This document shows, piece after piece, positions 1-64,000 of a DNA stretch of 64,000 bases. Below the pieces are notes generated by a model that saw only the letters and a list, made by a program, of their open reading frames with translations, had not been told where the DNA came from and ran no database searches. Each line of letters opens with the position of its first letter. Within the stretch, counting starts at the first letter, position 1. Position numbers and translations under genes: made by a program. This DNA comes from Idiomarina seosinensis (GTDB lineage: Bacteria; Pseudomonadota; Gammaproteobacteria; Enterobacterales; Alteromonadaceae), in NCBI RefSeq assembly GCF_003987275.1, contig NZ_PIQF01000002.1, forward strand, positions 186,001 to 250,000. The letters are read 5' to 3'.

Positions 1-912
1 ATTGATGGCTTGTATCAGTATATCGATGAACAATTTAATCGGGCCTGTCAGGCGATGTTTGATTGCAACGGGCGTGTCATTGTCATTGGCATGGGAAAGT
101 CAGGCCACATCGGTGGGAAAATAGCAGCCACACTGGCTTCTACTGGTACCCCGGCATTTTTTGTGCACCCTGGCGAGGCCAGTCATGGCGATCTAGGCAT
201 GGTTACCGCAAATGATGTTGTTATCGGTATTTCAAACAGCGGAGAAACCGCTGAGATTTTGAATATTTTGCCGGTTATCAAACGGCTTGGAATAACCTTA
301 ATCGCGATGACCGGCAATGCTGAGTCGACGCTTGCCAAACTGGCAGATATTCACGTATCAATTCGGGTAGAACAAGAGGCATGCCCGCTGGGCCTTGCGC
401 CTACGGCCTCAACTACAGCGACACTGGTCATGGGCGACGCGCTGGCGGTTGCTTTACTTAAAGCACGAGGTTTTACAGCAGACGACTTCGCCCTGTCTCA
501 CCCCGGTGGATCGCTCGGTAAACGTCTGTTATTACGACTCGAAGATATTATGCATACCGGTGATCGGGTGCCTTCACTTTCTGAGAATGCGCTGATTAGT
601 GAAGCCTTATTAGAAGTATCTAGAAAAGGTCTTGGCATGACCGCAATTATTGACGATAACGGTCGTCTGGCGGGCATTTTCACCGACGGTGATTTACGCC
701 GTATTCTAGATAACCGGATTGACGTACACACAACACGAATCAATGAGGTAATGACTCGTTCATGCGTCACTGCCTCGGCTGATATGTTAGCTGCACAGGC
801 GCTTAAGCTAATGCAGGACCGTAAGATCAATGGCTTGATTATTGTTGATCTAGAAGGCCGTCCCGTGGGCGCCATGAACATGCATGACTTACTGCAAGCA
901 GGAGTGGTTTAA
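1..912 (+). CDS. kdsD: D-arabinose 5-phosphate isomerase KdsD (5' end missing)
   Basis: Interconverts ribulose 5-phosphate and arabinose 5-phosphate, the first step of Kdo synthesis for lipopolysaccharide. The frame is open from base 1. The first possible start, TTG at 10, aligns well inside the known family, so the true start lies upstream of the window and roughly 20-25 residues are missing. An N-terminal SIS sugar-isomerase domain is visible with GMGKSGHIG, SNSGET and the ACPLGLAPT segment, followed by a CBS pair containing FTDGDLRR and ending MHDLLQAGVV. The stop overlaps the kdsC start (TAATG), so the two are translationally coupled. The family assignment is secure. Confidence 0.95.
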   Translation: MDGLYQYIDEQFNRACQAMFDCNGRVIVIGMGKSGHIGGKIAATLASTGTPAFFVHPGEASHGDLGMVTANDVVIGISNSGETAEILNILPVIKRLGITLIAMTGNAESTLAKLADIHVSIRVEQEACPLGLAPTASTTATLVMGDALAVALLKARGFTADDFALSHPGGSLGKRLLLRLEDIMHTGDRVPSLSENALISEALLEVSRKGLGMTAIIDDNGRLAGIFTDGDLRRILDNRIDVHTTRINEVMTRSCVTASADMLAAQALKLMQDRKINGLIIVDLEGRPVGAMNMHDLLQAGVV

Positions 913-1466
913 TGGATACCATCAATACCTGGTACGGCGACATTAAGAGTGAACTGCTGCGGCGATTTAGTAAAGTTGAGTTATTAATTCTGGATGTCGA
1001 CGGCGTGTTTTCCGATGGTCGTATTTACCTGGGAGACAATGGTGAGGAACTAAAAGCGTTCCACACACGTGATGGGTTTGGCTTAAAGGCACTTGCCAAT
1101 GCAGGGTTTGAAGTCGCCGTTATTACCGGTCGACAGTCGAATATCGTCCAGCACCGGATGCAGCACCTTAAGGTAAAGCACATTTTTCAGGGGCAGTCGG
1201 ACAAAACCGTGGCCTATCAGCAATTACTCACTAAGCTAAACTTAGAAGACTCTCAAGTCGCTTATGTTGGTGACGATATTCCTGATCTTGAACTGATTAA
1301 ACAATGTGGTTTAGGTATTGCTGTGCATGACGCGCACCCTGCCGTGCAACAAGGAGCTGACTACGTTACCGGAAAACCAGGCGGATTTGGCGCTGTTCGC
1401 GAAGTATGCGACTTAATCCTCCTAGCGCACGGTCGCTTGCATCAGGCCGAGGGTATTAGCCTGTGA
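912..1466 (+). CDS. kdsC: Kdo 8-phosphate phosphatase KdsC
   Basis: HAD-superfamily phosphatase that releases free Kdo from Kdo 8-phosphate in the cytoplasm. The 184-residue length fits the small tetrameric C0-type HAD family. Motif I DVDGVFSDG (catalytic Asp pair) lies near residue 28, the ITGRQS motif near 70, and the metal-binding GDDIPD motif near 119. The C-terminal tail with KPGGFGAVREVCD is the family's active-site-capping segment. The ATG overlaps the kdsD stop, and its own stop overlaps the GTG of lptC, which is the usual kdsDC-lptCAB order. Confidence 0.96.
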   Translation: MDTINTWYGDIKSELLRRFSKVELLILDVDGVFSDGRIYLGDNGEELKAFHTRDGFGLKALANAGFEVAVITGRQSNIVQHRMQHLKVKHIFQGQSDKTVAYQQLLTKLNLEDSQVAYVGDDIPDLELIKQCGLGIAVHDAHPAVQQGADYVTGKPGGFGAVREVCDLILLAHGRLHQAEGISL

Positions 1467-2023
1467 ATTGGCGCATTGGCTTTATCCTGCTGGTCTTGTT
1501 TAGTGCTGGTATCCTATTGGTTTGGCGACCTTTTACCGACACCAATGAGACGGCAGATAATCGACGTTCACAGATTATGAAGCCTGATTTTACGGCCCAA
1601 GGACTGCAGACGCGTTTATTTGAATCCGAGGGAGACCTTGCGCACCAACTAAATGCCGAACAGATGGCGCATTATTTACAAATTGGGTTAACTGAACTGA
1701 CCAAGCCGGTATACTCAGTATTTACTAATAAAGACGAAGCCACCTGGAAGATTAGTGCTGAACAAGGCACTTTTTATGATGACCAGACACTAATACTAGA
1801 ACGCAATGTTGAAATAGTCTCATTGCAGCCCGATACTTCTATAGAACGGGTGCTCACTGATTATTTGATCATTGATATGGCCGCAGAGACCATGCGAACG
1901 GACTACCCCGTTACCATGTTTGGTCCACAGTTAACTGTACAGGGTGATGGCATGAAAGCCGACCTTTACGCCGAGAAGATGGAGTTAAACAGACATGTTA
2001 AAACCGTATTTGATCCTCGCTAG
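1463..2023 (+). CDS. lptC: LPS export protein LptC
   Basis: Bitopic inner-membrane protein that takes LPS from LptB2FG and hands it to periplasmic LptA. The 186-residue protein has one N-terminal membrane segment (about residues 5-21, IGFILLVLFSAGILLVW) followed by a periplasmic beta-jellyroll typical of LptC (DUF1239). It starts at GTG 1463 in a GTGA overlap with kdsC. Its last 29 bases overlap the start of lptA in another frame, longer than the 4-base overlaps elsewhere in this operon. Sequence conservation in the family is low; operon position and topology carry the assignment. Confidence 0.92.
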   Translation: MNWRIGFILLVLFSAGILLVWRPFTDTNETADNRRSQIMKPDFTAQGLQTRLFESEGDLAHQLNAEQMAHYLQIGLTELTKPVYSVFTNKDEATWKISAEQGTFYDDQTLILERNVEIVSLQPDTSIERVLTDYLIIDMAAETMRTDYPVTMFGPQLTVQGDGMKADLYAEKMELNRHVKTVFDPR

Positions 2024-2540
2024 CAGCTTGTTGCTATTTTGCTTAAGCCCGGAGGTCAGTGCACAAGGCGAGGCCGACTTCTCTAAAGCCATAGAAGTAA
2101 CCGCCGGGCATGAAGAATTAGACATTAAAAACAATCGATTACTACTCACCGATAACGTCATTGTTAAACAAGGCACTTTGCAAATTAAAGCAGACCAGCT
2201 TGAAGCTATCCGAGGCCAGGAAGGCGAAGAAGCAGATACTTTTATTGCGGAAGGACAACCGGCGACTTATCAGCAACAATTAGCAGATGGTTCGATGATT
2301 CGTGCTCAAGCCGACCGCATCACTTATTTTCAAACGCGCCAACGGCTGGAATTGACTGGGAATGCTGAAATAGCTCAAGGCTCTAGCCGCTCTAGTGGTG
2401 AAATCATTACCTATGACTTAGCTGAGCAGAAAGTCTCTGCCAGCGGCGAAGGTTCTGAAAATAATCGGGTAACAACAATATTTAAGCCACGCAAAAAATC
2501 AGAATCAGATAACGACACCAATAATGAGGGTGGTAATTAA
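1995..2540 (+). CDS. lptA: LPS transport periplasmic protein LptA
   Basis: Periplasmic bridge protein that polymerises head to tail between LptC and LptD to move LPS across the envelope. The N-terminus is a signal peptide ([18 protein letters not shown], cut near VSAQG) and the rest is an OstA-like beta-jellyroll with [11 protein letters not shown] and [14 protein letters not shown]. The C-terminal tail ([18 protein letters not shown]) is charged and looks disordered. The start lies inside the end of lptC. The lptB start follows the stop by four bases, so the genes form one transcription unit. Confidence 0.93.
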
Positions 2541-2544
2541 GCTT

Positions 2545-3270
2545 ATGTCTACCTTATCGGTCAGTCATTTGGCAAAAAGCTATAAGCGCCGGCAAGTCGT
2601 TAAAGACGTCAGTTTGGAAGTCAGCCAGGGCCAGGTCATTGGCTTACTTGGGCCCAATGGTGCCGGCAAGACCACTACGTTTTATATGATTGTTGGCTTG
2701 GTCAATAGTGATAAGGGGCAAATTTATTTAGATGATACCGACTTAACGCTTTTGCCCATGCATGAACGAGCCCGCCGCGGAATTGGCTACTTGCCGCAAG
2801 AATCATCTATCTTCCGAAAGCTGACGGTACGCGACAACTTAATGGCCATTCTTGAAACCCGAAAGGCACTGAGTGCGGTCGAACGCGAGGAAAGAGTCGA
2901 TGCGTTACTGGAGGAATTTAATATTGGTCATATCGCTAACAGTTTAGGCATGAGCCTTTCCGGTGGCGAACGTCGCCGCGTCGAAATAGCCCGAGCATTA
3001 GCTGCGGATCCAACCTTTATCTTATTGGATGAGCCATTTGCCGGGGTGGATCCTATTTCAGTACTGGATATAAAAAAAATCATCGAACATTTGAAAAACC
3101 GCGGCATCGGGGTACTGATTACCGATCATAACGTGCGCGAAACACTCTCGGTCTGCGAGCATGCTTACATTGTCAGTCATGGTCAGTTAATTGCAAGTGG
3201 CGATGCTGAAAGTATACTATCCAATCAACAAGTCAAAGACGTTTACCTCGGTGAGCAGTTCACACTGTAG
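2545..3270 (+). CDS. lptB: LPS export ABC ATPase LptB
   Basis: ATPase of the LptB2FG transporter that extracts LPS from the inner membrane. The 241-residue protein shows Walker [11 protein letters not shown]-loop [11 protein letters not shown] signature LSGGERRR, Walker [12 protein letters not shown] and the switch His in [10 protein letters not shown] chose ATG 2545 ([13 protein letters not shown]) because it matches the family N-terminus and follows a purine-rich GAGGGTGG. An in-frame ATG at 2524 would add seven residues and overlap lptA. LptF and LptG are not in this window. Confidence 0.95.
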
Positions 3271-3301
3271 TGACAATAGCGTGATACCGAGAGAGGGATA
3301 A

Positions 3302-4759
3302 ATGAGACAAAGCCTTCAACTAAAAATGGGTCAGCAACTAACCATGACCCCTCAACTGCAGCAGGCCATTCGCCTGCTGCAATTGTCGTCTCTGGATTTG
3401 CAGACAGAAATTCAGGAAGCGTTAGATAGCAATCCCTTATTAGAAGTTGATGCAGAAAGCAATGAGTCTGAACCCGATAACGAGGCTCATGCCGGGCAGC
3501 GTGATGACAGCAGCCACCAAGAAACCTCCGATGCGCTAAAAAATGAGCAGCTCCCGGATGAGTTACCAGTCGATAGTAGTTGGGACGATACTTACACTTC
3601 ATCGACTCCGACTCAGGGCTCATCGCCATCTAAAAGCTTTGATGGAGAACTCGATGTCTACCAGGGAGAGACCAGTGAATCATTGCAGGACCATCTATTA
3701 TGGCAAATGCAACTGTCGCACTTTTCTGATGAAGACGCAGCTATTGCCGAAATTATAATAGAATCGATTAACGATAATGGTTACCTGACAACCCCTATCG
3801 ATGAAATCGTCGAGTCACTCGACAACCCGGAAATCGGTCAAGAAGAAGTTTGCATGGTGCTAAAGCGCATCCAGCATTTTGACCCGGTCGGAGTTGGGGC
3901 CCGTTCAGTCAGCGAATGCTTATCGATACAACTGCAACAATTAGTCAGTGATAACCCATTAAAAGAAGTTGCTTTAGAGCTTATCGAGCAACATATGGAT
4001 CTATTAGGTAGTCGTGATTATCGCAGCATCATGCGCAAAATGCGGCTATCCGAAGCCGATTTAAAGAAAGTAATGCAGCTAATTCAACAGCTGCACCCCC
4101 ATCCCGGCGAACAAGTTGCCGAAAAGCCGGTGGAGTACGTAATTCCTGATGTCTCTGTCGTGAAAAAACAAGGTCGATGGGTGGTCGAATTAAACCCCGA
4201 CAGCGTACCTAAATTAAAGGTCAACGAAGAGTACGCTGCGTTAAGTAGGGCGGCTAAGTCAGAAGCTGACAGTCAGTATATAAAGTCACATACGCAAGAG
4301 GCTCGTTGGTTTATCAAAAGTTTAGAAAGTCGCAATGATACGTTACTAAAGGTGGCCAATTGTATTGTGCAACGTCAACAAGGCTTTTTTGAGCATGGCG
4401 AGGAAGCAATGAAGCCAATGGTATTAAATGACGTTGCTGAGGCTGTGGATATGCATGAAAGTACAATTTCGCGGGTAACCACACAGAAATATTTACACAG
4501 CCCGCGAGGGGTGTTCGAACTTAAATACTTTTTCTCTAGTCATGTTAATACTGAAACAGGAGGTGAGTGTTCAAGCACTGCTATTCGTGCTTTAATTAAA
4601 AAGTTGGTGGCGGCTGAAAACCGTGCAAAACCGCTAAGTGATAGCAAAATAGCTGAACTCATTGCGGAGCAAGGAATCAAAGTAGCTAGACGAACCATTG
4701 CGAAGTATCGAGAGTCGTTAAACATCTCGTCCTCGAGTCAACGTAAGAGTTTGCTGTAA
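3302..4759 (+). CDS. rpoN: RNA polymerase sigma-54 factor RpoN
   Basis: Alternative sigma factor that recognises -24/-12 promoters and needs AAA+ enhancer-binding activators. The 485-residue protein has the Gln-rich region I ([18 protein letters not shown]), an acidic linker around residues 45-115, the core-binding domain, the helix-turn-helix around [15 protein letters not shown], and the C-terminal RpoN box [10 protein letters not shown] that reads the -24 element. A strong GAGAGAGGG ribosome site precedes the ATG. Its place between lptB and hpf is the conserved arrangement in gammaproteobacteria. Nitrogen, motility and pilus genes are common targets, but no -24/-12 site was found in this window. 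Confidence 0.97.
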
Positions 4760-4787
4760 TTGTGTACGACAAAAGAAGGAAGACGTT

Positions 4788-5075
4788 ATGCAAATTAATT
4801 TGACCGGTCATCACATCGATATTACCGACGCGTTGCGTGATTATGTAGATACAAAGTTCGCTAAGTTAGAGCGACATTTTGACCACATCAATAACGTTCA
4901 CGTCATCCTTAAGGTTGAAAAAACCGCCCAAATTGCAGAAGCTAACCTGCATGTAAATGGCGGCGAGCTTTTCGCTGATGCCGAGCACACTGACATGTAC
5001 GCGGCTATCGACGGTCTAATCAACAAGCTTGATCGTCAAGTCATTAAACACAAAGAAAAGATGAAAAAGCATTAA
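4788..5075 (+). CDS. hpf: Ribosome hibernation promoting factor HPF (short form)
   Basis: Binds the 30S decoding channel in stationary phase and promotes 100S ribosome dimers. At 95 residues it is the short form, without the C-terminal dimerisation domain of long HPF. It opens MQINLTGHHIDITDALRDYV and ends in a basic helix (KHKEKMKKH), as the S30AE fold requires. AAGGAAG lies upstream of the ATG. It sits between rpoN and ptsN, its standard position. Confidence 0.95.
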   Translation: MQINLTGHHIDITDALRDYVDTKFAKLERHFDHINNVHVILKVEKTAQIAEANLHVNGGELFADAEHTDMYAAIDGLINKLDRQVIKHKEKMKKH

Positions 5076-5077
5076 CC

Positions 5078-5548
5078 ATGCAACTTGCTGACCTATTAAG
5101 CCCTGACTGCACCAAATGTGCAGTCGAGGGTGCTAGTAAAAAACGTCTGTTAGAGACAATAAGCCAAATTGCCGCACCCAAACTGGTTGGCATAACCCGT
5201 CATGATATTTTCGAGAGCTTGTTAAACCGTGAGCGCTTGGGCAGTACCGGTATCGGTTTAGGTATCGCGATTCCGCATGGCAGACTGGCCAATGCAACCC
5301 AGCCGGTGGCTGTGCTAATAACTTTAGACGCGCCGATAGAATTTGACGCCATTGATAACCAGCCCGTTGATATTATTTTTGCTCTTTTGGTGCCAGAATC
5401 AGAGCATGAAAATCATTTACAAACTCTTGCTACCGTTGCCAGACGAATGAACGACAAAGTATGTACCCGTGCGTTACGGCACGCTGATAGTGATCAGGAC
5501 TTATATACCATTTTCGTTAACGAAGACGATGATGGCTCATGCAATTAA
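5078..5548 (+). CDS. ptsN: Nitrogen PTS enzyme IIA PtsN
   Basis: EIIA-Ntr, the terminal phosphate acceptor of the regulatory nitrogen phosphotransferase chain. It transports no sugar but controls potassium and nitrogen-linked targets. The 156-residue PTS EIIA type-2 fold includes the phosphorylated histidine in GIAIPHGR (near residue 67). It starts two bases after hpf and overlaps rapZ by 10 bases. The partner NPr is encoded just downstream (ptsO); the EI-Ntr (ptsP) that feeds it is not in this window. Confidence 0.95.
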   Translation: MQLADLLSPDCTKCAVEGASKKRLLETISQIAAPKLVGITRHDIFESLLNRERLGSTGIGLGIAIPHGRLANATQPVAVLITLDAPIEFDAIDNQPVDIIFALLVPESEHENHLQTLATVARRMNDKVCTRALRHADSDQDLYTIFVNEDDDGSCN

Positions 5549-6384
5549 TCGTTGTTAGTGGCCGCTCCGGCTCCGGTAAAACCATCGCCCTAAGAGTACT
5601 GGAGGATCTCGGCTATTATTGCGTCGACAACTTGCCGATTGCGATGCTACCGACCTTAGTTCATGCAGTGATGGCTCAATACGACCGGATTGCGATTAGC
5701 ATTGATGTTCGTAACTTACCTGAAAAGTCAGAAGAGCTGCTTGAGTCATTAGACTTTTTACCAACCGACGTCGAGCCGCAAATTCTTTTTATCGACGCTG
5801 ACGACCAGACATTGTTACAGCGATTTGGCGAAACCCGCCGGCTACATCCCCTTTCTCAAAAAGAATTGCCTTTAACCGACGCACTACAACTTGAACATAA
5901 GCTGCTCGAGCCAATAATGGGCAGAGCCACCTGGCGTATCGACAGTAGCCACTTATCGCTGCACCAACTAAGCGAGCAAGTAACAGAACGCGTGTTAGGG
6001 CGTGCTGAAAAAAAACTGATCATTGTTTTTCAGTCCTTTGGTTTTAAATACGGCTTACCAAAAGATGCAGACTTCGTCTTCGACGCACGAATTTTACCAA
6101 ACCCACACTGGCAACCGGAACTTAAACTGCTGAGTGGGCTGGACGAAGACGTGCAGCACTACTTTAGACAGCAACCTTTGGTGGCAAAGTATGTTCACCA
6201 AATGGATAACTTTTTAGCCACCTGGTTACCTCATTTTCAGCGCAGTAACCGCAGCTATTTAACCATCGCGACCGGATGCACCGGCGGACAACACCGCTCA
6301 GTTTACATTACTGAGCAACTGGCAGAACGCTTTAAGCAAACGGACATTAAAGTTCAGATTCGACACCGAGAGATGTCAAAGTAA
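5539..6384 (+). CDS. rapZ: RNase adapter RapZ (P-loop protein YvcJ family)
   Basis: Nucleotide-binding adapter which, in enterobacteria, senses glucosamine 6-phosphate and directs RNase E to the GlmZ small RNA. The 281-residue protein has Walker A GRSGSGKT at residues 8-15, the Walker B-like LFIDADDQTLLQRF and the C-terminal domain signature ATGCTGGQHRSVY. It overlaps ptsN and is followed five bases later by ptsO. The fold and family are certain. Whether the GlmZ role holds in this organism is inference. Confidence 0.93.
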   Translation: MQLIVVSGRSGSGKTIALRVLEDLGYYCVDNLPIAMLPTLVHAVMAQYDRIAISIDVRNLPEKSEELLESLDFLPTDVEPQILFIDADDQTLLQRFGETRRLHPLSQKELPLTDALQLEHKLLEPIMGRATWRIDSSHLSLHQLSEQVTERVLGRAEKKLIIVFQSFGFKYGLPKDADFVFDARILPNPHWQPELKLLSGLDEDVQHYFRQQPLVAKYVHQMDNFLATWLPHFQRSNRSYLTIATGCTGGQHRSVYITEQLAERFKQTDIKVQIRHREMSK

Positions 6385-6389
6385 CCAAT

Positions 6390-6659
6390 ATGCATTGTAA
6401 AACACTGATTATCCGTAATAAACTTGGGCTACACGCACGTGCGGCGACCAAGCTTGCCCAACTGACACAGCAATTTGATGCAACGATTACAGTTGAACAA
6501 GATGGACAGAAGGTAGATGCCGCCAGTGTCATGTGCTTAATGTTGCTCGCCAGTCAGCAGGGAAAAGAAGTGAATGTCTGTGCTGAGGGTGAAGACGCAG
6601 AACAGGCACTTGCGGCGGTCACAGAACTGTTTGAACAACGGTTTGAAGAGGGCGAATAA
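6390..6659 (+). CDS. ptsO: Phosphocarrier protein NPr
   Basis: HPr-like phosphocarrier that relays phosphate from EI-Ntr to PtsN. The 89-residue protein has the HPr active-site motif NKLGLHARAATKLAQL with the phosphorylated His near residue 16, and an ASVMCLMLLASQQG helix in place of the HPr regulatory-serine region. Lying five bases after rapZ, it completes the ptsN-rapZ-ptsO order and so is NPr rather than sugar-PTS HPr. Confidence 0.94.
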   Translation: MHCKTLIIRNKLGLHARAATKLAQLTQQFDATITVEQDGQKVDAASVMCLMLLASQQGKEVNVCAEGEDAEQALAAVTELFEQRFEEGE

Positions 6660-6662
6660 ACA

Positions 6663-8027
6663 ATGGTAGCGGAGCTGTCCGATAAAGAATACGCAATGCA
6701 GCGTATACAAGAGGTTAATACTGCCTTATCGGACGGTATGTATGTTGCTGCACGACGTATGCTACACAACATGCCCGCCTGTGATATTGCGCTACTGCTT
6801 GAGTCTTCACCTCCAAAAAGCCGTGCGATTGTCTGGAAGCTTGTCGATGTCGACGAGCACGGTGAAATCCTTGAAGAACTCTCCGAAGAAGTTCAAAAGT
6901 CGATTATTCGTCAAATGGCGCCCGAAAAGCTCGCGGCTGCAACCGAAGGTATGGATACCGACGATTTGGCGTATGTACTACGAGGTCTTCCTGATCAAGT
7001 TTACCAGGAAGTCTTAAAGTCAATGGATGAGCGCGACAGAGAGCGCGCTGAGACAGCCTTATCCTATAACGAAGACTCCGCCGGCGGCATCATGAATACC
7101 GACACCATTACGGTGCGGGCCGATGTAACCGTCGATGTCGTATTACGCTACCTGCGCCTAAAAGGCGAATTACCCGAAGCAACCGACATGCTTTATGTTG
7201 CCGATAGATACGATAAGCTAATCGGTGAGATCGCGTTGTCACGCCTGGTGACGGTAGATCCCAGTCGACTTGTCAGCGATATCATGTCCAGCGACGTGGT
7301 CAGTATCCCGGTAGATATGGAAGAGACCGAAGTGGCCAAACTGTTTGAGCGCTTCGATTGGGTTTCGGCGCCAGTTGTCGACGCCGACCAACAGCTGGTT
7401 GGCCGTATCACCATCGATGACGTGGTCGATATTATTCGGGAAGAGGCTCAGCACTCGATGTTGAGCATGGCTGGTCTGGAAGATGACGAAGATACCTTTG
7501 CACCCGTATTAAAAAGTACTCGCCGGCGTACTATCTGGCTTGCTGTTAACTTAGTTACGGCTTTATTAGCCGCCATGGTTAGCTCTTTGTTTGAAGATAT
7601 TCTGGCGCAAATGGCGGTACTCGCTATCCTCAATACTATCGTTCCCAGTATGGGCGGTATCGCTGGAAGTCAGACATTAACTCTGGTTATTCGGGGTATG
7701 GCATTGGGCCACATTGGTACCAGCAACTCCAAGTGGTTAATTGGTAAAGAGCTGGCTATCGGTGCGCTTAACGGCATTATTTGGTCGATACTGATTGCCG
7801 CTGTGGTGGCCTTATGGATGCAAAGCTGGCTGGTCGGTGGAATTATTGCCTTCGCCATGATGGCAAACCTGCTTGCCGCCGCGCTCGCCGGGGTCACGGT
7901 TCCTATGGTATTGAAGAAATACAATATCGATCCGGCACTGGCCGGCGGCGTTATTCTAACTACGGTTACCGATGTTGTCGGTATATTCGCCTTCCTTGGC
8001 ACCGCGACTCTACTGCTATCCGCGTAA
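6663..8027 (+). CDS. mgtE: Magnesium transporter MgtE
   Basis: Mg2+-gated magnesium channel of the inner membrane. The 454-residue protein has the cytoplasmic MgtE N domain (residues about 30-130, with LSEEVQKSIIRQM), a CBS pair (about 135-260, including EDSAGGIMNTDTITV) that senses cytoplasmic Mg, and a C-terminal block of about five hydrophobic helices from residue 285. Conserved pore residues are seen in NTIVPSMGGIAGSQT and GGVILTTVTDVVG. It begins three bases after ptsO and is the last gene of the left operon. Only 13 bases separate it from the convergent pmbA. Confidence 0.95.
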   Translation: MVAELSDKEYAMQRIQEVNTALSDGMYVAARRMLHNMPACDIALLLESSPPKSRAIVWKLVDVDEHGEILEELSEEVQKSIIRQMAPEKLAAATEGMDTDDLAYVLRGLPDQVYQEVLKSMDERDRERAETALSYNEDSAGGIMNTDTITVRADVTVDVVLRYLRLKGELPEATDMLYVADRYDKLIGEIALSRLVTVDPSRLVSDIMSSDVVSIPVDMEETEVAKLFERFDWVSAPVVDADQQLVGRITIDDVVDIIREEAQHSMLSMAGLEDDEDTFAPVLKSTRRRTIWLAVNLVTALLAAMVSSLFEDILAQMAVLAILNTIVPSMGGIAGSQTLTLVIRGMALGHIGTSNSKWLIGKELAIGALNGIIWSILIAAVVALWMQSWLVGGIIAFAMMANLLAAALAGVTVPMVLKKYNIDPALAGGVILTTVTDVVGIFAFLGTATLLLSA

Positions 8028-8040
8028 TTGCTAACGCCCG

Positions 8041-9387
8041 TTAAGCACCTGCCACACGGAGTTCGTCAAGTAGAACTGAGCCCGTGTGCAGAGCATGACG
8101 GGCGTCAATATCACCGCCAATTTCGACAATATTTCGCAACATATCTTTTAAGTTGCCAGCAATCGTTATCTCTTCAACAGGATATTGGATTTCTCCATTT
8201 TCGACCCAGAATCCAGCCGCCCCGCGGGAGTAATCACCATTAACCAGATTCACGCCTTGACCCATGAGCTCGGTAACCAACAAACCTGTTCCCATTTGCT
8301 GACATAACTCTGCCAACGATTTGTCGCTATGCGTTAACCGCCAATTGTGAATTCCACCGGCATGGCCAGTAGGTTGACGACCGAGCTTTCTAGCCGCATA
8401 ACTGGTTAGCAGGTAAGTCTGTAGCTCACCGTTTTTAACAATATCTTGCTGTCGGGTCGGTAACCCTTCATTATCAAATGGACTACTCGCTAAGCCACCA
8501 ATAATATGAGGGTTTTCGTTAACCGTAAGCCAGTCCGGCAACACCTGCTTGCCCAGCGCATCTAATAAAAAGCTCGATTTTCGGTAGAGGTTACCGCCGC
8601 TAATGGCGCTGACCAAGTGGCCGAATAAACTGCCTGCCACATCGGCACGAAAAATAACCGGCACCTTAGCCGTATCTATTTTCCGGGCTCCCAAGCGGGA
8701 CAATGTCTCGTCAGCTGCTTGTTCAGCTACTTTCTCGGCTGCTACCAAATCATCAATTTCACGAGCCACGGTGTAACTCATATCCCGTTGCATCTTGCCG
8801 TCTTGCTCGGCAATAAGTACACAACTTAAATCATGACGCGATTGCAAATAACCGCCTAGAAAGCCGTGACTATTACCATATACTTTGAACCCTGAGTGTG
8901 AACCATAGTGGGCTCCATCCGAGTTTATAATTCGTTTATCGAGTTGCAGTGCATGCCGCTCACAGCGTAACGCTTGCTCGATAGCATAATCTGCACTTTG
9001 GTCACCTGGGTGACACAAATCGAGCTCTGGATAGCTTTCTGCAATCAACTGTTTGTCAGCGAGACCATTATAGGGATCGGCGGATGTATGCTTGGCAATT
9101 TCACAGGCTTTATTGACTGCTGCCCTAATAGCTTCAGGCGATAAGTCTGTGGTAGAAGCCGAGCCTTTACGATGGTCGCGGTAAACGCTGATACCTAAGG
9201 CCCCATCCTGATTGAACTCTACGGTTTCTACCTCGCCCATGCGGGTACCCACAGAGATACCGGAACTTTTACTTATTGAGCATTCGGCTTCAGAAACGCC
9301 AATTTCATCCGCTATCGCTAAAGCTTTGCTCACAGCTCCCTTTACCTGTTCAAGTTGTTGCTCTAACTCTATCTTTTCTACTTTCAA
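8041..9387 (-). CDS. pmbA: Metalloprotease PmbA/TldE subunit
   Basis: TldE half of the TldD/TldE heterodimeric protease, which in E. coli matures microcin B17 and degrades unfolded peptides. The 448-residue protein has the family motifs SGISVGTRMGEVE, GALGISVYRDHRKGSAS, the TGHAGGIHNW segment and the C-terminal YSRGAAGFWVENGEIQYP. Like other TldE proteins it lacks the HExxxH zinc motif, which lies in tldD at 10006-11451. It begins with TTG at 9387, supported by AAGGAG six bases upstream; no nearby ATG in frame fits better. It is divergent from yjgA. Confidence 0.95.
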   Translation of the reverse strand: MKVEKIELEQQLEQVKGAVSKALAIADEIGVSEAECSISKSSGISVGTRMGEVETVEFNQDGALGISVYRDHRKGSASTTDLSPEAIRAAVNKACEIAKHTSADPYNGLADKQLIAESYPELDLCHPGDQSADYAIEQALRCERHALQLDKRIINSDGAHYGSHSGFKVYGNSHGFLGGYLQSRHDLSCVLIAEQDGKMQRDMSYTVAREIDDLVAAEKVAEQAADETLSRLGARKIDTAKVPVIFRADVAGSLFGHLVSAISGGNLYRKSSFLLDALGKQVLPDWLTVNENPHIIGGLASSPFDNEGLPTRQQDIVKNGELQTYLLTSYAARKLGRQPTGHAGGIHNWRLTHSDKSLAELCQQMGTGLLVTELMGQGVNLVNGDYSRGAAGFWVENGEIQYPVEEITIAGNLKDMLRNIVEIGGDIDARHALHTGSVLLDELRVAGA

Positions 9388-9393
9388 AAAGTA

Positions 9394-9399
9394 CTCCTT
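9394..9399 (-). promoter_or_regulatory. Ribosome binding site fixing the pmbA TTG start
   Basis: AAGGAG on the minus strand lies six bases before TTG 9387. This is the reason for choosing a non-ATG start for pmbA. Confidence 0.7.
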
Positions 9400-9474
9400 A
9401 AATCGCTACCGACTGCATAACGAAAACTGCTAAACTTGTCTTTAATCGCAATTTAAACTGGTGCAGCAACAATT

Positions 9475-9993
9475 ATGGCAAAGAATAAAAATACATCACC
9501 CGCCGACGAACCTTTTATTAGCAAGTCCCAAATTAAACGGGAGATGGATGCCTTACAAGTTACCGGGCTCGAACTGGTCAAGCTAACAGACAACCAGTTA
9601 AAAGCCATACCTCTGGATGACCAATTACACGATGCCATTCTATTGGCTCGGCGCATCCAAAACAAACACGAAGGCTTCCGTCGGCAAATGCAATTTATCG
9701 GCAAGCTGATGCGCCAGCGTGACGTGCAACCAATTACCGAAGCCCTTGACCAGTTAAAAGGCAACCACCGTAAGACCACTGCTCATTTCCACTCTATTGA
9801 GCAATGGCGAGATCGTATTTTGGACCAGGGTGAAGACGCTATTCAGGAACTGTGCGAATCGCAACCGACTGCTGACCCGCAGCAACTTCGTCATTACTGC
9901 CAGGAGCATCAGCAGCAAATGCAGCACAATAAGCCACCTGTGGCATCACGCCAATTATTTGTCTACTTACGTCAACTAATGAGCAGCCAGTAA
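9475..9993 (+). CDS. darP: Ribosome biogenesis factor YjgA/DarP (DUF615)
   Basis: Small helical protein that associates with late 50S ribosomal precursors. The 172-residue, highly charged sequence opens with a disordered stretch, then the DUF615 core KSQIKREMDALQVTG-LELVKL and the QFIGKLMR segment typical of YjgA. It is the only plus-strand gene between pmbA and tldD, and yjgA beside pmbA is a conserved pair. Its stop codon lies in the loop of a GAGCAGC/GCTGCTC hairpin shared with the convergent tldD. Confidence 0.92.
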   Translation: MAKNKNTSPADEPFISKSQIKREMDALQVTGLELVKLTDNQLKAIPLDDQLHDAILLARRIQNKHEGFRRQMQFIGKLMRQRDVQPITEALDQLKGNHRKTTAHFHSIEQWRDRILDQGEDAIQELCESQPTADPQQLRHYCQEHQQQMQHNKPPVASRQLFVYLRQLMSSQ

Positions 9994-10000
9994 GCTGCTC
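9981..10000. terminator. Stem-loop at the convergent yjgA/tldD junction
   Basis: GAGCAGC and GCTGCTC form a perfect 7-bp stem around a 6-base loop holding the yjgA TAA. No clear T-run follows on either strand, so this may be a weak two-way terminator or an mRNA-end stabiliser rather than a classical intrinsic terminator. Confidence 0.4.
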
Positions 10001-10005
10001 AACCG

Positions 10006-11451
10006 TTATTCTGTGCCGCCTACAGTCATTGCATCCAGCTTGAGTGTTGGTTGACCGACGCCTACTGGCAGACTCTGACCGTCTTTACCACAAACACCGA
10101 CCCCTTCATCCAGGGCTAAATCATTACCAACCATTGATACTTGTGCCATCGCTTCGGGACCATTACCAATCAATGTCGCACCTTTCAGTGGTGTCGTAAT
10201 CTTCCCATTTTCAATAAGGTATGCTTCCGAGGCTGAAAAAACGAATTGCCCGGACGTAATGTCGACCTGCCCGCCCGCAAATTGGGGCGCATAAATGCCA
10301 CGCTTCACGCTGGCAATAATATCTTCTGGCTGGTGTTCACCCGGCAACATGTAGGTGTTTGTCATACGCGGCATCGGCAAATGCGCATAGCTTTCACGGC
10401 GGCCATTACCGGTTACCGGCATATTCATTAGCCGAGCGTTCACTTTATCCTGCATGTAACCTTTTAATATGCCCTTCTCAATAAGAACATTGTAACCGCT
10501 GTTGGTGCCCTCATCGTCGATACTCATCGAGCCACGCCGATCGCTAAGGGTCCCGTCATCGACAATCGTGCACAACTCAGAAGCTACTTTCTGACCAATT
10601 TTTCCAGCATAGGCCGAAGACCCTTTCCGGTTGAAATCACCTTCTAGCCCGTGTCCGACAGCTTCGTGCAACAACACGCCGGGCCAGCCGGCGCCCAAAA
10701 CCACCGGCATCGTGCCAGCGGGGGCAGGAATCGCTTCTAAATTAACCAGCGCTTGGCGAACGGCTTCCTCTGCAAACTTTTGCCAGCGGGGCTGACCTTG
10801 CTGCAGCACAAAATAGTCATAGCCGACCCGCGCGCCGCCACCAGCGCTGCCGCGCTCTCGTCTCCCATCCTGTTCGGCGATCACACTACAGTTTAGCCGC
10901 ACCAATGGTCGTTTGTCCGATGCTAAAGTCCCGTCCGTCGCCGCTACCGTCACATCATCATAGCTACCGGCTAGACTCACAACTACCTGAGAGACTCTGG
11001 GGTCCTGAGCCCGCGCGTGTGCATCAACCTGCTTTAGCAAACTTATCTTGTCCGCTTCGGACATCGAAGTTAAAGGATTAAGTGCCTGATAACGGCTTTT
11101 AACACGTTGACTTTTAATGGCCTGCACTGACTTACTTTGGCCTTGTCTAGCTATTCCTCGTGCCGCTTGGCAAGTCCGTGTCAGCGCCTGTTCGGTAATC
11201 TCATCAGCATAGGCAAAGCCAGTTTTTTCTCCGTGCACCGCACGCACACCCATACCGGTTTCGATATGGTAAGCGCCGTCTTTAATAATGCCATCTTCCA
11301 GCACCCAAGACTCGTTGACGCTGTTTTGTAGATAAATATCTGCAAAATCGATATCCCCGGTGTACAGCTTTTCGAGCGCGCTTTGCAATTTGCTAACGCC
11401 TATGCCCCACTGCTCAAGCCAGGTTAGTGATTGGTTACTACTATTTAACAT
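10006..11451 (-). CDS. tldD: Metalloprotease TldD subunit
   Basis: Catalytic zinc subunit of the TldD/TldE protease. The 481-residue protein carries the HExxxH motif in [16 protein letters not shown], preceded by [13 protein letters not shown], and the C-terminal [19 protein letters not shown]. The N-terminal [13 protein letters not shown] matches E. coli TldD closely. AGAGG lies a few bases before the ATG, and the nitrilase gene ends only 10 bases upstream, so it is probably co-transcribed with the rng-yhdP-nitrilase run. Its partner pmbA is on the same strand beyond yjgA. Confidence 0.96.
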
Positions 11452-11461
11452 GAAACCTCTT

Positions 11462-12289
11462 TTACTGCGTCAGCGATACTTTGAAGCGAGTTTGCTTTGC
11501 CACCGGCATTTGCTGACGAATTTGTTGTACCTTAGCGAGATCAAATTCGGCAGAAATAGCACCTTCACCGGTTGCTTTTTCAGCTTGTATTTGACCCCAG
11601 GGGTCAACAATTAATGAGTGCCCGTAGGTCTTACGACCGTTTTCGTGCTCGCCAAATTGTGCCGGCGCCACCATATAAACTTGCTGTTCAATTGCTCTTG
11701 CCTTTACCAAAGTATGCCAGTGCGCTTCGCCAGTCACCTGTGTGAACGCCGTCGGCAATACAATGATATCGGCCCCCGCTTGCCGTAACGCTTTAAACAT
11801 CTCGGGGAAACGAACATCATAACATACCGCCATACCAACCACAGCAAAGCCACAGTCGACCGTAACCACTTGCTCTCCGGGGCGGGTCCACTTTGATTCA
11901 CGATATTCTTTCGTGTTGTCGGCAACATCCACATCAAACAAGTGAATTTTGTCATATCTGGCCAGTTGCGTACCGTCGGGACCGAAGCAGATGCTGGCAG
12001 CAGCAAACCGTTCGCCAGCGTAAATAGGTAGCGTCCCTCCGATTAGGTACACATTGTATTGACGAGCTAGCTCCGATAAACGTTGCTGCACCGGTCCATC
12101 ACCGTAGGGCTCCGCCATCGCTAATTGTGCTCGATCGCCAGCACCAAAGCAGCTGAAGGCTTCTGGTAACACAACCAATTGTGGCCGCCCCTCAGGTATG
12201 GCTTTAAGCTGCTGTTCTACGCGTTGCAAGTTCTGCTTGGGAGACTGGCGACTACTCAGTTGAATTGCCGTTAATTGTGTCTTCATCAT
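11462..12289 (-). CDS. Carbon-nitrogen hydrolase of the nitrilase superfamily (Nit2/YafV-like)
   Basis: Amidase of the nitrilase fold. By family analogy it may be an omega-amidase or deaminated-glutathione amidase; the substrate cannot be read from sequence. The Glu-Lys-Cys triad is visible: Glu in [10 protein letters not shown], Lys in [10 protein letters not shown] and Cys in [14 protein letters not shown] start it at ATG 12289 ([13 protein letters not shown]), six bases after a perfect AGGAGG; ATG 12286 is equally possible and gives the same protein less one Met. About 38 bases overlap the end of yhdP. The yhdP-nitrilase-tldD order is conserved among gammaproteobacteria. Confidence 0.88.
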
Positions 12290-15200
12290 TTGCATCCTCC
12301 TGTCCTTCATCGACATCAGGTATGTCGACTGGACGGCTATCGCGTTCAATCTCAGTGACTTCTGGCTGGCCAATAGTGCCAGACACCTTGTAGCGCAACT
12401 GAGAAATTACTTCGGCATCTTGCAGTACCTTATCAATCAATAAGGCTGCCAGTCCACTGGGCGGGTTTACCATCCAGGCCAGAATAACTGGCAAACTTGA
12501 GGTTACCTTTGGCGCGTAAGTTAATTCATAATCAAGCGTTTCATTGACTAAATTAGTGGTACCAATAATTTCCATGTTACCAGCAGAGCCGAGCAGCTTG
12601 GTATCCGAAGTAGTAGCAACGCCATCAGCCATCTGCACACTACCGGTCAGGTCTGTATAGAACATTCCTTGCGAGAAAATATCCCTAAAGTCGAGGGTTA
12701 GCTTACGTAAAATGCCATCCAGGCTCAGTAACGAAAATAACCTTGCGCCGCCATCGCTGACCTCAGCAAGATATCCCTGACCAAAATCCCATTGCAATGA
12801 CCCTCCCAGCGTATTCACATCAAATTGATGAGGATGTCCGTTCCAGTGCAGGCCAAAGTCGATGACTGCACTACTATCCCTGATAGCTGTTTCCAGACCG
12901 TACTGCCGCAATAAATCACCGATATCATCGCTGTTCAATGAACCGCTGAACTGGCTATAAGGTGCGCCCTCTGTCACCAGCCAGTAACCCGAGGTGGACA
13001 GCTCGGAGTTGTTACTTCGAGCGCTTAGCTGGTCAAGTCTAATACCACCGTCTATCGGGGTTATTGAAGCCTCCACATCAACAAAGCTTTTATCGTCCAG
13101 CTTACATGTTTTGCAGCTCAAGTTGATGGCGGGAATTCGTGTCACCCACTGCCATTTTGTCTCGGTATCACGCAAGTTATTCTTAGCAGATAAGTCGAGC
13201 TCAGAGGAGAGCTGGATAAAGTCGGCGTCCACTTGAATCGGTTGTTCGATGAAATTATCAGGAATTTCAACTTCTACCGCCAGGTCATTGGCATAAACTC
13301 TACCATTCCAGCCTCCCGACTCTGGAAAGACTGATACTTCAGCCTCTTCAAACTGCTGACCGGCCCAGTTTAACTCTGGAGTAGTAACATAAATAGCATC
13401 TGGCAAGATTGCCGCTTGTGACTCGGCTGGGGACTTCTGCGTCTGCAGATCTTGCTGGAGAAAATAAATTAGGTCATACCATTCAGCAACATTGATATAG
13501 GGAACATGCCCGGAAATTAGAAAATTGTTTGTTGCCGGTGACTGTATAGGTTGCTGTTCCGTTGGTGCCTCACCAATCAATAAATTCGCTTGTTCCCAGC
13601 CAGCTTCTCCGGCACGCCAACGACTTTGCCAGCGCAAACGTTCATCCACGGCTAACGCCATCGACAATTGATCGTTATTTCCTTCAATATCTAAATTTAA
13701 CTGCCAGTTTTCACCAAAGTCTTTGGCCAGTGGCGCCGGCAAATTCGATTCGAGCCCTGTTAAGTCATATTGAGACTGCCAATTAGCCTTAACGTCATCC
13801 GCAAATCTCAATGTTAGTTTGCCGCTCCCGTTAACAGCACCGTAGAAGTATTTTTGCCAGCCTTGCATTGCTAATTCGTTCAATAAAGGCTCTAACTGCC
13901 AGTCGATTGCAGTATCAACAGATAGTAAGTAGTCACTATCTTTTGTTTCTCCGGCGACCTTAGTGGTAATAGGTTGACCATACCAGTTTAGACTAAGCTC
14001 CTCTGTTGAGACCTTGTCATTAACGATATGTAACTGACCTGCCGAGACATTAAAAGTTTGGTCCAGCGCCGCAATATAGATATCTTGCCCGCTAAGATCG
14101 GCGTCCACTGTTACCCCTACATCTTTCGAGTTATCCAGTGGAATATCGAGCGTGAAATCGCCGACCACTGTATTTTGTGGTTGCACTTGTTTGAGTGTTG
14201 CAGACACTGATGTTAGGGGGGACGCAGCAAAAACGGACTGCAATTGATCGGGTTCTGCACTCACTTGGCTAGCGATCTGTAACCCTTTACGGGCATCGGT
14301 TAGATCAGGAATTTGAGCATTTACCTGTTTTATGACTGCTCCTTTTATCGTCCCCGCGTCTGCAAACATAGACAAACGGTGCTGATAAAAGTCAAGTCGC
14401 AGCGGTGTTTCCGCTAAAACTGGCCAGTTCGACTGAAACCGATAATCCAATGGCTCGAAATCAACTCGAGCATTAAACACTCCATTCATCGACGAGTTCG
14501 GAAATTGATTCACAGGCCCCCGCCACAGGACTTCCACCCCCCGAATTTGACCGTCCTGCAATGCCCCTGTTAAGTAGCTTTTTAGACCAGAACCCATGAG
14601 TTCCGGTAATAGCTGCCGGGCCGTTGACACATCGAACGGGCTATCGCTGTAGCCGTGTAAGGCTATCTCTAATGGCTTATTTTGTTCACCCCTAAGCTCA
14701 CCATTTACTGTTAACAATAAGTCGTTAAAAGTTACTCTTCCTTCATCAAGCCGCGCCTGCCAGTACTCGGAATTAACCTGCCAACTGCCGCTGAAATCAA
14801 CAGCATCGGCTTTCCAGGCTTGGCTGGTCGATAATGCAGGACTGGTTAGGCTCAGAGTCTCTGCCTGCACACGCCACCAACCACCTGTTCTATCTCCGGC
14901 CGCAGTAACGCTCAGTGGTGACCATGAGGGCTGTGAGCTGTTGCCGGCACTTTGCAAGTCGTTCGTAGTAACTAACCAGCGTAACTGTTGTGGGGTGCTA
15001 TCAACTCGAACATTCACATTAGCCTCGGTTTCGGCACGCTGCTGATGCTTAACAACACTAGATAACCCGGGCTCAACCAGGCTTAATATCGGCAGCAACT
15101 CATGCAGTGGCACATTGTCGCTACTCAGCGTGTGTCGATTAGCACTACTTTGCCATGCAATCAGCGGTAACTGCACCGTTTGCTGATTAAGTTCGGCTGT

Positions 15201-16121
15201 TATTGGCTGAACATTTAACAACCAACCATTCTGACGGGGTTCAACTGACACTTTTCCTTCGGGAATATGAAGCGCTACCGCTCGGCCATCGACTTCTGCC
15301 GCTATTCTATTGTCGCGCAGCTGCAAATAGCCCCCGGCAATTTCACCATCAACCAAACTAAGCCAGCTGGTAAAGTTTACATTAGATTCCTGAATATCAA
15401 TGTTACCAGCCAACTGCTCAAGCCAGGGGCTGATGTCTACTTGCCGTGAGTCGACATAGAATTGTCCGTCGATTGTGGATAGCTCATTGCCCTCTAATTT
15501 TACGATAAAATCGAGGCTATTTCGGGTGAAGTCTCGTACTCGGAACTTTCCCACCCCTTGGTGACTCGACCCCTGGTTAGCCCAAGATAGACGCTCAATG
15601 ACTACGGAGCGCCTGTTACCCGCCAGGTTAACAACGTTTAATTCACTCTCAGTCAGTGAAAAGCGCTCCAGCTGCTGTAAAAATAGGTTTTCCAGGGTCT
15701 GCAGGTTAACGGTATTGCCGTCTTGCTGTTCAAATTTGCGTAAGTCGATATCAATCTTCGCGTCATTTAAAATAAATTCCTGCGCAACAAACTGACGCTG
15801 CAATATGGATTGCCAGAAATCGAGCACCACTGATATCTGTTCAACGTCAACTTGAACCGGTGAATTGGGTTGTTCTATCAGGCGGATATTGGAAACATCA
15901 ACGGCCGGCCCCTGTCGGTGCCATGACATCGCCAACTGTTCAATCGATATCGGCTGCTGCAACCGTTGTTCTATTTGCTGCTCAAGCTGAGCAGAAACAT
16001 CTGGGATATGAGGCAACGCATATCGCAATGCGCTCATTAGCACTGCTGCCAGCACTAACAAGATTGCCAATATTAGCCATAATTTATTAATTAACCACAG
16101 CAAGCTTCGGGCCATCGTCAC
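12252..16121 (-). CDS. yhdP: AsmA-like phospholipid transport protein YhdP
   Basis: Very long envelope protein of the AsmA/VPS13-like group (TamB, YdbH, YhdP) thought to form a lipid-carrying groove between inner and outer membrane. The 1289-residue protein has one N-terminal membrane helix (about residues 10-32), a DUF3971/AsmA repeat body rich in beta strands, and the conserved C-terminal AsmA_2 part around WDFGQGYLAEVSDGGARL and NPPSGLAALLIDKVLQ. Length is close to E. coli YhdP (1266). The GTG at 16121 overlaps the rng stop (TAGTG); ATG 16115 is an alternative start two codons in. Confidence 0.92.
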   Translation of the reverse strand: MTMARSLLWLINKLWLILAILLVLAAVLMSALRYALPHIPDVSAQLEQQIEQRLQQPISIEQLAMSWHRQGPAVDVSNIRLIEQPNSPVQVDVEQISVVLDFWQSILQRQFVAQEFILNDAKIDIDLRKFEQQDGNTVNLQTLENLFLQQLERFSLTESELNVVNLAGNRRSVVIERLSWANQGSSHQGVGKFRVRDFTRNSLDFIVKLEGNELSTIDGQFYVDSRQVDISPWLEQLAGNIDIQESNVNFTSWLSLVDGEIAGGYLQLRDNRIAAEVDGRAVALHIPEGKVSVEPRQNGWLLNVQPITAELNQQTVQLPLIAWQSSANRHTLSSDNVPLHELLPILSLVEPGLSSVVKHQQRAETEANVNVRVDSTPQQLRWLVTTNDLQSAGNSSQPSWSPLSVTAAGDRTGGWWRVQAETLSLTSPALSTSQAWKADAVDFSGSWQVNSEYWQARLDEGRVTFNDLLLTVNGELRGEQNKPLEIALHGYSDSPFDVSTARQLLPELMGSGLKSYLTGALQDGQIRGVEVLWRGPVNQFPNSSMNGVFNARVDFEPLDYRFQSNWPVLAETPLRLDFYQHRLSMFADAGTIKGAVIKQVNAQIPDLTDARKGLQIASQVSAEPDQLQSVFAASPLTSVSATLKQVQPQNTVVGDFTLDIPLDNSKDVGVTVDADLSGQDIYIAALDQTFNVSAGQLHIVNDKVSTEELSLNWYGQPITTKVAGETKDSDYLLSVDTAIDWQLEPLLNELAMQGWQKYFYGAVNGSGKLTLRFADDVKANWQSQYDLTGLESNLPAPLAKDFGENWQLNLDIEGNNDQLSMALAVDERLRWQSRWRAGEAGWEQANLLIGEAPTEQQPIQSPATNNFLISGHVPYINVAEWYDLIYFLQQDLQTQKSPAESQAAILPDAIYVTTPELNWAGQQFEEAEVSVFPESGGWNGRVYANDLAVEVEIPDNFIEQPIQVDADFIQLSSELDLSAKNNLRDTETKWQWVTRIPAINLSCKTCKLDDKSFVDVEASITPIDGGIRLDQLSARSNNSELSTSGYWLVTEGAPYSQFSGSLNSDDIGDLLRQYGLETAIRDSSAVIDFGLHWNGHPHQFDVNTLGGSLQWDFGQGYLAEVSDGGARLFSLLSLDGILRKLTLDFRDIFSQGMFYTDLTGSVQMADGVATTSDTKLLGSAGNMEIIGTTNLVNETLDYELTYAPKVTSSLPVILAWMVNPPSGLAALLIDKVLQDAEVISQLRYKVSGTIGQPEVTEIERDSRPVDIPDVDEGQEDANDEDTINGNSTE
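12296..12301 (-). promoter_or_regulatory. Ribosome binding site of the nitrilase gene inside yhdP
   Basis: A perfect AGGAGG on the minus strand lies six bases before ATG 12289, within the last codons of yhdP. It shows that the long upstream extension of the reading frame is not translated. Confidence 0.7.
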
Positions 16122-17587
16122 TACATCATCACCACATCAAATTGCTCTTGATTATAGAGCGGTTCCGTTTGTATGGTTATTTGACGCGAAACAAATAGCT
16201 CAAGTTCAGCCAAAGCATGAGATTCTTCATTTAACAGTGAGTCACTGACTGCTGCAGACGCGTAAACCACAAACTTATCAGCATCATAGGCTTTATGAAC
16301 CCGGACAATTTCGCGCATGATTTCATAGCATACCGTCTCAACCGTTTTCATCGAGCCTCGACCACGACAAACCGGGCACTCTCCACATAAAACATGTTCA
16401 AGGCTCTCGCGCGTCCGTTTCCGTGTCATCTCGATAAGGCCAAGGCTGGTAAATCCGTTAATTGAGGTTTTTGCTCTGTCTTTAGCCAGTGCCTGTTCCA
16501 GGTTATGCAAAACACGGCGCTTGTGCTCTTCGTTTTGCATATCAATGAAGTCGATAATGATAATACCCCCTAAGTTCCTCAAACGCAGCTGGCGAGCTAT
16601 TGCTTGAGTCGCTTCGACATTGGTATTAAAAATCGTTTCCTCTAAATTACGATGACCAACGAACGCTCCGGTATTGATATCAATCGTCGTCATCGCTTCG
16701 GTCTGGTCAATAATCAACGAGCCTCCGGATTTTAGCTCCACTCGGCGATCTAACGCTCGCTGAATTTCGTTTTCGATATCAAACAAATCGAAAATAGGCC
16801 GTTCGCCGGTGTAGTATTCCATCACATCGGTGAGCTCAGGAATAAAATCTTTAGTAAAAACCTGCAACTGCTCTAATGTCGTGCGCGAGTCCACGCGAAT
16901 TCGTTCGATTTCCTCGCCAACAAAGTCGCGCAACACCCGACAGCACAAATTTAAGTCTTCGTATAAGACACCGGTTTTACGCTGACTTTTTTTGCGCTTT
17001 TTTATTTGCTGCCATAGTCTCGTCAAAAACTCGGCATCACCTTTTAGCGAGTGCTCTTCTGCTCCTTCCGCCGCAGTTCTTACAATAAAACGGCCGTCCT
17101 CAGTGCTCAATTCTTCTGCCAGTTTGCGCAAACGATCGCGTTCGTCACCGTCATCAATACGCTGAGATACGCCCACATGACTGCTTTGTGGCATGAATAC
17201 CAGGTACCGGGAGGGAAGTGTAATATCAGTCGTGAGGCGGGCGCCTTTAGTGCCCAGCGGGTCTTTAACCACTTGCACCATAATGTATTGTCCCTGGTGC
17301 ACAAGGGAAGTTATATTTTGTTCCGGTCGTTCGTCTCGCTCTATCGTGTCACCATCGATCCTTGTGACAATATCAGAGGCGTGCAAAAAGGCCGCTTTGT
17401 CTAGGCCGATATCTATAAATGCCGCCTGCATCCCCGGCAATACTCGCGATACCTTGCCCATATAGATATTGCCAACCAATCCTCGTTTAACTTGCCGCTC
17501 TATGTGAACTTCCTGCAAGATTCCATTCTCGACCAATACCACCCGGCTTTCTGTCGGGGTCACGTTCATCAGTACTTCAACACCCAT
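16121..17587 (-). CDS. rng: Ribonuclease G
   Basis: Endoribonuclease that trims the 5' end of 16S rRNA and cuts some mRNAs. The 488-residue protein has the N-terminal S1 domain (IHIERQVKRGLVGNIY-MGKV), the DNase I-like catalytic part with metal-binding aspartates in TTIDINTGAF and IIIDFIDM, and the zinc-link cysteines CPVC. It lacks the long C-terminal scaffold of RNase E. The C-terminus EPLYNQEQFDVVMM is nearly identical to E. coli RNase G. It overlaps the end of maf by 11 bases and is followed directly by yhdP. Confidence 0.97.
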   Translation of the reverse strand: MGVEVLMNVTPTESRVVLVENGILQEVHIERQVKRGLVGNIYMGKVSRVLPGMQAAFIDIGLDKAAFLHASDIVTRIDGDTIERDERPEQNITSLVHQGQYIMVQVVKDPLGTKGARLTTDITLPSRYLVFMPQSSHVGVSQRIDDGDERDRLRKLAEELSTEDGRFIVRTAAEGAEEHSLKGDAEFLTRLWQQIKKRKKSQRKTGVLYEDLNLCCRVLRDFVGEEIERIRVDSRTTLEQLQVFTKDFIPELTDVMEYYTGERPIFDLFDIENEIQRALDRRVELKSGGSLIIDQTEAMTTIDINTGAFVGHRNLEETIFNTNVEATQAIARQLRLRNLGGIIIIDFIDMQNEEHKRRVLHNLEQALAKDRAKTSINGFTSLGLIEMTRKRTRESLEHVLCGECPVCRGRGSMKTVETVCYEIMREIVRVHKAYDADKFVVYASAAVSDSLLNEESHALAELELFVSRQITIQTEPLYNQEQFDVVMM

Positions 17588-18176
17588 CGTGACTCCTTAA
17601 TTCGTTCTCAACTCGAGTTAACAATTGTTGGGTCTCATATAGCGGCAGTCCCACTACTCCAGTGTAGCTTCCATTAATCGCTTTTACGAACCGCGCAGCT
17701 CCTCCCTGAATCGCATACCCACCTGCTTTGTCGGCTGGTTCGCCAGTCGCCCAGTATGTTTCCGCATCGGCTAAGCTAATGTCACCAAAATCGATTTCAG
17801 TAACGACTTCGGTAACCGTTTGCTGCAATAGACCATCCACACAGCCCGCAACCACCGCAACTGATGTGCGCACTTTGTGTTGTCGACCAGACAGCCGCAT
17901 CAGCATCGACAAAAAGTGTTCTTTATCGATCGGCTTCTCCAATACGCTGCCGTTAAAGTCAATTAAGGTATCCGAGCCGATAATAATAGACAGTTCGGCC
18001 TGTTGTTTTGCAACTGCAGTCGCTTTATCCAGGGCCAACCGCTGAACGTAGTCGGAAGCAGTTTCACCCGCCTGCTGCTGTTCCTCGATAGCAGAGGGCT
18101 TACAGCTAAACTGAGTTCTAAGTTGCGATAATAACTGACGCCTTCTGGGAGAGTCAGAAGCCAGCACTAACTCCAT
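17577..18176 (-). CDS. maf: Maf-type nucleotide pyrophosphatase (YhdE group, dTTP/UTP)
   Basis: House-cleaning nucleoside triphosphate pyrophosphatase. The 199-residue protein shows the Maf signature ASDSPRRRQLL at the N-terminus, catalytic Asp in IIGSDTLID, and the GGYAIQGGAARFV segment of the Maf fold. I start it at ATG 18176, which overlaps the mreD stop (TGATG), rather than the TTG one codon upstream. Position between mreD and rng supports the YhdE subgroup, which acts on dTTP and UTP. Substrate is inferred from the subgroup. Confidence 0.93.
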   Translation of the reverse strand: MELVLASDSPRRRQLLSQLRTQFSCKPSAIEEQQQAGETASDYVQRLALDKATAVAKQQAELSIIIGSDTLIDFNGSVLEKPIDKEHFLSMLMRLSGRQHKVRTSVAVVAGCVDGLLQQTVTEVVTEIDFGDISLADAETYWATGEPADKAGGYAIQGGAARFVKAINGSYTGVVGLPLYETQQLLTRVENELRSHDGC

Positions 18177-18655
18177 CAATTGACTCCAAATCGACGCCGA
18201 ATCTTACGTAATAAGGGGAATAGCCATAGCCAAAACAGCGCCGAGGTTAGCGCAGGCCAAAAATAATTGGCAGTAAATTCAGCGTCATGAATGAATACGT
18301 TGGCCTGAAACACTAACATTCTTTTTAATAAAATTAGGAACGCGATAAGTATCGCTTGTTGCGGTAACGAAAAATTCCGGATCCGTTGGAAGTGACGCGC
18401 TGCAAAATAAGTAACTACGATCATGCCTAACGCATGCACGCCCAATACCGAGCCCAGTAAAATATCGCTTAAAACACCAAGCACTAGTGCTGTACCAATA
18501 TTAACCCGATGCGGCAACGCAAGTACCCAATACAACAGCACCAGCGTAACCCAGTCAGGGCGAAAAATATCAAACGAACCCGGCATCGGCATCACCATCA
18601 ACACCAACGCCACCAGATAGCTCAGAATTAACGTAAACGCGCCCTGCTTAACCAT
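18176..18655 (-). CDS. mreD: Rod shape-determining protein MreD
   Basis: Integral inner-membrane subunit of the elongasome that helps position lateral cell-wall synthesis. The 159-residue protein has about five hydrophobic helices; PDWVTLVLLYWVLALPHRVNIG is the conserved core, split here by a helix boundary. I start it at ATG 18655, overlapping the mreC stop and preceded by GAGG nine bases upstream, which gives the family length (162 in E. coli). The open frame extends upstream into mreC but that part is Cys/Met-rich and not family-like. Confidence 0.94.
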   Translation of the reverse strand: MVKQGAFTLILSYLVALVLMVMPMPGSFDIFRPDWVTLVLLYWVLALPHRVNIGTALVLGVLSDILLGSVLGVHALGMIVVTYFAARHFQRIRNFSLPQQAILIAFLILLKRMLVFQANVFIHDAEFTANYFWPALTSALFWLWLFPLLRKIRRRFGVN

Positions 18656-19508
18656 CTGGCTGATCCTCATAAATCGGTTGCCGCTCATCATCATTTTGCC
18701 ATAGCAACAACACATTTCTTACTCGATCGAGCGCCGAAACCGGGTCCGCCTGCACTTGCGCGAATGGTAGTGATTCATCCCGGTTGATTTTACGAATTTT
18801 GGCGACCGGGTAGCCTTCAGGGTAAACACCACCTAAGCCGGAAGACAGTAGCAAGTCACCTTCTTTTAATTCACTACTATGCGGCACGAACATTAACTGT
18901 AAACGGCCAATTTCGCCGGTACCCTGCGCCAGCACCCGAATATCGTTGCGCTCCGACCGCAATGGGATAGCGTGACTTTGATCAGAGATTAATAACACCC
19001 GCGCGGTGTTGCTGCCAACATCCTGCACCTGGCCAATGATGCCTCGATTATCCAGAACTGCCTGGCCTTCGTAGACACCACTAAGGGTGCCTTTGTTAAT
19101 AACCAACTGCTGACTGAAAGGCTCGGAAGCGACCGCAATTACTTCGGCCACCATCCGTCGGTTAGGCACTCGTTGCTCAGAGCCCAGTAATTCTCGTAAG
19201 CGTTTGTTTTCGTTGGCTAAAAGTCGAAACTGTTGCAGTTGTCCCTGCTGCTTAAGTAACTGTTGCCTTAACTGCTCGTTTTCTTCCGCCAGTTGTTCTT
19301 GTGTCTTGATACTATCGGAAAAGTTATCAAGAATTTGTTCCGGCAAAATGGCTAGATATTGTACCGGTGTTACCAGGGAGTTTAAAAATAGGCGAACGGG
19401 TTGCATCGCTTGCAGGCGATGATCAATGAACATCAACAGAAACGAACAGGCTAGTGCGAGCACTAGCCTGGACAAAAGTGACGGACCTCTGACAAATAAC
19501 GTTTTCAT
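18648..19508 (-). CDS. mreC: Rod shape-determining protein MreC
   Basis: Periplasmic scaffold of the elongasome linking MreB to PBP2 and RodA. The 286-residue protein has an N-terminal membrane helix (about residues 14-31), a coiled coil (about 65-105: LAEENEQLRQQLLKQQ) and two beta-barrel domains with the characteristic VINKGTLSGVYEGQAV and DLLLSSGLGGVYPEGYP. It is the middle gene of mreBCD, 66 bases after mreB. Confidence 0.96.
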   Translation of the reverse strand: MKTLFVRGPSLLSRLVLALACSFLLMFIDHRLQAMQPVRLFLNSLVTPVQYLAILPEQILDNFSDSIKTQEQLAEENEQLRQQLLKQQGQLQQFRLLANENKRLRELLGSEQRVPNRRMVAEVIAVASEPFSQQLVINKGTLSGVYEGQAVLDNRGIIGQVQDVGSNTARVLLISDQSHAIPLRSERNDIRVLAQGTGEIGRLQLMFVPHSSELKEGDLLLSSGLGGVYPEGYPVAKIRKINRDESLPFAQVQADPVSALDRVRNVLLLWQNDDERQPIYEDQPDG

Positions 19509-19574
19509 CGTTGCGCTAGGTCACCTTGCTGCATCATAGTCGATAGATTTCCGTAACTCTTAACCTGGGGAGGA

Positions 19575-20636
<1,062 letters not shown>

Positions 20637-20674
20637 TTAAAAGCTAAAAACTGCATGATAGCGCAAGTCAGCGC

Positions 20675-22546
20675 TTACTGCGCTCGTATTACACGAAAAC
20701 CAATATAATTAGAACTAAAATCTTCCGGAAGTTCCATCCGTGTAGAAACCCGGGCTAAACTGGGTGCAAAATTCCAGGCGCCGCCGCGTACCACAAAACC
20801 GTTATCGGACTGCGTCCATTCCCAGGCATTACCTACGGTATCAAATAAGCCCCACGGATTACGCTGAAAGCTACCGACCGGAGCCGTGCTGACATTTGAC
20901 CAGTCAGAGCCACAGTTCCGGCAATTGGCTTTACCGAAGCCAACATCGTTACCCCACCAGAAATCTGATTCCGTACCAGCACGGGCTGCATATTCCCACT
21001 GTGCTTCGTTAGGCAACGAATAGTTATAACCGCTTTTCTCGGTTAACCATTGAGCGTATGCCTTCGCATCATTAGCGCTAACGCAAACAACCGGTGAGTT
21101 CTCAGATTGACTAAAGCCAGGATTACGCCAGTTCATACTGTCGTCAAACTTAGGCGTACCACTTTCTAACGCCGCGCAGCTACCATTTTTTTCAGCTTCG
21201 GTCACATAGGCGGTGTCGTTTATAAACTCACGGAAGCTTGCCACCGTAATTTCAGTGTCGGAGACACCGAACGGACGCTCGATACTTTCGGTCGTTACCG
21301 GACGTTCGTTTGGCAGCCCATTGCCCACCAGATCGCCCATTTTAAACTTACCGGAAGGGACAACCACAAGCTCCGGACCGCGGACATCGCGATACAGGAT
21401 ATCCTGTATTTTCTCACCTCGGGTGAACGAATATTCTGACTTTTCGAGCTCCGCACGAATTGACTGTGCATCCTTTAACTTGATCACGTCATTGTAGGTA
21501 CTGTAGCCGTACTTAATCACTTCAACTTCGTGTTCACCGCCTGGCAACATCACTTCGATTGGGGTTGAACCGTAGCTGACTCCGTCAATCATAACTTCGT
21601 CGTCATAAACGTTTGAACGAATTGTCAGCGGGTGCATAACCGAACTATCTACAACCTGCTCGTCGGCTTTCCCATTATTAGCTGTTTTTTTTACCGCACA
21701 ATACCGAGTGTCGATGTCTAACAGGGTACAGGCTTGTGACTGAGGCAACTGACCGCGTAATTCGACGCCCATTTTGACCCCATAATTTCCCTGACCACTG
21801 AAACCGTCACTGACCGTCTTGGAACCCAGGATCTGAACATTTGGACTAACCCGGTCCAGGTTTTCCCGTGCCAGCTCAGGTTCTGATAAATCAGCTAAGG
21901 TCTGCTCCAGGTATTGCTTAGATGCTTTTTGCTTAGCCAGCAATTTGCCGCGTGTTTCACATTGGCTTAGTGTTTCTTCACGGTCACAGACAATTGACTG
22001 ACTCACTTCTAATTCGCCAGACCGATTAAACTCACTTTGTAACCGCTCAACCCGTGCCACATTGCGCTGATCTTTTAGGGTTTCTATTTCATTGATCAAG
22101 CTGTGCTTGCTGACCCGGGCTTCTTCAACTTCCCGGCTCTTAGCACTGACCAATTGCACCTGAGTTTTGATGTCTTCTTTATTTTGCTGGTGCGCCATAA
22201 CAGCTTCTTTATAGGCTTCCTGAGCACCGGCAATGTCGATCGACGGGTCGTCAACCAACTGTTGGTAGCGGTTGTTCATTTCTTCAAGCGCTGCTTGCCG
22301 CTGTTGCTCAAGCTCTCTATTGCGCTCACGCAGAGACTGTAGCTGCTCTCTTAATTGTTGCTCTTCTCGCTGCAAGGTCGCGACAGTATCAGAAAAGTTG
22401 TCATACTCTGTCTGTAAAGTCGCAATTTGGTTTGATATTTCTCCGACAGACATTTGAGCCGTATCAGGCTGCTGCTGAGCCAATGCCGTCGAGGCGAATG
22501 TCAAAGTAGAGGCCATTACTAAGGCCAGTCGAGCCAATCGCATCAT
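20675..22546 (-). CDS. Secreted coiled-coil/PEGA/formylglycine-enzyme-like domain protein
   Basis: Exported protein of unknown role, 623 residues. A signal peptide (MMRLARLALVMASTLTFASTALA) leads to a long Gln/Glu-rich coiled coil (about residues 35-175), a less conserved Cys-containing middle, a PEGA domain (about 308-360, DGVSYGSTPIEVMLPGGEHEV) and a C-terminal FGE-sulfatase/SUMF1-like domain (about 392-623, VPSGKFKMGD, LPNEAQWEYAARAG, VGNAWEWTQ, VVRGGAWNF, YIGFRVIRA). The region after RGG, where true formylglycine-generating enzymes carry two catalytic cysteines, has none, so sulfatase activation is unlikely. It lies between mshQ and mreB on the same strand, 191 bases after mshQ. A structural or envelope role is a guess. 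Confidence 0.8.
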   Translation of the reverse strand: MMRLARLALVMASTLTFASTALAQQQPDTAQMSVGEISNQIATLQTEYDNFSDTVATLQREEQQLREQLQSLRERNRELEQQRQAALEEMNNRYQQLVDDPSIDIAGAQEAYKEAVMAHQQNKEDIKTQVQLVSAKSREVEEARVSKHSLINEIETLKDQRNVARVERLQSEFNRSGELEVSQSIVCDREETLSQCETRGKLLAKQKASKQYLEQTLADLSEPELARENLDRVSPNVQILGSKTVSDGFSGQGNYGVKMGVELRGQLPQSQACTLLDIDTRYCAVKKTANNGKADEQVVDSSVMHPLTIRSNVYDDEVMIDGVSYGSTPIEVMLPGGEHEVEVIKYGYSTYNDVIKLKDAQSIRAELEKSEYSFTRGEKIQDILYRDVRGPELVVVPSGKFKMGDLVGNGLPNERPVTTESIERPFGVSDTEITVASFREFINDTAYVTEAEKNGSCAALESGTPKFDDSMNWRNPGFSQSENSPVVCVSANDAKAYAQWLTEKSGYNYSLPNEAQWEYAARAGTESDFWWGNDVGFGKANCRNCGSDWSNVSTAPVGSFQRNPWGLFDTVGNAWEWTQSDNGFVVRGGAWNFAPSLARVSTRMELPEDFSSNYIGFRVIRAQ

Positions 22547-22653
22547 GTTCCCATTCCAAGCTTGAAAATAACTCAGCGGCTAGTAGCTATTGCTGTTCCC
22601 GCGCTATTGTTATTGTAGTTTTATTGAACGTTCGTCAACGTCGCGCATTTGTA

Positions 22654-22684
22654 ATTACACTGCTTTATGCTATGTGCTTGTCAA
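22654..22684 (-). promoter_or_regulatory. Possible promoter for the FGE-like gene
   Basis: In the 191-base gap after mshQ a perfect TTGACA (22679-22684) is followed 19 bases later by TGTAAT (22654-22659). The spacer is longer than the usual 17, so this is a weak call. A nearer TTGACG with TACAAT at 15 bases is an alternative. Confidence 0.3.
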
Positions 22685-22737
22685 CCAAAGCGCAAGAGGC
22701 AATATTGGATATTGACGACAAAATGGCGCATCACTTA

Positions 22738-25700
22738 TTACCAACCTACTTCTTCCCAGTAGATTTGACGGTCGCTGCCTTGATATATACCGAATGTTGC
22801 TTCGGCTTCCGGATTGTCATCGAAGTCGCCGTCATTATCATTGTCTACTTTTAAAAAGTCGGGAACATCTAGTTCGAAAATGAACTGCTGGATACCAACC
22901 ACTGCATTACTTGAGTCCTCTATCCAGGCTAATTGCTCTGCGATAGGCACTGAATCATTGAATAATTTACCATCATTGAGAAGTTGCTGGGCTCCTGCCT
23001 GAACCTGCAGTTCAGCATCGTAATCAGAGGTCACAACGTTATCATTAACTTGCGAGCCTTCGAAAGCCGTACATACATCCTGCTCAAAGGCAACAAACTC
23101 GGTTCCGTTCCAATATTCAGCCTGTCCTTTTATTGACAAAGGATCTGAAGGAGGGCCAAATAAGTTTTGCAATTGCATCCGTCCATAAACCAAGTTTAAT
23201 CCTGAGCTGTTCAACGCATAATAGCTGCGTGGTGCACCATTGCTATTTAACTCTGCTCCTGAAGTATCGATTAGCGAGTAATAGTTGCCATTCTCTGCGT
23301 CGTTATACTGAACACCTAACTGGTATTCTGCATAGGGTCCCTCAGGTGAACCAACCATCCGCTCGTAACGAACCTCAGGAATACCGACAAACGTCCCTAT
23401 ACCATCCGTCCAACTTAATTCGGTATTAATGGGCTCCAATTGTGACGATGAAGGCAATAGCGTACTTGATGAGTCCTCGTTAAAGGGATAAAACTCAAGC
23501 TCAGCATTGGTTTTAACGTAGGGTAAGCCGTCGTCGTAGTTTACCGTTACCGCTCCTGCAGCATTAACGGCTGACACTTGTGTGCTACCATCTAACGGTT
23601 GCAATTGACCAATATAGAAGTAATCTTCATCAAATTCACAACTTGTTGAATCAAATCCCGACGTACTAATTTCAAATCGATCCGGAATGTAACGTCCCGG
23701 ACTATGGGTTCGCGTTGGCGTGCTGACCGGCGGGTGGACTCCCGCAAGATAATCACCTGATTCTATTTCGGCAACAAATTGTGGTTCACCAACCTCTGAA
23801 TAAACAATCGAATTTGACGAGGTTGTTCCATTTACCGGATCGTCGAAATTCTCCTCGCCAGATATATTCCCGGCTATTTCGTCGGCTTCAGCCACACTAA
23901 CTGTATTACTCAACTCTAACCGCTCAGTCACCAACTCATTTCCGAAGTTTGGTGTAACGGCTCCGTTTGAATTTAGAGCCGTCAAATTTACCGTAATCTC
24001 TCTACCCGCTCGGGCGATGATATCGCCGCTAAAAGTTTCATTTGGGTTAGAGCTGGTAACACCAATTGCCGCGGGTTCCCAAACGAAAGATTCACTGCTG
24101 CCCTCAAGCACCTTTCCATTGGGCAGCGTAGCCCGAGCAGACAACCTGACTTCTCCAACGTCGCCGTAGTCGATCGCTAGAGCTTCGCTGCCACCGGAGA
24201 ACTGCACCGGTACACTAACAAAGCCTCCGTTCGCCGGAAGCGTCGCCGAACCTGCATCACTGGAAGCTGACATCGTTGCTTGTGGGTAAGTAGATAGGTC
24301 ACTAATACAACTATTAGGATTTATACATTGTCGGCGCATATCAATAGAGCCGACTTGCTCGATAGCAGACTGGCATTGCAAGGTACTGTTATTTAGCTCG
24401 ACCGTATGCAAATATAAATTGCTGTAGGATGTACCGGCTGTTTGTTTAGGAATATCAGTCGAGGTCAAGTTTGGTCCATTAGTGAACAAAAATCCGGTAT
24501 CGTTAAAGGTAATTTCGCAATCGGTGGTTTCTGCCCCATCAACAAAACAACGACTGGAATTATTCGCAGACGGAGTCGCTGAATCTATCGCTACCTGGTA
24601 TGTACCCGCTGTGTATTTTTGCAGCTGAACCGTAGCGCTGCCAAAGAAGTTAACCGGATTTTCACTCCAGTCGTCAGCTGCATCTGATAGGCTCAAATCT
24701 ACCGTACTACTGTCGGTGGAAATGTTGTTGCAGTTAATGTCCTCACAAGCTCTAACGGTTATGTCTGCTCCCGTACAGGTCAGTGCTTGCGAGTTGAACT
24801 CCAGACGATAATGTTCAACCCCCGTAGCACCATCGCCTTCAGAGCTACAGACTTGAAATAGATCAAATTCATGAACGTTAGTCGAGCCACCCGTGCTTCC
24901 GGCAAAGCTAATATAAAACTGATCCGGTATGGCAGGTTGTAGACCCGAAATATCAGTATTTTGATACAGTGACGTGTAGTTGTCCCCTTGTCCGGAGATA
25001 TCTCTTAGCACTTCAACACTAACACTACTCGTGTCAGTGTTGTCGACAACCACTTTGTATAAATGTCCGGGCTCGGGTGCAGTGGAAGAAGCATCATCTA
25101 TACCTGGGTTCAATGTGTCAGACGTACCAATATATTGATACTCCTGACGTCCGGGCACTGCATCTTCAGCACCTCTCAATGTTACACTGTCAGGCGTACG
25201 TTCAACACCACCATTTCTGCCCTCGTTGGGGTTAGCAAAGTTGCCGTATGCATCAAAACCAATACCTAACCAACCACCATCGAAGCCCTCATTACCATTA
25301 GCATTGGCATAGCCCAACGAGCCGCCAAATTGACCGGCATTATCGGGTATTTTATCCGACAACACCAAGGCAATACCGTCAGCTCCACTGCCACCGTATG
25401 CGAATAATCTAAATGTTACTTCAACTCGGTTCCCCGCAGCAGCCACCGGTTCCTTTAGTGTAATTGCTGTGGTTTGATTTTGAATGTTCTCTGTTAATCG
25501 CAGACGGGGCGAGGGAGTGCCAGAGTTAATTACGCCTGGAACACTATTATTACCTTCGACGATTTGCCAATCCTCTTGGAATGAAGTTTCATTTAACGTT
25601 GGTGATAGGCACACTTGCGGAGTTGACTGGCATAAGCTAGTTTGTTGCGCAACTGCGATTAATTGGGTATCTGTTAGAGACTCATCAAAAATTGACACCT

Positions 25701-28182
25701 CATCCATGTCACCATCAAAATATCGATTTTGATTGAAGTCATTGCCCAGTATCAGCGGTAAATCATTAGTTGTTAATCCACCGGTATAGTTTTCAGTTGT
25801 CTTCGAGTCGATATTAAACTGGTCATCAATAATGGTGATGCTTTGTTCTCCATCCTTATAACGGATTGCGACGTATTGCCATACGTCCTGAGTTATCGAA
25901 GTGGAGCTATCAAATTGTCGTGTATTACCGGCATCAGTGTTCCACCACCAGTTAATGCTACCGTCATTTTTGACATGGAACTCGTAATTAGTATCTTTCG
26001 ACAAAATTGTCATCAAGCTGGATGTTGGGTTAAAACTGTCAGGTTTTATCCAAAGCCCAATGGTGAACTCTTCTCCAGTGCCAAAGTCGAGTTGATTGTT
26101 TAATCCACTACCGTCATCGGCAATTTGTATTGTGTGATTTTGGGTATAATCAAATTCGCCGTATCCACAAGTACCTTCACCACTTAGGTTGGTCGGTATT
26201 GCCGGCGTATCGGTACTCCAAGCGGTATTGCTATTAGTTCCGTTGAATCCATTACCACTACTGTCAAGAACTTGCCCTAACGCGTTATCCCAGGGACCGT
26301 CATTTAAACGCCAATTTAACAGCGGCTGCGGAGCACCCGGCGGTTCGGCCGCACAAAACTGACCGCCGTCAAGCGGCGTTACGGGTCGTTGATAAGTAAT
26401 ATTTGGCCCAAAGGTTCTACCTGAGTCCAGTGCGGTTGAAGTACCTCCAACACTTACGCCTCCACTAATTAAAATACGGTTATTCAAATCGTTAGAATGG
26501 AAATAGCGGAAGTTACTCTGGACATAAATATAGGCATTAATGCGAGCGTCTCGTTCGATAGTCAAATCACCCGTAACAATTAAGATAAGTTCACGGGCAT
26601 CGCCTGACGTATTAATTCTCCTTCCAGATTGGATGGTTAAATCACCATCAATGTAAACACGCGAGGTTTCTCCATTCGTGTCATAGTTTTCACCAACATC
26701 GGCAAAATCGCCAATGCGCAAATAATCGGTCGGCTGAAGCAGCTGAGGCAATTGGTTTTGACTGGAGTTATCAGGTAATGGGAATGGCTGCGCTTCAGTA
26801 TTACCGGTATCGTCAAATGCCGTTGGCCAAATTGCTGAACATTGCGCTGGCGCTTGAGCTGCACCGCAACTGCGAGTGCGATTATACAACTCTGTCACTT
26901 CAGCTTGCGTATAAACGCCTGTCGCAACGGTGACCTCGTCAATTTCACCAACCAAACCGTTTGACCCAAACTGCTGCCCACCGATATATAGATTAGGCTG
27001 ACCGCCAATATTGTTAAGATTAAAATTACCTGGGGTTGAAAAAGTTGCAACCTCTGTACCATTGATATAAAGCCTTAACACTCCCTCGTCAGCATTAAAG
27101 GTTGCAGCAAGGTGTTGCCATTCATCGTTAAGTAGCTGTGGTTCATTTTCGGACTGGTCGCCATACTCAACAGAGTAAACATCACCTTGATTATTGCGCA
27201 CTTCAAAGTTAAGCCCTCCGCCATTTGCTCGGCGATAGACCTCAAAACGTCCATCACTTCCGAGAGTGGGCCCTTCTCCTAGAATCAATAATGTTTGGTA
27301 GTCCTCGTCGTTATCGTTCGGATCCTGGCGTTGACTACCCCCCTTAAACCAAAGCGACACACTGACCGAATCCACGGAGGACAGCGCTGCTATATCCGGT
27401 ATTTGAACTTGGTTGCTGCCATCAAAAGTACCGTATCGACAGGTACCAGGAGTGCCCGTAATCGCTGACGAAAACACATTCGTCGTCGCGCCTCTAAGTG
27501 CCCTTCCGTCATTGCCGTTACCACTGGCGTCAATAACCTCACCTGCATTACCCTGCCACTGTTGTTCATCAAAGTGCCAGTCGCCGATGGTATTACTTTG
27601 AGAGCCGCCACCAGTGCCACTACAAGCCCCCTCATTATCATTTTGGTCACAGGTCTCACCGCTGACCGTTCCCTTTCCCAAATCATCATAGTTTGGAGCA
27701 TTAACGTAGCCATTAATTTCACTATCTTTTCCTAATTTCACATCTTTTTTTGCATTAATATTTCCATTAACTTCAACATCCTTGTCAATCTTGATTTCGT
27801 CACCAGATTCTATATTACCGTTAATTTCAACATCTTTTTTAATGTCTACCTTGTCATCTGCTTTAATATTGGCGTTAACCTCAGAATCTTTTTGTATCGT
27901 TACTTTTCCTGTCACAACAATGTTAACAAGAGGAGAGCCTTCTTCATTAAACTCCACCTCTTTAGATATTTTTAAATCTCCATTAACCTCTATTTTTACT
28001 GTATCGACTTCCGATAGTTCAGTATCATCTTTCAATTTCAATCCATCATTGCATACATACAGGTTTGGAGTTGAATCATCGCACTCATCTAATGAGTCAG
28101 CTGCATAAACGCTAAGAGTCGGGACAGTAAAAAACAGCAGAACACCTAAAAGCTTAGTCATTTTTTGTGTAGCGGAACGCAT
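22738..28182 (-). CDS. mshQ: MshQ-like giant surface protein with LamG, lectin-like and DUF6701 domains
   Basis: Probable secreted adhesin or tip component of the MSHA pilus; the molecular role of MshQ proteins is poorly known. The 1814-residue protein has a signal peptide (cut near SVYAADS), four tandem 18-residue solenoid repeats (94-165), a LamG-like domain (about 200-440), a second solenoid segment (about 500-600), another LamG-like domain (about 615-860), an L-type lectin-like domain (about 865-1125, with GADGIALVLSD and GWLGIGFDAYGNF) and a C-terminal DUF6701 region (about 1180-1814) that defines MshQ. Many Cys pairs are consistent with export. It is the last gene of the pilus run. The N-terminal repeats are noticeably more AT-rich than the rest. 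Confidence 0.85.
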   Translation of the reverse strand: MRSATQKMTKLLGVLLFFTVPTLSVYAADSLDECDDSTPNLYVCNDGLKLKDDTELSEVDTVKIEVNGDLKISKEVEFNEEGSPLVNIVVTGKVTIQKDSEVNANIKADDKVDIKKDVEINGNIESGDEIKIDKDVEVNGNINAKKDVKLGKDSEINGYVNAPNYDDLGKGTVSGETCDQNDNEGACSGTGGGSQSNTIGDWHFDEQQWQGNAGEVIDASGNGNDGRALRGATTNVFSSAITGTPGTCRYGTFDGSNQVQIPDIAALSSVDSVSVSLWFKGGSQRQDPNDNDEDYQTLLILGEGPTLGSDGRFEVYRRANGGGLNFEVRNNQGDVYSVEYGDQSENEPQLLNDEWQHLAATFNADEGVLRLYINGTEVATFSTPGNFNLNNIGGQPNLYIGGQQFGSNGLVGEIDEVTVATGVYTQAEVTELYNRTRSCGAAQAPAQCSAIWPTAFDDTGNTEAQPFPLPDNSSQNQLPQLLQPTDYLRIGDFADVGENYDTNGETSRVYIDGDLTIQSGRRINTSGDARELILIVTGDLTIERDARINAYIYVQSNFRYFHSNDLNNRILISGGVSVGGTSTALDSGRTFGPNITYQRPVTPLDGGQFCAAEPPGAPQPLLNWRLNDGPWDNALGQVLDSSGNGFNGTNSNTAWSTDTPAIPTNLSGEGTCGYGEFDYTQNHTIQIADDGSGLNNQLDFGTGEEFTIGLWIKPDSFNPTSSLMTILSKDTNYEFHVKNDGSINWWWNTDAGNTRQFDSSTSITQDVWQYVAIRYKDGEQSITIIDDQFNIDSKTTENYTGGLTTNDLPLILGNDFNQNRYFDGDMDEVSIFDESLTDTQLIAVAQQTSLCQSTPQVCLSPTLNETSFQEDWQIVEGNNSVPGVINSGTPSPRLRLTENIQNQTTAITLKEPVAAAGNRVEVTFRLFAYGGSGADGIALVLSDKIPDNAGQFGGSLGYANANGNEGFDGGWLGIGFDAYGNFANPNEGRNGGVERTPDSVTLRGAEDAVPGRQEYQYIGTSDTLNPGIDDASSTAPEPGHLYKVVVDNTDTSSVSVEVLRDISGQGDNYTSLYQNTDISGLQPAIPDQFYISFAGSTGGSTNVHEFDLFQVCSSEGDGATGVEHYRLEFNSQALTCTGADITVRACEDINCNNISTDSSTVDLSLSDAADDWSENPVNFFGSATVQLQKYTAGTYQVAIDSATPSANNSSRCFVDGAETTDCEITFNDTGFLFTNGPNLTSTDIPKQTAGTSYSNLYLHTVELNNSTLQCQSAIEQVGSIDMRRQCINPNSCISDLSTYPQATMSASSDAGSATLPANGGFVSVPVQFSGGSEALAIDYGDVGEVRLSARATLPNGKVLEGSSESFVWEPAAIGVTSSNPNETFSGDIIARAGREITVNLTALNSNGAVTPNFGNELVTERLELSNTVSVAEADEIAGNISGEENFDDPVNGTTSSNSIVYSEVGEPQFVAEIESGDYLAGVHPPVSTPTRTHSPGRYIPDRFEISTSGFDSTSCEFDEDYFYIGQLQPLDGSTQVSAVNAAGAVTVNYDDGLPYVKTNAELEFYPFNEDSSSTLLPSSSQLEPINTELSWTDGIGTFVGIPEVRYERMVGSPEGPYAEYQLGVQYNDAENGNYYSLIDTSGAELNSNGAPRSYYALNSSGLNLVYGRMQLQNLFGPPSDPLSIKGQAEYWNGTEFVAFEQDVCTAFEGSQVNDNVVTSDYDAELQVQAGAQQLLNDGKLFNDSVPIAEQLAWIEDSSNAVVGIQQFIFELDVPDFLKVDNDNDGDFDDNPEAEATFGIYQGSDRQIYWEEVGW
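27688..27903 (-). repeat. Four tandem 54-base (18-residue) repeats in mshQ
   Basis: Residues 94-165 repeat the pattern [VI]xIxKD[VS]E[VI]N[GA]N[IV] every 18 residues (QKDSEVNANI, KKDVEINGNI, DKDVEVNGNI, GKDSEINGYV). The pattern resembles bactofilin-type beta-solenoid coils. The DNA is AT-rich and degenerate, so the repeat is conserved at protein rather than base level. Confidence 0.75.
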
Positions 28183-28190
28183 TAGTTTCT

Positions 28191-28219
28191 CACTCGTTTT
28201 TCTAAGTCAAAAATGAGTG
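28191..28219 (-). promoter_or_regulatory. Stem-loop just before the mshQ start codon
   Basis: On the minus strand CACTC-A-TTTTT, a 7-base loop, then AAAAA-C-GAGTG form a 10-bp stem with one mismatch. The 3' arm ends eight bases before ATG 28182 and contains the only purine-rich candidate ribosome site (GAGTGAGAAA). It could modulate translation of the large adhesin; this is inference. Confidence 0.35.
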
Positions 28220-28267
28220 CCAGCAAATAGGCTGACGAGGAAAGCAACACATCAAGGCGTTGTAGCA

Positions 28268-28696
28268 TCATTCTATCGTCCTCGCTTCGATAGCAACCTT
28301 TCGCGTTGTAACGGTGTTACCCGCTTCGCAGGTGCCCGTCGACTCAAGGCGGTAGTGAGTATCACCACCGGTATAGTTAAACGAATTGCATACGACTTCT
28401 GAGCGGCATTGAGCAAGCCCTCCGTTACTGTACGTTACGGTGCCACTATTTACAGCCGAACAATCAGCAATATCACTGCCTAATGGAAACAGTTCAACCA
28501 TCCCGAGTTGCAAGCCACTTTGTGCTGCCATAAACGCGCGGTTTCCGAACACTTCAACTACCGTTGAGTCTGAGCTGGTACTGACTAAACGAGTGAGTAC
28601 GCTAACCAAGAGACCAAGCACCACAATAACGAAAATCGCGACCACTAGCGCGCTGCCTTGCTGGTTTTTGTGTTCAGCTATACTTTTAGGGCGCAT
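28268..28696 (-). CDS. mshP: MSHA biogenesis protein MshP
   Basis: PilX-like minor component of the MSHA pilus, 142 residues. After a short basic leader (KNQQG) comes one hydrophobic helix (SALVVAIFVIVVLGLLVSVL) and the RAFMAAQSGLQLGM segment typical of PilX/MshP. The QQG-SALVV junction resembles a prepilin peptidase site lacking the usual Phe at +1. It overlaps mshO by 11 bases and is followed by mshQ after an 85-base gap with a hairpin. Confidence 0.85.
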   Translation of the reverse strand: MRPKSIAEHKNQQGSALVVAIFVIVVLGLLVSVLTRLVSTSSDSTVVEVFGNRAFMAAQSGLQLGMVELFPLGSDIADCSAVNSGTVTYSNGGLAQCRSEVVCNSFNYTGGDTHYRLESTGTCEAGNTVTTRKVAIEARTIE

Positions 28697-29498
28697 TAGG
28701 AATGTGAACCTCTTGATTAAAAAACAACCGCTCTGCTGCTGCCGTTTCGTACTCTAAAAATATATGTATCACGTTATTGCGCAATAACGTCGCATTTTCA
28801 ACTTCGAAGGGCGGCTGGCTCCCCTCAGCTGTTAGATTAATAATGCGTTCACCGATGGCGACATTGTCAGAAGATGATGGCGTTTGATTCCATCCATAGT
28901 CGCTAAACCTGCGGATAGTACCTGCGGTATCAACGCAAAAACTGACGGGAGAACTGCCAACATAAAGACGCTGTCGAGGGGATTGTTCCGCAAAAAAATA
29001 ATTGGATTCAAGCGTTATGGTGGTTTGTTGGCCGCTCCGGGTTTGATTAGTGTCAGCTAACGCCCAGCGACGCTCCCCTGCGACATCCTCGTTATAAACG
29101 TATTTAGGCTGTGTTGCATAAATAAATAAGCGGTCGTTATTAGGTGCTTGAGCGCTTATTTGACTCCAGCTTGTCGACATTGTGACAAGCTCCAGTGTTG
29201 CTGCCGCAGAGTCATTAAAAGGGGCGTTATAGTAGGTTCCTGCCACTTTGATGGGTACAAATTCGAGGCATTCGCTACCGTCGGCTAAAGACCTGACGCG
29301 CGCACTGTTAGGAACCGAATTGCGCAACTCGCGGGTAATTCGTTCAATGGTAAACCGACTTTGATCGAGCAGTTTAAGCCGCTCAGCTCCGGTAACGTAC
29401 ATTTCAGAACCTAAGCCAACGAAACGAAAAGTAAATATCGAGACGATTGCCAACAAAACAATCACGACGACGAGTTCGATTAACGTAAAGCCTTTCAT
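28686..29498 (-). CDS. mshO: MSHA minor pilin MshO
   Basis: PilW-like prepilin, 270 residues. ATG 29498 gives MKGFTLIELVVVIVLLAI, a textbook type IV prepilin leader cut after Gly-3 with Glu at +5. The ATG overlaps the mshD stop (TGATG); the TTG and GTG codons just upstream are less likely. The body contains two well-spaced Cys (ECLEF and SFCVDTAG). By analogy it belongs to the minor-pilin tip complex that primes pilus assembly. Confidence 0.88.
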   Translation of the reverse strand: MKGFTLIELVVVIVLLAIVSIFTFRFVGLGSEMYVTGAERLKLLDQSRFTIERITRELRNSVPNSARVRSLADGSECLEFVPIKVAGTYYNAPFNDSAAATLELVTMSTSWSQISAQAPNNDRLFIYATQPKYVYNEDVAGERRWALADTNQTRSGQQTTITLESNYFFAEQSPRQRLYVGSSPVSFCVDTAGTIRRFSDYGWNQTPSSSDNVAIGERIINLTAEGSQPPFEVENATLLRNNVIHIFLEYETAAAERLFFNQEVHIPNAP

Positions 29499-30025
29499 CA
29501 CCAATTACCCCGCACCCCGGAAAATTCAATACGCTGGCTTTGTGGCGTTACAATTACTATATCAATTTGTTTGGCTTCATTAGCTACAGTTTCGCTGACA
29601 CGAACCTCCGCTGTAAAACCGTTATAATAAGCGGTGTCGATAGCGTTGCCAAATATGTTATCCAGGCCGGTTTGATTGATACCGAGGCAATTGAAATCAT
29701 CGACGTCATCAAAGTCCGCCCGGGTTTCCGAGCCATCGGTATCAGGCAGCGGATTCCCCGGGCCGGCACACGTTGCCTCCGGTACCGTGCAGGCTCCGGC
29801 TCCTTCACTACAGCGGACGCTTGCCGTGTTCACTTCGTCATACTTGCGAGCCATGATTTCATTCATGAGGCTTTGCCCCAGTTCAGCTGCCCGAACCTGC
29901 TGCCAGGGGTCGACGGTTTGGCGGAACAATGGACCCATTCCAGCGGTGACCACTCCGATAACGATGGCGATAACAACGATGCCAATAATAATTTCGATGA
30001 GAGTAAAGCCGCGTGTTTTATTCAT
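29498..30025 (-). CDS. mshD: MSHA minor pilin MshD
   Basis: Type II/IV pseudopilin-like minor pilin of 175 residues. Leader MNKTRGFTLIEIIIGIVVIA is cut after Gly-6, with Glu at mature +5, then a GMGPLFRQTVDPWQQVRAAELGQ segment (broken by a helix end) and the conserved LMNEIMARKYDE. It lies between mshC and mshO as in the Vibrio operon. An 88-base gap separates it from mshC. Confidence 0.87.
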   Translation of the reverse strand: MNKTRGFTLIEIIIGIVVIAIVIGVVTAGMGPLFRQTVDPWQQVRAAELGQSLMNEIMARKYDEVNTASVRCSEGAGACTVPEATCAGPGNPLPDTDGSETRADFDDVDDFNCLGINQTGLDNIFGNAIDTAYYNGFTAEVRVSETVANEAKQIDIVIVTPQSQRIEFSGVRGNW

Positions 30026-30113
30026 TGGGCTTTAGCTTAGTAACGTGAGAGAAGAATGAAAAGCGTTAACTGTCGGCATAGCGACTCCAGCATTCTGTTA
30101 GTTAACTACATTT

Positions 30114-30590
30114 TCAGCAATCATAAATGTAGCCTTCTTTATTAATGCACAGTGAAGCACTGGCCCCACCCGGCTCATTAAAAGTTAGCTGACATTGACT
30201 GGTGCAATCAAGGTTTTGAGGCTTCCCCAAAGGACCGAACTCAACAGCAAAAGGCAACGATGGCGTATTAACTACTGCCAGTGTGTTATCAGTATAATTC
30301 AACAATCTATCGTTACTGTCAGTGGCTCCGGACGGTAAGGTATAAGCTGTTGAACCACAGTTTTGCTCCGGACGACCCAGTGTCGCTGAGGTAACGTAAG
30401 CGGCTTTGCAGTCATCTGTCGTTCTTTGCATCGCTGACAACTGGATATTGCGCAGCACGCTTTTAGCGCGCTCGCGCAATACCACACTATCAATGCCGTC
30501 AGTGCCAATAAATAAAGGTGCTGCACTGACGGACAATATACCCACCACTACCAGGACTATTATTAGCTCTACTAGGGTGAAGGCTTTCAT
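30114..30590 (-). CDS. mshC: MSHA minor pilin MshC
   Basis: Prepilin-like protein, 158 residues, starting MKAFTLVELIIVLVVVGIL with Glu at +5 of the mature form. The residue before the expected cleavage is Ala instead of the usual Gly; a TAA lies immediately upstream in frame, so no longer start restores Gly. The body has a C-terminal Cys pair (ASLCINKEGYIYDC) and other cysteines (DDCKAA, QNCGS, CTSQC). It starts seven bases after mshA. Confidence 0.85.
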   Translation of the reverse strand: MKAFTLVELIIVLVVVGILSVSAAPLFIGTDGIDSVVLRERAKSVLRNIQLSAMQRTTDDCKAAYVTSATLGRPEQNCGSTAYTLPSGATDSNDRLLNYTDNTLAVVNTPSLPFAVEFGPLGKPQNLDCTSQCQLTFNEPGGASASLCINKEGYIYDC

Positions 30591-30597
30591 TTATGCA

Positions 30598-31119
30598 TTA
30601 ACAACCACCTGTAACTGTGGTTACGGTTGCTTTGTTTGATTCATCTTCCGCTTCTGTATAAAGTAAATGACAACTGTCACCGTCTTCGGCGGTTATAGAA
30701 AAATCTACATCGCTAGATTCAAGAGACGATGGGTAAAAACCGACACTACCTTCTGCAGGGTTTCCTGCAGCTGCGGATGTACCACTCCCGGCGACCAAAG
30801 TCCAATCGGACGCATCCAGTCCTGCTGCAATATCAATGCCTCCAGCCGCAGCTTCAGGGTAACCGTAAACGATCGAAACAGATCCACCGTTTGTCTCTAC
30901 GGTGCTACCGCTAGCTGTTCCTGAACTACCGTCAACTAATGAGCGCGCGTAAACAGAATCCATTGCTCCTTTTACTGAGCCTTTAGCCCCCTCAACAGTG
31001 CTCACTCTCGCGTCTGAAGAAAAATTAATAAACTGCGGAGCTGCAGTCACTGCCAAAATCCCCAATACGACGATCACAATGATCAGCTCGATTAAGGTAA
31101 AACCTTTTTGATTACGCAT
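30598..31119 (-). CDS. mshA: MSHA major pilin MshA
   Basis: Probable major subunit of the mannose-sensitive haemagglutinin-type pilus. The 173-residue prepilin has MRNQKG before the cut, then FTLIELIIVIVVLGILAV with Glu at +5, and the MshA-like PQFINFSSDARVSTVEGAK. A C-terminal disulfide loop is formed by Cys in DSCHLLY and the final GGC. It is rich in Ser, Gly, Ala and Asp. A 55-base AT-rich leader separates it from mshB, which would allow extra transcription or translation of this abundant protein. Confidence 0.9.
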   Translation of the reverse strand: MRNQKGFTLIELIIVIVVLGILAVTAAPQFINFSSDARVSTVEGAKGSVKGAMDSVYARSLVDGSSGTASGSTVETNGGSVSIVYGYPEAAAGGIDIAAGLDASDWTLVAGSGTSAAAGNPAEGSVGFYPSSLESSDVDFSITAEDGDSCHLLYTEAEDESNKATVTTVTGGC

Positions 31120-31174
31120 AGTGTTACTCTCTCTATGTTGAACAATTTTAAATTAAAACTTGTGACACACTTTA

Positions 31175-31786
31175 TCAGTTATTGTTATTACTGAATACGG
31201 TTACGCCACCATTTCTTGGGTTATAGACAAAAGCGTTGCCGGTTGTCTGGTAATCGGTTCCGCTGGGTGCGGTGTTTAGATTCTTAATGGTATTGGCCAA
31301 GAAATAGACACACAATTGGTTGTCCATTGTCGGCTCGGGATTGGCGACTGCATGGGTGTAATAGCGGTTTTCTCCCAGTGTGGTGAAGTCATCGGTTATG
31401 GTCGGCGAACCCTGCAAAATTCCCTGCATTAAGCTCATACAGTCAGCGCTGGTTAAATTTTCATCGTTAATCGAGTTGTCGCCGCGAGCGGTTACTGGAT
31501 AGCCTGTGTTGCCATCAACATAGATGGGTAACGAATCCAGCTCCACTTGCGCGCCGGCACCATCGGTGCCATTGCCTCTTGGGCGGCCACGGAGTTCCCA
31601 TTCCCCCCGAGCGATGCCGACAGCACTGGCAAAACCTCCTGCTACACCCTCGATAGCTGAATCTTCAGCGTCTGCTGTTACATCGGTAAAGCGCGGTAAC
31701 GCGGAAGCCGCCAATAACCCCAAAATTACCACCACGATAATCAATTCTATAATGGTGAAACCGTACTGTTGCTTAACCGCTCTCAT
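31175..31786 (-). CDS. mshB: MSHA pilin MshB
   Basis: Second pilin of the locus, 203 residues, with the leader MRAVKQQYG before FTIIELIIVVVILGLLAASA; Glu at +5 is kept. The region ALPRFTDVTADAEDSAIEGVA is MshB-like. A Cys pair (ADCMSLM and NQLCVYF) and an Asn-rich C-terminus follow. It lies immediately upstream of mshA, where MshB is expected. A 79-base AT-rich gap after mshF could hold an internal promoter. Confidence 0.87.
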   Translation of the reverse strand: MRAVKQQYGFTIIELIIVVVILGLLAASALPRFTDVTADAEDSAIEGVAGGFASAVGIARGEWELRGRPRGNGTDGAGAQVELDSLPIYVDGNTGYPVTARGDNSINDENLTSADCMSLMQGILQGSPTITDDFTTLGENRYYTHAVANPEPTMDNQLCVYFLANTIKNLNTAPSGTDYQTTGNAFVYNPRNGGVTVFSNNNN

Positions 31787-31865
31787 GACTTGCGTCCTTT
31801 ATTACATATGGTCATAGTTTATAACTTTAATTTTACATTTAATAGTAATTACGCTTGGTTTTTGA

Positions 31866-32312
31866 TCAATTTATTTGACCTGTTTCACTGTTATAAAACA
31901 GCGTAAACATTTGCTCGTCTGAATTTCCATTGAGTCGATACGAACAACCCTGTGGTTGTTCCGAAATAACCAGGTTATAACGACCACCGGCCAACATCTG
32001 CCACAATTCATGACAGCCGTTTTCAACACTTGGCCAGCCTTGCTGGTTCATTATAATTTCAACTTTTGAATCACGGGTCATTAACCAGACGGTGGATGGT
32101 CTACCGCGCCGCAACCACTCGGTTTTGGTCAATAGTAGATTCTCATTAAATCGCTTAAGCAGTACTTCACGCTCAGCCTGTTGCCAGCCCCAACCGTCTC
32201 CTATAAAGCCTTTTTTTAACATCAACATTATCAACAGGCCGATAGCAACGACAACTAAAACGGTTTGTAACCACCGTTTTAAATTGCTTTGCGCTCTATC
32301 TTCCGCTGTCAT
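31866..32312 (-). CDS. mshF: MSHA biogenesis protein MshF
   Basis: Small bitopic protein of 148 residues with one N-terminal membrane helix (about residues 15-32, LQTVLVVVAIGLLIMLML) and a soluble domain. Identification rests on position between mshG and mshB and on size; MshF sequences are weakly conserved. Its function in pilus assembly is not established. Confidence 0.75.
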   Translation of the reverse strand: MTAEDRAQSNLKRWLQTVLVVVAIGLLIMLMLKKGFIGDGWGWQQAEREVLLKRFNENLLLTKTEWLRRGRPSTVWLMTRDSKVEIIMNQQGWPSVENGCHELWQMLAGGRYNLVISEQPQGCSYRLNGNSDEQMFTLFYNSETGQIN

Positions 32313-32327
32313 TTTCGTCTCTGCCCG

Positions 32328-33599
32328 TTAACCGCCCTGATAAGCACTCATCATATCCCACATTGGGGTAAATATGCCGAGGGCCAATATCAACACCATA
32401 ACCGCTACCACCGCTATCATGGCTGGCTCGATACGCGCTGTTAATGTTTTAAGATCGTAGTCTGTTTCGCGTTCATAGTATTCAGCCACTTCTCTTAATA
32501 ACGTATCGATACGGCCCGTTTCTTCACCCACCACGATCATTTGCATCACCAGCGGTGTAAATAACTGGGACTGCCGTGCGGCGCGTGATAAGTTTTCCCC
32601 GCGTTCTATGGATCGGCGAATATCGAGAATCTTTTTTTCCATCCAGGCATTATCCACCGCTTCGGCTACCAGCGATAACGCCTGAGTCAGCGGTACACCC
32701 GCGCCCAGCATCACCGAAAAGCTACGCGAGAATCGCGCCAGCATCGATCGCTCCAGAATGCTGCCAATAATTGGGACCTTCAGCTTAAGGCTGTCCCACA
32801 ACAACCTTCCGTTCTTGGTCGCTTTGTAATAGCGAAGACCAAAAAAACTGGCAGTCATGGCAATAATCATTAGCGGCCAGTAATTGACAAAGAAATCAGA
32901 GGTTCCTAATAGCGCTCGAGTCGCCCAGGGTAATTCAACGTTAAATCGGCTGAACATATCGGCGAATGTCGGGATCACAAATATGTTTAATACGAACAGC
33001 GCAATGACCAAGGCTATCAATACAAAGCTCGGGTAACGGGTCGCCGCTTTGATTCGCTTACGGGTGTCCTGCTCTTTCTCAAGATATAGCGCGAGTTGCT
33101 CGAAAGATTCTTCCAGCTGCCCGGTATTTTCGCCGACGTGAACGATGGCGATGACCAGCTTTGGAAATACTTTTTTATGCAGGGCCAGTCCGGCAGATAA
33201 GGTCCGGCCGCGCTCTAGCTGGCTATGAACGTCGCGTAATGCCCGCTTCATTCGTTTGTTTTGTGTACTGTCGGATAATCCCTCTATAGCGCGCAGAATA
33301 GGAATGCCCGCATTCGTCAACGAGTACATTTGCCGACAAAAGATGATCAGCTGATCGAGATCGACTTGTGGCTCCAGCGCGTCCCGCATGGTTTGTATCA
33401 CTGAGCCAATACTCAGGGTAGTATCGCTGCGCTTAGTGTCATTGCGGCCAGTCGGTTTACTACCACCGGCTGCGTTAACCTGCACCGGAATTAGCCCACG
33501 ACTCATCAGGTTACTGGCTGCTGCACGAGAGTCATTGGCTTCGACATCGCCCGTTTGTAAGTTGCCGTTTTTATCCCGCGCCTGATAGCGAAACCGCAT
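32328..33599 (-). CDS. mshG: MSHA platform protein MshG (PilC/GspF family)
   Basis: Polytopic inner-membrane platform of the pilus machine. The 423-residue protein begins MRFRYQARDKNG at ATG 33599, just after the mshE stop and behind GAGGAG; the reading frame upstream overlaps mshE and is not family-like. It shows the duplicated T2SS-F domain: FCRQMYSLTNAGIPILRAI and FSRSFSVMLGAGVPLTQAL, each followed by VGENTGQLEE or VGEETGRIDT, with three predicted membrane helices. Confidence 0.93.
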   Translation of the reverse strand: MRFRYQARDKNGNLQTGDVEANDSRAAASNLMSRGLIPVQVNAAGGSKPTGRNDTKRSDTTLSIGSVIQTMRDALEPQVDLDQLIIFCRQMYSLTNAGIPILRAIEGLSDSTQNKRMKRALRDVHSQLERGRTLSAGLALHKKVFPKLVIAIVHVGENTGQLEESFEQLALYLEKEQDTRKRIKAATRYPSFVLIALVIALFVLNIFVIPTFADMFSRFNVELPWATRALLGTSDFFVNYWPLMIIAMTASFFGLRYYKATKNGRLLWDSLKLKVPIIGSILERSMLARFSRSFSVMLGAGVPLTQALSLVAEAVDNAWMEKKILDIRRSIERGENLSRAARQSQLFTPLVMQMIVVGEETGRIDTLLREVAEYYERETDYDLKTLTARIEPAMIAVVAVMVLILALGIFTPMWDMMSAYQGG

Positions 33600-33600
33600 A

Positions 33601-35370
33601 CTAAGACTCCTCAGCCTCGGCATTGGCATCGCTTTCTATGTCAGTCTTAGCAAGCGTAATGTTATCTTCCACGCTTTCCGCCAAAAATAACACTTCCTCG
33701 ACGCTGGTTATTCCTTGCTGCGCATATTCCAGCGCTACCAGCGCCATCGACCGAAATCCCGGTGCCTCATTAGCTGCTTCAGCAAATTGCTGGGTATCGT
33801 TCATGCGTAATGCGTCCATCATTGGTCGGTTCATTTCCAGCAGTTCGAAAACACCAATACGACCTTTGTAACCCGTGTGGTTACAGGACTGACAACCGCT
33901 ACCCATTTTGTAGGTTTTGGCGGAGCTGTCTTTTTCTAGATGCTCCAGTAATGCCGCTTGGTCATCATCCAGGGGCTTGGCCGTCGCACAATTATCACAC
34001 ACCCGACGCACCAGTCGTTGGGCAATAATACCGCGCAGTGCGGCAGCGACTAAATACGATGGCGCGCCCATGTCTATTAGCCGCATGGCACTCGTGATCG
34101 CATCATTGGTGTGTAACGTTGATAACACTAAGTGACCGGTTATAGCGCCACGCAAGCCTATCTCGACCGTTTCATGGTCACGCATCTCACCGACCATGAT
34201 GATATCGGGATCCTGACGCAAGGTGGTGCGCAAGACACGCGCGAAATCGAGACCAATTTTTTTATTGGTCTGCACCTGAGAAATCCTTGGCAGTCGATAC
34301 TCGACTGGATCCTCGACCGTAATCACCTTTTTCTTTTCGGTATTGAGCTCGCTCAACGCGCCGTATAGCGTGGTTGTTTTACCTGAGCCGGTAGGTCCGG
34401 TCACCAGCAACATTCCATGCGGCCGCCCAATTAATGCACGTACGCGTTTTAACAGAGGCGCCGGCATACCCGTTTGTTCCAGCGATAAAATACCGCTGGT
34501 CTGATCCAGTAAACGCATAACGCAGGATTCGCCATACTGTACGGGCATGGTCGATACACGCACATCAATACTGTGGTTTTTAACCTTAATATTAAAGCGA
34601 CCATCCTGGGGTAAACGGCGTTCAGAAATATCCATGCCCGACATTAGCTTTAGGCGTAGCACCAACGCATTGGCGATATTAGTCTCGTCGAGGATGTTTT
34701 CCTGCAGCACGCCGTCAATACGCTGCCGAATGCGCAGCATATTCTCGTCGGGCTCGATGTGGATATCTGATGCCCGTACTTGTACGGCATCCTCGAACAG
34801 CGACTGCAACAGTTTGGCAACGGTCGCGTCTTCGCCCTCTTCATCCAGACTTAAAGTACCAAGCTCAAATTCTGAGGTTTCTTCGTACTCATCCTGCAGT
34901 TGGCTGGCAAAGGTCTCTATCTCTTTCGTACGCCGATATAGAGCATCAAAGGCCTGCAGTAGCTCGGACTCCGAAACGACCGCAAATTCGAGATTTCTTG
35001 GCGCTAACCGTTGGGTGATAGCATCAACTGCGGATAAGTCAGCGGGATCGCTCATTCCCACTAACGCAGAAGAATCGTCCGACTCAATAACCAACGCACG
35101 ATGTCGTCGTGCCTGAACCTCGGGCAGTAACTTGAAAGTTTGTGGTGGAATTTGTCGGTCGCTAATCGATAACAGCGGTAACTTTAATTGCTGCGACAAG
35201 AATTCAAGCAGCTTTGATTCAGTAATGTAACCCAGCTCGATAAGTGTTGCGCCAAGCTTACGACCTGATTGCTTTTGCTCTTTTAAGGCATTGTCTAACT
35301 GCTGTTCACTAATGACCTGTTCCTGAACCAACAGATCACCAAGACGCATTTTAAGGCGTGGGCGTTTCAT
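33601..35370 (-). CDS. mshE: MSHA extension ATPase MshE
   Basis: Hexameric ATPase that drives pilus extension. The 589-residue protein opens with two MshEN-type c-di-GMP motifs: RLGDLLVQEQVI with L and Q spacing at residues 9-32, and KLGATLIELGYI at 38-61. The PilB/GspE core follows with Walker A TGPTGSGKTTT, Walker B IIMVGEMRD, HTND His box, and the zinc tetracysteine CDNC/CQSC. The ATG at 35370 has AAGGAG five bases upstream. In Vibrio cholerae this N-terminal domain binds c-di-GMP to activate pilus extension, and the intact motif implies the same here. Confidence 0.95.
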   Translation of the reverse strand: MKRPRLKMRLGDLLVQEQVISEQQLDNALKEQKQSGRKLGATLIELGYITESKLLEFLSQQLKLPLLSISDRQIPPQTFKLLPEVQARRHRALVIESDDSSALVGMSDPADLSAVDAITQRLAPRNLEFAVVSESELLQAFDALYRRTKEIETFASQLQDEYEETSEFELGTLSLDEEGEDATVAKLLQSLFEDAVQVRASDIHIEPDENMLRIRQRIDGVLQENILDETNIANALVLRLKLMSGMDISERRLPQDGRFNIKVKNHSIDVRVSTMPVQYGESCVMRLLDQTSGILSLEQTGMPAPLLKRVRALIGRPHGMLLVTGPTGSGKTTTLYGALSELNTEKKKVITVEDPVEYRLPRISQVQTNKKIGLDFARVLRTTLRQDPDIIMVGEMRDHETVEIGLRGAITGHLVLSTLHTNDAITSAMRLIDMGAPSYLVAAALRGIIAQRLVRRVCDNCATAKPLDDDQAALLEHLEKDSSAKTYKMGSGCQSCNHTGYKGRIGVFELLEMNRPMMDALRMNDTQQFAEAANEAPGFRSMALVALEYAQQGITSVEEVLFLAESVEDNITLAKTDIESDANAEAEES

Positions 35371-36433
35371 GCTGGCTCCTTAACTGTTGTATCTGCTGAG
35401 CAATAAATTCCAGCGTGGCCTGGTTACCGACCAATTGCGCCGCACGCTCGAAGTACCGCAGGGCTGCCTGCGGATCAGTATCTCTTAGTGCCAGGGCAAG
35501 ACCCAGATGCCAGCGGCCTTTATCGGGTTCGACCTTAACTAATGCACGGTAGCTGCTGCTCATTAGTGCCGTATCATTCAGTTTTTGTCCCAGCTCTGCC
35601 ATAAACTGATAATACTGTTTAAACTCATTCGGGTCTGGCTGACGTTGCATTAAAAGCTGTTTTGCCGATCCTGCTTCACCTCTTTTATCAAGCATGCTGG
35701 CCGCTAACAGACGTAACGAATGAGCATTCGGAAACGCTTCCAGGCCATCGCGTAAAATGGACAATCCCTTATTGAGTTGACCACGCCCATACTCAAGCGC
35801 CGCCCACTCCTTGCGCGCTTCATGCAAATCGGGTTTGGCGTCGAGAGCATCGCTGAAATAATCAGAAGCATCACTAAATAATCCTCTGGACTGCGCATCA
35901 CGGGCTTTTCTTAGCGCTCTCTCTGCTATCTCTGCAGCACTCAGATTAACGCTTCTTTTGGTAAATGAGCCTTTGTCGTTAGTTGTTTTAGTATTTTGTT
36001 GCCGGTCAGCCTCAGGCTCGGTTCTCTCTACTTTTGCCTTTACCGGGTTTGCTTCTTTTGCCCGGGCGATAGCGGCTGTATCGATTTGCTCTGGCAGCTC
36101 AAATGGCTTTGCTGAGTCCTCCTCAGCGGGCTGTTGAGAGTCTGATGGTTGTTGTTGCGTCGTCGCCAGCGGCTGCGGATTCAACGGTTGTTCCGCTACT
36201 GACTGAGGTTCTGAGCTATTTTCGTTGGCGCGGGTGCTATCGCTACCAAACCCTATTTCGTCACTCATAAAAACAAGCGCCAGCACAACAATACTGAACA
36301 GCAGCAGTACCACTAACTTAGTACCAATAGGGGATCTCCGGCGAGGCGCAACCGCTGACCCCTGATAACCGCTCGACCCGGACTGTTGATGACGCTTATC
36401 AAGGTCTTTTAGCACTTTATTGATGATGCTCAT
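35351..36433 (-). CDS. mshN: MSHA biogenesis protein MshN (TPR protein)
   Basis: Bitopic protein of 360 residues: a short cytoplasmic N-terminus (MSIINKVLKDLDKRHQQ), one membrane helix (about residues 38-55), a Pro/Gln/Glu-rich linker, and a C-terminal TPR array from about residue 165 (AERALRKARDAQSRGLF, YFSDALDAKPDLHEARKEW). Such TPR proteins help assemble pilus or secretin complexes. Start overlaps the mshM stop (ATGA) and its end overlaps the mshE start. Confidence 0.88.
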   Translation of the reverse strand: MSIINKVLKDLDKRHQQSGSSGYQGSAVAPRRRSPIGTKLVVLLLFSIVVLALVFMSDEIGFGSDSTRANENSSEPQSVAEQPLNPQPLATTQQQPSDSQQPAEEDSAKPFELPEQIDTAAIARAKEANPVKAKVERTEPEADRQQNTKTTNDKGSFTKRSVNLSAAEIAERALRKARDAQSRGLFSDASDYFSDALDAKPDLHEARKEWAALEYGRGQLNKGLSILRDGLEAFPNAHSLRLLAASMLDKRGEAGSAKQLLMQRQPDPNEFKQYYQFMAELGQKLNDTALMSSSYRALVKVEPDKGRWHLGLALALRDTDPQAALRYFERAAQLVGNQATLEFIAQQIQQLRSQHETPTP

Positions 36434-37374
36434 GAGCTTAGTCCTAAGCTCTGAAGAATCTTACTAATCGGCATTTGCATATAACGCAGGCTTGCTATTC
36501 CAATAATAATGATAAGTGCGCTAACAATCAGCCACACCACCAAGCGGTAATTCCGTGGTTTATAAACAACATCCTCGGTGTCTTCGGCAGCAAGCTTAAG
36601 ATCTCTGTAGGTTAGCTGATGTCGTCCTTCTCCGTAGGCCAGTAGCAGCATTTTATGACACAACATATTAACCAGCCGCGGTATGCCACGACTGCATTGA
36701 TAAACGGAGTTTACTACTGAACTAGAAAAGATTGGCGCCCCTTTATAACCTGCAACGTTCATCCGGTGGCCAATATATTGTGACGTTTCATTGGCGTTCA
36801 TTGCTGTAAGACGGTAGGAAAAGCTAATCCGTTGCCGCAACTGGCGAAATCGATGCTGCTGCAAACGCTCATCTAGCTCGGGTTGACCAATCAACACAAT
36901 ATGAATCAACTTGCGCGACTCTGTTTCCATATTAGACAACAGCCTTACTGCCTCCAGACTATCCTCGGGGAGTGCCTGCGCCTCATCTATCAGTAAAACT
37001 ACGGACTTACCTGACTGATTAATATCAACTAGCCGTTGTTGCAGAACCCGTGCCAATTGATGCTCTGTTTCTATAGTCTGGGTATCAACTTCCAGTTCGT
37101 GGGCGATGGCGCGTCTAAGTTCTTCAGGATTCAAATAGGAGTCAGGGACATAGGCGGTTCGAAAAAAGTCCGGAATCTCGTCCAGTAGACGCCGACATAA
37201 CAAGGTTTTACCAGTGCCTACTTCGCCGGTTACTTTAATAAACCCTTCGCCTGTATTCAGGGCTGTCAGTACCACCTTCACCGCTTGCGCATGACTGTCT
37301 AGCTCGCAATAAAATTGCGTGTTAGGCGTTATCGTAAACGGCAGTTGTCTTAATCCATAGTGATACAAATACAT
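36430..37374 (-). CDS. mshM: MSHA ATPase MshM (ExeA-like AAA+)
   Basis: AAA+ ATPase of the ExeA/GspA group, 314 residues. Walker A GEVGTGKT is near residue 52, Walker B VVLLIDEAQALP near 125, and a C-terminal membrane helix LVVWLIVSALIIIIGIASL near 280. ExeA-type proteins help place secretins in the peptidoglycan, a plausible role with the adjacent MshL. I start it at ATG 37374 (MYLYHYGLRQLPF), the family N-terminus, rather than a TTG two codons upstream. Confidence 0.9.
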   Translation of the reverse strand: MYLYHYGLRQLPFTITPNTQFYCELDSHAQAVKVVLTALNTGEGFIKVTGEVGTGKTLLCRRLLDEIPDFFRTAYVPDSYLNPEELRRAIAHELEVDTQTIETEHQLARVLQQRLVDINQSGKSVVLLIDEAQALPEDSLEAVRLLSNMETESRKLIHIVLIGQPELDERLQQHRFRQLRQRISFSYRLTAMNANETSQYIGHRMNVAGYKGAPIFSSSVVNSVYQCSRGIPRLVNMLCHKMLLLAYGEGRHQLTYRDLKLAAEDTEDVVYKPRNYRLVVWLIVSALIIIIGIASLRYMQMPISKILQSLGLSS

Positions 37375-37394
37375 AAGCAACGGCTAGCCAACTA

Positions 37395-39083
37395 TTAACG
37401 GTTTAACTCAGGGAACCAAGTTTCTAAAAGTTCCCGCGAACGCTCAAGTTCCTGTTGCCAGGTATCCACACCGATCACAGTCGGCTTAATCAAAATCACC
37501 AGTTCTTTTTTCTGAGCACTATTACTTCTATTCGTAAATAAGTTACCAATCAACGGGATATCGCCAAATAATGGTACCTTTTGAATATCTTCACTGGTTG
37601 ATGTCTGCATCAACCCTCCGAGCACCACAATCTCACCATTGCGCGCTCTAACTATGGTATCGGACTCACGAATATTGCTTCGGGCAAGTGGCAGCCTGAG
37701 TGTCTCATCGCCAATCTGTATTACTTTCTCTTGTTCAGCGGTTTCGACCACAGAAGGGTGAACATGCAGAGTAACGACGCCATCGTCGCTAATCTGCGGT
37801 GTCACATCTAAAGAAATACCTGAGAAAAACGGTGTGAGTTCGACGTCAGAGCTGGTAAGGGCGTCACTGATGCCCGAACTGTTGGTCTGCGACTGAACAT
37901 CAGTCACGTAGTACTCATCCTCACCGATTTTTATTACCGCTTTTTGGTTATTGGACGCACTGACCCTTGGATTAGACAAAACCTGGACACTCCCCTGGGT
38001 TTGCAGCAGATCTAAAAAGCCAGAGAAATTATTATCCTGAAAACGTAAACCAAAGACCCCGTTACTTGTGGCAGCGCTTAAATCGTTCGGTATCGAGCCG
38101 TTAAAACTTACGTCAAAACCAGACGACAATTGATCCAGCTCACTCCAGCGAATACCCTGCTGAAATTCATCACCCAGGGTCACTTCGATAATGCGCGCTT
38201 CCAAAATAACTTGTCGTTGTAAGCGTGTTTGTATAGTGGACAGGAACTCCCCAACAGCCCTCAACTTTGAAGGCTGAGCAGTTACGCTAACAATACCAGC
38301 CTGGGGCGATAAAACGACACTGCCTGAGGTACCCACCACCTTTTCCAACATCGATTCAAGCGAACCCCACAGATCAGTTTCTGACTGAGTGCTGATACTT
38401 GCTCCATTGCCCTGTTGATTATTACTTTGGAAGCTACTTCCGCCTTGGCTGCCCCCACTACCACCAATCATTCCCGGGTTATTAAAGCTGCCCGAACTGC
38501 TACTCATATTAGAGGAATTGCCAAGGTTTCCACTTTGATTACGTTCCTGGCTAACGCCACCACTGCTAATCTGAGTTTGGGACATGCCAAAACGCTTTAG
38601 TGACAAGTAATCCAAGGAAAACGTCTTAGTTCTGACACCCTGCGGAAAGACTTGGATCATCCGGTTGTTTTGTTTTATTTCATAACCGTATGTATCTCCA
38701 ATAACATCAAGCGTTTCAACTATCGTGACGTCTTTGAGATCGACCGAAATGGTACCGTCTACATCCGGGTGAACGATAATGTTATAGGGCGTATCCACCG
38801 TTAAGCTATAAAAGAAGTCGCGTGCCTCTACCTCGTCTGCCTGTAATACAAAACGGGGCTCTTGCAGGATACTATTTTCTCCGCGTTGCTCAGACGGCTC
38901 CGTCAAAAAGGCGAGCACCTCATCGGGGATTTTATCTTTACTTTTAGTATTGTTACTGGTTTGCTGTCTATCTACTGACTGATGACCTTTCAATGCATCA
39001 TAAGGTTCTGATGGACTATGAGTCGGATGATACGCACAACCCGCTAGCACACTCAACACGCCTATACTAAGAAGCCATTTCAT
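37395..39083 (-). CDS. mshL: MSHA outer-membrane secretin MshL
   Basis: Outer-membrane ring through which the pilus emerges. The 562-residue lipoprotein has lipobox LSVLAGC, a secretin N-terminal domain (about residues 75-155), a Ser/Gly/Asn-rich low-complexity linker (about 170-235) and the secretin domain (about 255-545) with VQVLSNPRVSASNNQKAVI, the VPLFGDIPLIGNLF signature and LVILIKPTVI. Its ATG overlaps the mshK stop (TAATG). Confidence 0.94.
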   Translation of the reverse strand: MKWLLSIGVLSVLAGCAYHPTHSPSEPYDALKGHQSVDRQQTSNNTKSKDKIPDEVLAFLTEPSEQRGENSILQEPRFVLQADEVEARDFFYSLTVDTPYNIIVHPDVDGTISVDLKDVTIVETLDVIGDTYGYEIKQNNRMIQVFPQGVRTKTFSLDYLSLKRFGMSQTQISSGGVSQERNQSGNLGNSSNMSSSSGSFNNPGMIGGSGGSQGGSSFQSNNQQGNGASISTQSETDLWGSLESMLEKVVGTSGSVVLSPQAGIVSVTAQPSKLRAVGEFLSTIQTRLQRQVILEARIIEVTLGDEFQQGIRWSELDQLSSGFDVSFNGSIPNDLSAATSNGVFGLRFQDNNFSGFLDLLQTQGSVQVLSNPRVSASNNQKAVIKIGEDEYYVTDVQSQTNSSGISDALTSSDVELTPFFSGISLDVTPQISDDGVVTLHVHPSVVETAEQEKVIQIGDETLRLPLARSNIRESDTIVRARNGEIVVLGGLMQTSTSEDIQKVPLFGDIPLIGNLFTNRSNSAQKKELVILIKPTVIGVDTWQQELERSRELLETWFPELNR

Positions 39084-39427
39084 TAGCCGCCTCCATTAAT
39101 CGCTGAGCGTTTTTTTATTTTTTTCCCAAACATCGTTAATTCGAGTTCTTGTTGATCATTTTGCAGCCGAATGCGCTGACTTTCGATAGCAGTAATTCGA
39201 TAGTTACCCACTTTGTCTCCCAGTTGATAACGCTGCCCATCAATAATGGCGTAGCTATTGTTACCAAACGAAATAATTTGCGTTAGTGTCAGCTGACGTT
39301 GCTGTGTCGTACCATTTTCGCTCGCCGTGGGGCTCCAACCGTACGGTCTTGTCGGGTCACTGGCCTTGGCTGCAACAGAAATTGCGGCAAGCGTTAAGGC
39401 AATCAATAGTTTATAGTTGCTAACCAC
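39083..39427 (-). CDS. mshK: MSHA biogenesis protein MshK
   Basis: Small exported protein, likely PilP-like, 114 residues. I start it at GTG 39427 because AAGGAG lies seven bases upstream; the result is a clean signal sequence ([21 protein letters not shown]). The ATG at 39448 would place the ribosome site inside the gene. The mature part (DPTRPYGWSP, SYAIIDGQRYQLGDKVG) has the short beta fold of PilP/GspC-HR proteins that bind the secretin. Confidence 0.8.
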   Translation of the reverse strand: MVSNYKLLIALTLAAISVAAKASDPTRPYGWSPTASENGTTQQRQLTLTQIISFGNNSYAIIDGQRYQLGDKVGNYRITAIESQRIRLQNDQQELELTMFGKKIKKRSAINGGG

Positions 39428-40061
39428 CAATGATCTCCTTATCAACACTTAATAATTGCCAGGCCAAATCTACCCGCGCTTGCGGATAGTCTGTCACTTT
39501 ATAGCGGAACTTATACCACTGTACTTCTGGATTCCGTTTGCGTAACTCCCGGAAAAACTCCTGGAGCTCCGTGAAGTTCCCTTGATAAGAGGCGTTAACT
39601 CGATGCCGATATAAGTTCACGGTTTGTTCTGTGGTAATCGCTTCAGGAGAACTCGACTCCAGACTAACAAGAGCGATCCCGTCAGGATAATCCAACGCAT
39701 TTTCTATAAACTTTCGCCTTGCAGATTGATCAAGCAACGTATAGCTATCGGTCTTTTCTTTCAGTGACGCTAATCGTGCCTGCTTTCGTTTTATCTCTTC
39801 CAGTAACGGTTTATCGACGTTAACTGCTAATTGTTGCTGCAATTGTGCCGATGCTATTTCTAACTGTTCAATCTGTTGTTCAGAGGCTCTTATTTTTTGC
39901 TCATCCCTACGCAGTTGCTCCTGTTGCGGCAGCACGCCGTAGCTTATTAATGGCAAGGTTACTAAAACCCAAGCTGCGACAGCGATCAGCGCTCTGCGCT
40001 CTTTCGGTAGTTCGCTAAACTTTTCACAGTACTGCTGCCACAAATCGTGCCATTGACGCAT
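39420..40061 (-). CDS. mshJ: MSHA biogenesis protein MshJ (PilO-like)
   Basis: Inner-membrane alignment protein analogous to PilO, 213 residues. A membrane helix (about residues 25-43, LIAVAAWVLVTLPLISYG) is followed by a coiled coil (EQQIEQLEIASAQLQQQL) and a ferredoxin-like periplasmic domain. The start overlaps the mshI2 stop (TAATG). Identified by topology and order. Confidence 0.83.
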   Translation of the reverse strand: MRQWHDLWQQYCEKFSELPKERRALIAVAAWVLVTLPLISYGVLPQQEQLRRDEQKIRASEQQIEQLEIASAQLQQQLAVNVDKPLLEEIKRKQARLASLKEKTDSYTLLDQSARRKFIENALDYPDGIALVSLESSSPEAITTEQTVNLYRHRVNASYQGNFTELQEFFRELRKRNPEVQWYKFRYKVTDYPQARVDLAWQLLSVDKEIIGG

Positions 40062-40684
40062 TATTGACTGTCCTCTCGCTCAGAGGTCTCAGGTGCCGTT
40101 TCGGACGTATCCTGATTGGTCAGGCTAAAAGTCTGCTCTCCTTTGTCATTTCTATCGAGATCGACAACAGCAAAACGACTACGTGACAAAAGCTCTGTTT
40201 GATCAAATCGTTTCATCCAACGAGGCAACAAATTTGCTTTTATCGCCTTGCCATTTAACGACACGCCCGCCGGGGTCATGGAAAACTCTGTTAACCACAA
40301 GCCTTCAATATTTGTGTTTGACAGGTCCTGCATCAGCTCATCAGGTGTATTGGTTTGACGCTGCTGTTCGGCCAACTTGGTGTTTAGCTGACGTTGAGCT
40401 GTGATTTCTTTGTCCAGTTGGTCCGCTCGCTCGGCAAGTTGCTGACTTGGCTCGCGTTGCTCTAACTGTTGCTGTTGCTGCTGTTGCTGTTGCTGAGCCT
40501 GATTTAATTGCTGATTAACACGTTCAAGCTGCTGCTTAACTTTGTCACTTTGCCACCCGACATAAATTGACGCGCTAACAGCCACGATTAAAAGCACCAC
40601 CGCAACAATAATTAACCTGGGTAAGGTCAGTGTTTGAACAACTGGCTTTAACTCGTCGCGTAGCAGGTTAACTGTTTGTTTCAT
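40061..40684 (-). CDS. MSHA biogenesis protein, PilN-like (MshI2)
   Basis: PilN-like alignment protein of 207 residues. The N-terminus MKQTVNLLRDEL matches the PilN motif (VNLLP-like) that binds PilM, followed by one membrane helix (about residues 22-43) and a coiled coil containing an uninterrupted run of ten Gln (residues 64-73). It overlaps the PilM-like gene by four bases (ATGA). In some genera PilM and PilN parts are called MshI and MshI2. Confidence 0.82.
   Translation of the reverse strand: MKQTVNLLRDELKPVVQTLTLPRLIIVAVVLLIVAVSASIYVGWQSDKVKQQLERVNQQLNQAQQQQQQQQQQLEQREPSQQLAERADQLDKEITAQRQLNTKLAEQQRQTNTPDELMQDLSNTNIEGLWLTEFSMTPAGVSLNGKAIKANLLPRWMKRFDQTELLSRSRFAVVDLDRNDKGEQTFSLTNQDTSETAPETSEREDSQ
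40466..40495 (-). repeat. Ten-glutamine codon run in the PilN-like gene
   Basis: Residues 64-73 are all Gln, encoded by mixed CAG and CAA codons, within a coiled coil. Mixed codons reduce slippage but the tract may still vary between strains. Confidence 0.8.
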
Positions 40685-41625
40685 TCACCGGCTCCAGTAG
40701 CTGAGTCAGGAGATTTATCCGGCAATGCTGCAGCCAACGCTTCAATATCACTAAAGTCGCCTTCACAGAGCTCGTTCATCCAGGACTGGTACGAAAAAGC
40801 CTCTACATTCACTGCTAATAAATCTTGTAAAGCTGTTTTCATTGCGTCCATTTGTGGATGTTTGATAGCAAGCTGTATTTGTTTCACCGGAGCTTGTCGC
40901 AGCTGGCTCTCAAAGTAATCCATTGACCGTTGCAACTCAGTCGCCATCGGCTCCATTGCACCAAGCTCGATTTCCTCTTTACTGTAGCCATCAAGCGATC
41001 TCAGACCACGCAGGCCGCGAGAAAAACATAACTGTCCCTGATGATAGATTTGAGCTATGTAGCCACCATTTTGGACAGGGTACAAACAAAGCACCGCTGT
41101 CGCTGATGGTTCATGCAGCTTTTTAAGCTGCAGTTCACCAACAGAGATTAATACTAACTGCCAATCGGCATTTATTATGGCATGCACCCAGTCGACTAAT
41201 TCACTCTTTTTAGCGACCACCGCAACCACTTTATTGTGGCCTGATGCCTGGTAGGGAAGCTCATAATAGTCTGTGATCATGTCTTCCGGAGCTAACTCCA
41301 CCAGCTCACCGAGCTGAAAAGCGAGGCTCGAGGCGATATCTTGCTCAGGTAGGTCGGGTCGGTCGATAGCAACGGCCTGATAATGGCGGACGCCCAAAAC
41401 AAGCTCCGTTACGCAGTGTCTTAGGTCGAGCTTATGGTAGCGTTTTTGGCACTGCTCTATAGTTGAGGGGATATCGCCTGCTGAAAGGTCAAAAGTATCG
41501 TTAACAACAACTTCGGGATGGTCATGCTTTGTATGCCGCAACACTAAAAGTCGCAGCTGCTGTTCACCCAAGTGTAAAATTATCCGGTATTCACCAGAAC
41601 GCGTCTGAGACGCTCCGAAGCGCAC
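40681..41625 (-). CDS. mshI: MSHA biogenesis protein MshI (PilM-like)
   Basis: Cytoplasmic actin-like PilM homologue of the MSHA machine, 314 residues. It has ELVLGVRHYQAVAIDRPDLP, SSLAFQLGELVEL and AVVAKKSELVDWV, consistent with a degenerate PilM/ASKHA fold. It begins with GTG 41625 (MRFGASQ) behind AAGGAAG. It is the first pilus gene of the run, with a 90-base AT-rich gap upstream that may carry the operon promoter; no convincing -35/-10 pair was seen. No mshH gene is present upstream. Confidence 0.84.
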   Translation of the reverse strand: MRFGASQTRSGEYRIILHLGEQQLRLLVLRHTKHDHPEVVVNDTFDLSAGDIPSTIEQCQKRYHKLDLRHCVTELVLGVRHYQAVAIDRPDLPEQDIASSLAFQLGELVELAPEDMITDYYELPYQASGHNKVVAVVAKKSELVDWVHAIINADWQLVLISVGELQLKKLHEPSATAVLCLYPVQNGGYIAQIYHQGQLCFSRGLRGLRSLDGYSKEEIELGAMEPMATELQRSMDYFESQLRQAPVKQIQLAIKHPQMDAMKTALQDLLAVNVEAFSYQSWMNELCEGDFSDIEALAAALPDKSPDSATGAGE

Positions 41626-41715
41626 GGTACTTCCTTTTTCTCATAATAGTTATAGGATTCAAATGCTAACACGTTTTATAACATAAAGAGAACAAAAAAC
41701 TATCGCCATATCACC

Positions 41716-43335
41716 CTAAAAACGGAACTGGCTAACAGCCCGGCCAAGCTTTCCAGCCAGTGTTTGTAATTGGTGTGCGGTGGAGCTGGTATGCTCTGTT
41801 GCTTCTTGATTTTGGTCTGCCATCTCAGAGAACCGTTCTACATTGCGGGCCACCTCGTCACTGGCGGCATTTTGCTCGCCCAGAGCATTACTAATATCCT
41901 GCACAACCTGCAACACTCGGTCGAAGCTTTCGCGAATTTCATTAATCGCCTGACCTGTCATGGAGGCAAGCTCGACACCCTCTTCTACTTCCTGAACGCC
42001 GTGCTGCATTTGTTTAACGCTGGCCTGAGTCCCCGTTTGAATCTTAGCAACCATGGATTCAATTTCGTCGGTTGATTCGCTGGTTCGTTGTGCCAGGTGA
42101 CGCACTTCGTCAGCAACAACCGAGAAGCCACGACCCTGCTCACCGGCCCGAGCTGCTTCGATAGCCGCATTCAACGCCAACAAATTGGTTTGATCAGCAA
42201 TAGATTTAATCACGTTAACAATGGAGGTAATTTGCTCAGATTGCTTATCCAGTTCGACTAATTGCCCGGACGCTTGCTGCACCGCATCACTAATTCGATT
42301 CATAGCAGCCACCATCTGCTCCATAATGGCCGCACTTTCTTCGGCGTTTTTGCCTGACTCTTCGGAAATTTGTTTAGCTTCAGCGGCATTATCGGCTACG
42401 TGATTAATACTAACGCTAAGCTCCTGCACTGAGGTAGCGATGGTATTTGATGCTTTGGACTGTTCGTCAGAGGAAGCCGACAACTGCTCAGCTGTGCTTG
42501 CAACCGATTGACTGGCCGAATCAAGTTCGCCCGAGGCAGATTTGATTTCGCCCATCATATTGCGCAACTGAGTCTGCATGGTTGCCATTGCCGATAGCAG
42601 CTCGGCAATCTCATCGCCCCCCTCGTCATCTACCTGGCTATTCAGATTGCCGTCAGCAATTGCTGTTGCAACCCGCATTGCATCGTTAATCCGGGTTTCT
42701 AGCTGACGTTTGAATAACATGGCCGAGACAACCGCCACGGCTGCAACTAAAAGCCCTCCAATAACAACGACTAAACGAACGACATTAGCAGCGGCGTCAG
42801 CGGCATCGGTTCGATCCACCAAAAGTTGCTCTTCCGTCGCTGCAAACTCGTTCATCAGGCTACGCAATTGTTCCATACTTTGTTCGCCGCGCCCTTGCTT
42901 GACGATATAAGCCGCCTGGTCAAGTCCCATTGCTCCGGTACCATATTGGGTGCGAATATCTATCGGCGGCTCTACGGCCTCGGTTAACCATTGCTGATAA
43001 ACCTCTTCGACTTTAGCAAGCCGTTGCTGCTGCTGCGGATTGTCCGAAGTAAGCTGGCGTAATGACTTTAAATTACGCTGCACGCCTTCTTTACCCTCTA
43101 TATAGGGCTGTTTAGCGTTGTCTTCACCACTGATGACGAAGCTAAGATAACCACTTTCAATGCTTAACAAATGTTTAACGACATCTTCAGCTTCACTAAT
43201 GACCGTAAATGTGTGCTCTGCACGGGCTGTCGTATCAACCATATTCGATACACTTACCATTACCGTTGCTATAAGCCCGGCAAGAACTATTACGATAACG
43301 CCAAAGGCGATGACCAGTTTGTGTATCAGCTTCAT
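41716..43335 (-). CDS. Methyl-accepting chemotaxis protein with CHASE3 sensor
   Basis: Membrane chemoreceptor, 539 residues. TM1 (about residues 8-30) leads to a periplasmic helical CHASE3-like domain (about 38-180, with [18 protein letters not shown]), TM2 (about 187-208, [20 protein letters not shown]), a HAMP domain, and the signalling domain with the hairpin tip [21 protein letters not shown] and [11 protein letters not shown] split from it. It probably signals to CheA/CheW encoded elsewhere. It is on the pilus strand, upstream of mshI by 90 bases. Its leader contains a FliA-like -10 element and two dyads. Confidence 0.9.
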
Positions 43336-43368
43336 ACGGTTGTTCCCATTTGCTCGGTGCTCTCCTTT

Positions 43369-43394
43369 CCAATAATGTCATTATCGGCCCGATA
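43369..43394 (-). promoter_or_regulatory. Dyad pair and FliA-like -10 element upstream of the chemoreceptor
   Basis: On the minus strand GCCGATAA (43381-43388) equals the sigma-28 (FliA) -10 consensus, 46 bases before the start; the -35 match at the right distance is poor (TGTA for TAAA). The same bases sit in two dyads: TATCGG-C-CCGATA (43382-43394) and a 19-bp palindrome with one mismatch (43369-43387, arms CCxATAATG). It may be a flagellar promoter, an operator, or both. Confidence 0.4.
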
Positions 43395-43414
43395 GAGAGT
43401 TTCTACAGTCTTTT

Positions 43415-44455
43415 TTAACGGTGCTTAGTCATCTGCCATTGTAACGACTGCCCTGCATAATACGGCACAATGACACCATCTGCGGTATCCAATGATGCTG
43501 GCAAACTCCAGGGTTTACGAATTAAAGTAACGGTTTGTTGATTTCGCTCAAAACCGTAAAAAGCGGCACCATTAACAGAGGCAAAATTTTCTAGCTTGTC
43601 GAGTGCTTTATGCTGATCAAAAAACTCGGCATAAAGCTCCAGTGCTGCCGGGGCCGAATAACAGCCTGCACAACCACATGCAGTTTCTTTATTGGCTTTT
43701 ACATGAGGCGCCGAATCGGTACCCAGAAAAAACTTTGAGCTGCCTGATAAGGCCGCTTGTTGCAGTCGCAGCTGGTGCTCACGGCGTTTTAAAATCGGTA
43801 GACAATAATTATGCGGCTTGACGCCGCCAACCAATAAATCATTGCGGTTCATCAGCAAGTGTTGTGGCGTTATGGTCGCTGCGACATTGTCGTTAGAACC
43901 ATTGACAAAGTCGACCGCATCGCCGGTGGTAATATGCTCTAACACTAAACGTAACTGTGGAAATTGTGTGGTAATTGGCAATAAGTGCCGATCGATAAAC
44001 ACTTTCTCCCGGTCAAAAATATCAATATCTGCATCGGTCACTTCACCATGCACCAGCAATGGCACTTGCTGCTCTTGCATGACCTCCAGCACAGGCGCCA
44101 AAGCTTCTACCGATTTAATACCAGCTGCAGAATTAGTTGTGGCACCAGAGGGGTATAGTTTAAAGCCAATGATGTGCGGGTGTTGCGCTGCCTTTTTTAC
44201 TTCATCTGCAGAAGTCTCGGCCGTTAAGTACAGCGCCATTAGCGGCTCAAAAGTTAATGCAGCCGGTAGCGCCTCGATAATTCGTTGGCGATAGGCTAAA
44301 GCCATATCGACTGTGGTTACCGGCGGCATCAGATTAGGCATAACCACGGCTCGCTTAAAAGTTTGTGCCGATGCCGGCACTGTGGTCTCCAGTAATTTGC
44401 CATCTCGAAGGTGTAAGTGCCAGTCATCTGGGCGGGTTATCGTCAACTGCTGCAT
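43415..44455 (-). CDS. pyrC: Dihydroorotase (type II)
   Basis: Zinc enzyme closing carbamoyl-aspartate to dihydroorotate in pyrimidine synthesis. The 346-residue protein has metal ligands in DDWHLHLRDG, the carbamylated Lys in GFKLYPSGATTNS, LLVHGEVTD, LEHITT, and the C-terminal Asp in LGTDSAPH. The family's Cys cluster CGCAGCYSAPAAL is present. AAAGGAG precedes the ATG, and a good sigma-70 promoter lies between it and tdk. Confidence 0.97.
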   Translation of the reverse strand: MQQLTITRPDDWHLHLRDGKLLETTVPASAQTFKRAVVMPNLMPPVTTVDMALAYRQRIIEALPAALTFEPLMALYLTAETSADEVKKAAQHPHIIGFKLYPSGATTNSAAGIKSVEALAPVLEVMQEQQVPLLVHGEVTDADIDIFDREKVFIDRHLLPITTQFPQLRLVLEHITTGDAVDFVNGSNDNVAATITPQHLLMNRNDLLVGGVKPHNYCLPILKRREHQLRLQQAALSGSSKFFLGTDSAPHVKANKETACGCAGCYSAPAALELYAEFFDQHKALDKLENFASVNGAAFYGFERNQQTVTLIRKPWSLPASLDTADGVIVPYYAGQSLQWQMTKHR

Positions 44456-44500
44456 GAGTTCTCCTTTGTTATCGTTCCGGGAGCTAAAACGGTTGTTTAA

Positions 44501-44530
44501 ATTATAAGCCTTGCCAGCCCGCGCTGTCTA
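44501..44530 (-). promoter_or_regulatory. pyrC promoter
   Basis: TAGACA (44525-44530, five of six matches to TTGACA) and a perfect TATAAT (44501-44506) are 18 bases apart on the minus strand, 46 bases before the pyrC ATG. The -35 overlaps the tdk stop codon, so pyrC can be transcribed independently of tdk. Confidence 0.6.
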
Positions 44531-45109
44531 ACCAATTCCCATAGCTTGTTTCCAGTGTTTTCGACAGCATGAGACATATCGATCGTTACCCCCTATTGCT
44601 ATTTGTTGACCCATGGTTACTGCATTGCCCTGTTTGTCGACTCGTAAAGACATAGTCGCTTTGCGACCACAATGACAGATGGTCTTCATTTCAACCAACT
44701 TGTCAGCAACCGCCAACAATACGGCGCTGCCCGGAAAGGCGTTGCCAAACGCGTCGGTTCTAATGCCATAACACATTACTGGAATATTATGCTGATCCGC
44801 CAAAGTTGTTAATTGCCAAACCTGCTGTTCAGTTAAAAATTGTGCTTCGTCAATCAACAAACAATCAATAGCGCTGCGTTGATGAGCAGACAGCACTTTT
44901 TCAGTGAGCTCACAGTCACTGCTAAACTGAATAGCAGCGCGCTTAATACCTAGCCGCGACGCTATATAGCCATTGCCAGCACGATCATCAATTGCCGGTG
45001 TCATTAACATCACTCGCTGTTTGCGTTCCTCATAGTTATGAGCAACTTGTAGCAGCGACGTACTTTTCCCGGCATTCATTGCCGAATAAGTGAAATACAG
45101 AGAGGCCAT
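44528..45109 (-). CDS. tdk: Thymidine kinase
   Basis: Salvage kinase phosphorylating thymidine with ATP. The 193-residue type II enzyme has P-loop YSAMNAGKSTSLLQ, the DEAQFL Walker B/catalytic segment, and four zinc cysteines in ICHCGRKA and the C-terminal SCCRKH. The spacing CxC then CC fits the lasso domain. It is divergent from add over an 83-base AT-rich gap; pairing with adenosine deaminase puts two nucleoside-salvage genes together. Confidence 0.96.
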   Translation of the reverse strand: MASLYFTYSAMNAGKSTSLLQVAHNYEERKQRVMLMTPAIDDRAGNGYIASRLGIKRAAIQFSSDCELTEKVLSAHQRSAIDCLLIDEAQFLTEQQVWQLTTLADQHNIPVMCYGIRTDAFGNAFPGSAVLLAVADKLVEMKTICHCGRKATMSLRVDKQGNAVTMGQQIAIGGNDRYVSCCRKHWKQAMGIG

Positions 45110-45134
45110 AGTTTTTTCATTATCGTTATTATTA

Positions 45135-45163
45135 TTGAATGGTGAATTATGTCATCATAATTA
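45135..45163 (+). promoter_or_regulatory. Possible add promoter
   Basis: TTGAAT (45135-45140) and TAATTA (45158-45163) are exactly 17 bases apart in the tdk/add divergent gap, 30 bases before the add start. Both boxes are four of six matches to consensus, so the call is moderate. Confidence 0.4.
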
Positions 45164-45192
45164 AAAGCAAATCTTACCGAGGAGCCACCAAT

Positions 45193-46419
45193 ATGCAATA
45201 CCCTACCGAATTTATTAAAGCCATGCCTAAAGCAGACTTGCACCTGCACTTAGACGGCAGCCTGCGCGCCAGCAGTCTGGTGGATATGGCAAAACGCGCC
45301 GATGTAGAACTACCCAGTTACACCGAAGAGGGGCTCTTCGAGCAGGTTTTTAAGTCTCACTACAATAATCTCGGTGAGTATTTAAATGGCTTTCAATACA
45401 CCTGCGCGGTGCTACGTGACCTGGAAAACCTGGAGCAAGCGGCTTACGAATTAGCTATCGATAATCAGCAAGAGGGCGTCACTTATATCGAGGTACGGTT
45501 TGCTCCCCAGTTGTTAATGAACCCAGCTACGGGCGTTACTTTCGACACGATTATGCATGTGGTTAACGATGGCTTAAGCCGCGCTAAAAATGAATATAAT
45601 CAGCAGACCGAAGTGCAGCAGGGTGAAAAACCCGCGTTTGATTATGGCATCATTAATTGCGCAATGCGTATGTTCGGTAAGAAGGGCTTCTCGCCTTATT
45701 ACACTCAGCTGTTCCAGCAACTCCGTGACTTTGAGCCGATGCAGGTAATCCGTACCGCCGCAATGGAATTGGTTCGTGCCAGTGTCAGGATGCGCGACGA
45801 GGAAGGCATTCCAATTGTTGGCCTGGATATTGCCGGTCAGGAAATAGGTTATCCGGCAAGCCAGTTTAAAGATATCTATGAGTACGCGCACAAGAACTTT
45901 TTGCTGAAAACCGTGCACGCCGGTGAAGCTTATGGTGCCGAAAGCATTTTTGAAGCTTTGACTCAGTGTCATGCAGATCGCCTGGGGCATGGTTACTCTT
46001 TATTTTCACCCGAGATGACCGAAGATCCCAACATTAAAGATCCTAAAGCTTATGGCGAAAAGCTCGCTTCTTATATCGCTGACCAGCGGATTGCGGTAGA
46101 AGTATGCTTAACCAGTAACTTGCAAACCAATCCAGCTATTGGTGATATTAAAAATCACAACTTCAAGCACATGCTGGACCATCGGTTGGCGACGGTTATC
46201 TGCACTGATAACAGGTTGGTCTCACGAACGACGGTCAGCAACGAATACCAGCTCGCGGTTGATAATTTTGATATCCCGTTGCACCGCTTAAAAGATATGG
46301 TGGCATATAGCTTTAAGAAAAATTTCTACCCAGGCTCGTACACTGAAAAACGTGATTACACCAAACAGAATCTGGCGTATTTTGACAAAATGGTCAGCAA
46401 ATTCGGATTAACTGAATAA
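45193..46419 (+). CDS. add: Adenosine deaminase
   Basis: Zinc hydrolase converting adenosine to inosine. The 408-residue protein has MPKADLHLHLDGSLR (metal His-x-His), VHAGEAYGAESI with catalytic Glu, DRLGHGYSL and the CTDNRLVS metal Asp. It is longer than the about 330-residue E. coli enzyme, with insertions around residues 115-160. I start it at ATG 45193 (MQYPTEFIKAMPKADLH) because GAGGAG lies eight bases upstream; the frame extends to 45139 but has no ribosome site there. Its stop is one base from the convergent GGDEF-EAL gene. Confidence 0.93.
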   Translation: MQYPTEFIKAMPKADLHLHLDGSLRASSLVDMAKRADVELPSYTEEGLFEQVFKSHYNNLGEYLNGFQYTCAVLRDLENLEQAAYELAIDNQQEGVTYIEVRFAPQLLMNPATGVTFDTIMHVVNDGLSRAKNEYNQQTEVQQGEKPAFDYGIINCAMRMFGKKGFSPYYTQLFQQLRDFEPMQVIRTAAMELVRASVRMRDEEGIPIVGLDIAGQEIGYPASQFKDIYEYAHKNFLLKTVHAGEAYGAESIFEALTQCHADRLGHGYSLFSPEMTEDPNIKDPKAYGEKLASYIADQRIAVEVCLTSNLQTNPAIGDIKNHNFKHMLDHRLATVICTDNRLVSRTTVSNEYQLAVDNFDIPLHRLKDMVAYSFKKNFYPGSYTEKRDYTKQNLAYFDKMVSKFGLTE

Positions 46420-46420
46420 T

Positions 46421-48886
46421 TTACTCGATGGATGCCCGCCAGGTCGCAATATCAACCGGGCGGGCATAGTGGTAGCCCTGCATAATAATTGCGTTGTCAG
46501 CATTGTAGAGGAAGTCCGCCTGTTGCTGTGTCTCTACGCCTTCCGCCACAATCCGCATGTTCATATGATTAGCCACAGAGATAATTGTCTGGATAACGCC
46601 ATTTTTAACTCTTGGGTCAAACATCGCATCAATAAAGCTTTTATCTATCTTGAGTTCATGAACCGGCAGTCGACTGAGATAAGCAAGCGACGAGTACCCG
46701 GTGCCAAAATCATCAATCGCGAACTGTACTCCCTGGTTTGTTAAACGGTCCATTTTTGCGACGACATTCGACACATCATCAATTAACACCCCTTCAGTTA
46801 CTTCAAGCACTAATGACCGGTGTTCAATGCCTGTTTCTTTGACCAGCGCGTCAATCCAGTCCTCAAAATCTGACTTGCGGAAATGGCGCGGGCTGATATT
46901 AACCGAAATAGTAAGCCGCCGGCGTTGCTGCTGCAATTCTGCCAATAACTCACAGACTTGAGTTAGCACCCAGCGGTCGATGGCAACAATCAAATCAGAC
47001 TGTTCGGCGATTGGGATAAATTGCGCCGGAGAAATCATCCCCTGCTCCGGGTGTTGCCAACGAATTAATGCTTCGGCACTAATGATTTTGCCGGAATGTA
47101 AGCACTGCGACTGCAGCTGTAATCTAAGTTCTTCGTTGCTGAGAGCTTGCCGCAGTTGCTTCTCCATCTCAAATTGCTGTCGGACCTCTTGACTAAATTG
47201 GCTGTGATAAAAACGAAAGCTATTTCCCCCCTGCTGTTTTGCTTTGTGCATGGCGGTTTCAGCTGAACGAATCAGTTTTTCAGCCGTTGTTTCATCGTCA
47301 CCCGTTAGTTTTGCATCTGGGTAAATAGCGCACCCAATACTAATGGAGATTTTGACCTCTTCATTCATCACTAGAAACGGGTTCTCTGTAGTACTTAGCA
47401 ATAAGTTAGCTATGGCTTCAGCTTTGTGTTTCGCGTGATTACGCTGAGTACAGTTTTCAGGTAGCAGCACCGCAAAGGCATCAGCACCGAGGTGCGCCAA
47501 TGTATGCTCTCTGCCTTTTAATTCCAGCTTTAACCGTTCAGCAAATGCCTTTATTAAATCACTACCAAACTCGTAGCCACGGGCATCGTTAATATGCTGT
47601 AAACGGTCCATATCTATTAATAGTAAGGCTCCGTAGTGCTCAACTTGTCTACCAGCCAATACCTGTTGCATCAGCTCGGATAAATGAAAGCGGTTAGGTA
47701 ACGCTGTCAGCGGCTCATAGTACGCCAGAAAATGAAGCTTTTCTTCGTCTGCTTTACGCTCGGTTATATCCTCTTCTACACCGATAAAATGAGTAATTTT
47801 TCCGTCTTCATTAATAACCGGCGTAATGGTAGCCCAAACCACATAATTACTGCCGTCTTTACGTTTATTGAGCAACTCGCCGCGCCAGGTTTCCCCTGAC
47901 TTTAAGCGATTCCATAGTTGGTCGTAGGTTGTCTGCATGGTGGCGCCCGATTGAAGAACTCGGGGATTCTGACCAATTAACTCCGCCCGACTATATCCAG
48001 TCACTTCAATAAAGGCTTTATTAACGTACTCGATCTCACCATCAATGGAAGTAATCAGTACGCACTCATTGGTTTGCTCTATTGCGGTATTGAGTTTTTG
48101 CAAGTCTTTAAAATAGGCAGAGCGATCACGAGCGATTGTCTCTATGGCGCGGGCCATAAGGCCCAGCTCATCATTGTCTTTGAGTGGAATTTTAATTTCA
48201 GTCGACGCGTCTTTTAATTTTTCGACGCCCTGCTGCAAACGCTGCAAGGGGAGAGTCAATTTTCGGTGTAGGTAAAGTTTAAGCATCGAAGCCAGCACTA
48301 ACACCAATATCAGTTCTATCAGCAAGGTCCCCAACCGCTGGTTAGCTATCGCAAAAAGACTTTCCTGATGCCGATAAACAATCAGCAACGACCAGTCCTG
48401 AACTGTTTGATTGTCATCCACGGCACCAGTTAACGGCACCTTGCTAAGAAAACGATCTTGCTCTGGCTGAAAAACCAGCTCGGAGTACTTACCTGCCGAC
48501 TTTAAAAAAGGCTTCGGCAAATCATCAACAACGCGTTGCAGTCGGCGGCCTTGATCGGTCGTCATGGTCGAATAAACGACCCGCCCATAGGGATCGTAAA
48601 TTAGTGCTCTGTCTACCCTCCGGTGCACTTCCAGCTCAGCGATCACCTCTTTAATCAACTCCGGATAGCCGTAGCGGATAATGCGATTAAGAGTTGCCTG
48701 AGTTAAAAAGCCGGTGGTACGTAATTCTCGTTCAGCCAGACTTCTGTTTTCGAGCATTTGATGGTTCAGGGTTAAACCGACCAATCCGATAAAAACGCAA
48801 ATACTGACTGTCGCTACTAGTACGGTCGCCTTGGTGCTCAGGCTTTGCCAAAACTTGACTTGTTGATAGGCGCGCGTTTTCCTCAT
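46421..48886 (-). CDS. Membrane PAS-GGDEF-EAL protein, probable c-di-GMP phosphodiesterase
   Basis: Turnover enzyme for the second messenger c-di-GMP, 821 residues. TM1 (about 20-40), a periplasmic sensor (41-180), TM2 (about 187-206), HAMP (207-258), PAS (265-380), GGDEF (388-555) and EAL (570-821). The GGDEF signature is GADAF at 467-471, which should abolish or weaken cyclase activity. The EAL site is intact: EALIRW at 605, NISPRHF, EVTEGV, DDFGTGYSS at 725, KIDKSF and AEGVET at 781. The ATG overlaps the stop of the upstream binding-protein gene (TAATG), so the pair is co-translated and probably acts together. Confidence 0.9.
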   Translation of the reverse strand: MRKTRAYQQVKFWQSLSTKATVLVATVSICVFIGLVGLTLNHQMLENRSLAERELRTTGFLTQATLNRIIRYGYPELIKEVIAELEVHRRVDRALIYDPYGRVVYSTMTTDQGRRLQRVVDDLPKPFLKSAGKYSELVFQPEQDRFLSKVPLTGAVDDNQTVQDWSLLIVYRHQESLFAIANQRLGTLLIELILVLVLASMLKLYLHRKLTLPLQRLQQGVEKLKDASTEIKIPLKDNDELGLMARAIETIARDRSAYFKDLQKLNTAIEQTNECVLITSIDGEIEYVNKAFIEVTGYSRAELIGQNPRVLQSGATMQTTYDQLWNRLKSGETWRGELLNKRKDGSNYVVWATITPVINEDGKITHFIGVEEDITERKADEEKLHFLAYYEPLTALPNRFHLSELMQQVLAGRQVEHYGALLLIDMDRLQHINDARGYEFGSDLIKAFAERLKLELKGREHTLAHLGADAFAVLLPENCTQRNHAKHKAEAIANLLLSTTENPFLVMNEEVKISISIGCAIYPDAKLTGDDETTAEKLIRSAETAMHKAKQQGGNSFRFYHSQFSQEVRQQFEMEKQLRQALSNEELRLQLQSQCLHSGKIISAEALIRWQHPEQGMISPAQFIPIAEQSDLIVAIDRWVLTQVCELLAELQQQRRRLTISVNISPRHFRKSDFEDWIDALVKETGIEHRSLVLEVTEGVLIDDVSNVVAKMDRLTNQGVQFAIDDFGTGYSSLAYLSRLPVHELKIDKSFIDAMFDPRVKNGVIQTIISVANHMNMRIVAEGVETQQQADFLYNADNAIIMQGYHYARPVDIATWRASIE
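46432..46467. repeat. Inverted repeat at the add / GGDEF-EAL tail junction
   Basis: ATGCCCGCC and GGCGGGCAT are perfect 9-bp arms around 18 bases, inside the last codons of the GGDEF-EAL gene and 13 bases past the add stop. No T-run follows. It could protect mRNA ends or impede read-through from add. Confidence 0.4.
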
Positions 48887-49842
48887 TAGCGTGACTCAAC
48901 CATACAGTAATCAAGCTTAACGGGCTCTCTGAGCAATTCGTTATCTAACAAATATTTTTGCAATGATGTGGTTGCGCGCTCCAGATCAAATTCCTGCGGT
49001 CTGGTTGCGCCAATCAGTTTCAAATTGGCCAGTGCCGATGACACGCTCTCTAGTGGCATTTGAGTATTAGCAGCGATAAGCTCCATCACCTTGTGGTCCC
49101 GCGTTTTAATTTTGCTAACCGTCTGATCCCACGCCTGTCGAATATACGATTCGATATGTTGTTGATGCTGTAGCCATATACTGCGTTTTATCACCAACAC
49201 ATCAATAATTTCACCACTGATTTGACGACTATCAAAAATAATCTCAGCACCAAGCTTTTTTAACTCACCAAGGGTTGGATAAAAGCTAATTACTCCATCG
49301 ACTTGCTTGCTGTTAAACAACTCAACCTGCATGTTGGGTGTTGCCGCCACCGAAATGATTTCACGCCCCTCAAACACTCCCGCCGCTAACGCGCGATCGA
49401 GGATATAGCTGCCTACGGTCTTAATTTCGTGAGCTATTTTTAAAGGTTCGGGCTGCGCTCGCCAGTTGGGCTGCATTAACAAAGCGTCGGCGCCTAATGA
49501 AATATCAAGAACTTTGGCTACACACAAAGGATCGTTAACGTCCTGTTGATAGCTTAATGCTTCGTCTAACGTTAATAAGCCGCCGTCCAGCTGTCCCTCA
49601 GCCATTAATCTGACTACGTTAGAGGTAGCAGGTAGCAAATGAAGTTTTAGCTTTGAGGTAATTGATGAGTCTGGATTGAGTTCTTGGTAGACAAATAATG
49701 GCTGGTAGCCCAACCAACTATTACCTGCCAAATTCACGGGCTCGTGCGGTTGCGAACATGCAGCAATCAGCAACAAACCTCCGGTAAACGTTACCCATCG
49801 TTTTAGCTTCTGGATAATTTGATAACCGGAGGTGATACGCAT
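48886..49842 (-). CDS. Periplasmic substrate-binding lipoprotein (NMT1/TauA-like)
   Basis: Solute-binding protein of the NrtA/SsuA/TauA/ThiY type, 318 residues. A signal sequence with lipobox LLLIAAC anchors it as a lipoprotein (+2 Ser). The fold shows NSWLGYQPLFVYQEL, LMAEGQLDGGLLTLDEAL and NSKQVDGVISFYPTL, features of this class. No permease or ATPase gene is near. It is translationally coupled to the membrane GGDEF-EAL protein, so a sensory rather than transport role is likely. The ligand cannot be told from sequence. Confidence 0.82.
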   Translation of the reverse strand: MRITSGYQIIQKLKRWVTFTGGLLLIAACSQPHEPVNLAGNSWLGYQPLFVYQELNPDSSITSKLKLHLLPATSNVVRLMAEGQLDGGLLTLDEALSYQQDVNDPLCVAKVLDISLGADALLMQPNWRAQPEPLKIAHEIKTVGSYILDRALAAGVFEGREIISVAATPNMQVELFNSKQVDGVISFYPTLGELKKLGAEIIFDSRQISGEIIDVLVIKRSIWLQHQQHIESYIRQAWDQTVSKIKTRDHKVMELIAANTQMPLESVSSALANLKLIGATRPQEFDLERATTSLQKYLLDNELLREPVKLDYCMVESR

Positions 49843-49875
49843 GGTTACGCCTTCACACTAGATAATCTTTGCTTG

Positions 49876-50445
49876 CTAGAAGGGAATGTCATCATCAAAG
49901 TCCGTAGCATCCGGAGAAAATGGTTGCGGTTGCGATGGCTGCTGCGGCTGTTGCTGTGGGCGCGATTGCGGTGCATTCCCCTGATTACCCGTATTTTGCT
50001 GTTGCGGCGCATTCTGCTGATAACCTTGCTGATAACCACCCGCCTGAGCCGGCGCTGGCTGGCCTTGGTTCATATTCTGGTTCATGTTGTCGCCCATGCC
50101 GCCACCGCGAGAGTCCAGCATTTGCATTTCATTCACAACAATCTCTGTGGTGTAGCGGTCCTGGCCTTCCTGAGTTTGCCATTTACGTGTTTGCAGGCGA
50201 CCTTCAATGTACACTTTCGAGCCTTTTTTCAGATATTCGCCCACAATTTCAGCGAGCCGGCGGTAAGCTACGCAGCGGTGCCATTCTGTCTGCTCACGAG
50301 GTTCGCCGGTTTGCTTATCTTTCCAGGTTTCGCTGGTTGCAATCGACAAGTTAGCGATCGCTGTACTGTTTTGGGTATATCTGATTTCCGGATCGGCGCC
50401 AAGGTTACCAATTAGAATGACTTTATTCACACCGCGACTGGCCAT
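49876..50445 (-). CDS. ssb: Single-stranded DNA-binding protein
   Basis: Tetrameric SSB, 189 residues. The N-terminal OB fold (residues 1-112: [44 protein letters not shown]) is followed by a Gly/Gln/Pro/Asn-rich linker and the acidic tip DFDDDIPF that recruits partner proteins. AGGAGAA precedes the ATG. It is close to uvrA as in E. coli, but here a YajR-type transporter lies between and ssb is not directly divergent from uvrA. Confidence 0.97.
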
Positions 50446-50498
50446 GCTGTTCTCCTGTTTCGTCTATCTTTAACTTATTGAATTTTTTAAATATTCTG

Positions 50499-51872
50499 TT
50501 ATTTATACTGTTGCAAGAGACCTTGCACGGTCTCTTCATCATAACGCTTTTTATCGACTTTTAAATAACTAATTTTATCGTCTTCAGCATAACGTACTTC
50601 CTCAACGCCAGCGACCGATAGCAGCTGTTCGTTAAGTTCTTTTATGACACTTAATGCTTCTATGTGTTGCAGAGATATCGCCACATTAGTCACCGGCTTT
50701 GGGTTTTTCATAGCAACGGTGAATAATAACCAAAAGCATAGCAGTACTAATGAGGCGATACCGAGTCCTGCCAGCTGAAACTGTTGTAAGAACCAACCTC
50801 CTCCAGCACCGCCAATAAAGGCCCCCAGAAACTGGCAGGTGGCGTATAAGCCACTGGCACTTCCTTTACTACCCGCAGGTGCAATTCGAGTTAATAAGGA
50901 TGGTAGCGAGGCTTCGAGATAATTAAAGCCGGAAAAAAATACCACCAACGCCAATGCCAGACCCGCCATACCAACGGCTACAAAGTCCGCCAGTGCTATT
51001 GCGACAATAAGCATAACTAGCGCAATCCGAAACCAAAAAACTTGATTGTCGGTGCGTGAACTGCGAATGATCATCGGCACCATAACAGCTATGGAGAGCA
51101 GCAGAGTTGGTAAGTAAAACCAAGCATGGGTAGCCGTATCAAAACCGGCATTTTGCAGTTGCGTCGGTAACGTAATAAACCAGGCGGTTAACACCGCATG
51201 CAAGACAAATACACCCAGATTCAACTGCCATAACTGACCGTTTTTTAACAAGCCTTTTAACTCAGAAGCCACCGGTAATGCTTCTCTTCGGGCGCTACGC
51301 GTGGTGACTCGCGGCACACTCACCACCAGCACGATAATTCCGACAACGCCGCTAGCTGCTGTAAACCAAAATAAACCTGATAAACCAAGCCAACTACCTA
51401 ATAGCGGCCCGGCAACCATCGCTAGCGCAAACGCAAGACCAATACACATGCCTATAATAGCCATTACTTTAGTGCGTTGTTGCTCCCGCGAAACATCCGC
51501 TGCCATTGCTAGAATCGCAGCGGCAATGGCACCTAATCCTTGAATTGCCCGACCCACCGCAACCATCCACAAGCTATCGGCCATTGCAGCGACAACACTG
51601 CCGATGATAAACACGCATAGTCCGCCAATGATTATCGGCCGGCGGCCGACACGATCGGATAACATGCCGAGAGGAATTTGCAATAACGCTTGTGTCAGTC
51701 CATACGCCCCTAAGGTGATGCCCATTAACAGCGCGCTGTAGTCAGGGTACTCGCGAGCATAAATAGCCAACACCGGCATGATCAAAAACAGCCCCAGCAT
51801 GCGTATTCCAAACACGGACGCCAGCGCGACAGAAGCTCTTTTTTCGGTTTTGTTGAGTGTCTGTTGATTCAT
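50499..51872 (-). CDS. yajR: YajR-type major facilitator transporter
   Basis: Proton-driven MFS exporter, 457 residues, of unknown substrate. Twelve predicted helices include FGIRMLGLFLIMPVLAIYA, the motif A segment GMLSDRVGRRPII and GRAIQGLGAIAAAIL. After the last helix comes a soluble ferredoxin-like domain (about residues 390-457, SVAGVEEVRYAEDDKISYLKV) that is the hallmark of YajR. I start it at ATG 51872 (MNQQTLNKTEKRASVAL); the upstream frame crosses the promoter gap with uvrA. Confidence 0.87.
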   Translation of the reverse strand: MNQQTLNKTEKRASVALASVFGIRMLGLFLIMPVLAIYAREYPDYSALLMGITLGAYGLTQALLQIPLGMLSDRVGRRPIIIGGLCVFIIGSVVAAMADSLWMVAVGRAIQGLGAIAAAILAMAADVSREQQRTKVMAIIGMCIGLAFALAMVAGPLLGSWLGLSGLFWFTAASGVVGIIVLVVSVPRVTTRSARREALPVASELKGLLKNGQLWQLNLGVFVLHAVLTAWFITLPTQLQNAGFDTATHAWFYLPTLLLSIAVMVPMIIRSSRTDNQVFWFRIALVMLIVAIALADFVAVGMAGLALALVVFFSGFNYLEASLPSLLTRIAPAGSKGSASGLYATCQFLGAFIGGAGGGWFLQQFQLAGLGIASLVLLCFWLLFTVAMKNPKPVTNVAISLQHIEALSVIKELNEQLLSVAGVEEVRYAEDDKISYLKVDKKRYDEETVQGLLQQYK

Positions 51873-51903
51873 TTGCACAGCTTGTAAATTCAAACAAGTC
51901 AGC

Positions 51904-51909
51904 ATTGTA
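51904..51909 (-). promoter_or_regulatory. Extended -10 for yajR
   Basis: TGGTACAAT on the minus strand is an extended -10 element, 32 bases before the yajR ATG. Its -35 zone would overlap the uvrA -10 on the other strand. No strong -35 is seen. Confidence 0.4.
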
Positions 51910-51929
51910 CCAGATGCGGTTGGGTGTGC

Positions 51930-51935
51930 GATAAT
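51930..51935 (+). promoter_or_regulatory. Extended -10 for uvrA
   Basis: TGCGATAAT is an extended -10 element 30 bases before the uvrA ATG; a TTGTAC lies 19 bases upstream. No LexA-type CTGT-N8-ACAG palindrome was found in this gap. Confidence 0.4.
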
Positions 51936-51964
51936 GTTGTCAGCTAGCCAACAGGAATAGATGA

Positions 51965-54787
51965 ATGGATACCATAGAAGTACGCGGAGCAAGAACTCAC
52001 AATCTAAAGAACTTTAATTTATCAATTCCTCGCAACAAGCTGGTGGTGATCACCGGCTTGTCGGGATCCGGTAAGTCATCTTTGGCCTTCGATACACTGT
52101 ATGCGGAAGGCCAGCGACGCTACGTTGAATCCTTATCGGCTTACGCAAGGCAGTTTTTATCATTAATGGAAAAGCCCGACGTTGACTCTATCGAGGGTTT
52201 GTCGCCTGCGATCTCTATCGAACAGAAGTCTACCTCGCACAACCCCCGTTCAACGGTAGGCACAATCACCGAGATTTATGACTATTTACGGCTCATGTTT
52301 GCGCGGGTCGGTGAACCGAGATGCCCGACCCATGACGTACCGCTAGCGGCGCAAACTGTCTCGCAAATGGTGGATAAGGTATTGCAGGCGCCGGAAGGGG
52401 CAAAGCGGATGCTGCTTGCGCCGATTATTCAGAATCGTAAAGGTGAGCACCTTAAAGTACTTGAGAACCTTGCACTTCAAGGTTTTATTCGTGCCCGCAT
52501 TGACGGCGAAATCTGTGATCTTAGCGATCCACCGACACTGGAACTTCAGAAAAAGCATACCATTGAAGTCGTGGTTGACCGTTTTAAAGTGCGCGACGGC
52601 CTGGAGCAGCGTCTGGCAGAATCGTTTGAGACTGCGCTCGAAATGAGTGGCGGCACCGCCTTAGTCGTACCAATGGAGGGTGACGATGAAAGTCTGGTGT
52701 TCTCGGCCAACTTCGCCTGCCCTCATTGTGGCTTTAGCATGCAAGAACTGGAGCCCCGGTTATTCTCCTTTAATAACCCGGCTGGTGCCTGTACGCGCTG
52801 TGATGGCTTAGGGGTTGAACAGTTTTTTGATCCCGCCAAGGTTGTTACTAACGATGAGCTATCGTTAACCGGCGGCGCTATCCGGGGTTGGGATAAACGC
52901 AACTTCTATTATTACCAAATGCTGCAGTCCCTGGCCAAACACTATGGATTTAAACTGGCATCACCGTTTAAAGAGCTCGATGAGGACATTCGTCACAAAA
53001 TATTATTCGGTAGCGGTCAGGAACAGATTAAGTTTACTTACATGAACGACCGCGGCGACAAGGTGGTTCGAGAACACCCGTTTGAAGGGATTATCCCGAA
53101 TATGCAACGGCGGTACCGCGAGACTGAATCACAAGCGGTTCGCGAAGATCTCTCAAAATATATCGCCGTCCAGCCCTGCGAAAGCTGTCATGGGGCGCGT
53201 TTACGTACCGAAGCACGCCATGTATTCATTAATAATACGACACTCCCACAAATCGTTGAGCAATCTATTGGTAATGCGCTGGAGTTTTTTAATAGCCTCG
53301 AGTTGGAAGGCCAAAGAGCGCAAATTGCGGAAAAGATTTTAAAGGAAATTAATGACCGGCTGCACTTTCTGGTAAACGTCGGACTCAATTATTTGAGTCT
53401 CTCGCGCAGCGCAGAAACTTTGTCAGGGGGCGAGGCCCAACGAATTCGGCTGGCCAGCCAAATTGGCGCGGGACTGGTTGGCGTTATGTATGTGCTTGAT
53501 GAACCAAGTATTGGCTTGCATCAACGCGATAACGAACGCCTGTTAAACACGCTGACCCACTTGCGTGATTTAGGTAATACCGTGCTTGTCGTTGAGCACG
53601 ATGAAGACGCCATTCGGCAGGCAGACCATGTCATTGATATCGGTCCTGGCGCCGGGGTCCACGGTGGTGAAATTATCGCTCAGGGCGATGTCAATGACAT
53701 TGTAGCTAGTGAAGACTCACTTACCGGCGACTATCTATCTGGTAGAAAACAAATAGATATACCGGAAGAACGTCATGCTCCAGGCAAGCATGAACTGGTG
53801 ATCAAAGGGGCCAGTGGCAATAACTTAAAAAATGTCGATTTTCACTTACCTTTAGGCATTTTGACCTGTGTCACCGGTGTTTCAGGGTCAGGTAAATCAA
53901 CATTGGTTAATGATACGCTATTCCACATCGCCCACCATGAGCTTAATGGTGCGACAACCGGTGAGCCGGCGCCATTCGACAGTGTTGATGGGATGCAACA
54001 TCTCGACAAAGTGGTGGATATCGACCAAAGCCCGATTGGCAGGACCCCTCGCTCTAACCCGGCGACATATACCGGTATCTTTACCCCTATTCGCGAACTG
54101 TTCGCAGGCGTTCCAGAGGCGCGAGCCCGAGGTTACAAACCGGGTCGCTTTAGTTTTAATGTTCGCGGCGGCCGCTGCGAAGCCTGTCAGGGCGATGGCG
54201 TGATCAAAGTCGAAATGCACTTCCTGCCCGACGTCTATGTGCCTTGCGATATTTGTAAGGGAAAACGCTATAATAGAGAGACACTCGATATTCAGTATAA
54301 GGGTAAAAATATTAACCAAGTACTGGATATGACGATTGAGGAAGCGCGGGAGTTCTTTGACCCAATACCTGCAATTGCCCGCAAGCTGCAGACATTGATG
54401 GACGTTGGCCTTTCTTACGTCCGTCTTGGCCAGTCGGCAACGACATTATCCGGCGGCGAAGCACAGCGAGTGAAGTTATCGCGTGAATTATCAAAACGAG
54501 ATACAGGTCAGACGTTGTATATTCTAGACGAACCAACGACTGGTTTGCACTTTCATGATATCAAGCAGCTGCTGTCGGTTATCCATCGCTTGCGAGATCA
54601 TGGCAATACAGTTGTCGTCATTGAGCACAATTTAGACGTAATAAAAACAGCCGACTGGATTATAGACCTGGGTCCTGAAGGAGGTTCCGGCGGTGGGGAA
54701 ATTATCGCCCAGGGTACTCCGGAAACTATTTGTGAGGTTGAGAAATCCCACACAGCACGCTTTTTAAAGCCCATGCTCAACCGATAA
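51965..54787 (+). CDS. uvrA: Excinuclease ABC subunit A
   Basis: Damage-recognition ATPase of nucleotide excision repair, 940 residues. It carries two ABC modules with Walker [15 protein letters not shown] (near residue 31) and [13 protein letters not shown] (near 640), signatures [16 protein letters not shown] and [15 protein letters not shown], and zinc-finger cysteines in CPHCGF/CTRCDG and [17 protein letters not shown]. Length matches E. coli UvrA exactly. AGGA lies upstream of the ATG. It is divergent from yajR. Confidence 0.98.
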
Positions 54788-54802
54788 TTTGGTAAGAAAC
54801 TA

Positions 54803-55210
54803 ATGTTAGAAGAAGAGTTTAAAGTTCGTTTTTACGAGACCGATGCGTTAGGTCATGTTAACAATACGGTTGTTCCCATGTGGATCGAAACCGGCCGTTT
54901 GCCAATCTTTGAGTTTTTTGGCGAAATGTCTCCAGATACACAAAGTTTAATTGTGGCCCGGCTGGAAGTTGACTACTCACGACCGATATTTTTCGGTAGC
55001 AATGTCACCGTAAAAACCTATGTCAGTAGATTAGGCGGTTCATCGTTTGATATTACCACCGAAATCTGGCAAAAAGACGAACTCTGCGCCAAAGGTAAAA
55101 CAATACTGGTTTATTTTGACTTTGGGCAGCAAAAATCAATACCGTTAACCGACGGTTTAAGAACACGATTAGCGACATTAACGCATCCGGAGTATCCCCT
55201 TGACGCGTGA
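54803..55210 (+). CDS. Acyl-CoA thioesterase, hot-dog fold (4HBT/YbgC-like)
   Basis: Probable thioesterase, 135 residues. The 4-hydroxybenzoyl-CoA thioesterase motif FYETDALGHVNNTVVPMWIE holds the catalytic Asp, followed by VDYSRPIFFGSNVTVKTYV and a C-terminal ILVYFDF strand. The substrate cannot be read from sequence; short acyl-CoA is typical for the group. It lies 15 bases after uvrA and overlaps glsA by 11 bases, so the three are probably co-transcribed. Confidence 0.86.
   Translation: MLEEEFKVRFYETDALGHVNNTVVPMWIETGRLPIFEFFGEMSPDTQSLIVARLEVDYSRPIFFGSNVTVKTYVSRLGGSSFDITTEIWQKDELCAKGKTILVYFDFGQQKSIPLTDGLRTRLATLTHPEYPLDA
55189..55192 (+). promoter_or_regulatory. Ribosome binding site supporting the glsA TTG start
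   Basis: GGAG seven bases before TTG 55200, within the end of the thioesterase gene. No suitably placed ATG exists before the conserved core. Confidence 0.5.
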
Positions 55211-56156
55211 TCTAGTTAGTGGTGGCCAATATATTCATGCTCCTGACGACCTTAACCGGTTGTTACAAGACATCTACGATGAAGCATTGACCATTAAACA
55301 AGGTAAAGTCGCCGACTATATTCCGGCACTGGCTGCGGTGAACCCTGACTACTGTGCCTTAACTTTGGCGACCTTGGACGGCGAAGTTTTTAATGTCGGC
55401 GATACTAAGCAACAATTTTCTATTCAGTCAGTGTCCAAAATTTTTGGGCTGATGCTGGCGATGGAGCGTTTAGGCGACGACCTTTGGCAGCGCGTTAAAA
55501 TGGAGCCTTCCGGTCAGGCTTTTAACTCTATCGTGCAGCTTGAGTGGGAAAAAGGTATTCCACGAAATCCGATGATTAACGCCGGTGCAATATTAGTTAG
55601 TGATGTGCTGGTTAGTCATTACTCCGCAAGTAAAAATGCGGTGCTGAGCCTAGTTCGTAGCCTCTGTGGTAATGACCGGATATACGCCAACGATGAGGTC
55701 CACCAATCTGAAAAAGAACACGGTCACAGGAATTCGGCGCTCGCCCACCTAATGAAGAGCTTTGGTAATATTGAATCCGATGTAGACGAGTTGCTGGATC
55801 ATTATTTTTGGCAGTGCGCGCTAACCATGACCTGTGAAAATCTTGCTCGTTCACTGACCTTCTTAGCCAATGACGGGGTTTGCCCCTTTTCCAAAAAGGA
55901 AATCATGTCTAAGCGTGATTCGCAGCGAATTAATGCCTTGCTTTCAACCAGCGGAATGTATGACCAAAGTGGCGAGTTTGCTTTTACGGTTGGTGTACCC
56001 GCAAAAAGTGGTGTCGGTGGTGGTATCGTCGCAATTGTTCCGGACTTTGGCGTCATCGCCGCCTGGAGCCCTAAATTGAATGAATACGGCAACAGTGCAA
56101 GAGGCATGTTTATGGTTAGGGAACTCGCGAATAAATTGGGGCTTAGTGTTTATTAA
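55200..56156 (+). CDS. glsA: Glutaminase
   Basis: Serine-type glutaminase hydrolysing glutamine to glutamate and ammonia. The 318-residue protein has the beta-lactamase-like SIQSVSKIFGL (catalytic Ser-x-x-Lys), GIPRNPMINAGAI, LMKSFGN and PAKSGVGGGIVAIVP motifs. The likely start is TTG 55200 with GGAG upstream; it overlaps the thioesterase gene. Its stop overlaps the stop of the convergent binding-protein gene within TTAA. Confidence 0.95.
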   Translation: MTRDLVSGGQYIHAPDDLNRLLQDIYDEALTIKQGKVADYIPALAAVNPDYCALTLATLDGEVFNVGDTKQQFSIQSVSKIFGLMLAMERLGDDLWQRVKMEPSGQAFNSIVQLEWEKGIPRNPMINAGAILVSDVLVSHYSASKNAVLSLVRSLCGNDRIYANDEVHQSEKEHGHRNSALAHLMKSFGNIESDVDELLDHYFWQCALTMTCENLARSLTFLANDGVCPFSKKEIMSKRDSQRINALLSTSGMYDQSGEFAFTVGVPAKSGVGGGIVAIVPDFGVIAAWSPKLNEYGNSARGMFMVRELANKLGLSVY

Positions 56157-56932
56157 CGACGATATAACTGGAACCGTTGCAAGTTAAAGCGAGCAAATAA
56201 CCGATCAAGCAAGCCTTGTCGGGCAACTTCCCGCATTAGTTGCTGCATTGTTTCAACGCTTATTTTCTCGTTTTCCCCAACGACGATAGCGACTTTATAT
56301 TGTTGCTCTATACGGTCGGATATCAACAATTTATCCAAATAATCCACTGATGAATTTTTTAGCGCCGCCAATAGTTCATCGTTAACTACTGCTGCATCAA
56401 TGCGCCCGCCGACCAACATTCGCAGGTTGGTTATTCTGGAGTCCGACAAATAAACTCGATAGCGCTCGGCCACTTCAGCGGAGTTCATCTGTTCTCCCGC
56501 CATCAAGTAGTGATAGCCCTTTACTCCACCTAGTACCTTTCCTTCTAAATTATCAAAGTAACCCTGGTCTTTTTTTCCATCTTGCAAGGCCACTAACCGC
56601 TCGCGGCCCTGTAATAACGGAACAGTGCTACTTACTTTTACATCGCGATTTTGCCAGCCCCAAAACGTAGACTCAAAAAACATAACATCGCAGCAGCCAC
56701 TTTCAGATAAAGCTTCATAGCGCCCGTTCGGCGGGATCGCCTGCAAAATAAATTCGTAGGTGGTCTGGTAATTATTAAGTAGCTTTATCAGCTCGCGCGT
56801 AACATCAGTTTCCAGCCGATCCGAAAAAAATGGAGGAAAGTCGTAAGCTGCCACATACACTGACTTTCGTGCAGAAGCAGTGTTGGCAAAAAAGAAGGTG
56901 CTGATCAGTAATAGAACAATTAATCGTTTCAC
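56153..56932 (-). CDS. Orphan periplasmic binding protein, amino-acid (SBP_bac_3) type
   Basis: Exported solute-binding protein, 259 residues. A GTG start at 56932 gives a clear signal peptide (KRLIVLLLISTFFFANTASA) followed by VYVAAYDFPPFFSD, the type-3 binding-protein opening, LVGGRIDAAVVNDELL and a C-terminal helix. The reading frame continues upstream through a repeat region, but that part is low-complexity and not family-like. No transporter genes are adjacent. The ribosome site is weak, and the gene lies 447 bases past tuf, beyond its terminator. Ligand unknown. Confidence 0.75.
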   Translation of the reverse strand: MKRLIVLLLISTFFFANTASARKSVYVAAYDFPPFFSDRLETDVTRELIKLLNNYQTTYEFILQAIPPNGRYEALSESGCCDVMFFESTFWGWQNRDVKVSSTVPLLQGRERLVALQDGKKDQGYFDNLEGKVLGGVKGYHYLMAGEQMNSAEVAERYRVYLSDSRITNLRMLVGGRIDAAVVNDELLAALKNSSVDYLDKLLISDRIEQQYKVAIVVGENEKISVETMQQLMREVARQGLLDRLFARFNLQRFQLYRR

Positions 56933-57036
56933 AGAGTTAGCATACACTATTAAGTTGTCCCCATCATACCGGAGACGGCTTGCGGTGCAAGCCTTAAGAC
57001 TCACTTCGTTCGCAGCGGTTTGCTCCATGCCGGGCC

Positions 57037-57174
57037 GGCTGTGTGTTGCTTCGCAACGGGGCTTTGTTGCTACGCAACGGCTGTTTGGCCCGGCCGGGCC
57101 GGCTGTATATCGCTGCCGCGATGGCTGTTTGTGCGCTTGCTTTGCTTGCGCACGGCTGTTTGCGCCTGCGGCGC
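57037..57174 (+). repeat. Left array of spacer-plus-hairpin units
   Basis: Six units follow one another without extra bases. Each is an 8-base spacer then a hairpin. Spacers: GGCTGTGT 57037, GGGGCTTT 57058, GGCTGTTT 57079, GGCTGTAT 57101, GGCTGTTT 57123, GGCTGTTT 57154. Hairpins: GTTGC-TTC-GCAAC, GTTGC-TAC-GCAAC, the 14-base palindrome GGCCCGGCCGGGCC, ATCGC-TGCC-GCGAT, GTGCGC-N11-GCGCAC and GCGCC-TGC-GGCGC. Arm sequences differ while spacer and geometry are kept. Confidence 0.85.
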
Positions 57175-57226
57175 GGGGAAAACCAAATAAATACAGTTGT
57201 TGTTTGGGCTTTGTCTTTGAATTACC

Positions 57227-57309
57227 GCGCGCAGCGCAAAAAGCCGGAGCCGCCGAAGGCAGGCTACAAACAGCCATCGCGCAGCGATAAAAAGCCGCTC
57301 CGAAGGAGC
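57227..57309 (-). repeat. Right array of spacer-plus-hairpin units (opposite orientation)
   Basis: Read on the minus strand: GCTCC-TTC-GGAGC (57309-57297), GGCTTTTT, ATCGC-TGC-GCGAT (57288-57276), GGCTGTTTGT, a bulged AGCC/GGC hairpin with TTC loop (57265-57248), CC, GGCTTTTT, GCGC-TGC-GCGC (57237-57227). Spacer and loop types equal those of the left array in the opposite direction, so the two arrays converge on an AT-rich centre at about 57178-57225. Confidence 0.8.
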
Positions 57310-57330
57310 AAAAAATCGCGAGCCTACAGG

Positions 57331-57360
57331 CATAAAAAAACCCGGCCGAAGCCGGGTTTT
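57331..57360 (-). terminator. Intrinsic terminator of the str operon after tuf
   Basis: On the minus strand AAAACCCGGC-TTCG-GCCGGGTTTT is a perfect 10-bp stem with a stable TTCG loop, extended into a seven-T run. It lies 20 bases past the tuf stop. Confidence 0.92.
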
Positions 57361-57379
57361 ATAAACGTCGAAGCGTTTA

Positions 57380-58564
57380 TTAGTCCATGATTTTCGATAC
57401 AACGCCCGCACCAACAGTACGGCCGCCTTCACGGATTGCAAAGCGCAGACCTTCGTCCATTGCGATTGGAGCAATCAGCTCTACAACAAACTTAAGGTTG
57501 TCGCCTGGCATGACCATTTCTACGCCTTCTGGCAACTCTACAGCACCTGTTACGTCCGTTGTACGGAAGTAGAACTGTGGACGGTAGCCTTTAAAGAATG
57601 GCGTGTGACGGCCACCTTCGTCTTTGCTCAGTACGTATACTTCAGCTTCAAACTTAGTATGCGGAGTGATTGTTCCTGGCTTCGCCAGTACCTGACCACG
57701 CTCTACGTCATCACGCTTAGTACCACGCAACAAGGCGCCGATGTTCTCGCCCGCTCGACCTTCGTCTAGCAGCTTACGGAACATCTCTACACCGGTAACT
57801 GTGGTCTTGGTGGTGTCTTTCATACCAACAATTTCACACTCGTCACCTGTGCGAACGATACCACGCTCTACACGGCCTGTGACTACCGTACCACGACCTG
57901 AAATCGAGAATACGTCTTCGATTGGCATGATGAACGGCTTATCGATGTCACGCTCTGGCTCTGGAATGTACGAATCCAGTGCGTCCGCTAATTCAACAAT
58001 CTTCTTCGCCCAGTCTTCGTCGCCTTCCAGCGCTTTCAAAGCTGAACCCTGGATGACTGGCAAGTCGTCGCCTGGGAATTCGTATTCTGATAACAGTTCA
58101 CGAACTTCCATTTCTACCAGCTCTAGCAACTCTTCATCGTCAACCATGTCACATTTGTTCATGAATACAACGATGTAAGGTACGCCGACCTGACGTGACA
58201 ACAAGATGTGCTCACGCGTCTGTGGCATTGGGCCGTCAGTCGCTGCTACTACCAGAATAGCACCGTCCATCTGCGCCGCACCGGTGATCATGTTTTTAAC
58301 ATAGTCAGCGTGACCTGGGCAGTCTACGTGCGCGTAGTGACGCGTTGGCGTGTCATATTCAACGTGTGACGTTGAAATAGTGATACCACGCTCTTTCTCT
58401 TCTGGCGCGTTATCGATGGCTGCGAAGTCTTTCGCCGCACCACCGTATACTTTTGCCAAAACAGTTGTAATAGCAGCAGTTAGGGTAGTTTTACCGTGGT
58501 CAACGTGACCAATGGTGCCGACGTTTACGTGCGGCTTCGAACGTTCAAATTTTTCTTTAGACAT
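57380..58564 (-). CDS. tuf: Elongation factor Tu
   Basis: GTPase delivering aminoacyl-tRNA to the ribosome, 394 residues. G1 [10 protein letters not shown] (residues 19-28), G3 DCPGHADY and G4 NKCD are intact, and domains 2 and 3 end [14 protein letters not shown]. It is the last gene of rpsL-rpsG-fusA-tuf (the tufA position); a second tuf copy is usual in this group but not in the window. GAGGAA lies five bases before the ATG and a strong terminator follows. Confidence 0.99.
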
Positions 58565-58623
58565 GATAGTTCCTCAAACTTAAGTTGAAAGCCCGGTCCC
58601 AAAAGAACCGGACCAGACCTTAC

Positions 58624-60750
58624 TTAACCTTTCGCGTTACGCTCAGCCATCACTTTTTCTGCGATGTTATTAGGCGCTTCGCCATACTTCAAGAATTCCA
58701 TTGAGTACGATGCACGACCCTGAGTTTGTGAACGCAGGTCGGTCGCATAACCGAACATTTCGGATAATGGAACTTGAGCGTTAACCGCTTTCAAGCCACC
58801 TGGTGCTTCTTCCATACCTTCGATCAGACCACGACGGCGGTTCAAGTCACCAACAACATCACCCATGGATTCTTCCGGAGTAATAACTTCGACTTTCATC
58901 ATTGGTTCAAGCAAAACCGGGTCGGCTTGCAAAGCACCTTTTTTGAAGGCCATGCTACCGGCGATTTTAAATGCCATTTCTGATGAGTCAACATCGTGGT
59001 ATGAACCGTCATACAAGGTAGCTTTAACACCCAGTACCGGGTAGCCCGCAAGTACACCCTGTTCCATCTGTTCTTTAACACCGCGATCAACAGCTGGGAT
59101 GTATTCTTTTGGTACCACACCACCGACGATTTCGTTAACGAAAGAGTAAGTGACGTCGTCACCGTTTTCGTCTTCTTCGATCGTCATTGGCTCAAGCTTC
59201 AACCAAACGTGACCGAACTGACCACGACCACCAGATTGACGTACGAATTTACCTTCGACTTCAACGGCTTTGCGAATCGCTTCACGATAGGCAACCTGAG
59301 GCTGACCGACGTTACATTCAACTTTGAATTCACGCTTCATACGGTCAACGATGATGTCCAGGTGCAACTCACCCATACCAGAAATGATGGTTTGGCCAGA
59401 TTCCTCATCCGTTTTAACGCGGAATGACGGATCTTCTGCAGCCAGCTTACCTAAAGCAATACCCATTTTTTCTTGGTCAGCTTTAGTTTTTGGCTCGACC
59501 GCGACCGAGATTACCGGCTCTGGGAATTCCATACGCTCAAGAATAATCTTGTTAGTTGGGTCACACAGAGTGTCACCAGTCGTCACGTCTTTTAGACCAA
59601 TCAGTGCTGCGATATCGCCTGCACGAACTTCTTTGATCTCTTCACGACTATTTGAGTGCATTTGCACCATACGACCAACACGCTCTTTCTTGTTCTTGAC
59701 TGGGTTAACGACACCGTCACCCTGATTCAAGACACCTGAATAAACGCGAACGAACGTCAATGTTCCAACGAACGGGTCGGTTGCGATTTTAAACGCCAGC
59801 GCTGAGAACGGCTCTTCGTCAGATGACTTACGTACACCTTCAGACTCGTCGTCCAAAATACCGGTAATCGGCTTAACTTCGGTTGGTGACGGCAAGTATT
59901 CGATAACGGCGTCAAGTACTGCCTGAACACCTTTGTTTTTGAACGCTGAACCACAAGTTACCAGACAGATATCATTTGCCAGTGTACGCGCACGTAAACC
60001 TTCTTTGATTTCAGCTTCTGTTAACTCACCTTCTTCAAGGTATTTGTTCATCAACTCTTCGTTTGCTTCAGCCGCGGCTTCTACTAACTCAGCGTGATAT
60101 TCTTCAGCTTCATCGACCATTTCCGCAGGGATATCTTCATAAGTAAATGAAGTACCCATGTCTTCTTCATTCCAGTTAATGAACTTCATTTTCACCAAGT
60201 CCACAACGCCGCGGAAGTTGTCTTCTGCGCCTACTGGTAACTGCATTGGTACAGCTTGTGCTGCCAAACGCGTTTTCATCTGGTTTACGACTGACAAGAA
60301 GTCCGCACCTGCACGGTCCATCTTGTTAACGAATACCATACGCGGTACTTCGTATTTGTTCGCCTGACGCCAAACAGTTTCTGTTTGAGGCTGAACACCA
60401 GAAGAAGCACAAAGAACCACAACAGCACCGTCAAGTACACGCAGTGAACGTTCTACTTCGATGGTGAAGTCAACGTGCCCTGGAGTGTCAATGATGTTGA
60501 CACGGTGCTCGGGGAATTGCTTATCCATACCTTGCCAGAAACAGGTCGTTGCTGCTGAGGTGATGGTGATCCCACGTTCTTGTTCTTGCTCCATCCAGTC
60601 CATGGTTGCTGCACCATCGTGCACTTCACCAAGCTTGTGAGACAAACCAGTGTAGAACAACACACGCTCAGTGGTGGTTGTCTTACCGGCGTCTACGTGA
60701 GCACAGATACCGATATTACGATAGCGCTCTATGGAAGTCTTACGAGCCAC
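58624..60750 (-). CDS. fusA: Elongation factor G
   Basis: Translocation GTPase, 708 residues (704 in E. coli). G1 [16 protein letters not shown]3 DTPGHVDF and G4 NKMDRAGAD are present, as are domain IV residues including [15 protein letters not shown]. It begins with GTG 60750 behind AAGGAG. It lies 30 bases after rpsG and 59 bases before tuf, in the standard str operon. Confidence 0.98.
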
Positions 60751-60780
60751 AATAAACTCCTTACTAGGTTAACTGCGAAT

Positions 60781-61251
60781 TTACCAGCGATAGTGAGCAA
60801 ACGCTTTGTTTGCTTCAGCCATGCGGTGAACGTCTTCACGTTTCTTCACAGCTGACCCTTTATTTTCTGATGCATCTAGCATTTCAGCTGCCAGACGCTG
60901 CGACATTGATTTTTCACCACGGGTGCGCGCTGCATCAACTAACCAGCGCATAGCCAGTGCGTTACGACGAACTGGACGAACTTCTACTGGCACCTGATAG
61001 GTAGAACCACCAACACGGCGAGATTTAACCTCGACCGTTGGACGCACGTTTTCTAGTGCTACGTCAAAAACGTCCAAGTGTTCTTTACCTGTTTTCTCAG
61101 CCATAATGTCCAGTGCACCGTAAATAATTTTTTCAGCGACTGCTTTCTTGCCGTCAACCATGACGACATTAATAAATTTGGCCAACAACTCCGATCCGAA
61201 CTTAGGATCTGGTAAGATTTTACGTTGACCTATGACGCGTCTTCTTGGCAT
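60781..61251 (-). CDS. rpsG: 30S ribosomal protein S7
   Basis: Primary 16S rRNA-binding protein of the 30S head, 156 residues, opening [20 protein letters not shown] and ending [12 protein letters not shown]. It lacks the longer tail of E. coli K-12 S7. In E. coli S7 represses its own operon by binding the rpsL-rpsG spacer; the 76-base spacer here could do the same but the structure was not verified. GGAG lies eight bases before the ATG. Confidence 0.98.
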
Positions 61252-61327
61252 CTCAATATTCTCCGATTAATTCAGGGTATTACCCAAAACTTATGAATTA
61301 CAGTTTGGCCTTACTAACGGAGAACCG

Positions 61328-61702
61328 TTAAGACTTAGGCCGCTTCGCGCCGTATTTTGAACGGCCTTGTTTACGATCGTTAACACCTGAACAGTCAAGT
61401 GCTCCACGAACGGTATGGTAACGAACACCTGGCAAGTCTTTTACACGACCGCCACGGATCAATACCACTGAGTGTTCTTGTAAGTTATGTCCCTCACCGC
61501 CGATGTACGAAGAAACTTCGTAGCCGTTGGTTAAACGAACACGGCATACTTTACGCATAGCAGAGTTCGGTTTCTTAGGGGTTGTGGTGTAAACACGGGT
61601 GCATACTCCGCGTTTTTGAGGGCACGCTTCCAAAGCCGGAACGTTGCTCTTAACAACCGGCTTCTGGCGGCCTTTACGCACCAGCTGGTTAACTGTTGCC
61701 AT
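61328..61702 (-). CDS. rpsL: 30S ribosomal protein S12
   Basis: Decoding-centre protein, 124 residues. The conserved [10 protein letters not shown] loop and [13 protein letters not shown] loop are present with wild-type lysines at the positions equivalent to 42 and 87, so no streptomycin-resistance substitution is seen. AGGAG precedes the ATG. It heads the str operon, with a consensus promoter about 110 bases upstream. Confidence 0.99.
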
Positions 61703-61809
61703 TCATTACTCCTAGTTTAGTTGATGTCGCTTTCTAGCGCGCACGATGTGCGTGAAAAATCGCTAAATCCTAGCCATTAAAGGCCAGATCCCGAAAATCG
61801 GGAGCGGGA

Positions 61810-61838
61810 ATTTTAATGGTCATATTTTCACCTGTCAA
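61810..61838 (-). promoter_or_regulatory. str operon promoter
   Basis: A perfect TTGACA (61833-61838) is followed after exactly 17 bases by TAAAAT (61810-61815) on the minus strand, 108 bases before rpsL. A small CCCGA/TCGGG hairpin lies in the leader. Near-consensus boxes fit a heavily expressed ribosomal operon. Confidence 0.8.
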
Positions 61839-61843
61839 GGCCA

Positions 61844-61881
61844 TATAAAAGAAGCCGGTACTGACAACAGTACCGGCTTCT
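61844..61881 (-). terminator. Intrinsic terminator of rpoC
   Basis: AGAAGCCGGTACTG and CAGTACCGGCTTCT form a perfect 14-bp stem with a 4-base loop, followed by TTTTAT on the minus strand, 25 bases past the rpoC stop. It separates rpoBC from the str operon. Confidence 0.9.
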
Positions 61882-61906
61882 ATACGCTGACTACTGAAAT
61901 GCTCGT

Positions 61907-64000
61907 TTATTCAGCACTATCATCCGACTGGTTTCCTGCGTTTAACGCATCCGCCAGTTGTTGTTCAGCTTCTTCAGCCGTCATCTTAGGTGCTTCATCC
62001 TTAACCTGAACCTCTTCCAAACGGCGCGCCATGCGCTCCTTGTGGTAAGAGTAACCGGTACCAGCAGGAATCAAGCGACCGACGATAACGTTTTCTTTCA
62101 AGCCGCGTAGGCTATCTTTTTTGCCGCCTACCGCTGCTTCGGTCAGAACACGTGTTGTCTCCTGGAACGACGCTGCAGAAATAAACGACTCGGTCGATAG
62201 CGAGGCTTTGGTTATACCTAACAATTGACGTTCAAAGGTTGCTGGCATTTTGCCGTCAGCTTCCGCTTTCGCGTTTGCTGCCAACACTTCCGCCATTTCA
62301 ACCATTTCGCCTTCAAGCAGGTTGGTTTCACCAGCGCGCAATATCAATGCTTTTCTGAGCATTTGGCGAACGATGGTTTCAATATGTTTATCGTTTATCT
62401 TAACACCTTGTAAGCGATAAACTTCCTGCACTTCGTTAACGATATAGTTTGCTACGGCACTGACTCCGCGCAGACGCAAAATATCATGCGGCGCTTCCGG
62501 ACCATCCGCAATAACTTCGCCTTTTTCAACATGCTCACCTTCGAACACGTTCAATTGGCGCCATTTAGGAATCATTTCTTCGTGCTGATCAACACCATCA
62601 GTTGGAGTAATAATCAGACGACGCTTGCCTTTGGTCTCTTTACCGAAAGATACAGTACCGGTCTTTTCAGCCAGGATAGCCGGCTCTTTCGGACGACGTG
62701 CTTCAAACAAGTCGGCAACGCGTGGTAGACCACCGGTAATATCTCGAGTTTTCGAGCCTTCCTGCGGAATACGTGCCAGCGTGTCACCCACTCTAACTTC
62801 AGCGTTATCTTCCAGATTGATGATCGCGTTGCCTGGCAAGAAGTATTGTGCCGGAATATCGGTTCCAACGATATTAACGTCGTTACCTTTATCATCGACC
62901 AGCTTCACCATTGGGCGCATATCTTTACCGGCGCTGGTACGTTGACCCGTTTCCAGTACAACGATACTCGACAGACCGGTCAGCTCGTCGGTTTGACGTG
63001 TCATAGTGACGCCATCAATTAGATCAACAAACTTGATACGACCTTCTACCTCGGTAATGATTGGGTGTGTATGCGGGTCCCAGTTAGCGACTGTTTCTCC
63101 GCCTTCGACCGAATCACCTTCACCTTTCTTAAGTACTGCACCGTAAGGCACCTTATAGCGCTCACGCTCGCGGCCGTACTCATCAATCAGTGTCAATTCA
63201 GTTGAGCGCGAGGTAATTACGTGTTCTTTATCGCTGTTTACAACCCACTTGGCATTGTGCAGCTTAATCGTACCCGAGTTTTTAACCTGAACGCTGTTTT
63301 CAGCGGTAGCACGCGATGCTGCACCACCGATGTGGAAGGTACGCATCGTTAACTGTGTACCCGGTTCACCAATCGACTGAGCAGCGATAACACCAACTGC
63401 CTCACCTTGGTTCACCATATGGCCACGAGCCAAGTCACGACCATAACAATGAGCACAGACACCAAAGTCAGTATCACAAGTGATTACTGAACGAACCACA
63501 ACTTCATCAATTGAGTTCGCTTCTAGTACGTCACAGTTTTTCTCATCCAATAACGTGTTACGCGGAAGCAATACGTCGTTGCTGCCCGGCGTCAAAACGT
63601 CATTACAAAGAACACGGCCCAAGACTCGTTCGCGTAATGGTTCAACCACGTCGCCACCTTCAATCAGCGGTTTCATGATCAAGCCTTCTTCGGTACCACA
63701 ATCTTCTTCCATGATGACGACGTCTTGTGAAACGTCGACCAGACGGCGGGTCAGATAACCTGAGTTCGCTGTCTTCAATGCGGTATCGGCCAAACCTTTA
63801 CGTGCGCCGTGCGTTGAGATGAAGTACTGAAGTACGTTCAAACCTTCACGGAAGTTAGCTACGATCGGGGTTTCGATGATTGAGCCGTCTGGCTTAGCCA
63901 TCAAACCACGCATACCGGCCAACTGACGAATCTGTGCGGGGCTACCACGAGCACCGGAATCAGCCATCATAAAGATTGAGTTGAACGATGCTTGTTCTTC
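61907..64000 (-). CDS. rpoC: RNA polymerase beta' subunit (C-terminal half)
   Basis: The window holds the last 697 residues of beta'; the gene runs off the right edge. The frame is open to base 64000 ([10 protein letters not shown] before [10 protein letters not shown]), equivalent to about E. coli residue 715 onward. Visible parts are the bridge helix ([20 protein letters not shown]), the zinc-binding Cys in [16 protein letters not shown], the trigger loop ([16 protein letters not shown]), the SI3 insertion and the C-terminal PDGEAPHD-like region. The catalytic NADFDGD motif lies outside the window. The apparent start at 63970 is an internal Met. Confidence 0.98.

Follow-up and report, generated by a model that had tools for sequence, protein, structure and literature searches.

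Arrays of spaced mini-hairpins with variable, matched arms in a few Idiomarina species

The DNA analysed here, hereafter the window, is a stretch of 64,000 nucleotides (contig 2, 186001-250000) from the 2.69 Mb genome of Idiomarina seosinensis (G000), and next to a tuf gene it carries two facing arrays of small hairpins separated by a nearly constant 8-base spacer. With a probability of roughly 40%, we consider these arrays as members of a low-copy spacer-hairpin family of a few Idiomarina species, whose units are gained and lost and whose stems are matched by copy-back template switching, by selection, or by both. They combine a near-constant linker with arms which differ from one hairpin to the next yet match, a layout seen in a few related marine bacteria; a literature search whose scope left out most subscription journals gave no description of such arrays among the matches listed.

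The array beside tuf and the grammar of its units

The initial annotation proposed at least ten short inverted repeats near tuf, and ten hairpins were indeed read by eye at 57037-57309 of the window, which is the array proper, six in a left array and four in a right one. Their spacers are 8 bases long and GGCTGTTT-like, and the units abut each other with zero leftover bases; reading the sequence bore out the described grammar of a spacer directly abutting a hairpin, mirrored on the other strand. In the left array (57037-57174, + strand), the spacer comes first and the hairpin second. Its hairpins have 13, 13, 14, 14, 23 and 13 bases and are preceded, in order, by GGCTGTGT, GGGGCTTT, GGCTGTTT, GGCTGTAT, GGCTGTTT and GGCTGTTT: GTTGC-TTC-GCAAC (57045-57057), GTTGC-TAC-GCAAC (57066-57078), GGCCC-GGCC-GGGCC (57087-57100), ATCGC-TGCC-GCGAT (57109-57122), a 23-base hairpin with outer arms GTGCGC/GCGCAC and core TTGCTTTGCTT (57131-57153), and GCGCC-TGC-GGCGC (57162-57174). 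A 52-base centre without assigned strand (57175-57226), which starts with GGGGAAAA and was compared by eye with other elements, separates this array from the right one (57227-57309, - strand), which follows the same grammar on the opposite strand with hairpins of 11, 22, 13 and 13 bases and the spacers AAAAAGCC, AAACAGCC and AAAAAGCC between them. The 22-base compound hairpin (57246-57267, - strand core TGCCTTCGGC) has an imperfect stem, with one mismatched outer pair (GGAGCC versus GGCTAC). It is followed by ATCGC-GCA-GCGAT (57276-57288, - strand), whose outer arms are the same as those of the left unit at 57109-57122, and by GCTCC-GAA-GGAGC (57297-57309, - strand).

The neighboring ORF (57380-58564, - strand) is one we take to be tuf, coding for elongation factor Tu. 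Going downstream from it, one meets an ordinary inverted repeat outside the array (57337-57360, - strand), terminator-like by eye and absent from the list of a loose terminator scan, then the right array, the centre and the left array. The originally delimited range, 56933-57379, does hold the array, but it also takes in this repeat and a hairpin at 56977-56993. The latter is a 7-bp hairpin, GGCTTGC-GGT-GCAAGCC, located outside the array and lacking the array spacer. Long, probably spurious ORFs (56153-57277 and others overlapping it) cross the array on both strands, and automatic annotation may place the start of the downstream gene within the array.

Folding and shuffle scans were run on 57030-57315. 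A strict scan, which asked for a perfect stem of 5 bp or more and a loop of 3-4, found 7 non-overlapping hairpins there, for a mean of 1.2 and a maximum of 5 in 1000 dinucleotide shuffles; none of the shuffles reached 7, which upholds the first statement that these repeats are not due to chance. Among the strict hairpins, 57090-57102 is the 14-base unit of 57087-57100 parsed in another way, and the 23-, 22- and 11-base units, which lie outside the strict scan, bring the number of hairpins to ten when counted. Hairpins with TNC or GNA loops numbered 5, for a shuffle mean of 0.06 and a maximum of 2, and the predicted folding was far more stable than that of the controls, both as RNA (- strand, z = -7.8) and as DNA (+ strand, z = -7.75).

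The grammar was then read in 34 stretches (the window, L139-L169, L070 and L073, those of the two I. aquatica genomes G003 and G005 having been picked around matches) by locating the spacers with at most one mismatch and ignoring the arms. Of 178 same-strand spacer pairs lying 11-31 bases apart, 118 enclose a stretch pairing at no fewer than 4 of the 5 outer positions, and this proportion rises to 57/61 for the stretches of 13 bases; the remaining spacer pairs look like background, with a few, inside arrays or at their edges, coming from a slipped parse. These 118 paired units (50 in G005, 39 in G003 and 29 in G000) have inserts of 13 (57 cases), 22 (22), 15 (12), 14 (9), 23 (7), 21 (5), 11 (5) and 16 bases (1), and their 5' spacers are GGCTGTTT (57), GGCTTTTT (19), GGCTATTT (12), GGCCGTTT (6) and rarer forms. 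Among the 36 distinct 13-mers, which had been selected at 4/5 pairing or better, 24 different 5' arms are found and 25 stems of 5 bp are perfect, for a mean of 2.2 and a maximum of 6 when the 3' arms are re-dealt 1000 times. All of them have T at position 6 and nearly all have C, C and G at positions 5, 8 and 9, the four outer pairs being variable, so the tip of the hairpin is nearly fixed as C-TNC-G, or C-GNA-G on the opposite strand (loops TGC 16, TTC 11, TAC 4, TCC 3, TGT 1, TTT 1). GNA loops form unusually stable DNA mini-hairpins. In the 22- and 23-base units it is a longer core which is kept, the outer five or six pairs being variable. A chain scan blind to the spacer, over 616,765 bases, gave 17 chains of at least four hairpins and 0 in one shuffled copy, and 19 chains of three hairpins (several of them plainly chance) for 3 in the shuffled copy. 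We rejected a general excess of TNC/GNA hairpins as a candidate property: over 21 stretches, their number was raised above the Markov expectation mainly in the array-bearing ones, plus L150. This last stretch (G000:C2:20001-40000) has 7 TNC/GNA triloop hairpins for 2.8 expected, though it holds no array of this family.

Sites in the genome and in relatives

The copies elsewhere that the initial annotation had suggested looking for do exist: a BLAST search of the genome with a 440-base region returned 13 matches, four of which correspond to the tuf-terminator part alone, and revealed further arrays. After joining units within 600 bases, 25 sites were obtained in the stretches read of the three genomes, 9 in G000, 6 in G003 and 10 in G005. 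Those of G000 are at both tuf copies, at purA and tRNA genes, between cheR and flgB, between flgF and flgG, near fliK, between rpsT and murJ, inside ribF and inside flhF. The names ribF, flhF (an SRP54-type GTPase), fliK, purA and MurJ are supported by Pfam, which also shows glutamate dehydrogenase, M28 peptidase and acyltransferase domains; the genes presumed to be flgB, flgF, flgG, cheR and rpsT were named by recall from their sequence. At the second tuf copy of G000, the array is 90% identical and has one 21-base unit fewer, of the kind seen at 57066-57078. The role tied to tuf alone that had been considered at the start is too narrow because arrays also lie inside the coding sequences of flhF and ribF, as well as between flagellar genes and beside purA, and because 13 other Idiomarina genomes with at least one tuf end read have, by eye, no array at tuf.

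The pattern of a single unit matched 10 times in G000, 5 in G003 and 14 in G005, at least one of these 29 matches being unpaired (G005:C1:285186), and it had 0 matches in the other 16 of the 19 Idiomarina genomes; the reversed pattern, used as control, had none in these three genomes and one in each of five others. Two further weak pieces, both in the ribF of G009, came from a DNA search. A pattern of two spacers matched in 19 of 98 relatives, and the 23 such stretches tested outside G000, G003 and G005 (repeats from G031 and one from G086 being left out) paired at just 0-3 of 5 outer positions. In named genomes the unit pattern gave 7 stretches, 6 of them in Idiomarina aquatica (18_TX and SN-14) and 1 in Geobacillus, which we take as a chance match, and searches for viral, plasmid and phage homes of the arrays gave no match. 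A tree built from the first 660 bases of ribF in 18 genomes grouped G000, G003 and G005 with G008, G009, G013, G018 and the long-branch G012 (support 0.94), and the three are not an exclusive trio in it. Within G000, the paired copies lie in two zones (C1 134-173 kb and C2 242-262 kb), and in a set of 20 stretches the 15 placed regardless of matches (20 kb each) hold no unit of the GGCTGTTT-spacer family, with the reservation that only stretches of the genomes were read, so that arrays built on very different spacers may have escaped notice in other places. Arrays also flank an acyltransferase gene in G003 and G005 (L070 837-1006 and 2785-3039, L073 761-951 and 2775-2903, by eye). There, a comparison of the two genomes shows the cores of both arrays inverted with respect to the flanking DNA, the two cores being inverted copies of each other (by eye). 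The gene order around the site is identical, contrary to an inversion of the whole gene-bearing stretch, which we had considered.

Inside ribF, an in-frame insertion is found at the same place of the flavokinase domain in G000, G003, G005, G009 and G018; it is absent in 13 of the 18 genomes read, G014 being unreadable with the motif used. Its spacers are of AAACAGCC-type in G000, G009 and G018 and of other types in G003 and G005. Relatives have array-free sites at tuf and ribF (compared by eye), of the kind against which the target-site duplication of a facing-ended mobile element (MITE) would be sought, and the ribF state of G008 and G013, sisters of G018, is either older or, equally, the result of a 27-base deletion between GCGCC repeats. 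Birth of a unit de novo in G018 ribF from a host hairpin was a candidate that we abandoned, since the unit is also present in G009 and a deletion can account for what G008 and G013 have. In G009 and G018, ribF also contains a hairpin preceded by GTAG whose stem is, by eye, similar to that of repeats at RAYT loci. The flhF arrays of G000 and G005 are made chiefly of 21- and 30-base units. Since a 23-base hairpin lies at one end of the G000 flhF and ribF arrays, the reading frame is kept by the whole array and not by every unit.

A second family uses an unrelated spacer, TTGCTTGGC or TTGCTAGGC, or TTGCTTGGC / GCCAAGCAA (9 bases), with the same grammar of variable-arm hairpins. Its sites are cheR-flgB of G005 (G005:C2:266558, L164 1490-1790), both tuf copies of G003 (L084, L098) and the neighborhood of PF05635 genes (L182, L183). 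The two-spacer pattern of this family matched 7 times in G003 and 6 in G005, 12 of these 13 stretches pairing at 4 or more of the outer 5 positions; it had no match in the 17 other Idiomarina genomes searched, and its matches in three other genera (60 genomes searched) were tandem repeats or unpaired. At cheR-flgB and at tuf, different families occupy the same place in different species. Because the second family shares the layout, the process does not seem to be tied to a single sequence.

Covariation of the arms

The proposal that arms differ while their pairing is conserved could be examined in five homologous right half-arrays: the two tuf copies of G000, a contig end of G005 (with the tuf left flank and terminator present and tuf itself off the contig), and the purA side of G003 and G005. 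The first hairpin of each half-array, poorly aligned, was excluded. In this small set of five sequences, 7 of the 20 pairs have changes in both arms, none changed on one side while keeping the pair, and one-sided changes broke 3 of the 20 pairs (4 of 97 cells); 95.9% of the cells pair. None of 500 shuffles reached the observed number of paired cells, of two-sided changes or the score, and slid partners gave 0-1; the number of pair types was not unusual (363/500 shuffles). The covariation suggested as a check is therefore present.

Comparing the two tuf arrays of G000 gives 1 arm substitution (92-102 positions), whereas the spacers and loops (108-119 positions) have 6 or 7, a contrast built on 7-8 substitutions whose counts depend on the placement of the 21-base gap: with the gap on a whole unit there are 9 differences (3 in spacers, 3 in loops or cores, 2 in the centre and 1, pair-breaking, in an arm), and with the automatic gap 10 differing positions. 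Orthologous units of G003 and G005 have mostly the same arms (by eye), which indicates that the arms are not fast-changing. Of the 435 pairs in the 82 distinct inserts, 5 are G-T mismatches, 9 A-C (three in one sequence family) and 10 other, broken stems being undercounted since these inserts were pre-selected at 4/5 pairing at least. The lack of G-T excess on the spacer strand speaks against selection acting on RNA of that strand alone. A covarying ladder of pairing between left and right spacers was considered and dropped: folds show spacer-spacer pairing, but spacer variants of equal rank from the centre do not correspond (by eye).

Transcription, mobility and known repeat systems

Could the arrays act at the RNA level? 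The units resemble weak terminators, a hairpin with a U-rich spacer (GGCUGUUU or GGCUUUUU) behind it, and facing arrays, which would present the units in this orientation to transcription coming from both directions, might damp read-through or protect 3' ends, a function that we regard as possible though rather doubtful. It would account for the orientation rule: at all 17 of the 25 sites holding both orientations the + units are left of the - units, the reverse never being found (8 sites hold a single orientation), with the restriction that sites shared between genomes are not independent. The terminator-like matches in 56900-57400 (6, partly overlapping, for 1.2 expected in a loose scan), the gene 3' ends facing an array within 80 bases at 14 of 25 sites (ORFs of at least 130 aa, one of which may be spurious), the opposite, A-rich orientation of the units relative to the gene in flhF (G000, G005) and ribF (G000, G009, G018), and the higher stability of the spacer strand in 62 of 89 contexts go in the same direction. 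But tuf already has a terminator-like repeat ahead of the array, the spacer strand does not favor G-T pairs, the mean predicted stabilities are nearly equal (-8.3 versus -8.1 kcal/mol), and the usual spacer GGCTGTTT makes a poor U-tract, with a G in the T run and GG between stem and tail. Moreover, arrays are also within coding regions, and the rpsT-murJ site lies between divergent genes in G000, G003 and G005. Considering the orientation rule and the U-rich spacer, the arrays may plausibly help, to a mild degree, in stopping transcripts that arrive from both sides. Putative binding of a nucleoid or single-strand-binding protein requiring spaced hairpins would be suggested by the common 21-base step, about two helical turns by arithmetic; units of 22, 23, 30 and 31 bases break this step, the unit pattern is absent in 16 of 19 genomes of the genus, and we hold such a site for extremely improbable.

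The dispersion of the copies and the array-free sites of relatives recall mobile repeats, and a tyrosine (Y1/RAYT) or other transposase might read the hairpin shape and the spacer, and not the stem sequence. Y1 transposases occur in 11 of 19 Idiomarina genomes, one GGCTGTAG spacer precedes a hairpin at an array end (L140), and REP families elsewhere have stem variants, according to PMC3733652. In that paper, REP or GTAG- and CGTC-tagged palindromic repeats pair with RAYT transposases, and they are, like our arrays, short bacterial hairpins, often clustered, some in genes and some with paired stem variants. The arrays differ from them in having a GGCTGTTT-like spacer on both sides and no GTAG/CGTC tag, and in conserving the tip while the stems of neighbors are nearly free. 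Among our 118 units, no such tag abuts a stem (the one-mismatch search could not count GGCTGTAG, and a separate search for GGCNGTAG ahead of a hairpin gave one case, L140 10244), the 24 different 5' arms in 36 distinct 13-mers leave no constant stem, and no transposase gene flanked by the array repeat was found at the six Y1 loci examined out of 12 retrieved (14 matches), so the first opinion that these are not standard REP sequences stands. Four of these six loci have other GTAG-tagged repeats with nearly constant stems and two have none; at two of the six, a single exact array-family spacer occurs, outside any array, and no transposase was noticed beside an array, where neighbors are partly named. 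The RAYT/Y1 loci flanked by distinct GTAG-tagged repeats are L171, L174, L178 and L180. With the two-zone clustering in G000 and the 0/15 hit-blind stretches, which are unlike free transposition, a transposase-driven repeat seems to us unlikely. A further mobile origin, for which we see very little chance, would make the arrays the flanking or orphaned structured ends of an element with a four-helix protein of the 23S-rRNA-intervening-sequence type (PF05635). Eight PF05635 matches occur in 5 of 19 Idiomarina genomes, and four (L182, L183, L188, L189; G000, G003, G005) have hairpin arrays of two spacer types on one or both sides, joined under a looser scan only by a fifth (L184, G018), whereas the three others have no adjacent array, L184 shows no hairpin excess, and of 30 class-wide PF05635 loci none has such arrays, although six hold mildly more hairpins than 20 shuffles and another repeat is present at one. 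At rpsT-murJ, G000 carries a PF05635 gene and G005 a nucleotidyltransferase-like ORF, so that both look like cargo. The latter (L165 18927-19220), presumably a small nucleotidyltransferase, sits between the facing arrays of the gap. PF05635 four-helix genes are positioned at L140 10253-10600 and L159 3078-3461, as well as in L182, L183 and L184.

Other known systems share single traits with the arrays. The BOX elements of Streptococcus pneumoniae are modular intergenic repeats with a varying number of inner units, a property common to both, but their inner modules are conserved in sequence. The window gave 0 Rfam matches over the gathering threshold, and the initial exclusion of CRISPR holds: identical repeats with variable spacers are not found, the near-constant part having just 8 bases and the variable parts being self-complementary. 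PMC2800124 (sponge mitochondrial hairpin elements) and PMC4524435 (LIMP/HyLIMP palindromes) describe hairpin families, some in tandem, which invade intergenic DNA; these are organellar and of other sequence. The HyLIMP stems show complementary changes as our arrays do, and the sponge elements conserve stems and vary loops, the opposite of what we see.

Origin and maintenance of the arrays

In the family that we favor, the unit consists of a nearly fixed 8-base spacer and a mini-hairpin with a nearly fixed C-TNC-G tip. Units are gained and lost in tandem, in 21-base steps for the common unit, differences in unit number being observed directly, and they are often arranged as two facing arrays about a short centre, mostly at gene ends and sometimes in-frame inside genes. 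During replication, one arm would serve as template for the other through copy-back template switching, favored by hairpins that are small and very stable, and this arm-to-arm templating is most likely the reason why the stems stay mostly matched; selection against broken stems possibly contributes. Template switching makes and keeps hairpins, as PMC8794818 reports, with perfect stems from one event and multibase compensatory changes, as here, but those hairpins are described for RNA genes, and ours are in tandem with a fixed spacer. The mostly two-sided change, the few arm substitutions and the grammar common to two spacers fit copy-back template switching. However, one-sided pair-breaking changes (3/20 pairs) mean that unpaired intermediates exist, and thus selection with compensation fits nearly as well; it leaves the same pattern, and both can act. 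A mutational process alone does not explain the two-zone clustering in G000 and the constant facing layout. A broader possibility, which we advance only tentatively, is that the inherited identity of an array is its spacer and hairpin tip, the stem being self-templated: arrays might form around any spacer, lengthen one whole unit at a time (often 21 or 30 bases) and have matched stems without kept sequence, the two unrelated spacer families of these related species then representing two births of one process.

A repeat layout of this kind is largely invisible to searches built on conserved repeat sequence. Compensatory change in stems is usually viewed as proof of a selected RNA structure, and the 82 distinct small stems and cores, some of them in genes, offer a natural series for comparing two-sided change with copy-back driven by mutation, a question that the cultured strains of this bacterial genus would make open to testing.
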